Made by a program: the position numbers and the translations under genes | Source of the DNA: a virus | Strand: one strand, 5' to 3' | DNA length: 34,398 nt | Virus record (IMG/VR): IMGVR_UViG_3300044640_001957 | Coordinates: 1 to 34,398 of that record | In this document: piece by piece, positions 1 through 34,398 of the stretch | How the letters are laid out: each line of letters starts with the position of its first letter | Position numbering within the stretch: the stretch's first letter is position 1 | Notes under the pieces: model-generated | Databases searched by the model: none | What the model saw: only the letters and a program-made list of their open reading frames with translations | Told to the model about the DNA's origin: nothing

Positions 1-1
1 T

Positions 2-1183
2 GCAGTCAGCGCCGCAACTGGTGCAGTCACAGTCAGCGTTACTGGCACAGTTCCAACAGCCACCACAGCTGGCACTGTGACCACAGCGGCACAACCAAAT
101 ATCACAAGTGTTGGTACACTGACAAGTATTTCTTCTTCGGGTAATGTCACAGGTGGTAATTTAATCACAGCCGGGTTAATCACAGCAACTGGTAACGTCA
201 GTGGTGGAAACTTGAATGTCACAGGTAATATCGTTGACACTGGAGCATTGACAATTATCACTGGTGCAAGTGGCAACGTTAGCCTGGCACCCAATGGAAC
301 CAATGTGTTGGTGGCCACAACCACAGGTGCCAATATTGCAGGCACACTCAATGCCACCGGCAATGCCAATGTGGGCAATCTGGGTGCCGCAACAGTGGTG
401 GCAACTACACTAACAGGTACATTATCAACTGCCGCACAAACAAATATTACTAGCGTGGGTACTTTGGGTAGTTTAAGTGTGTCAGGTAACATCACAGGTG
501 GCAACTTTGTTGGAATCTTAAATGGATCTGGGGCCAACGTTACCAGTATCAGTGCCACTAATATCAGTTCGGGTACTTTGGCACAAGCACGACTGGCTAA
601 TGCCGCAGTGACACTAGGCTCAACAGCACTCACATTGGGTAGCACAGTAACCACAGTGGCTGGTTTGACCAGTGTAACGTCAACCACATTCGTTGGTGCG
701 TTAACTGGAGCAGCCACCACAGCAGGTACAGTAACCACAGCCGCACAACCTAACATCACAAGTGTTGGCACATTGACAAGCATTTCTTCTTCAGGCAACG
801 TCACTGGTGGTAATTTAATCACAGCTGGTGTTGCGTCAGCAACTGGTAATATCACAACCTCCAACTTTTTTGTGGGCAATGGTGCGTTTTTGACAGGAAT
901 TAGTGCGGCGGTTTCGGTATCAAAAATTGAAAATGGTAACTCAAATGTTCAGATACAACCCGCTAACAGTAACGTTACAGTTACTGTGGCTGGACTTGCA
1001 AACATTGCAACCTTTACTACTGGGTCGTTAACACTGGTTGGTGGATTTGCAAATCCAAAAACTATTTCGTTAAATATTTCACTGCCCGCAAGTGTCAATG
1101 CCATGTTAGTTGGGCCAATTACCATAGCTAACGGAGCAAGTTTAACAGTTCCAGACTCGTCAAGTTCTTACATTTATATGTAA
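2..1183 (+). CDS. Tail-fibre-like repeat protein, 5' end outside the window
   Basis: The frame is open from the first complete codon of the window to a TAA at 1181-1183, so the true start lies upstream. A GTG at 77 is in frame but has no Shine-Dalgarno and sits inside a repeat that begins earlier. The protein is almost wholly Gly/Ser/Thr/Asn/Ala/Val, with recurring units of the type TTAAQPNITSVGTLTSISSS followed by GNVTGGNL. Such units are typical of beta-rich fibre shafts in T4-like aquatic phages. The last ~80 residues (around KIENGNSNVQIQPANSNVTV) differ and may form the tip. It lies 39 nt before a second fibre gene with which it shares a 132-nt repeat. Host adsorption is the inferred role; the receptor is unknown. 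Confidence 0.75.
   Translation, partial: AVSAATGAVTVSVTGTVPTATTAGTVTTAAQPNITSVGTLTSISSSGNVTGGNLITAGLITATGNVSGGNLNVTGNIVDTGALTIITGASGNVSLAPNGTNVLVATTTGANIAGTLNATGNANVGNLGAATVVATTLTGTLSTAAQTNITSVGTLGSLSVSGNITGGNFVGILNGSGANVTSISATNISSGTLAQARLANAAVTLGSTALTLGSTVTTVAGLTSVTSTTFVGALTGAATTAGTVTTAAQPNITSVGTLTSISSSGNVTGGNLITAGVASATGNITTSNFFVGNGAFLTGISAAVSVSKIENGNSNVQIQPANSNVTVTVAGLANIATFTTGSLTLVGGFANPKTISLNISLPASVNAMLVGPITIANGASLTVPDSSSSYIYM
77..174 (+). repeat. Fibre repeat copy 1
   Basis: This 98-nt unit recurs at 731-828 without indels. By my hand alignment the two copies differ at 12 positions, most of them synonymous, so the protein repeat is under selection. A more diverged third copy starts near 428. 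Confidence 0.8.
185..316 (+). repeat. Repeat shared between the two fibre genes, copy in gene 1
   Basis: This 132-nt block aligns without gaps to 1457-1588 in the downstream fibre gene (constant offset 1272). Both encode ATGNVSGGNLNVTG followed by IVDTG and later PNGT. It points to duplication or recombination between fibre modules. Confidence 0.75.
731..828 (+). repeat. Fibre repeat copy 2
   Basis: Second copy of the 98-nt unit at 77-174, in the same reading frame. It encodes the same AAQPNITSVGTLTSISSSGN core. Confidence 0.8.
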
Positions 1184-1193
1184 CTGGATCTAA

Positions 1194-1201
1194 ACTAAAT
1201 A
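1194..1201 (+). promoter_or_regulatory. Late-type promoter core ACTAAATA
   Basis: Matches the T4 late consensus TATAAATA at six of eight positions (TAAATA core). It sits 21 nt before the ATG of the second fibre gene, leaving room for its AAGGAA Shine-Dalgarno (1209-1214). Confidence 0.6.
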
Positions 1202-1222
1202 CTTTAACAAGGAAAAAACAAA

Positions 1223-2074
1223 ATGCCATTAATTTTAGACGGCACAACAGGTGTATCAGCTTCGGGCAACGTTACCGGCGCATTTCTATTTGGTAACGCA
1301 AGTACACTCACTGGTATCAGTTCAAGCAGAATTTTCAACGGTACAACCGAAGTTAACGTGGGAACTTCTGGCGGCAGCGCCAACATCAGCGTAGGTGGCA
1401 CGTCGAACGTGGCTGTGTTTGCCACAACTGGTGTTACTGTAACTGGGGTGGTTTCAGCTACTGGTAACGTCAGTGGCGGCAACTTAAACGTAACTGGATC
1501 AATTGTTGACACAGGTGTCTTGGAATTGATTTCTGGATCCAATGGTAACATCGCTTTGAGTCCAAACGGAACAGGTGTTATTGTGGCCAACAAAGACATA
1601 CGTAATGGTCAGGCCAACGGCGTGGGCAACATTGGCACAGTGGGCGGATTTTTCAATACAGTTTTTGCCAAATCAACTTCAGCCCAGTACGCTGACGTCG
1701 CTGAAAAATATCTAGCAGATGATGACTATCCTGTTGGCACAGTGTTGTCGATTGGCGGAGCCAGTGAAGTAACTGCATCTAAAACCTATCATGGATCTGA
1801 TGTAATTGGCACTGTTAGCGATAAGCCAGCCTATGTCATGAATTCAGGCCTAGGTGGAAACTTTGTTGCTGTGGTGGCCTTGTTGGGTCGAGTACCTGTT
1901 CGAGTAGTTGGATCTATCAATCCAGGAGACTTGCTGGTAGCAAGTAGGCAGCATGGCATTGCAACTGCGTTAGATCGTGACAGTTATCAACCAGGTTGTG
2001 TTATTGGCAAGGCCTTGGGAAGTTACAATAGTCAAGAACCTGGTGTAATTGAGGCAATCGTGGGTCGCATTTGA
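1223..2074 (+). CDS. Tail-fibre protein with conserved C-terminal domain
   Basis: A 283-aa protein. Residues 1-125 are fibre repeats like those of the preceding gene. From about residue 150 it switches to a distinct domain beginning SAQYADVAEKYLADDDYPVG and continuing through 'GxVSDKPAYVMNSG' and 'LLGRVPVRVVG' to the end. Domains with this 'YADxAEKY' opening are common at the C-termini of phage fibre proteins, some with an autocleavage or chaperone role; cleavage here is not shown. The start is supported by AAGGAA eight nt upstream and a late promoter core. A hairpin at the stop codon probably ends transcription. The gene overlaps the convergent Nudix gene by 43 nt. Confidence 0.75.
   Translation: MPLILDGTTGVSASGNVTGAFLFGNASTLTGISSSRIFNGTTEVNVGTSGGSANISVGGTSNVAVFATTGVTVTGVVSATGNVSGGNLNVTGSIVDTGVLELISGSNGNIALSPNGTGVIVANKDIRNGQANGVGNIGTVGGFFNTVFAKSTSAQYADVAEKYLADDDYPVGTVLSIGGASEVTASKTYHGSDVIGTVSDKPAYVMNSGLGGNFVAVVALLGRVPVRVVGSINPGDLLVASRQHGIATALDRDSYQPGCVIGKALGSYNSQEPGVIEAIVGRI
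1457..1588 (+). repeat. Repeat shared between the two fibre genes, copy in gene 2
   Basis: Partner of 185-316 in the same frame, with the same start (ATGNVSGGNLNVTG) and the same end (PNGT then VxVA). Confidence 0.75.
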
Positions 2075-2478
2075 TCTCTGACTAGATCAATTTTGTTCAT
2101 AACAACATCAAAATTCACAGTGTTCCAAAGGCCAGGATGCATGGGCTTGGGCCATGCTGTAGTGTCAATCCAAGCGTACCCTAGGTGTTCGTGATTCAAG
2201 CAAGGTTGGAACTCGTGCTCAACACAACAGAAAAATGTGTGATACACAAAGTTATTGTCTTGACTGGTGAATTGTTCAATTGGCACCAACCGCACATAGT
2301 TGGGCATTGATCCCAGTTCTTCCCGACACTCTCTATTGATTGCGTCAAGCAAACTTTCTCCTGATTCAACTTTACCACCAGCTAGTCCCCAAGTCATTGG
2401 ATACTTGGCGTCATTTCGCATCAAATAAAGATATCTTTGTGTATCAAGACTATAAAACCATACACCAACTGCATTCAT
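2032..2478 (-). CDS. Nudix hydrolase
   Basis: A 148-aa protein with a complete Nudix box at residues 35-57: G-x5-E-x7-REUxEExGU, reading GKVESGE then RECREELGS. It should hydrolyse a nucleoside diphosphate linked to another moiety; the substrate cannot be read from sequence. I chose the start at 2478 because its ATG overlaps the stop of the upstream gp15 gene as ATGA. A longer frame upstream to 2547 would run into gp15 coding. It is therefore the last gene of a gp14-gp15-Nudix minus-strand operon. Its end overlaps the fibre gene tail to tail by 43 nt. Phage Nudix proteins may sanitise nucleotides, process RNA caps or act on sugar nucleotides; given the glycan island in this genome, the last is worth considering. 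Confidence 0.85.
   Translation of the reverse strand: MNAVGVWFYSLDTQRYLYLMRNDAKYPMTWGLAGGKVESGESLLDAINRECREELGSMPNYVRLVPIEQFTSQDNNFVYHTFFCCVEHEFQPCLNHEHLGYAWIDTTAWPKPMHPGLWNTVNFDVVMNKIDLVRDQMRPTIASITPGS
2071..2094 (+). terminator. Probable intrinsic terminator after fibre operon
   Basis: TTGATCT (2071-2077), a 6-nt loop, AGATCAA (2084-2090), then TTTT. The stem overlaps the fibre stop codon and lies inside the 3' coding end of the convergent Nudix gene. The 7-bp AU-rich stem is only moderately stable. Confidence 0.45.
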
Positions 2479-3857
2479 AATACCAATGTCCACTCGCCAC
2501 CTGGATATAAACCTTCGTAACTCTTGACCCACTCTTGACCAGTCCAACGGTATTGAAGACCAGTTGTGATGTTTGTTACAAATTGTATGTTATTGTAATG
2601 TACTCCGGCTGCAAATGCAACCACCCAAGAGGATCCGTCAAATTCGACTATGTCGTTGGCTTCGGCAACCAAGTCACCCCAGGCCAAGGCTGGAACAGGA
2701 TTGTCTAGATCGCCAATGGCATTCAACACAAGATATCGTTGTCCTGTTGAAGCATTGGGAAGACCACTACCTGGGCCACTCAGCAATGGATCAATCACAG
2801 CATTTATAGCCGGTAATGTATTTTGTGGAATTGTGTCTGTGTCAACGTCAAACAACATAAATCTATCATCAGTTGGATCAAATGTCACATGACCAATAAT
2901 CTCGGTAGTAGTATCCCAGGGATTGGTAAGTCGTATTTGACTAATACCAGGTCTCAATACTCCGTACATGCCAGCAATGGCTCCCCAGAACTCGTTGCTA
3001 GGGGGACTAACTGGTGGCTGTACACTGGCATTGGTTGGATTGACCACAGCAGATACTTTTAATGCTTGCAGTTTGTTCCCAATCAACAGCACCTGATATC
3101 CAAACGGCGTAAAAGCCTGTCTAGTACCCAGTAACAAATCATTGTTGGCAATAGCATTAACAGCATCACCGTTGCTGTCATGGATGGATGCAATAATACG
3201 TTCAATCACACCCAGCTTTTTAACCTTGGCTGGACTTGATATCCAGATTGGCAAACTAAATCTCATGGTCATGATGTCTATGGGATCATCAGTTCCTACT
3301 GGGATTGATCGACTGGACCATGTGACTTGATCTAGTTCAACCACACTCAAACTGGTCCAGTCAAGATAATTATCGGTGCTTTGTACTTCAAGTGCAGGGT
3401 TAAACAGCGTAGAAATTTGCTCAAACAATTGAAATTTTTGATTGGTGTTGCTGGTCCAGATATCGCAATTGATACCCATTTTGTAAGGAACTGGCATCAA
3501 GCGTTCAATCGTGAATGCATTGCCCTGTGAGGTCTCGTATGTTTCTGAATCAGGGTCATACGATCTTTGTCGAACTTGAATATTGCTAACAAAGTAAGGA
3601 TCCTGCATTCGCGGACGATCGTATTCCATGCCATTGATATAAAATGTTATCAATGGTGTGCTGGGCAAACTACTAGATGAGTTTTGTTGTAGAACCGTTT
3701 GTACTTGACGAGTGGAGTCACCATATCTCACTGGCACACGTAACAAAGTAGGAGCCCCAGCGGCATCTCGACCGTATTCTACTTGAAAGTTTGAAAAGAT
3801 TCTTGTAAACTGTAACAAGAATCTTCGTATCTGTTCGTCATAAAAGAACTGTTGCAT
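2475..3857 (-). CDS. 15: Tail sheath stabiliser and completion protein (gp15-like)
   Basis: A 460-aa protein whose first ~250 residues resemble T4 gp15, the protein that caps the tail and joins it to the head. Shared features are FFYDEQIRRF at the N-terminus with 'IFSNFQV', then 'LLRVPVRYGD', an 'LPSTPLITFYINGMEYD' segment, 'PVPYKMGINCDIWTSN' and 'LPIWISSPAKVKKLG'. T4 gp15 is 272 aa, so this one carries about 190 extra C-terminal residues. The extension contains beta-rich modules such as VEFDGSSWVVAF and YRWTGQEWVKSY, similar in style to modules in gp14 and gp18 here. The start follows the gp14 stop by 3 nt, and its AGGAAG ribosome site lies in the last gp14 codons. Confidence 0.85.
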   Translation of the reverse strand: MQQFFYDEQIRRFLLQFTRIFSNFQVEYGRDAAGAPTLLRVPVRYGDSTRQVQTVLQQNSSSSLPSTPLITFYINGMEYDRPRMQDPYFVSNIQVRQRSYDPDSETYETSQGNAFTIERLMPVPYKMGINCDIWTSNTNQKFQLFEQISTLFNPALEVQSTDNYLDWTSLSVVELDQVTWSSRSIPVGTDDPIDIMTMRFSLPIWISSPAKVKKLGVIERIIASIHDSNGDAVNAIANNDLLLGTRQAFTPFGYQVLLIGNKLQALKVSAVVNPTNASVQPPVSPPSNEFWGAIAGMYGVLRPGISQIRLTNPWDTTTEIIGHVTFDPTDDRFMLFDVDTDTIPQNTLPAINAVIDPLLSGPGSGLPNASTGQRYLVLNAIGDLDNPVPALAWGDLVAEANDIVEFDGSSWVVAFAAGVHYNNIQFVTNITTGLQYRWTGQEWVKSYEGLYPGGEWTLVL

Positions 3858-3860
3858 TTA

Positions 3861-5225
3861 TTATCTTCCTGGGGGTCTTGGATTTGGCGGCAAATTGCCA
3901 CCGTCATCACCATTGTCAGCTCTGGGTTTGAGTAGTTCACTAAGGCTCTGACGACTTGGTATATTACCAAGATCTGTAGTTGGTACAGTGTATGTATTGT
4001 TAACAAAGCTTGAGCGCAATGTTTTGTTGTTAGGACCATTGTTGAGGTCAGTTCTAACATTGTCCTCAATCTTGACCCAGGAACCGCCATTGAATCTAAA
4101 CAATCGATTGGGGAAGTAATCCAATCGAAGAGCATACTGACCCTCTCTTGGATTAGCCGGAAAACTCACACCTGGGGTAACTGGCAATCCGTTGGGCGCA
4201 ATCCCATCCCCAGTCAAGTAACCCATGGTGTAGCCATCGCTAGTTGGAGTCTGCGATGCATCACTAGAATTTATATCCTGCGATGCATTGATTACCGATG
4301 AATCCGCAGTGGGCCCGCCAGGGTTGGCCGGTGATCCATCCGGATTGGTTGGGAAAATATAAAACTTCACAGTGTCGTATCCTGATAGCGGAACTTCGAT
4401 GTCTGCTTGTAACAGGATTGAATCATTGATTTCGTAATCGCGTGGACGTGTGCTTGCACGGTCAGCAGTGGTTGGTGGATCTATTTCCAGCCAGTATTCA
4501 GTATTGGTAATATCAGTCCCCACAGGTGTGCTCTTTAGAGATTGATAATACACATCACCAGCATTGACAATACTGCCCGGTGGATAGAAATTACCAGAAT
4601 CCCATATTTGTTCACTAACAAATGGTTTGTTCACAATCTCTTGATATTCCTGTGCATTGACCATTGGTGTGGCCTTGATGCGCCACAAGTGTGGCATCCA
4701 GGTTTGGCTAAAACCTTCGCTGGCAAAGGCAGCATCCTGAACCACATAGTAACGAGGTAATGCTCTGGGAATAGCAGCATCTAGAGGATTGATGTCTCGT
4801 AGGTTTGGAATTTCCAAAACATCACCACTCATGAGCTTACGTCCAATGGTGTCGATCATGTTGTTGTAATGAAATGTAATAAACAACGTGTCGTTGTTCA
4901 AGAACAATCCAAATTGACTTAGATCAAAATCAACATCTTGGGCTCGATAAACACCACGCATTTGGTAAATGTCTGGATCATATGCACGATCTCTATTTTC
5001 CAACAACAGCAAGTCTTGAATAAACAATGGGTTCTCTTGACTGTACACCGGCTGAGTAGCATCGTAATTACCACTTTCAGCTGAATCCTCGCCCCCAGTT
5101 TTTGGTCCCAGGTATTTGTGGATATAGATATCCACCCCGCCCACAGTGTACATTTCTGCAATGGTTCGATCAAAAAATTGGTAATCGTTTGTGCGATTTG
5201 GGCGATAAAGTGACAGTCTTGGCAT
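3861..5225 (-). CDS. 14: Neck protein (gp14-like)
   Basis: A 454-aa protein. Its N-terminal half fits the T4 gp14 neck protein, which with gp13 seals the packaged head: 'IQDLLLLENRDR', 'YDPDIYQMRGVYR', 'FGLFLNNDTLFITFHYN' and 'SGDVLEIPNLRD', then 'WRIKATPM' near residue 182. T4 gp14 is only 256 aa. The extra C-terminal part includes a short module at 206-248 (FYPPGSIVNAGDVYYQSL, then TEYWLEI), which looks like a CBM5/12-type carbohydrate-binding repeat, and a Pro/Asn-rich tail. There is no Shine-Dalgarno. A late promoter core, CATAAATA, lies 7 nt upstream of the ATG, so the mRNA would have almost no leader. gp15 follows after 3 nt. Confidence 0.85.
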   Translation of the reverse strand: MPRLSLYRPNRTNDYQFFDRTIAEMYTVGGVDIYIHKYLGPKTGGEDSAESGNYDATQPVYSQENPLFIQDLLLLENRDRAYDPDIYQMRGVYRAQDVDFDLSQFGLFLNNDTLFITFHYNNMIDTIGRKLMSGDVLEIPNLRDINPLDAAIPRALPRYYVVQDAAFASEGFSQTWMPHLWRIKATPMVNAQEYQEIVNKPFVSEQIWDSGNFYPPGSIVNAGDVYYQSLKSTPVGTDITNTEYWLEIDPPTTADRASTRPRDYEINDSILLQADIEVPLSGYDTVKFYIFPTNPDGSPANPGGPTADSSVINASQDINSSDASQTPTSDGYTMGYLTGDGIAPNGLPVTPGVSFPANPREGQYALRLDYFPNRLFRFNGGSWVKIEDNVRTDLNNGPNNKTLRSSFVNNTYTVPTTDLGNIPSRQSLSELLKPRADNGDDGGNLPPNPRPPGR

Positions 5226-5232
5226 AGTATAC

Positions 5233-5240
5233 TATTTATG
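5233..5240 (-). promoter_or_regulatory. Late-type promoter core CATAAATA for gp14
   Basis: Seven of eight match to TATAAATA. By T4 geometry (core at -13 to -6) transcription would start about 2 nt before the gp14 ATG at 5225. No ribosome site is present. Confidence 0.65.
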
Positions 5241-5246
5241 GACAGG

Positions 5247-5275
5247 TTGACCGATAATTCCAGAAGTGCTACAAT
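5247..5275 (+). promoter_or_regulatory. Sigma-70-like promoter, predicted leaderless
   Basis: TTGACC (5247-5252), 17-nt spacer, TACAAT (5270-5275), with an extended -10 TG (gTGcTACAAT). The ATG at 5282 lies 6 nt after the -10, at the expected +1. Confidence 0.75.
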
Positions 5276-5281
5276 ACGGGT

Positions 5282-5563
5282 ATGAAAGTAGTTAAATTAA
5301 ACCGCAGATTCCGGCAGTTCAAAGAACATGGGCACACAGTTGCATTGCGATTTGAAGGCTGGACCAAAAAAGCAACCGAGGTTGAAAAAGTCTGCCGTGA
5401 ACGATTAAAGGCCGGTGGCTGGTCGCGTGACCAGAACTGGTACAGTTATTATGGCGAACGAAACAGTCGTTATGATCGTGATGTTGCTCGCCCATACTGG
5501 ATCACATTCCGCAACGAAGCAGACTTAACTTTAGTACTACTTTCTGCAGACTTGACCAAATAA
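5282..5563 (+). CDS. Conserved-looking small protein, function unknown
   Basis: A 93-aa basic protein with no family I recognise. It opens MKVVKLNRRFRQFKEHGHTV and contains 'ALRFEGWTKKATEVEKVCRERL' and 'WYSYYGERNSRYDRDVARPYWITFRNE'. The helix-like centre and aromatic/Arg-rich C-terminal half would suit a small nucleic-acid or protein-binding role, but nothing specific is shown. It has its own strong host-type promoter ending 6 nt before the ATG and no Shine-Dalgarno, so it is predicted to be leaderless and early. Its last codons contain the -35 box of the next promoter. Confidence 0.7.
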   Translation: MKVVKLNRRFRQFKEHGHTVALRFEGWTKKATEVEKVCRERLKAGGWSRDQNWYSYYGERNSRYDRDVARPYWITFRNEADLTLVLLSADLTK

Positions 5564-5580
5564 TTACGATGTGCTATAAT
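5552..5580 (+). promoter_or_regulatory. Sigma-70-like extended -10 promoter
   Basis: TTGACC (5552-5557), 17-nt spacer, perfect TATAAT (5575-5580) preceded by TGc. The -35 lies in the 3' coding end of the previous gene. Unlike its neighbour it leaves a 20-nt leader carrying CAGGAG before the ATG at 5607. Confidence 0.8.
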
Positions 5581-5606
5581 TACACAATATACAAACAGGA
5601 GTCTGC

Positions 5607-6743
5607 ATGACAGTAGCTACCAAACCCATCAAGCCCTTGAACCCACGTAGTCCCGATACCAATGCCATGGGCATGGAGCCAACATGGAAAACTCAGCCCA
5701 CAGACAATCGGATCAGCGCCTTGAGCAAGGCGTTTTCGTGGTACAACTATTTTTATGGCAAAAAAGATGCCCGAGAAATGATTGTAAACTATCTTGAACT
5801 GCACGGTCGCAAGAGTGATGTTCGATTGCTTCGCGGGGTGCCGGATTCTGGTATACGTCTTACCACCGGCTGGTTGTGTCGCATGAGCATGATGGGACTA
5901 GAGTTAACCGAACATGAGCAAAGCAAACTAGATAACTTGTTGAAAGAATTGCTGGAAACCAAGCAAATAGAAGTAGAAGTTGAAGCAGTAGAAGATACTG
6001 TTCCACGGATTACCATTCAAGATCGTCTACGAGAAAAAGTTAGCGAGTGTGCCGGTGAACTAGAAGCGTTATTTGATGACTTCATTGCGTCAGGTGCAAA
6101 GATGTCGGCAGACTACAAACCAATCATGACCATTCGTGGCATGAATGTGGCACCACAAATGGTGAGCAACATTGCTGACATTTGGAAAAAGAAACAGTCT
6201 GAATTTGAAGAAGTGGTCAAAGGCAAAGATGCTCAACTAGTTGAAGCTTACAGTCACTTGACAAAAATTCAAATGCGTAATGTTCTCAAATTTTGTGAGA
6301 CAGTGATCAACGACTGCGGTACCTATGTACAGATTAAAAAGGTTGAGCGTAAACCACGTGCCAAAAAAGCAGTGAGCCCAGAGAAACAAGCTAGCAAATT
6401 CAAGTTTCTCAAAGACTTTCCAGAACTCAAACTAACAAGTTTGCCAGCGACTGCACTGGTTAACAAAGCAGAGGCTTGGTTGTATGATACCAAGAAACGC
6501 AAGCTTATCCATATAGTAGCGGATGAGTACACTAAAGAGTTTACAATTAAGAGTAACTCTATTATTGGGTTTAGCACAGCCGAGACCACACAAAAAACAT
6601 TGCGTAAACCAGCAGAACAGCTAAAGGCTATTACTGGGGCTGGAAAACCGGCGGCACGTAAGTTCTTTAAAGATATTAAAGCCACAGAAGTGGCCTGGAA
6701 CGGCCGGGGTACCGAGAATATCATCATTCTTAAAAGTTGGTAA
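5607..6743 (+). CDS. Unknown 378-aa protein encoded between gp14/15 and gp13
   Basis: I do not recognise a family with confidence. The N-terminal 90 residues are basic and aromatic (PTWKTQPTDNRISALSKAFS, then 'WYNYFYGKKDAREM'). A Glu-rich helical segment (about 105-140, 'ELLETKQIEVEVEAVED') follows, then predicted helices and a Lys-rich linker (KKVERKPRAKKAVSPEKQAS) near 240-260. The C-terminal region (265-378) is Lys/Thr rich. It looks soluble and nucleic-acid-binding rather than structural. It is driven by a strong host-type promoter with a good CAGGAG ribosome site, so early expression is likely. Its TAA stop forms the first three bases of the late promoter core for gp13. Confidence 0.75.
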   Translation: MTVATKPIKPLNPRSPDTNAMGMEPTWKTQPTDNRISALSKAFSWYNYFYGKKDAREMIVNYLELHGRKSDVRLLRGVPDSGIRLTTGWLCRMSMMGLELTEHEQSKLDNLLKELLETKQIEVEVEAVEDTVPRITIQDRLREKVSECAGELEALFDDFIASGAKMSADYKPIMTIRGMNVAPQMVSNIADIWKKKQSEFEEVVKGKDAQLVEAYSHLTKIQMRNVLKFCETVINDCGTYVQIKKVERKPRAKKAVSPEKQASKFKFLKDFPELKLTSLPATALVNKAEAWLYDTKKRKLIHIVADEYTKEFTIKSNSIIGFSTAETTQKTLRKPAEQLKAITGAGKPAARKFFKDIKATEVAWNGRGTENIIILKSW

Positions 6744-6746
6744 ATA
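6739..6746 (+). promoter_or_regulatory. Late-type promoter core GGTAAATA for gp13
   Basis: The TAAATA core includes the TAA stop (6741-6743) of the preceding gene. Transcription should start near 6752, leaving a short leader with GGAG (6755-6758) before the ATG at 6766. Confidence 0.6.
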
Positions 6747-6765
6747 GAAGGAACGGAGTTCCCTA

Positions 6766-7530
6766 ATGGCTGACCAAACACTAGATCCACTTAAAAAACA
6801 ACTAATTGAGTACGTACAGTTACAACTGGGCGATCAAATTGTTGACATTGAGCTAGATCCCTCACACTACGAAGCGGCATATCAAAAAACAATAGGCACT
6901 TATCGCCAACGTGCACAAAACGCCTATGAAGAAAGCTACAGTTTTATGGAACTGCTTGACGGCGTCAATGAGTATGTGATGCCACAGGAAGTTGTAACTG
7001 TGCGTCAAATTTTTAGACGCACAATTGGACTAGGCACAGGCGGCGGAGGCGGAAGCTTTGATCCGTTTGGTGCTGCCACATTAAATGTATATTTGTTGAA
7101 TTTCAACCAATCTGGTGGTGGCTTGGCCACATATGATTTCTATCAACAATATGTTGAATTGGCAGCTCGTATGTTTGGCGGTTATATCAATTACACGTTC
7201 AATCCTGTTACTAAAAAATTACAACTAATCCGCGACCCACGCGGCACTGGCGAAGTGGTGTTGCTGTGGACATACAATCTGCGTCCAGAAATTGTGTTGT
7301 TAAGCGATTTTCAAATTAGTCAATGGATACGTGACTACATGGTGGCAGCCTGCAAGATGATCATTGGCGAAGCACGTGAAAAGTTTGGCACTATAGCAGG
7401 GCCTCAAGGTGGTGGTACCCTAAACGGTGCCGCAATGAAAGCTGAGGCTCAAACACAAATGGACAAGTGTATTGAAGATCTCAAGCTCTATGTTGATGGA
7501 AGCCAGCCACTCACGCTGGTAATTGGCTAA
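6766..7530 (+). CDS. 13: Neck protein (gp13-like)
   Basis: A 254-aa protein resembling T4 gp13 (309 aa), which binds the portal with gp14 and completes the head after packaging. Recognisable features are the N-terminal helix (LKKQLIEYVQLQLGDQIVDI), 'LDPSHYEAAYQKTIGTYRQRAQNAYEES', then 'YVMPQEVVTVRQIFRR', a Gly-rich loop near residue 88, and a late 'LWTYNLRPEIVLLSD' with 'WIRDYMVAACKMIIGEAREKFG'. A late promoter and a GGAG site precede it. It is transcribed away from gp14 and gp15, which lie on the opposite strand beyond two unrelated plus-strand genes. In T4 the three neck genes 13, 14 and 15 are co-oriented neighbours, so this locus has been rearranged. Confidence 0.85.
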   Translation: MADQTLDPLKKQLIEYVQLQLGDQIVDIELDPSHYEAAYQKTIGTYRQRAQNAYEESYSFMELLDGVNEYVMPQEVVTVRQIFRRTIGLGTGGGGGSFDPFGAATLNVYLLNFNQSGGGLATYDFYQQYVELAARMFGGYINYTFNPVTKKLQLIRDPRGTGEVVLLWTYNLRPEIVLLSDFQISQWIRDYMVAACKMIIGEAREKFGTIAGPQGGGTLNGAAMKAEAQTQMDKCIEDLKLYVDGSQPLTLVIG

Positions 7531-7537
7531 ACACCAC

Positions 7538-7566
7538 AAGACAAATGTAAAAAATTCTGTTATACT
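7538..7566 (+). promoter_or_regulatory. Sigma-70-like promoter, predicted leaderless
   Basis: AAGACA (7538-7543; four of six -35 matches), 17-nt spacer, TATACT (7561-7566) with an extended TGt. The ATG at 7573 is 6 nt after the -10, the same geometry as at 5247-5282. Confidence 0.6.
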
Positions 7567-7572
7567 TGCAGT

Positions 7573-8097
7573 ATGGCAGACTTAATGATAGACATCGAGG
7601 GACTGGGAACAGGGCCCGACACCACAATCCTAACCATAGCGGCGCAGAGTTTTGACCCGCTGGGGTCTGGCTATTTCAACAAGCATTATTATGCTAGGAT
7701 CACATTGGAGAGCCAAGAAAATCGTAGCATTCAACAGGACACAATCGAGTGGTGGGCATCACAGCCAGCAGAAGCTAGAGATGAAGCGTTTGGTGAAACT
7801 GATCGTATCCCACTAGACCAAGCTCTTGACGAGTTGGCAAAATTTATCTGGCAGAGCAAACGCATATGGGCAAACGGTCCCACATACGACATGAACATTA
7901 TTGAACATGCGTATAAAAGCTTTGGTAAACCCATTCCCTGGCAGTTTTATGTAGTACGCGATGCTAGAACTGTGTACAGCTTGTACCCAAGCCTGCCCAA
8001 ACCACCCACTAGCCACCATGCATTGGAAGATTGCCGTCGTCAGATTGACCTGTTGCAAGTGACACTCAAACAATTAAACATAACACAACTGGTATGA
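7573..8097 (+). CDS. dexA: DexA-like 3'-5' exonuclease (DEDDh family)
   Basis: A 174-aa DnaQ-fold nuclease. The DEDDh residues are visible: D7 and E9 in MIDIEGLG, D105 in GPTYDMNIIEHAY, and H148/D152 in HHALEDCRRQ. The segment SIQQDTIEWWASQPAEAR (around 51-68) closely parallels T4 DexA, a 227-aa exonuclease; related Rv2179c-type enzymes act on RNA. It probably degrades host nucleic acid or trims ends during replication or recombination. It is the first gene of a coupled cassette: its TGA overlaps the ATG of the next gene. The start at 7573 has no Shine-Dalgarno and sits at the predicted +1 of a sigma-70-like promoter. A second ATG lies four codons downstream and also lacks a ribosome site. 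Confidence 0.85.
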   Translation: MADLMIDIEGLGTGPDTTILTIAAQSFDPLGSGYFNKHYYARITLESQENRSIQQDTIEWWASQPAEARDEAFGETDRIPLDQALDELAKFIWQSKRIWANGPTYDMNIIEHAYKSFGKPIPWQFYVVRDARTVYSLYPSLPKPPTSHHALEDCRRQIDLLQVTLKQLNITQLV

Positions 8098-8582
8098 ATA
8101 TATTTTTAGACATGGACGATGTTGTTGCCGACTGGATGGCTCATGCAAAAAATGTGCTAAACATGGATTGGGAACCCGGTGAGCGTATTCCCCAAACAGA
8201 TTGGGACAAGCTCAAAAACAATGAGAGATTTTACCTTGAGTTGCCATTAAAAACTGGGGCAATTGATTTGGTTGTGTACTGCACAGAGCTGACAAAAAGC
8301 ACAGGCGGAACTTTGCAGTTCTTGAGTGCATTACCACATGACTACTCAATGCCATATGCCGCACAAGATAAAGTATGGTGGGCCAACCGTTATTTTCCAG
8401 GCGTGCCTGTATTTTTAGGCCCGTTTAGCCATGACAAGTGGCGTCACTGCAAGCATCCTAGCGATATACTAATTGATGATAGATCCAGCAATTGCAACGA
8501 ATGGATCTCGGCTGGCGGGCAAGCCCATGTTTATCGCAACTGGACAACATGTAAAACTTGGTTTGAAGGAGTGTTAAAATGA
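8094..8582 (+). CDS. HAD-family 5'(3')-deoxyribonucleotidase
   Basis: A 162-aa haloacid-dehalogenase-type phosphatase. Motif I is FLDMDDVVADW (nucleophile D6, acid D8), motif II is the Ser in LQFLSALPH (S78), and motif IV is DILIDDRSSN (124-133). The length and the 'DMDDVVADW' form fit the 5'(3')-deoxyribonucleotidase (NT5C) group, which removes phosphate from dNMPs. This seems opposed to the next gene, a dNMP kinase, so the pair may tune pools or remove particular nucleotides. The ATG overlaps the exonuclease stop as ATGA, and its own stop is likewise overlapped by the kinase gene, so all three are translationally coupled. Confidence 0.85.
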   Translation: MNIFLDMDDVVADWMAHAKNVLNMDWEPGERIPQTDWDKLKNNERFYLELPLKTGAIDLVVYCTELTKSTGGTLQFLSALPHDYSMPYAAQDKVWWANRYFPGVPVFLGPFSHDKWRHCKHPSDILIDDRSSNCNEWISAGGQAHVYRNWTTCKTWFEGVLK

Positions 8583-9241
8583 TTATAGGTGTATGCGGAT
8601 TCATTGGCAGCGGCAAAGATACCATTGCTGATTATCTAACAAACGTTCATGAGTTTCGACGAGAAAGTTTTGCCAACACTCTCAAAGATGCAGTGGCACA
8701 GGTGTTTGGTTGGGATAGGACCATGCTAGAAGGCCGCACAAAACAAGCCCGTGAATGGCGTGAACAAGTGGACACCTGGTGGGCCGACCGACTAAACATG
8801 CCTGATTTAACTCCTAGATTGATGCTACAATTATGGGGCACTGAAGTATGCCGCAAAGGTTTTCATGATGACATATGGATTGCCAGCCTAGAAAACAAAC
8901 TGCGTACCAGTAGTGATAATATTGTAATTAGCGACTGCAGATTTCCAAACGAAATCAAATCAATAAAAAACGCTGGCGGCGCTGTTATCAGGGTAACACG
9001 TGGCCCAGAGCCAGACTGGTATGATCATGCAATCAATTTCAATGCCGGCGAAAAGCGTCTAGGCTGGTCAATAGGTAAAAATTACCTGGCTAGAAACGGT
9101 GTGCATGCTAGTGAATACAGTTGGGTTGGTACAGATTTTGATGCTGTTATTGACAACAACAATACCATGGACCACTTGTATTCACAAGTCAATGATCTGG
9201 TTCTACGTCTCCAGGGCGCCAGGTCAAATCAAGTCGGGTAA
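8579..9241 (+). CDS. 1: Deoxynucleoside monophosphate kinase (gp1-like)
   Basis: A 220-aa P-loop kinase resembling T4 gene 1 (241 aa), which phosphorylates dNMPs to dNDPs in the phage nucleotide-precursor pathway. Walker A is GFIGSGKDT (7-15). Further gp1-type features are 'SFANTLKDAVAQVFGWDR', 'LTPRLMLQLWGTEVCR', 'NIVISDCRFPNEI' and 'VIRVTRGPEPDWYDHA'. The ATG overlaps the nucleotidase stop (ATGA). The 3' end overlaps the convergent HNH gene by 53 nt, yet the protein looks complete. The cassette sits between neck and sheath genes, an unusual place for nucleotide metabolism, which suggests insertion as a unit. Confidence 0.88.
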   Translation: MIIGVCGFIGSGKDTIADYLTNVHEFRRESFANTLKDAVAQVFGWDRTMLEGRTKQAREWREQVDTWWADRLNMPDLTPRLMLQLWGTEVCRKGFHDDIWIASLENKLRTSSDNIVISDCRFPNEIKSIKNAGGAVIRVTRGPEPDWYDHAINFNAGEKRLGWSIGKNYLARNGVHASEYSWVGTDFDAVIDNNNTMDHLYSQVNDLVLRLQGARSNQVG

Positions 9242-9533
9242 CTTCAACTGCACAATTTAGGCACACAGTTTTGAGATTGCGGAGGTCTACATTATTCAAG
9301 TCTCCGTCAATGTGAAACACCATGAGTTGAGCACTGATCCTAGATTTAAACCCACACCGATCGCACTTGATTTTTTTCTTATAACCTGAAGTTTTCCATC
9401 TGGGTGCCAATGCTGGCAAAGCTTTTCCACGGCGTATACAGGTAGTACATCTTGATCGATAATACTTTTTATCGTTATGATATCCGTTGACGGCTGCAAA
9501 ATTCTTGCCGCAAGCTTTGCATAAGGGTCGCAT
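9189..9533 (-). CDS. HNH-type endonuclease, probably a homing enzyme
   Basis: A 114-aa zinc-rich protein. Four CxxC pairs occur at C5/C8, C29/C32, C57/C60 and C91/C94. The C-terminal half has the HNH-like pattern VFHIDGDLNNVDLRNL followed by CLNC, with H74 as the likely catalytic His and Asn residues at 80/81. Free-standing HNH enzymes in T4-like phages usually act as homing endonucleases that cut the cognate site in competitors and spread their own gene. The gene is convergent to dNMP kinase and overlaps its end by 53 nt. A late-type core (AATAAATA) lies only 4 nt before the ATG and no Shine-Dalgarno is present. It may target gene 1 or the sheath gene on the other side. Confidence 0.75.
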   Translation of the reverse strand: MRPLCKACGKNFAAVNGYHNDKKYYRSRCTTCIRRGKALPALAPRWKTSGYKKKIKCDRCGFKSRISAQLMVFHIDGDLNNVDLRNLKTVCLNCAVEVTRLDLTWRPGDVEPDH

Positions 9534-9537
9534 GTGT

Positions 9538-9545
9538 TATTTATT
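9538..9545 (-). promoter_or_regulatory. Late-type promoter core AATAAATA for the HNH gene
   Basis: Seven of eight match to TATAAATA. Four nt (acac) separate it from the ATG at 9533, so +1 would fall on the start codon. Confidence 0.55.
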
Positions 9546-9595
9546 GATGTAAACCTTAATTAAGGTCCTGCAATCAGCCTTCTTTTGATGTTTTT

Positions 9596-9603
9596 GATAA
9601 ATA
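9596..9603 (+). promoter_or_regulatory. Late-type promoter core GATAAATA for the tail sheath gene
   Basis: Seven of eight match to TATAAATA. The predicted start near 9609 leaves a 24-nt leader with AAGGA (9621-9625) before the ATG at 9633. It is back to back with the HNH promoter at 9538-9545. Confidence 0.65.
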
Positions 9604-9632
9604 TCATTAACAATTTTTAGAAGGATGCAATC

Positions 9633-12600
9633 ATGGCACTAGTATCTCCAGGCGTAGAAGTAACAGTAGTTGACGAGTCGAATTATATTCCAGCGTCAAC
9701 TAACTCAGTCCCTTACATTTTAATAGCGACTGCCCAAAACAAGGTATCTGGTACAGGTGCCGGCGTTGCAGCAGGCACATTAAAAGTAAATGCAGGCAAG
9801 GTTTATACCATTACAAGTCAACGCGATTTGGCAGCAACATTTGGCAATCCGTTCTTTTACAAGACGGCAGCCGGCACACCAATCAATGGTTACGAACTAA
9901 ACGAATACGGACTATTGGCAGCAAACTCTGTGCTGGGAATTAGCAACCGTGCTTACGTTCAGCGAGCCGACATTGATTTGTCCGAGTTAACAGCTAGTTT
10001 GACACGTCCAACTGGTTCTCCTACAAATGGTACTTATTGGTTAGACACAGGTATTACATCTTGGGGTATTTTCCAGTGGAATCAGTCAACTGGTGCATTT
10101 AGTACCAAGACTCCTATTGTTATTACAGATCCAACTCAAGTTACTGGTAGTGTTCCAAACTCCAGCATTGGCAGCATTGGTGATTATGCAGTTGTTACAA
10201 CAAATGCAAACGACCCAGTGTATTACAAGAATGAAAGCAACCAATGGGTAATAGTTGGTGGCGATGACTGGAAATCAAGTTGGCCCACAGTGCAGGGCAC
10301 AGTGTCGTTGACTGGTGTCACGCTAACTGCTGGCAATACTCTAGTGATTAACGGAACCAGCGTAGCAGTTCCAGCAGGCCCAAATAACAACGCAACAGGT
10401 CTAGCAAACGCAATCAATGCAGTACCAATTGCTGGTGTAACTTCAGCAGTTGACTCAAGTGGTCGCTTGGTAATATATGCCAATAGCACTGCAACTGCTG
10501 ATGGCTCTACAGCCGATGGTGGCGTTGTGCATATTGAAAGCAGTAGTACTGCAGGACTATTAACTGCAATCGGCTTTACTGCACAATCATATTGCGCACC
10601 TGCTTTGCAACAAAGTGCAAACTTCACTGTACCGCGCTGGCGCACTACAGACACTGACCCTCGTCCTACTGGATCAGTGTGGAACATGATAACTGCGGTT
10701 AATCAAGGTGCCAATATTGTAGTCAAGCGTTATGATGCAGCACTGGGTGCATTTGTCACACAAAACTCACCAATTTATGAAAACGATCAAAGCGCAAACA
10801 AAGCACTTGATCCAAGTGGTGGCGGCAAAAACATTGTGGCCGGAGCATTGTACGTTCAGTACAATTCTGATCCAGAAATAAATGCCGATGATGTGTACAA
10901 CAATACTCTTACACTCAAAGTTTTTGAACGTGCAACAACCGGCGCAACAATTGTTTCTGGTGCAACAGTTGATCCAACATTTGTCAACGGTAATCAGTTC
11001 AGTATTTCTGCTAGTGCTGTCAACAGCAACACATTAACAACACCAGTAACAGCTACAATTTCTGGAACTACTCCAGCTGCTTTTGTGGCAGCAGTTTCTG
11101 CAGCCGGTGTTCCTTTTGTGTCAGCAGCAGTAACAGCCGAAGGCACTATTTCGTTCACACACAGTCAAGGTGGCGTCATTGTATTGACCAACGTAACTGG
11201 CACTCCAGTAGCGTCAGCTGGGTTTACTACCAGTATTGAGGAAGTCAAGGCTGGTACTGGCGATTTAACTGGCAGTTTGATTTTGTCTCCTTGGGTTCCA
11301 TTGACTTACACTGCATCATCAACTGCTCCTAGCTTGAATCCAGCAGACGGTCGCTTGTGGTATTACAGTGCAACAAATCAAGTTGACATTATGATACAGA
11401 GTGGCTCAGGATGGGAAGGCTACCGCAACGTGGCACTTGATGTGCGTGGTTATAACCTAACACAAACAGATCCAGCTGGCCCAATTATTTCTGCCAGTGA
11501 GCCACTAACACAAAGTGATGGTACTGCATTGGCGTACGGTGACTTGTGGATTGACACTAGCGATCTTGAAGTATACCCTGTTATTAGACGTTGGGAATTG
11601 CTGAATGATATTGCACAGTGGGTGTTGATTAACAATACAGACCAAACAACCAGCAATGGTATTTTGTTTGCAGATGCACGTTGGGCACCTAATGGCACAA
11701 CCAATCCAATTACTGATAACATTCCTACAATTGTCAGTTTGCTAACAAGCAATTACTTGGATCTAGATGCACCAGACTCAGCTCTGTATCCAACAGGGAC
11801 TTTGTTGTTTAACACTCGTCGAAGTGGTTTCAATGTCAAGAGTTTCCAGACCAACTACTTCAATCCACAGACATTCACTGTGGATGGTTACAGTGCAACC
11901 ACTGCTTATGCCGCAAATACTGTGGTATTGTATCAAGGTGTGTTGTATATTTCAACCACAACAACCACAGGCAACGCACCAACTAACACCAATTTCTGGG
12001 CCACTCTAGAAACTGATGCTTGGGTCAATGCAAATGGTAACCGTGCTGATGGTACTCCTTACATGGGCCGTTTGGCACAGCGTCAGCTTGTTGTTGCGGC
12101 CATGAAGTCTGCAATTGACACTCAAGACACACTGCGTGAAGAGCAAAATCAATTCAACTTGCTTGGTTGCCCTAACTATCCAGAGTTGATTATCAACATG
12201 GTACGTCTAAACAACGAACGTGGTAACACTGGCTTTATTGTTGGCGACACACCAATGCGCTTGCCGCCAAGTGGTACTGTTATCCAAGCCTGGGCTACTG
12301 ATGCTGGTGGATTAGGTTTTGTTTCGGGCGATGGCTTCACCACAAGTGATCCGTATGTTGGTGTATTCTACCCAGCTTGCCAAACAACTGATCTAAGCGG
12401 TAGTCAAGTTGTACAGCCTGCCAGCCACATGATGTTGCGTACTATTGTTCGTAGTGACGAAGTTGCTTATCCATGGTTAGCACCAGCTGGTGTACGCCGA
12501 GGCGTTATTGATAATGCTGAACGCATTGGCTATATTGAATCTGCTACAGGTGAGTTTGTGACTATTGCAACTGGACAAGGAATTCGTGATGTGTTGTATC

Positions 12601-13031
12601 AGAACAAGATCAACCCAATCACATTCATTCCAGGTGTTGGTATTACCAACTACGGTAACAAGACAGAAAGTGCAGTTACCAGTGCATTGGATCGAATCAA
12701 CGTTGCACGTTTGGTTGCATTTGTACGTGGACGATTGAATGAGATTGGTAAACAGTTTGTGTTTGAACCAAACGATCAAATTACTCGTAATGAAATTACC
12801 AATGCCATCGACGGTTTAATGATTGACCTTGTGGCAAAACGTGGTATTTACGATTACCTGGTTGTGTGTGATTTAAGTAACAACACCCCAGCTCGAATTG
12901 ATCGTAACGAACTTTATGTTGATATTGCTATTGAACCAGTAAAAGCAGTAGAGTTTATTTACATTCCAGTTCGTCTCAAGAACACTGGTGAGATATCATC
13001 GGGACAAGCAGCTAGCTCTGCTACTGTTTAA
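9633..13031 (+). CDS. 18: Tail sheath protein (gp18-like), oversized
   Basis: A 1132-aa contractile sheath protein; T4 gp18 is 659 aa. The N-terminus (MALVSPGVEVTVVDES, then 'YILIATAQNK' and 'NRAYVQRADIDL' near 110) and C-terminal third (from about 800: 'MGRLAQRQLVVAAMKSAIDTQ', 'GCPNYPELI', 'WLAPAGVRRGVID', 'INPITFIPGVGITNYGNKT', 'EPNDQITRNEI') are sheath-like. Between them about 650 residues of beta-rich inserts carry repeated modules such as GTYWLDTGITSWGIFQWN, GRLWYYSATNQVDIM and 'YGDLWIDTSDLEVYPVIRRWE'. A segment near 752-795 (TAYAANTVVLYQGVLYIS, then NTNFWATL) has the look of a CBM5/12 carbohydrate-binding module. Inserts at this position should decorate the outer tail surface. Late promoter and AAGGA site upstream. 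Confidence 0.9.
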   Translation: MALVSPGVEVTVVDESNYIPASTNSVPYILIATAQNKVSGTGAGVAAGTLKVNAGKVYTITSQRDLAATFGNPFFYKTAAGTPINGYELNEYGLLAANSVLGISNRAYVQRADIDLSELTASLTRPTGSPTNGTYWLDTGITSWGIFQWNQSTGAFSTKTPIVITDPTQVTGSVPNSSIGSIGDYAVVTTNANDPVYYKNESNQWVIVGGDDWKSSWPTVQGTVSLTGVTLTAGNTLVINGTSVAVPAGPNNNATGLANAINAVPIAGVTSAVDSSGRLVIYANSTATADGSTADGGVVHIESSSTAGLLTAIGFTAQSYCAPALQQSANFTVPRWRTTDTDPRPTGSVWNMITAVNQGANIVVKRYDAALGAFVTQNSPIYENDQSANKALDPSGGGKNIVAGALYVQYNSDPEINADDVYNNTLTLKVFERATTGATIVSGATVDPTFVNGNQFSISASAVNSNTLTTPVTATISGTTPAAFVAAVSAAGVPFVSAAVTAEGTISFTHSQGGVIVLTNVTGTPVASAGFTTSIEEVKAGTGDLTGSLILSPWVPLTYTASSTAPSLNPADGRLWYYSATNQVDIMIQSGSGWEGYRNVALDVRGYNLTQTDPAGPIISASEPLTQSDGTALAYGDLWIDTSDLEVYPVIRRWELLNDIAQWVLINNTDQTTSNGILFADARWAPNGTTNPITDNIPTIVSLLTSNYLDLDAPDSALYPTGTLLFNTRRSGFNVKSFQTNYFNPQTFTVDGYSATTAYAANTVVLYQGVLYISTTTTTGNAPTNTNFWATLETDAWVNANGNRADGTPYMGRLAQRQLVVAAMKSAIDTQDTLREEQNQFNLLGCPNYPELIINMVRLNNERGNTGFIVGDTPMRLPPSGTVIQAWATDAGGLGFVSGDGFTTSDPYVGVFYPACQTTDLSGSQVVQPASHMMLRTIVRSDEVAYPWLAPAGVRRGVIDNAERIGYIESATGEFVTIATGQGIRDVLYQNKINPITFIPGVGITNYGNKTESAVTSALDRINVARLVAFVRGRLNEIGKQFVFEPNDQITRNEITNAIDGLMIDLVAKRGIYDYLVVCDLSNNTPARIDRNELYVDIAIEPVKAVEFIYIPVRLKNTGEISSGQAASSATV

Positions 13032-13036
13032 TAGAA

Positions 13037-13044
13037 CATAAATA
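13037..13044 (+). promoter_or_regulatory. Late-type promoter core CATAAATA for the tail tube gene
   Basis: Seven of eight match to TATAAATA, just after the sheath stop. A CAGGAG ribosome site follows at 13053-13058, before the ATG at 13067. It should give extra tube mRNA beyond sheath read-through. Confidence 0.65.
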
Positions 13045-13066
13045 AACACATACAGGAGAAACATAT

Positions 13067-13708
13067 ATGGCCGTTGCATCACTAACAAGAATGACAGTCC
13101 CTTTGGCAAATGATCAGAGTAATCAGAACCAAGGGCTGTTGATGCCGAAACTCAAGTATCGCTTTCGAGTGATGTTTGAGAATTTTGGAGTTTCAACTCC
13201 ACGTACTGAATTGACAAAGCAAGTTATTGACTTTACTCGTCCTTCGGTTACATTTGATGAGATTCCAATTGAAATCTACAACAGTCGTATGTATCTTGCT
13301 GGCAAGCATACATGGGAAATGTTGACTGTGAACCTGCGCGACGATGCTTCAGGTGAAGTTGCACGTTTGGTTGGTGAACAATTGCAAAAGCAATTGGACT
13401 TTAACGAAATGGCATCGGCCGCAGCTGGTATTGACTATAAGTTTTTGACTCGCGTTGAAATCCTTGATGGTGGCAACGGTGCCGCAACACCTGTGGTGCT
13501 AGAAAATTGGGAAATTTATGGTTGCTACTTGAATCAAGTAAACTATAACGACTTAAACTATGGCTCAAGTGAAGCAGTGACAGTTACTATGCAAATTCGA
13601 TTTGACAATGCAGTTCAGACACCTAACGGTACTGGCGTTGGCTCATCGGTTGCACGTTTGGCTGGCAGTGTTGTAACTGGAGTTGGCGCAGGCTTTGCCG
13701 GCGTCTAA
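13067..13708 (+). CDS. 19: Tail tube protein (gp19-like)
   Basis: A 213-aa protein resembling T4 gp19 (163 aa), which polymerises into the inner tail tube. It lies directly after the sheath gene, as in T4. Tube-like features are 'LKYRFRVMFENFG', 'KQVIDFTRPSVTFDEIPIEIYNSRMYLAGKHTWE', 'VNLRDD', and 'LENWEIYGCYLNQVNYNDLNYGSSEAVTVTMQIRFDNA' near 145-182. A Gly/Val-rich tail of about 30 residues extends the C-terminus. The CAGGAG site eight nt upstream fixes the start. Both the late promoter and the strong ribosome site fit the high copy number expected of a tube subunit. Confidence 0.9.
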   Translation: MAVASLTRMTVPLANDQSNQNQGLLMPKLKYRFRVMFENFGVSTPRTELTKQVIDFTRPSVTFDEIPIEIYNSRMYLAGKHTWEMLTVNLRDDASGEVARLVGEQLQKQLDFNEMASAAAGIDYKFLTRVEILDGGNGAATPVVLENWEIYGCYLNQVNYNDLNYGSSEAVTVTMQIRFDNAVQTPNGTGVGSSVARLAGSVVTGVGAGFAGV

Positions 13709-13715
13709 TAGCTAA

Positions 13716-14864
13716 ATGGCATTCGGGCAGGATTTTCTAAAGTCGTTCTTTGGTAACGACTACGTTAAGGATTACACTCACGCATCCAAAACGTTTCGTT
13801 CAAACGGATATGAAAATTCTCCCCGAGTTAAGTTTCTCTTTCATGTTTACTTCACACTAAACACAAGTCAAATTCCGCAGTTGAGAAATATTTTCTCCAC
13901 TCCTGATACTTCAACCATTGGGTTGTTGGTTAAAACAATTGATCTTCCTAAATTTCGCTTAGATACTGAAACCCTTAATCAGTACAACCGCAAGCGTATT
14001 ATACAAAAGAAAATTGAGTATCAACCAATTGCAGTAAAGTTCCATGATGACAGTGGCGACCTTATTCGCAACATGTGGTACAATTATTATTCATACTACT
14101 ACAAAGACCCCAGCCAACCCTATCGTGGACAGACAAATACCAATGGTTCCATTGGTGATAGCGCCACCTTGAGCAACGGTTTTAATTACAACAGTCGTGA
14201 CATTTATGAAAACAGTCGTCCCATAAATGACTGGGGCTACATTGGCGAGAGTTACTACGACGGAACCAATAGTTCCAACGGAAAACCCCCGTTTTTCAGA
14301 GACATTAGCATATACGGACTCAACCAACACAAGTTTGTTGAATACGTGTTGATCAATCCCATGATTTCAGAATGGAATCATGACACATATGACTACAGTC
14401 AAGACACTGGCGTCATGGAAAACAACGTGACCATTAGTTACGAAACAGTCAAGTATTATTCTGGTGCTGTAGGCGGAGTCCGTCCGGACACAAACGTTCA
14501 AGGATTTGCATCTCCATCATACTATGACCAGCAAGGTGGCTCATTGAGCAGACCTGGTGGCACTCGAAGTATACTTGGACAAGGCGGTCTTCTAGATGCA
14601 GGTCTTGGAATTATATCAGATCTTGAGTCAGGCACTGTAGGCGGCCTAATAGGTGCAGTACAAAAAGCTGGAACAGCTTACAACACCTTTAAGGGTGCAA
14701 ATTTAAAATCCATTGTCAAAGAAGAAGCAATTGGTGCAGTACAAGATGTTCTGCGTAGTACCACTTCGGGTGCGCCCAGCAGTACCAATGTTGGCCGCGA
14801 AGTGTTATCACCAGTAAGAAATATCTTGCAAAAACCAATTTTCCCAGTTCCACCAAAAGGATAA
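13716..14864 (+). CDS. Tail-tube-like protein, possibly gp54-type tube initiator
   Basis: A 382-aa protein that echoes tail-tube proteins in residues 30-260: 'RVKFLFHVYFTLNTSQI', 'LLVKTIDLPKFRLDTETLNQYNRKRIIQKKIEYQPIAVKFHDDSGD', then a Tyr-rich stretch ('MWYNYYSYYYKDPSQPYRG') and a late 'ENNVTISYETVKYYSGAVGG'. T4 gp54 is a gp19 paralogue that starts tube assembly on the baseplate, and this protein could play that part, though it could also be another tube or collar component. The C-terminal 100 residues are Gly/Ser/Ala-rich and amphipathic. The ATG is 7 nt after the tube stop with no clear ribosome site, so translational coupling is likely. Confidence 0.65.
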   Translation: MAFGQDFLKSFFGNDYVKDYTHASKTFRSNGYENSPRVKFLFHVYFTLNTSQIPQLRNIFSTPDTSTIGLLVKTIDLPKFRLDTETLNQYNRKRIIQKKIEYQPIAVKFHDDSGDLIRNMWYNYYSYYYKDPSQPYRGQTNTNGSIGDSATLSNGFNYNSRDIYENSRPINDWGYIGESYYDGTNSSNGKPPFFRDISIYGLNQHKFVEYVLINPMISEWNHDTYDYSQDTGVMENNVTISYETVKYYSGAVGGVRPDTNVQGFASPSYYDQQGGSLSRPGGTRSILGQGGLLDAGLGIISDLESGTVGGLIGAVQKAGTAYNTFKGANLKSIVKEEAIGAVQDVLRSTTSGAPSSTNVGREVLSPVRNILQKPIFPVPPKG

Positions 14865-14870
14865 CAGCAT

Positions 14871-15230
14871 ATGAGTACAGTAAACGTTGTCAATCCAGCC
14901 CTTGACAATACAGTCCGAATCTTTGACCAATTTTATAATTTTGACATACAAGTTCCGCAAAACGAGTATGATGTGGTCAACAGTTATTTTATATCAGTAT
15001 TTAAATCAATCACTGCCGCAAGAAACTTTACAGTAACACTGTTTAGGGTTGCACAACAAACTCAAGTGCCAGTCATGACATTGTTAGCACAGCTACAGTC
15101 ACAAGATGCACTAACAGTCAATACCACACTGGCTTACTTCTTGAATGGACTGCGTAGCCCCAGTACTTTGCTAGGCGTGAACTCAGTTCTAACTCCTAAC
15201 TATTTCACAGCACGTAATGTTCTAGCATGA
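14871..15230 (+). CDS. Small virion-cluster protein, function unknown
   Basis: A 119-aa protein with no family I can name. It opens MSTVNVVNPALDNTVRIFDQ and is mostly helical with alternating hydrophobics ('NEYDVVNSYFISVFKSITAARNFTVTLFRVAQQ', 'LLAQLQSQDALTVNTTLAYFLNGLRS'). It is coupled to its neighbours: an AAGGA site lies in the last codons of the preceding tube-like gene, and its own TGA overlaps the ATG of the gp4 gene (ATGA). Position between tail tube and head completion genes suggests a small tail or head-tail joining component. Confidence 0.7.
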   Translation: MSTVNVVNPALDNTVRIFDQFYNFDIQVPQNEYDVVNSYFISVFKSITAARNFTVTLFRVAQQTQVPVMTLLAQLQSQDALTVNTTLAYFLNGLRSPSTLLGVNSVLTPNYFTARNVLA

Positions 15231-15667
15231 GCAACAACTTCGCCCAAGGGGTTTACCAGGTTAAAAATCCCAAAAAATATGTTGGCAAAGGTAGTCCTAG
15301 ATATCGATCAGGGTGGGAGTGGGCGTTTTTTCAATTCTGCGACAACAACGATGCAGTACTGGAGTGGGCAAGCGAAGCAATTGCAATCAAGTACTTGCAC
15401 CCTTTGACTGGCAAAATGGCCAACTATATTCCTGATGTGTTCATGCGATATCAGGCTCGCAATGATAAAATCTGTACAGAGCTAATTGAGATCAAGCCAA
15501 AAAATCAAAGCATGATAACAGAGAAAATGAAAGATCGAGACAGGGCTGTTGTTGCCATAAACCACGCCAAGTGGGCCGCAGCACAGGCCTGGTGCAAGAG
15601 AGCTGGCATTGTATTCCGAGTAATTACAGAAGATCAGATGTTCCACAACGGGTCTAAAAAGCGGTAA
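15227..15667 (+). CDS. 4: Head completion protein (gp4-like) with PD-(D/E)xK signature
   Basis: A 146-aa protein close in length and pattern to T4 gp4 (150 aa), which is required to finish DNA-filled heads before tails join. The shared motif is NPKKYVGKGSPRYRSGWEWA at 14-33, then 'FCDNNDAVLEWASEAIAI' near 37-54. A nuclease-like core is visible: P69-D70 in NYIPDVF and E88-x-K90 in LIEIKPK, the PD-(D/E)xK arrangement of TnsA-like endonucleases. It may trim or protect the packaged DNA end. The ATG overlaps the previous stop. Its own TAA lies inside the late promoter of the terminase small subunit gene. Confidence 0.88.
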   Translation: MSNNFAQGVYQVKNPKKYVGKGSPRYRSGWEWAFFQFCDNNDAVLEWASEAIAIKYLHPLTGKMANYIPDVFMRYQARNDKICTELIEIKPKNQSMITEKMKDRDRAVVAINHAKWAAAQAWCKRAGIVFRVITEDQMFHNGSKKR

Positions 15668-15670
15668 ATA
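15663..15670 (+). promoter_or_regulatory. Late-type promoter core GGTAAATA within a perfect palindrome
   Basis: The core includes the gp4 stop TAA (15665-15667) and is centred in GCGGTAAATACCGC (15661-15674), whose 6-bp arms are perfectly complementary. Only 4 nt (ccgc) separate the core from the ATG at 15675. Confidence 0.55.
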
Positions 15671-15674
15671 CCGC

Positions 15675-16175
15675 ATGACTCGTAAACTTGAAGAACTTTT
15701 TGATATGCCACAGGCTGATCCTGATAGCATACCCAGCTTTGACAATACCAACAGTGATATTGATGAAGCAAACATGTCGCTGTTACCATCTGCACTATCC
15801 GCCCTTGACAAAATAGAATCAGCTTTGCCGGCAGTGCGAGGCCTTGAGGCTAGCGATGTTGAAATGGATGACTTGGCCAAGAAAGCAGTTGACAGCTATG
15901 ACAATCTCATGGACCTGGGAATGAATGTAGATAGCCGATACGCTAGTGAAATTTTTTCAGTAGCAAGCCAAATGCTAGGCCATGCAATAACAGCCAAAAC
16001 AGCCAAGCTGAACAAAAAGCTCAAGATGATTGATCTTCAATTAAAGAAAGCCAAGCTAGATCAAGTTGACGCCCCTTCTGCCAAAATACCCAGTGCCGAG
16101 GGGCGCATGCTTGACCGTAACGATCTTTTACGCCAACTCCAACAGGATGCGGAAAAGACAAACGACGGTAAATAA
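15675..16175 (+). CDS. 16: Terminase small subunit (gp16-like)
   Basis: A 166-aa protein matching T4 gp16 in length (164 aa) and architecture: an acidic, poorly ordered N-terminus ('FDMPQADPDSIPSFDNTNSD'), a central helical region with 'RYASEIFSVASQMLGHAITAKTAKLNKKLKMIDLQLKKAKLD' (107-148) corresponding to the gp16 oligomerisation helices, and a short polar tail. Gp16 forms rings that select concatemeric DNA and stimulate the gp17 motor. The late promoter core abuts the ATG and no Shine-Dalgarno is visible, so the mRNA from this promoter would be leaderless. Translation of read-through mRNA could also be coupled to gp4, whose stop is 7 nt upstream. The large subunit is 4.9 kb downstream rather than adjacent. 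Confidence 0.78.
   Translation: MTRKLEELFDMPQADPDSIPSFDNTNSDIDEANMSLLPSALSALDKIESALPAVRGLEASDVEMDDLAKKAVDSYDNLMDLGMNVDSRYASEIFSVASQMLGHAITAKTAKLNKKLKMIDLQLKKAKLDQVDAPSAKIPSAEGRMLDRNDLLRQLQQDAEKTNDGK
16167..16174 (+). promoter_or_regulatory. Late-type promoter core GGTAAATA
   Basis: Overlaps the last Lys codon and stop of the small terminase gene. The predicted start near 16180 leaves AGGA (16181-16184) ahead of the ATG at 16192. Confidence 0.55.
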
Positions 16176-16191
16176 CATACAGGACTGAATT

Positions 16192-16785
16192 ATGAAAACA
16201 TTTGCGCAATACCTCACTGAAAGTGAAAAAACCTTTGATTACCGCATTAAGATTGTGGGAGATGTCCCTGATGGCTTTATGAAAGACTTCAAGGATAAAC
16301 TAAAAAAGTTTGAACCAGTAAAAGTCTCAGACCCAAAGAAAACTCCCATTCAATCCAAGCCAGCTGGATTTCCCAACCACGAAAATCAGCCAGTCACAAT
16401 CATTGATGCAACATTTAGATATCCAGCAACACCACCACAAATTACTCAGATAGCTGAACTACTGGGTTTGCAAGCCACACAAATTGACATTAACGATTTG
16501 AAGTGGAGTGAAGGTATGGACAAGGAACTCTTGGGCATTGCTGATCAAACAGATTTGCTAAACAGTGAGTATCCCGCAACTGATGCTGAACAACGTCAGT
16601 TGAAAAAAGAACATGCACAAGGCAACCAACAAGTGGTACAAAACTCAGCCGAGAATGCCAAATGGACAGTAGCTGGTGGTAAAACCAAACCAGCTGTGAC
16701 AACAAATGATTTACCACAAGGTGTTAGAAGCCCGATGTCGGTAATCAAGAGACCCGCCAAGCCAGAGACCGGCTTTCAAAAATAA
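16192..16785 (+). CDS. Virion protein with capsid-targeting-like N-terminus
   Basis: A 197-aa protein. The N-terminus MKTFAQYLTESEK resembles the capsid-targeting sequence of T4 internal proteins (MKTYQEFIAE), and LTE|S fits the [L/I]xE site cut by the gp21 prohead protease. Residues 15-110 form a compact-looking domain ('FDYRIKIVGDVPDGFMKDFKDKLKKFEPVKVSDPKKTPIQS', then 'GFPNHENQPVTIIDATFRYPATPPQI') that I recall from structural proteins of T4-like aquatic phages. The remaining 85 residues are Gln/Asn/Lys-rich. Probably packaged in the prohead and processed on maturation. AGGA lies upstream. The downstream gene follows after 9 nt. Confidence 0.7.
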   Translation: MKTFAQYLTESEKTFDYRIKIVGDVPDGFMKDFKDKLKKFEPVKVSDPKKTPIQSKPAGFPNHENQPVTIIDATFRYPATPPQITQIAELLGLQATQIDINDLKWSEGMDKELLGIADQTDLLNSEYPATDAEQRQLKKEHAQGNQQVVQNSAENAKWTVAGGKTKPAVTTNDLPQGVRSPMSVIKRPAKPETGFQK

Positions 16786-16794
16786 GGAAATAAC

Positions 16795-18771
16795 ATGACA
16801 TTTTTTTACGACTTAAACAAAAAGCTGAGTGACTTGGCTGCAAAACAAACTTTGAATGAGGGCGCAAGCCATCAAGCAAAAACAACAATGAAGCATGTTG
16901 ATGCTAGTGATGCATCACCGCGAGTAAAGGCTGAGTTGAAAAAAGCCTCTGGTGACATCAAGCCTGGCACAGCCGGCTACGATGATCGTGCTAGAATGTT
17001 GAAAGCTGCCGGCGTCAAGGACACTCGTGGTCCTGCCACAAACGAAGGCGCCAAGCCAGATTTTCTTGACGTTGATAAAGATGGCAACAAAAAAGAAACA
17101 TTCAAGAAAGCAGTGGCAGACAAAGAAGTTGCCGAAGGCATTCTTGACACTGTGAAGAAAGTTGGCAGTGCAGTCAAAAAAGGTGCTGGCAAAGCACTGG
17201 ACACATTGGGACACGGCAGTGATGAAGACATGATTCGTGACTTACAAAAGAAAGTTGGCATGCCACAAACTGGTAAAAAGCCAATGGCCCACATGAAAGA
17301 AGCACACGGCGGTATCAAACAAATCATTGGATCCATGTCCGGCGATGTTGCTAAATTCAAACAAGATGGTGATCTAAGTGATGCACTGTATAATGCACTA
17401 TTTGATTACTACAGCGACAGTGGCGAAATGCCTTATGGTACAGCAAAAGCTCGAGATGGTGATCCATATGAATGGATTAGCAATCGCCTTGAACAAGAAC
17501 TAAACGTAAGCGAAAATGTTGACAAAGAAGCTTTTGCCGCATTGGCACCCCCTACAGACAAGATCACTTTCGCTGACAAGATTGCCGGCGCCAAGAAAGA
17601 AGTTGACGAAATGCTGGGCGATGTAGCAGCAGAAGCCATGAAGCAGGCTCTGGGCCGCGGCAAAAAAGTTGTTGCTGACGAAGCAGAAGACAACAGTCCA
17701 TTCACTGCACACAAGCGTCCCCGTGTAGAACGACCCAAAGTTGGTAGCACTGAGCGTGGAGCATTACATGATATTGAACACACAGCAACTGGCCGCAAAG
17801 TAACACGCAGAGTTGACCCTAATACTGGACACAGTGTGGGCTCAGATGATGATGCTCCAGCTTCGGGCGAAAAGCGTGGACGTGGTCGTCCAGCTGGCAA
17901 AGGCGCTGGCAAAAGCATCGGAGCCAAGGGCCCAAGTGGTAAGTCAAAATTAATGACCAAAGAAAGCGACAACGAAAGCGATGAAATCAAACAGGCCATG
18001 TCCATGTTGAAGAAAGCTGGATACGAGATTACCAAAGCCGACAAAGACGAAGAGCAAGTTAACGAAAAAGCAGTAAGCAAAAAACAACAAAAGTTCATGG
18101 GCATGGTTCATGCCGCACAAAAAGGTGAAAAGCCTGCTTCTAAAGAAGTTGCCAAGGTAGCCAAAAGCATGGGCAAGAAAGATGCTGAAGACTTTGCTAG
18201 CACCAAGCACAAAGGTCTGCCTGAAAAGAAAAAAACTGAAAAGAAAAAAGAAGTTGAAGAAACAACAGTAGCTGGATCTGTTGCTACTGCACCTGCCAAA
18301 GCCGCTAAAGGTGGTGTCTTTGGCAAAGGCGTTTACGAAAGTGCGATAGCTGAAAGCTTTGACAAAAAGTTAGACACAGTATTAACCGAAGGCATGAGTA
18401 TTAATCTCAGCGTGGGCGAAGATGGTACAAAGTCTTTGAGCGTTAACGCCACCAATGAAGATGCTGAACAACTAGCGCAACTGTTAAAAATGGCTGGCTT
18501 AGGTGGTGAAGAAAGCGGTCAGCATGCTTGTTCCACTTGCGGTGAAAGTGCATGCGGCTGCCAACAAGTTGACGAAGAACTTGCCAACTCACCAAACCCC
18601 AACTACAGCAACACAGACACCATGGTAAACACATTGAGTGGCGGGCTTAACGGTCGTAAGACAACTGGGCAAACAACTATTCCAGTTATTGCACATCAAG
18701 ATCGCCAAACAAGCGTAGCTGAAAGCTCAGAGTCTCGGTTGTGGGAATTGTACCAACGTTACAGCAAGTAA
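16795..18771 (+). CDS. Large basic internal/prohead protein with AT-hook, DUF3008-like segment and Cys cluster
   Basis: A 658-aa Lys/Ala/Asp/Glu-rich, low-complexity protein. From the N-terminus: a short helix ending TLNE|G (20-23), a possible prohead-protease site; 'FLDVDKDGNKKETFKK' near 90; a central helical region; an AT-hook-like core GRGRPAGKG near 360-370; a DUF3008-like segment 'KQQKFMGMVHAAQKGEKPAS' with 'VAKSMGKKDAEDFASTKHKGLPEK' (about 427-478); further [L/I]xE sites; and a Cys cluster HACSTCGESACGC near 578-590. The AT-hook and charge suggest it binds packaged DNA, as T4 internal or core proteins do. AAGGA precedes the start. Role in DNA condensation or scaffold is inferred. Confidence 0.7.
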   Translation: MTFFYDLNKKLSDLAAKQTLNEGASHQAKTTMKHVDASDASPRVKAELKKASGDIKPGTAGYDDRARMLKAAGVKDTRGPATNEGAKPDFLDVDKDGNKKETFKKAVADKEVAEGILDTVKKVGSAVKKGAGKALDTLGHGSDEDMIRDLQKKVGMPQTGKKPMAHMKEAHGGIKQIIGSMSGDVAKFKQDGDLSDALYNALFDYYSDSGEMPYGTAKARDGDPYEWISNRLEQELNVSENVDKEAFAALAPPTDKITFADKIAGAKKEVDEMLGDVAAEAMKQALGRGKKVVADEAEDNSPFTAHKRPRVERPKVGSTERGALHDIEHTATGRKVTRRVDPNTGHSVGSDDDAPASGEKRGRGRPAGKGAGKSIGAKGPSGKSKLMTKESDNESDEIKQAMSMLKKAGYEITKADKDEEQVNEKAVSKKQQKFMGMVHAAQKGEKPASKEVAKVAKSMGKKDAEDFASTKHKGLPEKKKTEKKKEVEETTVAGSVATAPAKAAKGGVFGKGVYESAIAESFDKKLDTVLTEGMSINLSVGEDGTKSLSVNATNEDAEQLAQLLKMAGLGGEESGQHACSTCGESACGCQQVDEELANSPNPNYSNTDTMVNTLSGGLNGRKTTGQTTIPVIAHQDRQTSVAESSESRLWELYQRYSK

Positions 18772-18795
18772 CTGCTATTACAGGAAAATAACAAA

Positions 18796-19077
18796 ATGGC
18801 AAATGTTTATACATCACTGGGAAACACCACAGTGTACACCGACAAGCTACAAATATCCACAGCTGGAAACGCTGTGACATACCAGGCTTACGCTGTGTCA
18901 TTGGGCGGAGCAACTGCCGCAGGCAACATTTATTCTACACCTATTAGCATTCCGGCAAATACTGTGTTTGAAGTATACAGCGGCGCTGGAAACAAAGTCA
19001 CTGTTACTGGTACACCATTCACTGCGTTAGAATTGGGCACAGCAAGTTCTGCCACACGTAGTGTGATACAGGCTTGA
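18796..19077 (+). CDS. Small beta-rich virion-cluster protein, unknown
   Basis: A 93-aa protein with no recognised family. It is Thr/Ala/Gly/Val-rich (MANVYTSLGNTTVYTDKLQI, 'IYSTPISIPANTVFEVYSGAGNKVTVTGTPFTALELG'), with alternating residues suggesting a single beta-sandwich. An ACAGGAAA ribosome site lies just upstream. The next gene starts 4 nt after the stop. The size and composition would suit a head-decoration or small fibre-associated protein, but this rests on context only. Confidence 0.65.
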   Translation: MANVYTSLGNTTVYTDKLQISTAGNAVTYQAYAVSLGGATAAGNIYSTPISIPANTVFEVYSGAGNKVTVTGTPFTALELGTASSATRSVIQA

Positions 19078-19080
19078 TAG

Positions 19081-19452
19081 ATGCGAGCAAACGAGTTTAT
19101 CACTGAACGAGACGGCAAGATTGGCAAACGTCGTCAAGCCGCCACAGTGGGCCTAACCATATTTGGCGATAACGAACGTGCCAACAGTGACTACACTCTG
19201 AATCGCGTGATGATGGCTGTGGCCTGTGCCGACGGTTCTGACTCGATCATTGATATGGATGAAAAAAGCTGGATAGGAAAAAAACGTGGTGCCTATCCCT
19301 ACACTAGAATTGAACACGACATGCTGAAGCAGGCATTTAAGGCAGCTGGTGCTGAGTACACCGATTTAAACAACGGTGACCTGGACAGTGAAGAGCATCC
19401 AGAAGTTAATACAGCAAGTCCTGTTGTGAGTTTCAAAGGCTATCCCCGATGA
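19081..19452 (+). CDS. Tagged small protein, first of a paralogous pair
   Basis: A 123-aa protein of unknown function. Its N-terminus MRANEFITERDG resembles a capsid-targeting sequence, with ITE|R as a candidate prohead-protease site. Its C-terminus ends SPVVSFKGYPR, nearly the same as the end of the next gene product (SPVKAFKGYPR). The middle parts are diverged: here 'DYTLNRVMMAVACADGSDSIIDMDEKSWIGKKRG' then 'KQAFKAAGAEYTDLNNGD'. Translation probably depends on coupling, as a TGA, a TAG and this ATG lie within 9 nt. Its stop overlaps the next ATG (ATGA). Confidence 0.72.
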   Translation: MRANEFITERDGKIGKRRQAATVGLTIFGDNERANSDYTLNRVMMAVACADGSDSIIDMDEKSWIGKKRGAYPYTRIEHDMLKQAFKAAGAEYTDLNNGDLDSEEHPEVNTASPVVSFKGYPR

Positions 19453-19838
19453 GAGCACGTGAATTTATCACAGAAAATGCAGCACAACTGCCGCCAGAGC
19501 AGGCTGATCCCATGCGATACACCTATGTGGTTCCTGGACTCAGTGCCGCCGATCCGTATCGCAATTATAGATTTGGTGTTGCTCTAGCTCGAGCAAGAAG
19601 CGAAGCAATTAAAGATGATGTAAACCCCAACATGCCTGCATGGCATGATGAAACTGCATTTGGCGAGCATGGTATTGTTGCTGGCATGAGCCCTGGTGTT
19701 GATAAACTTATTGATGCCGCATTAACAATGACAAAAACGCCTGGCGGTAAAAAAATGGTGTCAAGTGGCCCCAGCGAGGAACCTGCCTTCGTGGATACAA
19801 AAAGTCCTGTAAAAGCATTCAAAGGATACCCAAGGTAA
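19449..19838 (+). CDS. Tagged small protein, second of a paralogous pair
   Basis: A 129-aa protein sharing with the previous gene product the N-terminal tag (MRAREFITEN, ITE|N) and the C-terminal AFKGYPR, but little between. The centre reads 'DPYRNYRFGVALARARSEAIKDD', 'WHDETAFGEHGIVAGMSPGVDKLIDAALTM' and 'TPGGKKMVSSGPSEEPAFVDTKSPV'. The two genes are coupled by ATGA. If gp21-type processing occurs after the Glu, the mature protein keeps only the C-terminal tag. It probably enters the prohead; its function there is unknown. Confidence 0.72.
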   Translation: MRAREFITENAAQLPPEQADPMRYTYVVPGLSAADPYRNYRFGVALARARSEAIKDDVNPNMPAWHDETAFGEHGIVAGMSPGVDKLIDAALTMTKTPGGKKMVSSGPSEEPAFVDTKSPVKAFKGYPR

Positions 19839-19844
19839 ACTATT

Positions 19845-20453
19845 ATGGCAAATCCGCCACCACCATACAACAACATCACCGGCATAAGCCGTTCTGTGAT
19901 GAAAGACAATGCACAAGAAACCATTGGTAATTACAATGGTGTTGCTAGACCCAGCGAACTTGTGGTTGATCAACTCACACAAAATGTTTATGTAGGCAAC
20001 ACAAACGGCAATTTAAATTTGGTCGCTTACGGATCTGGTGTCACCAGCACCACAACATTCAATCCGCAGTTCACTGACGGATCGGGCACATTTGCTGGCG
20101 GCACCGCCACAGCATCTTATGTGCGTATGGGTCCGCTGATGTATATACATGTGTATGTGGATTTTACAGGAGTTACCAACTTTGGCAGCACAGGATATCA
20201 GATTACACTGCCCACCCCCGCAATAAACACATTTAGACTGGCCGGCGGCAGCCTGCATCAAACAGCAGGTGCTGGTTCTCCTGCCTTGTACCATATTGCC
20301 GGAATCACAGACGTTGTTGATAGCACCACAGTCATGAAATTGTATTATTCTGGTAGCACCACTGATCTAGTTTGGAAATTCAACACTCCGGCCACAGGCG
20401 CCTGGCAATCGGGCGCACACTTTGATATCTCGGGTACTTACCAAATAGCATAA
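19845..20453 (+). CDS. Fibre- or decoration-like beta protein
   Basis: A 202-aa protein. The first 65 residues (MANPPPPYNNITGISRSVMK, then 'LVVDQLTQNVYVGNTNGNLNLV') look like a virion attachment arm. The rest ('GTATASYVRMGPLMYIHVYVDFTGVTNF', 'GYQITLPTPAINT', 'FDISGTYQIA') has the alternation of a jelly-roll tip domain found at the C-termini of many phage fibres. AAGG sits 9 nt before the ATG, within the end of the previous gene. Could be a head fibre, whisker or decoration protein; a receptor-binding role is possible. Confidence 0.6.
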   Translation: MANPPPPYNNITGISRSVMKDNAQETIGNYNGVARPSELVVDQLTQNVYVGNTNGNLNLVAYGSGVTSTTTFNPQFTDGSGTFAGGTATASYVRMGPLMYIHVYVDFTGVTNFGSTGYQITLPTPAINTFRLAGGSLHQTAGAGSPALYHIAGITDVVDSTTVMKLYYSGSTTDLVWKFNTPATGAWQSGAHFDISGTYQIA

Positions 20454-20454
20454 C

Positions 20455-20889
20455 ATGAAAAAACTACTACTACTCTTACTCATCGTACCTGTGCTGGCCA
20501 TGGCACAAAAAACACCAAAAGGTGCAACCTATGACGCACAAATTGTGCGCATCAACGATGGGGACACAGTTGTGATCTCTGCACCATTCTTGCCTGCACC
20601 CCTCAAGCCCGAACTGGCTGTACGAATCTTTGGTGTAGACACTCCTGAAAAAGGACATCGTGCTCAGTGCCCGCAAGAAAATGCCCGCGGTCTAGCAGCC
20701 ACTGAATTTACCAAAAATGCAATTGCTGCCAGTCAGCAACGACAGGTCACACTGTATGCCTGGGACAAGTTTGGCGGTCGTGTGCTGGGTGACATCATTC
20801 TAGATGGCCGTAGCCTGCGTCAGGGACTTATTGCCAACGGTTTTGCACGCGAATACTACGGCGAAGCCAAGCAAAGTTGGTGCAACTAA
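20455..20889 (+). CDS. Exported thermonuclease-like nuclease (SNase family)
   Basis: A 144-aa staphylococcal-nuclease homologue. A clear signal peptide opens it: MKK, then a Leu-rich core (residues 4-10) and AMA|Q at 16-18 as a likely signal-peptidase site. SNase active-site residues are all present: D37 in NDGDTV, R57 in VRIFGVDTPE with D62 and E65, and R109 in GGRVLG. Two Cys (C72, C143) could form a disulphide outside the cytoplasm. Calcium-dependent cleavage of DNA and RNA in the periplasm or medium is expected. It ends a run of virion genes, 1 nt after the previous stop, with no strong ribosome site. Confidence 0.88.
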   Translation: MKKLLLLLLIVPVLAMAQKTPKGATYDAQIVRINDGDTVVISAPFLPAPLKPELAVRIFGVDTPEKGHRAQCPQENARGLAATEFTKNAIAASQQRQVTLYAWDKFGGRVLGDIILDGRSLRQGLIANGFAREYYGEAKQSWCN

Positions 20890-20901
20890 ACATTAAACGA
20901 A

Positions 20902-20996
20902 CACCCTTAGGACCGCACTAGTTGCGAGGGCGCCCGGGTGCTGGGCGTAGCAAGCGATTCGCTACCGTGAACTACAAAGTGACCACTAATAACTTT
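20902..20996 (+). ncRNA. Hairpin-rich noncoding stretch, possible structured RNA
   Basis: The 166 nt between the nuclease and large terminase genes hold no convincing gene. They contain four consecutive inverted repeats: CGCA/TGCG (20914-20917, 20923-20926), CGCCC/GGGCG (20931-20935, 20942-20946), GTAGC/GCTAC (20947-20951, 20961-20965) and AAAGT/ACTTT (20976-20980, 20992-20996). The block is clearly more GC-rich than its flanks. I find no tRNA T-arm, CCA end or U-tract terminator. The strand is assumed from the flanking genes. Confidence 0.35.
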
Positions 20997-21011
20997 CTGC
21001 GCTAAAGGTCG

Positions 21012-21019
21012 TGTAAATA
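21012..21019 (+). promoter_or_regulatory. Late-type promoter core TGTAAATA for the large terminase
   Basis: Six of eight match to TATAAATA. Transcription would start near 21025, leaving a 31-nt leader with AAAAGG at 21041 before the ATG at 21056. Confidence 0.55.
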
Positions 21020-21055
21020 CTGCATGATCAAAAAATCCCCAAAAGGTAACAACTC

Positions 21056-22621
21056 ATGAGCAAGGTGTTAGAGTCCGTTCTAACAAAGTCGCCATATCAA
21101 CTGGTGTCTTACTCAGACGAGCAACTGGACGAGTTTGCCAAGTGTGCTGACCCCATTACCGGTCCGTTGTATTTCATGGACCATTTTTTCTATATTCAGC
21201 ACCCTACTCGTGGACGAATGGTATATCATCCTTTTGAGTATCAACGGCGCTTGATTGAGGTATATCACAACTATCGTTACAGTATTAGTTTGATGCCTCG
21301 ACAGACTGGTAAATCTACTTCAGCTGCGGGTTACTTGTTATGGTATGCAATGTTTGTGCCCGACTCGACTATTTTAGTGGCTGCACACAAGTACACCGGT
21401 GCCCAGGAAATTATGCAACGTGTTCGGTATGCATATGAAAGCGTGCCAAACCATATTCGAGCAGGTGTTACCAGTTACAACAAAGGTAGTTTAGAGTTTG
21501 ATAACGGTAGTCGTATTGTAAGTGCTACCACTACTGAAAACACTGGTCGTGGTATGTCTATATCCTTATTGTATGCTGACGAGTTCGCGTTTGTGCGACC
21601 AACTATTGCTACAGAATTTTGGACTTCTATCAGCCCCACACTGGCCACTGGTGGTAAGGCAATTATCACAAGCACTCCCAACAGCGACGAAGATCAATTT
21701 GCCTTGTTGTGGAAAGGCGCCAACAAGTGCGAAGATGAGTACGGCAATCCAACTAGACTAGGTGTCAATGGTTTCAAAGCATATCGTAGTTTTTGGAATG
21801 AACACCCGGACCGTGACGAGAGCTGGGCCGCACAACAACGTGCTGCTCTTGGTGTGGATCGATTTCGCCGAGAGATGGATTGCGAATTCATTATTGCCGA
21901 TGAAACACTGATTGCACCTGCTAAATTAATTGAACTTGAAGGAGTTGAACCCTTGTACAAAACTGGGGAAGTGCGTTGGTATCGAAAACCCGAAGCAGGT
22001 AAAATTTATGCTATTGGACTTGATCCAAGTCTGGGCACAGGCGGTGATCCGGCAGCCATCCAAGTGTTTGAAGCAAACACCACAGTACAAGTAGCTGAGT
22101 GGCGCCACAACAAAACAGATATACCCACACAAATTCGTATCCTGGCATCAATTATATCGCACATCAACGATGTTGTTAAATCTCCAAAAAGCATTTATTA
22201 CACAGTAGAAAACAATACAATTGGCGAAGCTGCCTTGATCTCGATTGCAGAATACGGAGAAGACAACATCCAAGGATATTTTCTTAGTGAAGCGGGCGCA
22301 GGAGGATCGCGCAAGTATCGCAAGGGATTTAATACATCAAACAAACCTAAACTAGCTGCTTGTGCAAAAGTCAAACATCTAATAGAAACTGGTAGAATGG
22401 CAATTTCCAGTAGAAGTTTAATTACAGAGTTCAAGAATTTTGTTGCCTCGGGTGCAGGTTATGCAGCCAAGCAAGGAGAAACTGACGATCTTGTGATGGC
22501 CACATTGCTAGTGGTTCGTATGTTACAGTTATTGCAAAATTATCACGTGGAACTTGACACACAAATGCGAGATCATCAAGACACCTTTATTGAACCTTTA
22601 CCGTTTGTAATGACTTTATAA
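21056..22621 (+). CDS. 17: Terminase large subunit, DNA packaging motor (gp17-like)
   Basis: A 521-aa packaging ATPase-nuclease; T4 gp17 is 610 aa. The ATPase half shows Walker A PRQTGKST (81-88), Walker B LLYADE (171-176) and a coupling-type 'ITSTPNS' (204-210). The nuclease half has an RNase-H-like acidic set: D323 in AIGLDPSLG, D331, E385 in YTVENNTIG, and D477/D478 in GETDDLVMA. It should bind the portal, drive DNA into the head by ATP hydrolysis and cut at headful. The AAAAGG ribosome site and late promoter support the start. The stop is immediately followed by the late promoter of the next gene. A headful packager is expected from this family. Confidence 0.93.
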   Translation: MSKVLESVLTKSPYQLVSYSDEQLDEFAKCADPITGPLYFMDHFFYIQHPTRGRMVYHPFEYQRRLIEVYHNYRYSISLMPRQTGKSTSAAGYLLWYAMFVPDSTILVAAHKYTGAQEIMQRVRYAYESVPNHIRAGVTSYNKGSLEFDNGSRIVSATTTENTGRGMSISLLYADEFAFVRPTIATEFWTSISPTLATGGKAIITSTPNSDEDQFALLWKGANKCEDEYGNPTRLGVNGFKAYRSFWNEHPDRDESWAAQQRAALGVDRFRREMDCEFIIADETLIAPAKLIELEGVEPLYKTGEVRWYRKPEAGKIYAIGLDPSLGTGGDPAAIQVFEANTTVQVAEWRHNKTDIPTQIRILASIISHINDVVKSPKSIYYTVENNTIGEAALISIAEYGEDNIQGYFLSEAGAGGSRKYRKGFNTSNKPKLAACAKVKHLIETGRMAISSRSLITEFKNFVASGAGYAAKQGETDDLVMATLLVVRMLQLLQNYHVELDTQMRDHQDTFIEPLPFVMTL

Positions 22622-22627
22622 TAAATA
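22620..22627 (+). promoter_or_regulatory. Late-type promoter core AATAAATA
   Basis: Seven of eight match to TATAAATA; its first two bases are the end of the terminase stop TAA. Six nt separate it from the ATG at 22634 and no Shine-Dalgarno is present. Confidence 0.6.
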
Positions 22628-22633
22628 CACCAT

Positions 22634-24328
22634 ATGGACAATAACGCAGCCAACTCACTTTACGACCTTCTGGTCACACGCAACCTCGAACCTGAGCTCT
22701 TGGATTCTGCTGGAAAATCAGTAATGGATCCCAGCAAAGCTGACATGTTCAGTTTTAACTGGAAAACAGATTCGCATGATTACGGAACAGTGGTTATCTT
22801 GATTGACGATCACAGCAACATGGAGGTGTATTTTGGGGACAATATTGGTCGTACCATGGAAGGCGATGACAAAAGTGAATGGTATCAGTTTCTAGAACAA
22901 CTCAAAACATTTTCCACACGCAATCTACTAACGTTTCAACTCAACAATATCAATAGATTAAAATATACCATGCAAGGGATATCTGCTATCAAGGAGGGAT
23001 TGTTTGAGGGCTACTATGGAAAAAAACGCATAAGCTACAGTGATCAACCACAACAAACTCGATTGATGATCAAACACAATCGAGACTTGGGTGAGGGTGA
23101 GGCCAGATATCGTGCCATTGAAAGTTTATTTGTAGAAACAGCCGACGGCGAACGATTCAAATTACCATTCCGTAACCTACTTGGTGGACGTATCATGGCT
23201 CGACACGTGTCCGAGGGCGGAACGCCATATGATGCATTTGGTCAGCACATTGCAGAGATAGTTGAAGAAATGGGCACATTGGGTAGATTTATCCGTGCCG
23301 CAAGGACAAAAAAGTTTTCTGGCGATACTTCTAGCTTGGTAGAAGCAGCAGTTCGACATTATAGCGATCTTAAAGCCAAGGCCAAACGCATGATTGGACA
23401 GCGCGGATATCAATTAGAGCGTGAATCCTACGACCCTAGCGAACTGACTGATAGCAATGTTGCAGCCGATGCCATACGTGACATGTTTATTGAACAGAGT
23501 ATTGACCACAGAATTGAAGAAGCTTTGCCCATACTAGCAAAACTAGCACCAAACACAAAGGAAGATAGCATGAAAGAAGTAGATGAATTTGAATCCTGGA
23601 CCAACAAGGTCATGGAAGGAACTTGGGCACTACCTGAAACCCCAGAAGCAGAAGCCAAGTTAAAAGAGCTAATGAGTAAACCACTGATAGTGGGGCCTGA
23701 CGCAACCAACGCTACAGAACAACTGTATGATCTTGTTGGCGACGACGAATTGTTTGATCGATTAAACGACTTGGCAGATCAAGACCCCAACGCCAACTGT
23801 TGGGATGATCCGGCTATTGTTGATCGACTAGGCGAGCTTGGCATTGATATCACACCCACCGCGGGATCAACTGCTGGCGATCAAGGTGTAACAGAAGGCT
23901 CCGGATACGATGGATCAGAGCCATTGGATCTCAGCAAGAATCCTTCCGTAAACGATGTGTTCAAACGTGCCTTGTATATCTATGATTACGAAGGTTACGG
24001 CAACGACATGGACTACAGTGAAGATGATGCTATTGACCAGTATGTTGCACAAAGGTTTGGTCAGGATGTATTAGATCAATTGACCAATGCAAGAAATCAA
24101 CAATATTTTGGTAGAGACGATGGTCGTGGTGGCCCACGCGGCAGCAATCTAGGACAGCCAAGCCAACCAGGTGGTAACTTCCGCACAACCAAGGCTGGTG
24201 TAATGAACAAGCAAGATGCTAAGACCATAAAAAGTCGTGTAGCTGACAGATTAGGACGTCACCCTGAACCAAACCTACCAGAAGCAGAAGACGACATTGT
24301 TCGGACAAAATACCACAGAAGACCTTGA
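22634..24328 (+). CDS. Large protein downstream of terminase, function unknown
   Basis: A 564-aa protein without a family I can name. The N-terminal ~270 residues look globular ('FSFNWKTDSHDYGTVVILIDDHSNMEVYFGDNIG', 'EWYQFLEQLKTFSTRNLLTFQLNNINRLKY', 'EGEARYRAIESLFVETADGERFKLPFRNLLGGRIMARHV'). I recall similar sequences among structural proteins of T4-like aquatic phages. The middle is acidic and helical, and the C-terminal 150 residues are low complexity (Asp/Gly/Pro-rich, 'GRDDGRGGPRGSNLGQPSQPGG'). It is late-expressed from a core 6 nt before the ATG. Probably virion-associated. Confidence 0.6.
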   Translation: MDNNAANSLYDLLVTRNLEPELLDSAGKSVMDPSKADMFSFNWKTDSHDYGTVVILIDDHSNMEVYFGDNIGRTMEGDDKSEWYQFLEQLKTFSTRNLLTFQLNNINRLKYTMQGISAIKEGLFEGYYGKKRISYSDQPQQTRLMIKHNRDLGEGEARYRAIESLFVETADGERFKLPFRNLLGGRIMARHVSEGGTPYDAFGQHIAEIVEEMGTLGRFIRAARTKKFSGDTSSLVEAAVRHYSDLKAKAKRMIGQRGYQLERESYDPSELTDSNVAADAIRDMFIEQSIDHRIEEALPILAKLAPNTKEDSMKEVDEFESWTNKVMEGTWALPETPEAEAKLKELMSKPLIVGPDATNATEQLYDLVGDDELFDRLNDLADQDPNANCWDDPAIVDRLGELGIDITPTAGSTAGDQGVTEGSGYDGSEPLDLSKNPSVNDVFKRALYIYDYEGYGNDMDYSEDDAIDQYVAQRFGQDVLDQLTNARNQQYFGRDDGRGGPRGSNLGQPSQPGGNFRTTKAGVMNKQDAKTIKSRVADRLGRHPEPNLPEAEDDIVRTKYHRRP

Positions 24329-24331
24329 TAC

Positions 24332-24359
24332 TGACGGAGTCATGATGACCAAACCGTCA
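24332..24359 (+). other. Nested inverted repeat after the preceding gene
   Basis: Outer arms TGACGG (24332-24337) and CCGTCA (24354-24359) enclose inner arms GTCA (24339-24342) and TGAC (24346-24349) with a TGA loop. It starts 4 nt after the stop and has no U-tract, so it may stabilise or process the mRNA 3' end rather than terminate. Confidence 0.4.
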
Positions 24360-24398
24360 AACATGAGCAGTTGACCTAGAATCAACTTCTGATAAAAT

Positions 24399-24420
24399 AA
24401 GGCAGATTTTTCTGCCTTTT
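24399..24420 (+). terminator. Intrinsic terminator upstream of gp32
   Basis: AAGGCAGA (24399-24406), TTTT loop, TCTGCCTT (24411-24418), then TT. The perfect 8-bp stem ends the late terminase operon before the gp32 promoter. Confidence 0.75.
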
Positions 24421-24424
24421 CCTT

Positions 24425-24452
24425 TGACTTGCTAAATAGAAGCGTGTACAAT
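24425..24452 (+). promoter_or_regulatory. Sigma-70-like promoter for gp32, enclosing a late-type core
   Basis: TTGACT (24425-24430), 16-nt spacer, TACAAT (24447-24452). The spacer contains GCTAAATA (24431-24438), a late-type core, so early and late transcripts could start within about 15 nt of each other. Confidence 0.65.
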
Positions 24453-24467
24453 ACAACTTGTATGCAC

Positions 24468-24514
24468 AGGCAACTTACATCTAATTTTAGATAGGCATAT
24501 ACATAGGCAACTTA
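24468..24514 (+). promoter_or_regulatory. Direct repeats in the gp32 leader, candidate operator
   Basis: AGGCAACTTA occurs at 24468-24477 and again at 24505-24514, with a partial AGGCA at 24493. T4 gp32 represses its own translation by binding its mRNA leader. These repeats, in a ~70-nt leader ending at the AAGGAG site, would suit a comparable control. Confidence 0.35.
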
Positions 24515-24529
24515 TTAAGGAGAAAAACT

Positions 24530-25513
24530 ATGGCAACTTTAGCAGACATTCGCGCACGACTACAGGCAGCAGAAGGCAACAAAGGCGGACAAGGTTCGCA
24601 AGGTGGAGGTGATAAATCAATTTACCCTCACTGGAACATGGACGAAGGCCAATCGGCCACACTACGCTTCCTCCCCGACGGCAATACAAAAAATACATTT
24701 TTCTGGGCAGAACGTGCCATGATTCGATTGCCATTCAATGGCATCAAGGGAGAAATGGATTCCAAGCAAGTTATGGTACAAGTACCTTGCGTTGAAATGT
24801 GGGGAGACGCCTGCCCAATTCTGGCAGAAGTGCGCACCTGGTTCAAGGACAAGAGCCTTGAAGAAATGGGTCGCAAATACTGGAAGAAACGTTCATATAT
24901 CTTCCAAGGGTTTGTTCGTGAAAACCCAATTGGTGACGACAAGACACCAGAGAATCCAATTCGACGCTTTATCATTGGACCCCAGTTGTTTACCTTGATC
25001 AAAGGTGCACTCATGGATCCTGAGTTGGAAGAATTGCCAACTGATTTACAACGTGGTCTAGACTTCCGTATCACTAAAACAAGCAAGGGTGGCTTTGCTG
25101 ACTACAACTCAAGCAAGTGGGCTCGTAAAGAATCTGCCTTGACTGAAGCTGAACAGGCTGCTGTGGAAACACATGGTTTGTTTGATCTCAGTACATTCTT
25201 GCCCAAGAAGCCAACCGATGTTGAGTTGCGTGTGATGAAAGAGATGTTTGAAGCATCAGTAGATGGTCAACCATACGACACAGAACGTTGGGGGCAGTAC
25301 TTCCGCCCTGCAGGCGTTAATGCTCCAGCCGGTAGCACTGCTGACAGCAACAGTGATTCACAGCCTGCCAAGGCAGCACCAGCACCGGCACCAGCATCTG
25401 GTTTTGATGACGAAGATGACACTCCAATGGCATCGGCTCCGGTCAGCGCAGCCAAGCCTACACAAAAAGCCGAAGACATCCTGGCTATGATTCGTAGCCG
25501 TCAAAAGCAGTAA
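24530..25513 (+). CDS. 32: Single-stranded DNA-binding protein (gp32-like)
   Basis: A 327-aa protein resembling T4 gp32 (301 aa), which coats ssDNA in replication and recombination. A basic, Gly-rich N-terminal arm (1-30) would give cooperativity. The core has 'YPHWNMDEGQSATLRFLPDG', 'FFWAERAMIRLPFNG' and a Cys-bearing segment 'VPCVEMWGDACPI' (C87, C95) in place of the T4 zinc site. 'YIFQGFVRENPIGDDKTPENPIRRFIIGPQLF' follows, and an acidic, Ala/Pro-rich tail (FDDEDDTPMAS) would bind partners. The start has a strong AAGGAG. The own-promoter, terminator and leader-repeat arrangement makes it an independent unit just before uvsX. Confidence 0.9.
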   Translation: MATLADIRARLQAAEGNKGGQGSQGGGDKSIYPHWNMDEGQSATLRFLPDGNTKNTFFWAERAMIRLPFNGIKGEMDSKQVMVQVPCVEMWGDACPILAEVRTWFKDKSLEEMGRKYWKKRSYIFQGFVRENPIGDDKTPENPIRRFIIGPQLFTLIKGALMDPELEELPTDLQRGLDFRITKTSKGGFADYNSSKWARKESALTEAEQAAVETHGLFDLSTFLPKKPTDVELRVMKEMFEASVDGQPYDTERWGQYFRPAGVNAPAGSTADSNSDSQPAKAAPAPAPASGFDDEDDTPMASAPVSAAKPTQKAEDILAMIRSRQKQ

Positions 25514-25521
25514 TCTGCACT

Positions 25522-25548
25522 AGAGAGAGCTGAATCAGCTCTCTCTTT
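25522..25548 (+). terminator. Intrinsic terminator or attenuator between gp32 and uvsX
   Basis: AGAGAGAGCTGA (25522-25533) pairs with TCAGCTCTCTCT (25535-25546), followed by TT. The stem is long and the U-tract short. No separate promoter is evident before uvsX at 25569, so partial read-through is implied. Confidence 0.65.
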
Positions 25549-25568
25549 ATCATCTTCAAGGAACAAGT

Positions 25569-26624
25569 ATGGGAAAACCATTTGACGTAAGTAAATTTCG
25601 TAAGGAAATTACAAAAAGTATCGAAGGCCTTAGTATTGGCTTTAATGATCCGACAGACTGGATCTCCACGGGCAACTTTGCCTTAAACTATTTGATCAGC
25701 GGCGACTTTAACCGTGGCATTCCTTTGGGCAAAGTCACTGTGTTTGCTGGTGACTCGGGTGCAGGCAAAAGCTACATCTGTTCAGGCAACATTGTTAAAC
25801 ACGCACAAGAACAAGGTATCTTTGTGGTGTTGATTGACAGTGAAAACGCACTGGATGAAGACTGGCTCAAAGCACTTGGGGTTGACACAGGTCCAGACAA
25901 ACTTCTTAAACTCAGTATGGCCATGATTGATGACGTTGCTAAAACAATTTCAACATTTATGAGTGACTACAAAGCACTGGCAGACGGCGAGCGTCCCAAG
26001 GTATTGTTTGTGATTGACAGCCTGGGTATGTTGTTGACTCCCACAGACGTCAACCAGTTTGAAGCAGGCGAAATGAAGGGTGACTTGGGTCGCAAGCCCA
26101 AAGCACTTACCGCTTTGGTGCGTAACTGTGTGAACATGTTTGGTAGCTATAACGTGGGCTTGGTATGTACCAACCACACATACGCAAGTCAGGACATGTT
26201 TGATCCTGATGACAAGATCTCCGGTGGTCAAGGTTTCATCTACGCCAGCAGTATCGTGGTAGCAATGAAAAAGATGAAGCTCAAAGAAGACGAGGACGGC
26301 AACAAAGTCTCTGAAGTCAACGGTATCCGTGCAGGCTGTAAAGTTATGAAAACACGCTATGCCAAGCCTTTTGAAGGCGTTCAGGTCAAGATTCCTTACA
26401 CTACGGGTATGAGTCCTTACTCGGGATTGACAGACTTGATTGAGAAAAAAGGCCTGCTCAAGAAAGAAGGCAATAGCCTAGTGTTCACATCAAGCCAAGG
26501 CGAAATCATCAAGAAGTTCCGCAAAGGTTGGGAACGCAATGATGATGCTTGCCTGGATACTGTAATGAGCGATTTTGGAAATCAGAAGGAAGAGGTAAGT
26601 ATCGTGGAGGAGGACGCTGAATGA
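25569..26624 (+). CDS. uvsX: RecA-like recombinase (UvsX)
   Basis: A 351-aa strand-exchange protein; T4 UvsX is about 390 aa. Walker A is GDSGAGKS (61-68), Walker B-like strand 'VLFVIDSLGMLL' near 145-156, and the acidic residue expected near 'VVLIDSENALDEDW'. The RecA-family 'VGLVCTNHTYAS' and 'ISGGQGFIYASSIVVAMKK' follow. It polymerises on gp32-coated ssDNA with UvsY help for recombination-dependent replication and repair. AAGGA fixes the start. The stop overlaps the next gene (ATGA). The gp32-uvsX-uvsY order puts the three partners in one unit. Confidence 0.93.
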   Translation: MGKPFDVSKFRKEITKSIEGLSIGFNDPTDWISTGNFALNYLISGDFNRGIPLGKVTVFAGDSGAGKSYICSGNIVKHAQEQGIFVVLIDSENALDEDWLKALGVDTGPDKLLKLSMAMIDDVAKTISTFMSDYKALADGERPKVLFVIDSLGMLLTPTDVNQFEAGEMKGDLGRKPKALTALVRNCVNMFGSYNVGLVCTNHTYASQDMFDPDDKISGGQGFIYASSIVVAMKKMKLKEDEDGNKVSEVNGIRAGCKVMKTRYAKPFEGVQVKIPYTTGMSPYSGLTDLIEKKGLLKKEGNSLVFTSSQGEIIKKFRKGWERNDDACLDTVMSDFGNQKEEVSIVEEDAE

Positions 26625-26884
26625 GCGAACGTGTAACTAGTGAAATTTGGGGCGAACTAAAACGGTATATCAATACTGTGGATCGCGCAGAGGCAGCAGA
26701 CACTGTGGTTCAAATCCTAATGGAGAACGACAGTGACGCTGATGGCATTCGTGATGCCTTTAAAGGCGATAGCGACATCAAACGTGCCTTGGCTTCATAT
26801 CTCGACAATGGTGAAGACCTTGATGAAGAGGATGACGAAGACATAGATGAAGACTACGACGAAAACGAAGACTGGGAAAACTAA
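26621..26884 (+). CDS. Small acidic protein between uvsX and uvsY
   Basis: An 87-aa protein of unknown function. The first 60 residues look helical ('EIWGELKRYINTVDRAEAADTVVQILMEND', 'IRDAFKGDSDIKRALASYLDNG'). The last 25 are almost all Asp/Glu (EDLDEEDDEDIDEDYDENED). It is coupled on both sides: its ATG overlaps the uvsX stop (ATGA) and its TAA shares a base with the uvsY ATG (TAATG). An acidic tail of this kind could bind UvsX, UvsY or gp32 or mimic DNA; that is inference. Confidence 0.72.
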   Translation: MSERVTSEIWGELKRYINTVDRAEAADTVVQILMENDSDADGIRDAFKGDSDIKRALASYLDNGEDLDEEDDEDIDEDYDENEDWEN

Positions 26885-27336
26885 TGTGGTATAGCCGTGT
26901 GGTTGCTGACCTTGGGACGATACCAGACTTTATCTCACATTACGAAAAAGAACTATTGTCTGCCAAATCCGAATGCCGTATTTCCGGTGTGGTTGAACGC
27001 AACATCACAGCATTACCTGGTATTACCGAACATAGATTTAACCAGTTACAGGAGATTGAGGCAGTACTCAATCTCCTAAACATACAACTACGCAAAATCC
27101 GTCGACGCCATTTTCAAAAGTACTTAGAAAATTATGCACGAGCACTCACTGCTCGTGACGCCGAAAAGTACGTGGATGGTGAGGATGAGGTTATCGACTT
27201 TGAAACTATCATCAACGAAGTGGCACTGTTGCGTAACAAATGGTTGGGAATCATGAAAGGTCTTGATACCAAGCAATGGCAAATGGGGCATGTGGTTCGA
27301 CTACGCACAGCCGGCATGGAAGACATTCAAGTTTAA
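26884..27336 (+). CDS. uvsY: Recombination mediator (UvsY-like)
   Basis: A 150-aa helical, basic protein close in size to T4 UvsY (137 aa), which loads UvsX on gp32-coated ssDNA. The C-terminal part, 'VALLRNKWLGIMKGLDTKQWQMGHVVRLRTAGMEDIQV', parallels the UvsY C-terminal 'LQYWGILLD...GFAIKHIQDMRAF' pattern, and a basic 'LRKIRRRHFQKYLENYARAL' lies in the middle. Position directly after uvsX strengthens the call. The ATG shares one base with the previous stop. It is followed by a perfect 13-bp hairpin located in the convergent gene. Confidence 0.78.
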   Translation: MWYSRVVADLGTIPDFISHYEKELLSAKSECRISGVVERNITALPGITEHRFNQLQEIEAVLNLLNIQLRKIRRRHFQKYLENYARALTARDAEKYVDGEDEVIDFETIINEVALLRNKWLGIMKGLDTKQWQMGHVVRLRTAGMEDIQV

Positions 27337-28172
27337 TCGTTGATCTCGGACAAGTAAATTGCCACTGGTTCTCCAGTGGCAATTTCGTGAGTAGTCCATT
27401 CAGTCCAAGCCAAATCATTAATCCATTGTGTTCGATCAGGTCTTGCTGGATTGTCAAGATTATCAAAGCTGGTATTGGCCACCGACACTGCAATACTAGA
27501 AGGCCCAACAAAGGCTGGTACTCCGTTAAGCACTGCATTAATACCGGGATTGCTATTCCAGTTAACAACTGCCCAGGCATTGCGCAGTGACTGATCAAAG
27601 TCAAACGTGTCGTATGTGTTGGCAATTTTTGTTGGTAATTGCTCTGAACATCCACTGGGAATAGTCACAGCACGAAATCTAGGATGCTTTCTGATCACAA
27701 TGGGTCGATCAGTGTGTTGTTGTATTTCATCCACCACAGTGTTTAGCCAAGATTGCATCTGTGGTTGTCCGTGCCACTGATTGCTTTCTGGCCTCTGCAA
27801 CGCAATCAACACATGCTCTCCTGAGTTGGTCCAGGGCAAGGAGTTTATGCCCAACTGTTGACTACGACTAGAGCTGTTGCCACTGAGTACAATGCGATTA
27901 ACACCATTTGGCAATATTTTCCAGGTATGTCCACGGTTTATTGCCCCAACTTCAAGTACCACAACTGGTCGATTGCTATTGCGATACAATTGCCATACTG
28001 GGAGATTTTGTTGCATGGTGCCAGCCCAGAGTTGACTCCATATCACAGCAACATCTGCAGAGTTGTCGTGATGTGTAACTGTGTGCCCAAGTCTAGTTAA
28101 TCCTTGCTCAAATGCGGCAAACACAGGTGCACTATTACCAGCACCAAAATTATTATAAATGGAGAATTTCAT
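27333..28172 (-). CDS. KpsC/LipB-like polysaccharide transferase, paralogue A
   Basis: A 279-aa protein with the look of capsule-polysaccharide (KpsC/LipB, Kdo-transferase-type) GT-B enzymes. Evidence: RPIVIRKHPR at 156-165, and AVVNWNSNPGINAVLNGVP at 201-219, the usual 'guarantee-asparagine, small residues, fixed gene' loop of the nucleotide-sugar site. The N-terminal domain has 'SIYNNFGAGNSAPVFAAFEQGLTRLGHTV'. It is a clear paralogue of the product of 30413-31354, sharing 'QSW...RPI..R.HP', 'AWAVVN.NS.P...A...G.P.F' and the following 'ANT.F' segment. No Shine-Dalgarno precedes the ATG. A possible sigma-70-type promoter (TATAAT at 28194-28189) lies just upstream. Confidence 0.65.
   Translation of the reverse strand: MKFSIYNNFGAGNSAPVFAAFEQGLTRLGHTVTHHDNSADVAVIWSQLWAGTMQQNLPVWQLYRNSNRPVVVLEVGAINRGHTWKILPNGVNRIVLSGNSSSRSQQLGINSLPWTNSGEHVLIALQRPESNQWHGQPQMQSWLNTVVDEIQQHTDRPIVIRKHPRFRAVTIPSGCSEQLPTKIANTYDTFDFDQSLRNAWAVVNWNSNPGINAVLNGVPAFVGPSSIAVSVANTSFDNLDNPARPDRTQWINDLAWTEWTTHEIATGEPVAIYLSEIND
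27356..27385. terminator. Perfect 13-bp bidirectional hairpin inside the convergent gene
   Basis: AAATTGCCACTGG (27356-27368), TTCT loop, CCAGTGGCAATTT (27373-27385). It follows the uvsY stop by 19 nt and would terminate the gp32-uvsX-uvsY transcript, while also encoding ATGEPVAIY near the C-terminus of the minus-strand transferase. Confidence 0.7.
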
Positions 28173-28176
28173 TGTG

Positions 28177-28184
28177 TGTAAATA
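28177..28184 (+). promoter_or_regulatory. Late-type promoter core TGTAAATA
   Basis: Six of eight match to TATAAATA, 26 nt before the ATG at 28211, with AGG at 28201 serving as a weak ribosome site. Confidence 0.5.
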
Positions 28185-28188
28185 CTTT

Positions 28189-28219
28189 ATTATACTTAAC
28201 AGGCAAACGCATGAGTCAA
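28189..28219 (-). promoter_or_regulatory. Possible sigma-70-like promoter for paralogue A
   Basis: On the minus strand: TTGACT (28219-28214), 19-nt spacer, perfect TATAAT (28194-28189). The spacer is 2 nt longer than ideal and the -35 lies in the divergent gene. A late-type core for that gene sits between. Confidence 0.4.
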
Positions 28220-29023
28220 CATAAATTTTCAGTTGTTACCACTTTCAATCATAAAGGATATCTAGACTACGGTCAGCGCATGATTGAAACATTTTTAAAC
28301 ACATGGCCATCGGATGTAAACATGTTGGCCTATGCTGAAAATTGTGTTGTAACACAGCATGCGCCAAACCTGGCGGTAATTGATCTAGAAAAAGCCAGTC
28401 CGGAACTGTGTGCATTCAAACAAAAGTGGCAACATGTTCCCATGGCCAACGGTGATGTATCAACAGACCCAGTACGTTCAAAACGACGAGATGCTGGCAA
28501 AGGATTTAAATGGGATGCGGTGAGATTTGCACACAAGGTATATGCAATTTTTGCGGCAGCTCAGTGTTGCAAAAGTGACTGGTTAATATGGATGGATGCC
28601 GACATGGTATGCCACTCAGAGATCACTACTGAGTATCTCAATCGAATGATCAGCAACGATTATGATCTGTGCTTTCTGGGACGAACTGGCAAGTACACCG
28701 AATGTGGATTATATGCAATCAATATTGGGTCAAGCACAGGCCGTCGGTTCTTGGCAAAGTTCCAAGCACTGTATGACCAAGGAGATATATTTGCTCTTGA
28801 CGAATGGCATGATAGTTTTGTATTTGACCATGTGCGTTCCTTGGTGTCAGTGCGGGAACTCAACTGGAGTGAAGGTATTGTGCAGGGTGAAGGCCATCCC
28901 TTGATCAACACTTCCTGGGGAGCATACCTAGATCACCTCAAAGGTGATAGAAAACAACTGGGCCACAGTAAACCCAAGGATTTAAAAGTTACCCGGACTG
29001 AGCAGTATTGGCAGAGCGTTTGA
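28211..29023 (+). CDS. GT-A-type glycosyltransferase with DAD motif
   Basis: A 270-aa protein. MSQHKFSVVTTFNHKGYLDYG opens a nucleotide-binding fold, and 'DWLIWMDADMVCHSEI' holds the metal-binding DAD (129-131) after a helix 'YAIFAAAQCC'. 'LCFLGRTGKYTECGLYAINIG' and 'LDEWHDSFVFDHVR' complete the acceptor-side pattern. I chose the ATG at 28211, which follows AACAGG. An in-frame extension to 28112 would overlap the divergent gene and lacks the motif order. Sugar donor and acceptor are unknown. The 3' end overlaps the convergent GT25 gene by 35 nt. Confidence 0.75.
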   Translation: MSQHKFSVVTTFNHKGYLDYGQRMIETFLNTWPSDVNMLAYAENCVVTQHAPNLAVIDLEKASPELCAFKQKWQHVPMANGDVSTDPVRSKRRDAGKGFKWDAVRFAHKVYAIFAAAQCCKSDWLIWMDADMVCHSEITTEYLNRMISNDYDLCFLGRTGKYTECGLYAINIGSSTGRRFLAKFQALYDQGDIFALDEWHDSFVFDHVRSLVSVRELNWSEGIVQGEGHPLINTSWGAYLDHLKGDRKQLGHSKPKDLKVTRTEQYWQSV

Positions 29024-29696
29024 GCATTTTATGCCACATGCTGGTTTTGGTAAGACTTTTTTTGCCATCGACGTCAATGGCAGCTCTACCCATTAGATAA
29101 TTGTGACATTGCAGTTCTACCACAGTAGCATTCATGGCATTGTCGGCGGGCAAATAATAGCGTGAATATTGAGTGACCAATTTGGTTGCGCCAGCAGGCG
29201 TGAGTCCGTAGCCCACAGCACCCGGCATGACTTTTCCCTTGAAACCAACAGCCGCTGGATCACCACTAGGAGAGTATAATTTTTCAGAATAAAATTCATG
29301 TGTGTGCACACTCTTGCCAGTTGCAACTAACAATACATCAGTCCACTCAACTGGTTCAAACCCACGCTCAAATATAACATCATCTTCAAAAATTAATATA
29401 TTTGTATCAAGATCAACACAGTGTTGCCACAACCTGTAGTGGCTATGGAAACAGCCCATTACCCCTGGACGCGAACATGATTTGATGTAATCAGCATCAA
29501 TTGGATTTCCTTTAAAGCTGGTGGGTTGGATTTCGCGTCCAAGTCTCTTGAACAATTCAATGGCATCGTTGCCATATGTGCCTTCCCAGTGTTGCGCATG
29601 AATTCCAAAATCTTCAAGAGCTTGTACTACTCGTTTAGAGCTCTCTGCTGAGCTTGGGATTTGGCTGAGGCCAATGACAAATGCTGGAATGTTCAT
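28989..29696 (-). CDS. Glycosyltransferase family 25 (LPS-type)
   Basis: A 235-aa protein with GT25 signatures: 'FVIGLSQIPSSAESSKRV' at the start, GCFHSHYRLWQ (81-91), the acidic metal site LIFEDDVIFE (101-110), 'GAVGYGLTPAGATKLV' and 'LPADNAM'. GT25 enzymes, such as LgtB/LpsA types, add galactose or glucose to lipooligosaccharide; others act on proteins. A perfect TATAAATA late promoter lies 5 nt before the ATG, so +1 falls on the A of ATG and no ribosome site exists. Convergent with the preceding plus-strand transferase. Confidence 0.85.
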   Translation of the reverse strand: MNIPAFVIGLSQIPSSAESSKRVVQALEDFGIHAQHWEGTYGNDAIELFKRLGREIQPTSFKGNPIDADYIKSCSRPGVMGCFHSHYRLWQHCVDLDTNILIFEDDVIFERGFEPVEWTDVLLVATGKSVHTHEFYSEKLYSPSGDPAAVGFKGKVMPGAVGYGLTPAGATKLVTQYSRYYLPADNAMNATVVELQCHNYLMGRAAIDVDGKKSLTKTSMWHKMLKRSANTAQSG

Positions 29697-29701
29697 GTAG
29701 A

Positions 29702-29709
29702 TATTTATA
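29702..29709 (-). promoter_or_regulatory. Perfect late promoter TATAAATA, leaderless geometry
   Basis: Exact T4 late consensus at 29709-29702. The five following nt (tctac) place the expected +1 at 29696, the first base of the GT25 start codon. Confidence 0.75.
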
Positions 29710-29742
29710 GACTAGACTGCCGGTGTGGTTACTAAGTACAAC

Positions 29743-30477
29743 ATGACATCAAATACATTAGTTACAGTTATGCTACCCACTCGAAACAGAGTGGAATTGG
29801 TCAATCGCAGTGTGCAAACATTGTTAGAGTGTGCCGCTGACCCCACATCAATTGAGATATCAATTGCGTACGATCATGATGATCAGCCCAGTAAAGATTA
29901 TTTTAATTCAACAGCCTGGACAGATTTTATCAACAGGTACGGTGCAAGCACACAGGTGTTTGAAACACCAGCCTGGGGCTATATTGAATTGCACAATTAT
30001 TACAACTTGTTGGCCAGCAAAGCACAGGGCAAATGGCTACTGCTTTGGAATGATGATGCGTTGATGCAAACCAAGTCTTGGGATGTTTGCTTGGCAGAAC
30101 AAAGTGACTTTGTTGGCATGCTACACATGACCACTACGAATTTTGATAAAAAATTAACTTTATTTCCCTTTATCCCACGCACATGGATAGACATATTTGG
30201 GACATTGAGTTTGTGCAACTGCAATGATTCGTGGATACAGGATATTTGTCACGAAGCAGGAGCAGTTAAAGAGTTGCCGGTAAATGTCATACATGATAGG
30301 TTTGACGTTACCGGCAACAACGGCGATGACACATACCAAAATCGCAGATATCAAAAAAAGATCTACAAGTCTGACGCCATGCGACAAACACGGCATGAGT
30401 GGGCCTTGCGTTTTATGGAATACCGGGCAAGTAACGGCGCATGTGAGCCCAGCATTGCCCAGACTGAACCTCGTTAA
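29743..30477 (+). CDS. GT2-like glycosyltransferase
   Basis: A 244-aa GT-A fold protein. 'LVTVMLPTRNRVELVNRSVQTLLE' at the start is typical of family 2, 'ISIAYDHDDQPS' follows, and 'GKWLLLWNDDALMQTKSWD' holds the metal-binding NDD (103-105). The C-terminal half ('VNVIHDRFDVTGNNGDDTYQ') is less typical. The ATG at 29743 is preferred over a GTG at 29725; neither has a clear Shine-Dalgarno. A degenerate late-type core (TAAGTA, 29733-29738) sits 4 nt upstream of the ATG. The gene overlaps the convergent transferase by 65 nt. Confidence 0.75.
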   Translation: MTSNTLVTVMLPTRNRVELVNRSVQTLLECAADPTSIEISIAYDHDDQPSKDYFNSTAWTDFINRYGASTQVFETPAWGYIELHNYYNLLASKAQGKWLLLWNDDALMQTKSWDVCLAEQSDFVGMLHMTTTNFDKKLTLFPFIPRTWIDIFGTLSLCNCNDSWIQDICHEAGAVKELPVNVIHDRFDVTGNNGDDTYQNRRYQKKIYKSDAMRQTRHEWALRFMEYRASNGACEPSIAQTEPR

Positions 30478-31354
30478 AATTCCAATGAAACATTGACAGT
30501 CTGGTTAGCCACAGTTGTCGATCGTACAGCACTGGATCTTCAATTTTGGCAAAGTCGGTGTTGGCAATTTCTTTGCATTGACTGCGTTCTGGGTCGGTGA
30601 TAAAAATTGGATAACCTTCAATGGCTGCACCAACTGCTGGACTGGAATTGTGATTGACCACAGCCCAGCAATTGGCTAGATCGTCTAGTAGTGAACTGCC
30701 TGGGCTGGACACATGTACATTGGGAAATTGATTAATTATTCGACCAAAGTCATGCTGAGTTTTATCACCTGGATGAGCTCGTAACCTAATGGGGCGACTG
30801 CTGTGCATACGAATAGAAGACACAGTGCTGGCAATCCAAGACTGCACATCAATCCCTCCCATGCTCCATCCACCTTGCCTTTGCAAGCACAACAGTATGT
30901 GATTTCCGTTGACACGATAAGGCTGCAACTTTAAATCAAGTTGTGACTCAAAGTCAAACCATCGATCCAGTGTTGGATTAGAATCGCAGTATATTCCAGT
31001 GTTGGGAAAAACTCCATTGAAACTATAACGCAAATAGTTCAATGGGTTTTTGGTATTTTTGTAAAGAAATAAGTTGCTGTCAATTATGACCAAATGTTTA
31101 TTTTTTGCCGCTTGTTCAGCAGCCACTCTTTTGCGCATTTGCAAGTGAGGTGAATTTTTTGAATCCTCGTGAACCCATCCCAGTATTACTGCAACATCGC
31201 ATGGCACTGTGTCCTGGCCTTCATGCATGTACGCATTGTCCCCGTTGGCATGTACGCCCAGGCAGAATTTAATCAGTGCATCAACTTTTTCTTGTTTTTT
31301 ATTTTTTGATGGCAAACAAGATCTGTAGGCTACAATTGACAACGGTTGAGTCAT
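30413..31354 (-). CDS. KpsC/LipB-like polysaccharide transferase, paralogue B
   Basis: A 313-aa protein paralogous to the product of 27333-28172. Shared elements are 'QSWIASTVSSIRMHSSRPIRLRAHPGD' (171-197) and 'CWAVVNHNSSPAVGAAIEGYPIFI' (229-252), followed by 'KEIANTDFAKIEDP'. Extra N-terminal residues carry 'CDVAVILGWVHEDSKNSPHLQMRKRVAAEQ'. I chose the ATG at 31354, which overlaps the upstream stop as ATGA; an in-frame ATG at 31399 would extend into the neighbouring gene. It is the third gene of a coupled minus-strand operon beginning at 32786. Substrate unknown; the capsule or LPS context is inferred from the fold. Confidence 0.65.
   Translation of the reverse strand: MTQPLSIVAYRSCLPSKNKKQEKVDALIKFCLGVHANGDNAYMHEGQDTVPCDVAVILGWVHEDSKNSPHLQMRKRVAAEQAAKNKHLVIIDSNLFLYKNTKNPLNYLRYSFNGVFPNTGIYCDSNPTLDRWFDFESQLDLKLQPYRVNGNHILLCLQRQGGWSMGGIDVQSWIASTVSSIRMHSSRPIRLRAHPGDKTQHDFGRIINQFPNVHVSSPGSSLLDDLANCWAVVNHNSSPAVGAAIEGYPIFITDPERSQCKEIANTDFAKIEDPVLYDRQLWLTRLSMFHWNFNEVQSGQCWAHMRRYLPGIP
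30459..30504. other. Nested inverted repeat at convergent gene ends
   Basis: CCAGACTG (30459-30466) pairs with CAGTCTGG (30497-30504). A CAATG-aaa-CATTG hairpin (30483-30495) lies inside. It covers the overlap of two convergent glycosyltransferase genes and may act as a two-way transcription block, though no U-tract is seen. Confidence 0.4.
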
Positions 31355-32031
31355 GATTTTTGTAAACAATAATCGGCTAGCATGTGCTCCCGGTGCCACT
31401 CATCACCTTGTGGCGTAGTGGCAAACTCGTGAAAGCATGGAGTGCCCAGGGTATAATGCAAGAGCTTGGCATCAGGGTTTGGCCCGTATTCATCAGGTAA
31501 CCAATTCCACTCCACTGGCAACTCACCAACATGCTGATCTTCTAACCATGTAAACCGGTGTAATGCAGCACCAGTGGCCTGCTGTACAAAATCTGGAGTG
31601 AGTTGTTTGTTTGACTCACTGTTGCAGTTCCACAAAATAACACTACTCCAATTTTTACGTGGATAGTCTTCATTCTTGGCGCCAAGATATTTTACCGGCA
31701 TTCGAGTTTTGTAATTGTGTTTAACAACCATGACATCGTGCATGGGATCTTGTAACTGCCACAACTTGACAATGTCGTCGCGCACTATCATGTCGCCATC
31801 AATAAAGATAGCCCACCCAGCATAGTCCATTAGATGCGGCACAAGAAATCTGCTGTAGATAAACTGATTGCTTCCGTCAGTGTGTGTTTCTGTGTAGTCC
31901 TCAAACAGATTCAATGCCAACGGAATTATTGCAACTGGTTTTGATGCCTGCCGTATAATTGAATTAGCGCAGGTGTGATAAGCCACTGCCTCTCTGGGGT
32001 CATAACCAACAAACACTGGTATTGGCTTCAT
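31351..32031 (-). CDS. GT8-like glycosyltransferase
   Basis: A 226-aa protein. 'PVFVGYDPREAVAYHTCANSII' starts the nucleotide-sugar site, 'SNQFIYSRFLVPHL' follows, and 'WAIFIDGDMIVRDDIVKLW' holds the metal-binding DGD (78-80). 'SSVILWNC' and 'EWNWLPDEYG' then 'LLHYTLGTPCF' fit glycogenin-like (GT8-type) transferases. It sits between the nucleotidyltransferase-cupin and paralogue B genes, coupled to both by ATGA overlaps, so it probably acts on the sugar made by the first. Confidence 0.78.
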   Translation of the reverse strand: MKPIPVFVGYDPREAVAYHTCANSIIRQASKPVAIIPLALNLFEDYTETHTDGSNQFIYSRFLVPHLMDYAGWAIFIDGDMIVRDDIVKLWQLQDPMHDVMVVKHNYKTRMPVKYLGAKNEDYPRKNWSSVILWNCNSESNKQLTPDFVQQATGAALHRFTWLEDQHVGELPVEWNWLPDEYGPNPDAKLLHYTLGTPCFHEFATTPQGDEWHREHMLADYCLQKS

Positions 32032-32786
32032 TTGCGTTCGATGTCCTCTTCAACACAATTTTCGCCATATTGGATTTCGATCAGCTTTAACGGCTCGTTA
32101 GTTTCGTTGCACAACTGGTGCCATTCATTTAGTCTAATCCAAGTTGACTGATGCCGGGCAGGGCTTGATGCCAGCTCACGATCTGTGCTGTGTGGATCCA
32201 CTGTGTACACTGTGGCTTCACCCTCGGCTACAAACCAAAACTCTGCACGTTTTTCGTGTCGTTGCATGCTTAAACATGTCTTGGGATTTACTGTGAGTTC
32301 TTTTAGCTTGACGTGGCCGCCTACTTCGTGTAGCACACGATAGTACCCCCAGGCGCGATCTGTTCGGGGTTTCTTCCAGTCTTCAAGAATCCAGCTAGAA
32401 CTGTTTTTCTTATCTTCTCCACCCACACCAAACACAAATTCCACATCATCGAACACCATCTCGGGTATGTTGTCTTGAGTTCTGTCTCCACCATTGGCAA
32501 ACACAATCTCATGATTGGGAAATATCTCTTTGGCTTTACGAATAGCATCGATTGCTGTGCCATCCTGGTCGTCAAAATCAATCACACGATCAACCACATG
32601 CAAGGCAGCAACAATGGCAGCACGTTCTGACCAGGGCATGAACGCACGACCTTTCTTGCGTTCTAGCCAGGCATCACTATTGAGCCCAACGATGAGTTTG
32701 TCACCTAGTTGTTTTGCTGACTGGAAGTAAGCAAGATGTCCGGAGTGTATGGGATCAAACCCACCTGTAACAAGTACGATTTTCAT
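32028..32786 (-). CDS. Nucleotidyltransferase-cupin fusion for sugar activation
   Basis: A 252-aa two-domain protein. Residues 1-135 are a cytidylyltransferase-like nucleotidyltransferase: GGFDPIHSGHL (8-18; the HxGH motif), 'LIVGLNSDAWLERKKGR' and 'NGGDR', as in the HldE/RfaE heptose-activating or glycerol-phosphate enzymes. Residues 141-252 are a ManC-type cupin: 'LSMQRHEKRAEFWFVAEGEATV', 'WHQLCNETNEPLKLIEIQYG' and EEDIER. Fusing an activating transferase to an isomerase- or mutarotase-like cupin suggests one enzyme prepares a nucleotide sugar. The late core CATAAATA is 5 nt before the ATG, so the mRNA should be leaderless. It heads a three-gene operon coupled by ATGA. Confidence 0.85.
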   Translation of the reverse strand: MKIVLVTGGFDPIHSGHLAYFQSAKQLGDKLIVGLNSDAWLERKKGRAFMPWSERAAIVAALHVVDRVIDFDDQDGTAIDAIRKAKEIFPNHEIVFANGGDRTQDNIPEMVFDDVEFVFGVGGEDKKNSSSWILEDWKKPRTDRAWGYYRVLHEVGGHVKLKELTVNPKTCLSMQRHEKRAEFWFVAEGEATVYTVDPHSTDRELASSPARHQSTWIRLNEWHQLCNETNEPLKLIEIQYGENCVEEDIERK

Positions 32787-32791
32787 AAAGA

Positions 32792-32799
32792 TATTTATG
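32792..32799 (-). promoter_or_regulatory. Late-type promoter core CATAAATA, leaderless geometry
   Basis: Seven of eight match to TATAAATA. Five nt (tcttt) place +1 exactly on the A of the ATG at 32786, as for the GT25 gene. It is divergent from the core at 32812-32819. Confidence 0.7.
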
Positions 32800-32811
32800 T
32801 ATGTACATAAC

Positions 32812-32819
32812 GGTAAATA
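32812..32819 (+). promoter_or_regulatory. Late-type promoter core GGTAAATA
   Basis: Located in the 42-nt gap between divergent glycan genes. Nine nt separate it from the ATG at 32829, giving a predicted leader of about 4 nt. No Shine-Dalgarno. Confidence 0.55.
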
Positions 32820-32828
32820 TTAATCCTT

Positions 32829-33557
32829 ATGATAAACCAAACTTATACAGTAAACTGTGCATGTGTGATTCATGGTGACGCTTATCAATGGACGTATGTT
32901 CAAAAACTTTATGCCATGCTGTGTCGAAATTTAACGTTTCCTGTAAAACTGCATGTATTCACAGAAGAAGAACGAGAGGTTCCTGATCCTTTTATCAAGC
33001 ACACGCTAGACACTTGGCCTGGCATAGCTGGACCAAAAAGTGCTTGGTGGTACAAAATACAGATGTTTAACCCTGATCACTTTTCGGGCCAATTGTTGTA
33101 TTTTGATCTTGACGTTGTGATTACTGGCAATATTGATTGGATGTTACAAGCTCCCCCAAGTCATTTTTCTACTATTCGTGATTTTAGGTATCTGCAACGT
33201 CCTGCCTGGGCTGGTATTAACTCCAGTGTCATGCTTTGGGATACCACTAGATTTAGCAATGTTTGGGAATCATTTATGAGTCAAGGGCCATCTACAGTAA
33301 CTGCACGATACCCGGGGGACCAGGATTTTCTTTCAGCTGTGATTGACGAGCGTCACCGCAATTTGTTTGATGCAGACATGATACAAAGCTGGAGATGGCA
33401 AATGAACGACGGCGGTCAAAACATGAAAACACGTAAATATCACAGCCCCGGTACAGGTTGCAGGATTGATCCCAAGGTGCGGGTTATTGTGTTTCACGGA
33501 ACCCCTAAGCCACACGAAGTTCAGGATAAATATATATTGCAACATTGGAGATTGTAA
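32829..33557 (+). CDS. GT8-like glycosyltransferase, divergent
   Basis: A 242-aa GT-A fold protein. 'NCACVIHGDAYQWTYVQKLYAML' begins the fold, 'SAWWYKIQMFNPDHFSGQLLYFDLDVVITGNID' carries the metal-binding DLD (93-95), 'WAGINSSVMLWDT' and 'YPGDQDFLSAVI' follow, and 'VRVIVFHGTPKPHEV' closes the active site. These resemble GT8-type enzymes. It is transcribed away from the nucleotidyltransferase operon from its own late core, with almost no leader. Donor and acceptor are unknown. Confidence 0.78.
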   Translation: MINQTYTVNCACVIHGDAYQWTYVQKLYAMLCRNLTFPVKLHVFTEEEREVPDPFIKHTLDTWPGIAGPKSAWWYKIQMFNPDHFSGQLLYFDLDVVITGNIDWMLQAPPSHFSTIRDFRYLQRPAWAGINSSVMLWDTTRFSNVWESFMSQGPSTVTARYPGDQDFLSAVIDERHRNLFDADMIQSWRWQMNDGGQNMKTRKYHSPGTGCRIDPKVRVIVFHGTPKPHEVQDKYILQHWRL

Positions 33558-33563
33558 CTTTCC

Positions 33564-33571
33564 GATAAATA
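33564..33571 (+). promoter_or_regulatory. Late-type promoter core GATAAATA
   Basis: Seven of eight match to TATAAATA, 21 nt before the ATG at 33593, with AAGAGGA (33577-33583) as ribosome site. Confidence 0.6.
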
Positions 33572-33592
33572 AACAAAAGAGGATAAACAAAA

Positions 33593-34216
33593 ATGACTAC
33601 TCGAAGCAACAGATTACTTGGCAGAATATGGGGAGACCCAGCAAATCCAGCAACTATCACAGTGAACTTTAACGGGGCACAAGTGTATACTGGAACTGCC
33701 CCCACAGTGGCAGGGGTATTAGAATCACCGTATCTTGGCGAATTAGACACGCTATGCCAATGGTCTAGTGATACATCGGTAACTGGTCAAATTCCTTGCA
33801 GTGTCACAGTGTTAAACGGCAGTTTGTTAGTGAGTCATATTGCTGTGACCCACTATCGTGGTTCCCATTCGTTTGCGCTAAACTCAGGTGCTACTTGGCC
33901 TGCACATGTGCCGACTACCGGCAACGAAGTGTCAACAGATATACAATTATTGGCCAACCCTGCATTTGAGTCCAAATATGGATTGACTAAAGAACAAGCA
34001 TCTGCAAACTGTACTCCCACATTGGTAACACCACCAGATGAATTTTTTGCAGATCCAAACGTCAATTCTTTTGAGTCGGACGGCAAGACCAATATTAAAA
34101 TTGACGGTATTCCGCAAATTCGCGACACTGCAACATTCCCAATTGGCGGCGAATGGCGCTGGGCAGTTGGATCAGGGTCCACTATAGAATTTGATTTTGA
34201 AATTTTAGAATATTAA
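33593..34216 (+). CDS. Probable late virion-associated protein, unknown
   Basis: A 207-aa protein without a recognised family. It is beta-rich: 'NPATITVNFNGAQVYTGTAPTVAG', 'SVTGQIPCSVTVLNGSLLVSHIAVTHYRG', 'EFFADPNVNSFESDGKTNIKIDGI', 'GSGSTIEFDFEILEY'. The long polar strands and late promoter suggest a structural or fibre-associated protein. A strong AAGAGGA ribosome site implies good expression, and a strong terminator follows. It stands alone as a late unit beside the glycan island and could be its protein acceptor, which is speculation. Confidence 0.65.
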   Translation: MTTRSNRLLGRIWGDPANPATITVNFNGAQVYTGTAPTVAGVLESPYLGELDTLCQWSSDTSVTGQIPCSVTVLNGSLLVSHIAVTHYRGSHSFALNSGATWPAHVPTTGNEVSTDIQLLANPAFESKYGLTKEQASANCTPTLVTPPDEFFADPNVNSFESDGKTNIKIDGIPQIRDTATFPIGGEWRWAVGSGSTIEFDFEILEY

Positions 34217-34235
34217 AATATCATTATAATCTCAT

Positions 34236-34262
34236 AAAAACCCGCATTATGCGGGTTTTTTT
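34236..34262. terminator. Strong intrinsic terminator
   Basis: AAAAACCCGCA (34236-34246), TTA loop, TGCGGGTTTTT (34250-34260), then TT. GC-rich stem flanked by A and T tracts, so it can work in both directions. It closes the last late gene of the window. Confidence 0.9.
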
Positions 34263-34273
34263 ATGGCTAACAG

Positions 34274-34302
34274 TTGACTAGAAATTATCAATTCGCTGTA
34301 CT
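34274..34302 (+). promoter_or_regulatory. Weak candidate sigma-70-like promoter for the last gene
   Basis: TTGACT (34274-34279), 17-nt spacer, TGTACT (34297-34302; four of six -10 matches). It is followed by a markedly AT-rich leader. Confidence 0.3.
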
Positions 34303-34332
34303 AATTAATTGGTTATTAAATGGAGTATTATA

Positions 34333-34398
34333 ATGTTTATAAAATCAAATATCCAATATAGCCATTTGAATATGAGCCAAAAATCAGCTAATAATACT
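34333..34398 (+). CDS. Start of a gene cut by the window edge
   Basis: An ATG at 34333, seven nt after GGAG (34322-34325), opens a frame that is still open at the window end. The 22 visible residues begin MFIKSNIQYSHLNMSQKSAN and cannot be assigned. It is a separate unit after the strong terminator, and its bases are more AT-rich than the rest of the window. Confidence 0.5.
   Translation, partial: MFIKSNIQYSHLNMSQKSANNT

Follow-up and report, generated by a model that had tools for sequence, protein, structure and literature searches.

A structured RNA family of phages carries two invariant loops complementary to adjacent segments of 23S rRNA

Introduction

Small RNAs derived from the 3′ untranslated regions of bacterial mRNAs include CpxQ and RaiZ. 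To our knowledge, pairing with the functional core of ribosomal RNA has not been described for any natural phage RNA; we found no description of phage RNAs against 23S rRNA in the open-access literature, and a 2026 review of jumbo phages does not mention a noncoding RNA against rRNA. There are nevertheless precedents for the vulnerability of the region considered here and for the strategy of targeting it, since an antisense PNA against helix 69 inhibits the growth of E. coli (Kulik et al., as cited in PMC7038079) and a protein of the jumbo phage phiKZ binds the host 50S subunit (PMC10914614). In this work, we analyzed a noncoding element of an uncultivated virus, and we describe its structure, its relatives, and a pair of loops that match adjacent stretches of 23S rRNA.

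Results

An RNA element between an SNase-like gene and the terminase gene

The window, i.e., the whole stretch of 34,398 nucleotides analyzed here (IMG/VR virus record IMGVR_UViG_3300044640_001957), was originally predicted to hold a GC-rich run of four hairpins at 20902-20996. The inverted repeats are present where they had been placed, between a nuclease gene (SNase-like) and a T4-type terminase gene, and their bounds were corrected to 20901-20984 on the plus strand, where covariance model R1, described below, gave 102.5 bits (E 4.5e-25), the sole R1 match within the window. The features of the locus are as follows.

20455-20889: SNase-like gene, upstream (Pfam SNase, E 1.1e-9)
20887..20889, + strand: stop codon of the SNase-like gene, 11 nt ahead of the element
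20901..20984, + strand: whole structured RNA element, the family core (from covariance model R1 and the 95-nt block in L010)
20904..20930, + strand: P1, CCC (20904-20906) with GGG (20928-20930); stems covary
20905..20914, + strand: loop 1, CCUUAGGACC, nearly invariant; in the P1 loop or beside P1a
20915..20925, + strand: P1a, optional hairpin GCA-CUAGU-UGC, missing from short forms
20932..20946, + strand: P2, GCCC/GGGC, with loop GGGUGCU (20936-20942)
20937..20984, + strand: pseudoknot, P2 loop GGUGCU (20937-20942) with tail AGUGACC (20978-20984), one G bulged
within 20947..20975, + strand: P3 lower stem, GUAG (20947-20950)/CUAC (20972-20975)
within 20947..20975, + strand: P3 upper stem, GCG (20954-20956)/CGU (20966-20968)
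20957..20965, + strand: loop 3, AUUCGCUAC, nearly invariant; the P3 loop
21013..21019, + strand: GTAAATA, a T4 late-promoter-like box of the downstream gene (resemblance only, read from the sequence)
21056-22621: T4-type terminase gene, downstream

Thus, instead of four independent hairpins, the element consists of P1 (often with the side hairpin P1a), P2, and P3, together with a pseudoknot that joins the P2 loop to the 3′ tail. The last of the predicted hairpins (around 20976-20996) is not conserved, and in relatives the tail pairs with the P2 loop as the pseudoknot; the GC content was raised only modestly, to 55%. The absence of a tRNA pattern and of a terminator U-tract was borne out, as neither ARAGORN nor Rfam recognized a tRNA and no U-tract lies directly behind the element in the window copy, which therefore lacks the GC hairpin with a direct U-tract of an intrinsic terminator. 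In 10 of 119 copies, a run of five T's lies no more than 20 nt from the tail. The terminase start is 84 nt from the element in the window with no intervening terminator, so that a separate transcript is no more than putative there, and late-promoter-like boxes occur within 80 nt behind 27 of 119 copies.

Two other observations were made around the locus. An 11-codon ORF (MIKKSPKGNNS, window 21024-21059), possibly a leader peptide, has the GTAAATA box just ahead of it, and its stop overlaps the terminase start as ATGA. The window protein encoded at 16795-18771 has EVAEG at residue 111, and in L094 and others, proteins upstream of the RNA are large with many repeated (Q)GVAEG motifs, which in sequence resemble cleavage sites of the T4 gp21-type prohead protease (x-V-A-E|G).

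The element belongs to a previously undescribed RNA family

Among 80 terminase relatives taken from IMG/VR, one (L010) contained a 95-nt block that starts just before the element and is 99% identical to the window, with diverged noncoding flanks. An exact scan with the GC-rich core of the element also retrieved L082 and L084, where the core lies between entirely different genes, and scans with two other core pieces yielded 67 and 47 stretches. Alignment A1, the basis for covariance model R1, contains 29 distinct copies, and alignment A2 contains 100 copies, most of them outside the set behind R1.

Searches of all 4227 families of Rfam 15 at the gathering threshold gave no match for the window copy, a short-form copy, or the copy of phage Paride, and at E values up to 10 whatever matched did so by chance and outside the element core. 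With the window element and two other forms as queries, BLAST against phage and plasmid records likewise returned chance matches alone; BLAST is too weak for this family, and the covariance model was needed for the Paride copy. These results indicated that the element is one member of a previously undescribed structured RNA family, and the family appears to be new.

Conserved secondary structure of the plus-strand RNA

When folded as a single sequence, the element did no better than shuffled sequence on either strand (z of -0.19 and +0.66); the structure was judged real from the comparison among relatives and not from folding energy. In A1, 95.4% of the cells were canonical and 13 of 20 pairs showed changes on both sides, versus 25-40% for slid controls. 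In A2, canonical cells made up 94.0% against 29-45% for slid controls, with compensatory changes in 15 of 20 pairs; since A2 was fitted to R1, the exact percentages lean to the model, although the contrast with the controls far exceeds this bias. A2 contained 448 cells with both-side changes, compared with 147 (SD 13) in shuffles, and RNAalifold recovered P2 and P3 from this alignment unaided. Covariation, the check that the original prediction had named, thus supports its proposal of a structured RNA well.

All parts of the scaffold contribute to this signal. P1 covaries as a stem with a changing register: its variants among 119 nonredundant copies include ACAC/GTGT, ACTC/GAGT, ATTT/AAAT, and CATCCT/AGGATG, and its best-stem score in this set was 12.26, compared with a maximum of 10.58 in 200 shuffles. 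All three P1a pairs were changed on both sides in A2. P2 was paired in 99.7% of the cells, with both-side changes in three of four pairs (e.g., CG in 52 and GC in 47), and such changes were found in 7/7 pairs of P3.

The pseudoknot occurs as GGCUGCU/AGUGAGC in 94 copies and as GGGUGCU/AGUGACC, the form in the window, in 12; rarer compensated forms are GGCCACU/AGUGUGGC, GACUGCU/AGUGAGU, and GGCUACU/AGUAGCC. Some copies have swapped the entire pseudoknot sequence with pairing retained, and scans with the loops only uncovered further pseudoknots (UUCCCC/GGGGAA, AUCCCC/GGGGAU, GCUCCCGA/UCGGGAGC, and GCCGACU/AGUCGGU). For copies with alternative scaffolds, the loop-tail stem score was 15.2 versus a maximum of 14.0 in 300 shuffles, in a small set where some best stems differ from the pseudoknot itself. 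In L324 and L327, loop 3 sits atop an 11-bp hairpin (the P3 stem) and a pseudoknot is not recognizable.

With the fixed G.U pair left out of the count, G.U pairs numbered 56 and A.C pairs 15, which identifies the plus strand as the RNA. Together with the constant orientation, this asymmetry ruled out a minus strand acting as a 23S mimic. These data showed that the element has a conserved secondary structure with a defined strand.

Two invariant loops are antisense to adjacent 23S rRNA segments

The loops CCUUAGGACC and AUUCGCUAC are unpaired and hardly change while the scaffold varies, and both are constant across replaced scaffolds, that of the distant Paride copy included. Among copies fetched by loop 1 alone, loop 3 was ATTCGCTAC in 65 of 67, the others being one variant and one unrelated match. 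Conversely, loop 1 was intact or had a single G.U-compatible change in 43 of the 46 copies fetched by loop 3 alone (CTTAGGACC in 41 and CTTGGGACC in 2); of the remaining three, L164 has another G.U-compatible variant and two are unrelated matches. In about 5% of A2, loop 1 is CCCUAGGACC, a weaker match to 23S rRNA.

Loop 1 is antisense to GGUCCUAAGG of 23S rRNA (E. coli 1921-1930), and UUCGCUAC of loop 3 is antisense to GUAGCGAA (E. coli 1930-1937), so that the two loops together cover 17 contiguous 23S bases and share G1930. For random sequences of 10 and 8 bases, the chance of matching abutting rRNA positions, whichever the order or strand, is about 1.6e-6; when only 8 and 7 bases within 20 nt were required, 0.3% of loop shuffles qualified. 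The best site of loop 1 in E. coli rRNA is this 23S target, at -17.7 kcal/mol compared with -13.7 kcal/mol elsewhere. At the sequence level, then, the conserved single-stranded parts have the exact rRNA complementarity that is looked for in an antisense RNA. The order of the loops is opposite to that of a continuous antisense strand; with this reversal and the shared G1930, simultaneous pairing would need two separate kissing helices. The target is universal, and hence covariation between the loops and the target cannot appear. The 1921-1937 stretch borders helix 69 and ranks with the best-conserved parts of all rRNA.

Ligand pockets and active sites, too, typically have invariant loops, and the element could be a riboswitch, a ribozyme, or another structured RNA unrelated to rRNA, its 23S complementarity being accidental. 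We regard this as very unlikely given the probability of the two-loop match, the absence of any Rfam similarity even at an E value of 10, and, unlike what a riboswitch would have, the lack of a fixed upstream or downstream gene.

If the complementarity is functional, the loops might instead serve as a guide that steers a phage enzyme to modify 23S rRNA near 1921-1937, or as a splint that holds cleaved rRNA ends together for repair by a phage RNA ligase against a host ribosomal nuclease. The binding of abutting segments is what a bipartite guide or splint would show, and the target lies close to positions of domain IV that are known to be modified or cut by toxins. However, the order of the guide halves is opposite to that in H/ACA guides, the consensus has no ACA box, and no partner enzyme is linked to the RNA across its varied gene neighborhoods. 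Taken jointly, the guide and splint versions seem to us quite unlikely.

Two further candidates were rejected. A match of the P2 loop to the 530-loop of 16S rRNA (CGGCUGCUG) was not considered functional because the pseudoknot accounts for the P2-loop variants and the match is lost in other copies, that of the window included. A translational readthrough or bypass element was rejected because the conserved loop contains a stop codon (UAG in CUUAGG) and the reading frames differ between copies.

A separate observation concerns an uncultured Pseudohongiella assembly (L323:394-493), in which the 23S antisense stretch GGAATTTCGCTACCTTAGGACCGTT departs abruptly from rRNA at an I-CeuI-like site; a 23S gene may carry an insertion or be misassembled there.

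Copies follow stop codons of many different genes

A same-strand ORF (50 aa or longer) terminates between -25 and +14 of the UAGGACC motif in 95 of the 113 nonredundant copies with a usable upstream ORF, and in 16 copies the upstream gene uses the UAG of CUUAGG as its own stop codon. The genes involved are diverse: 116 nonredundant copies have 44 upstream gene families, with only a handful of copies adjoining a terminase gene, and the downstream proteins form 42 clusters (clustering was by single linkage, which may merge low-complexity proteins). L004 and L009, both close relatives, have the same nuclease-terminase order as the window and lack the element there. Presence and absence thus differ between L004, L009, L010, and the window, i.e., the position of the element changes fast and its sequence does not. 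A mobile element was rejected, since there is one copy per genome, not the many copies of a MITE or REP-like repeat, and the comparison of L004/L009 with the window revealed no recognizable ends or target duplication.

The original prediction included a pac-like or recombination site, in favor of which stands the position of the window copy ahead of the terminase gene. Most copies, however, are far from any terminase gene instead of at a fixed position at or in one, the same gene order exists without the element in L004 and L009, and the conserved pairing is in one orientation with RNA-type G.U pairs, so that a packaging, recombination, or other DNA site is extremely unlikely.

The constant placement behind stop codons, often before the next gene's own promoter, raises the alternative of a 3′-UTR module acting in cis, whose pseudoknot fold guards the upstream mRNA against exonucleases at its 3′ end, marks a processing site, or aids termination and whose loops bind a protein instead of rRNA. 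Pseudoknots are able to block exonucleases, and a perfect terminator lies right behind the Paride copy. These phages, with their hundreds of genes, have only one copy each, the protected gene would differ in nearly every phage, and this explanation leaves two loops antisense to adjacent 23S bases unaccounted for. We therefore consider it rather unlikely. The mRNA-processing element named in the original prediction is a possible alternative that accounts neither for the complementarity of the two loops to 23S rRNA nor for the single copy in each genome. The tight spacing to the stop codon would also suit a tether in cis that captures the 50S subunit upon its release at termination and retains ribosomes on the phage mRNA, the more so as the target face is exposed only once the subunits split; a single copy per genome and the lack of a favored gene make us strongly doubt it.

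Varied neighbors and the absence from L004 and L009 argue against a fixed cis-regulatory role and for a role in trans, as does the combination of 44 upstream and 42 downstream families with a single copy in each genome, even where records reach 352 kb.

The family is found in viruses, including cultured Pseudomonas phages

A three-motif pattern retrieved at least 120 viral stretches from IMG/VR and none from 84,980 prokaryote species genomes. A looser two-loop pattern gave three matches in the prokaryote genomes, none with the structure (best, 15.5 bits). The family thus looks virus-only in the collections searched. Exactly one copy was present in 25 of 26 matching IMG/VR records of up to 352 kb, most of which had been selected for holding a copy; a second match in the remaining record, G001 (25.8-30.5 bits), has neither loop motif and is in all probability spurious. 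Among 17 larger records picked by terminase alone, the RNA was present in the two that exceed 300 kb, the only ones of that size, and absent from the 15 shorter ones (54-210 kb).

A diverged copy (34.5-36.2 bits) was detected in the cultured phages Paride, PA5oct, and MIJ3 and in eight more Wroclawvirus-type records. In this form, both loops are intact, and the RNA stands directly behind a stop codon and is followed by a perfect intrinsic terminator. Its stems differ from those of the main family yet pair (P3, GUG/CAC; pseudoknot, GCUG/CAGC). The Paride copy is located behind Paride_0501 (OR805295.1, 273881-273971). The Paride terminator, TAGGAGAC-TTAAAAC-GTCTCCTA-TTTTTA, lies immediately behind the RNA (RNA and terminator together, L312:2382-2515; OR805295.1, about 273881-274014) and would set the 3′ end of the RNA. 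No match was found in the jumbo phages RaK2, GAP32, CBB, BF, Phosso, Atu_ph07, and SCTP-2. Separately, a phage contig (L155:3973-4687) carries, a few kilobases from its RNA copy, a tRNA gene and a tmRNA gene; the latter matches the permuted as well as the betaproteobacterial tmRNA model.

Discussion

We infer from the sequence data that the RNA is transcribed, acts in trans, and pairs with 23S rRNA; an effect on subunit joining or assembly is a guess. As a whole, a trans-acting, structured phage RNA that pairs with 23S rRNA and hinders 50S joining or maturation is a proposal that we judge evenly poised between right and wrong. The RNA would be transcribed as the 3′ untranslated end of whichever gene precedes it, and a stable piece of about 85 nt, shielded by the pseudoknot, would probably be left over. 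The pseudoknot of P2 and the tail would be the scaffold that presents hairpins P1 and P3, whose loops CCUUAGGACC and AUUCGCUAC may pair with neighboring 23S segments next to helix 69, at the subunit interface. As the 23S site is covered in the 70S ribosome, the RNA would meet free or immature 50S, and its targets are likely free 50S subunits or 50S precursors. The likely effect would be to keep 50S from joining 30S or from maturing and so to give the phage control of host ribosomes.

If a natural RNA is indeed directed against rRNA, it would be a new kind of phage factor, representing a new viral way to seize translation and a counterpart in nature to ribosome-directed antisense antibiotics, and it would be a probe of when the 50S subunit interface is exposed in living cells. 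The proposal can be tested directly, since a copy is present in cultured phages that infect Pseudomonas aeruginosa PAO1, Paride among them; Paride has been reported to replicate on deep-dormant cells (PMC10761892). Even without a link to the ribosome, a new RNA family that is widespread, pseudoknotted, and virus-only and that combines invariant loops with exchangeable scaffolds is notable.

The antisense sequence to this 23S stretch occurs as an oligonucleotide in studies of other bacteria and mitochondria. In the open-access literature, the loop sequences were not found outside rRNA work, and a description that we did not see is possible.

Among known systems, the element resembles the bacterial 3′-UTR-derived small RNAs in being structured and sited at an mRNA 3′ end, with a terminator behind the Paride copy. 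It differs from them in that its putative target is rRNA and not mRNA and in that it has two rigid loops instead of a linear seed. H/ACA and C/D guide RNAs likewise carry bipartite rRNA complementarity on hairpins, whereas the antisense parts of the element are reversed, box motifs are missing, and it is found in bacteriophages. The phiKZ014 protein, which sits on the 5S rRNA of the 50S subunit (PMC10914614), is also a phage product aimed at the host 50S; in contrast, the element is an RNA, and its putative site is in domain IV at the subunit interface. The antisense PNA against helix 69 shares sequence-specific pairing in the same 23S neighborhood, predicted in the case of the element, but the PNA is man-made and linear, and the element is natural and folded, with two loops for adjacent segments. 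Whether such virus-only RNAs, occurring once per genome in giant T4-like phages such as Paride, bind the 50S subunit through their two loops, at a nearly universal site of 17 bases in 23S rRNA, as natural antisense is a matter on which we stand half convinced.
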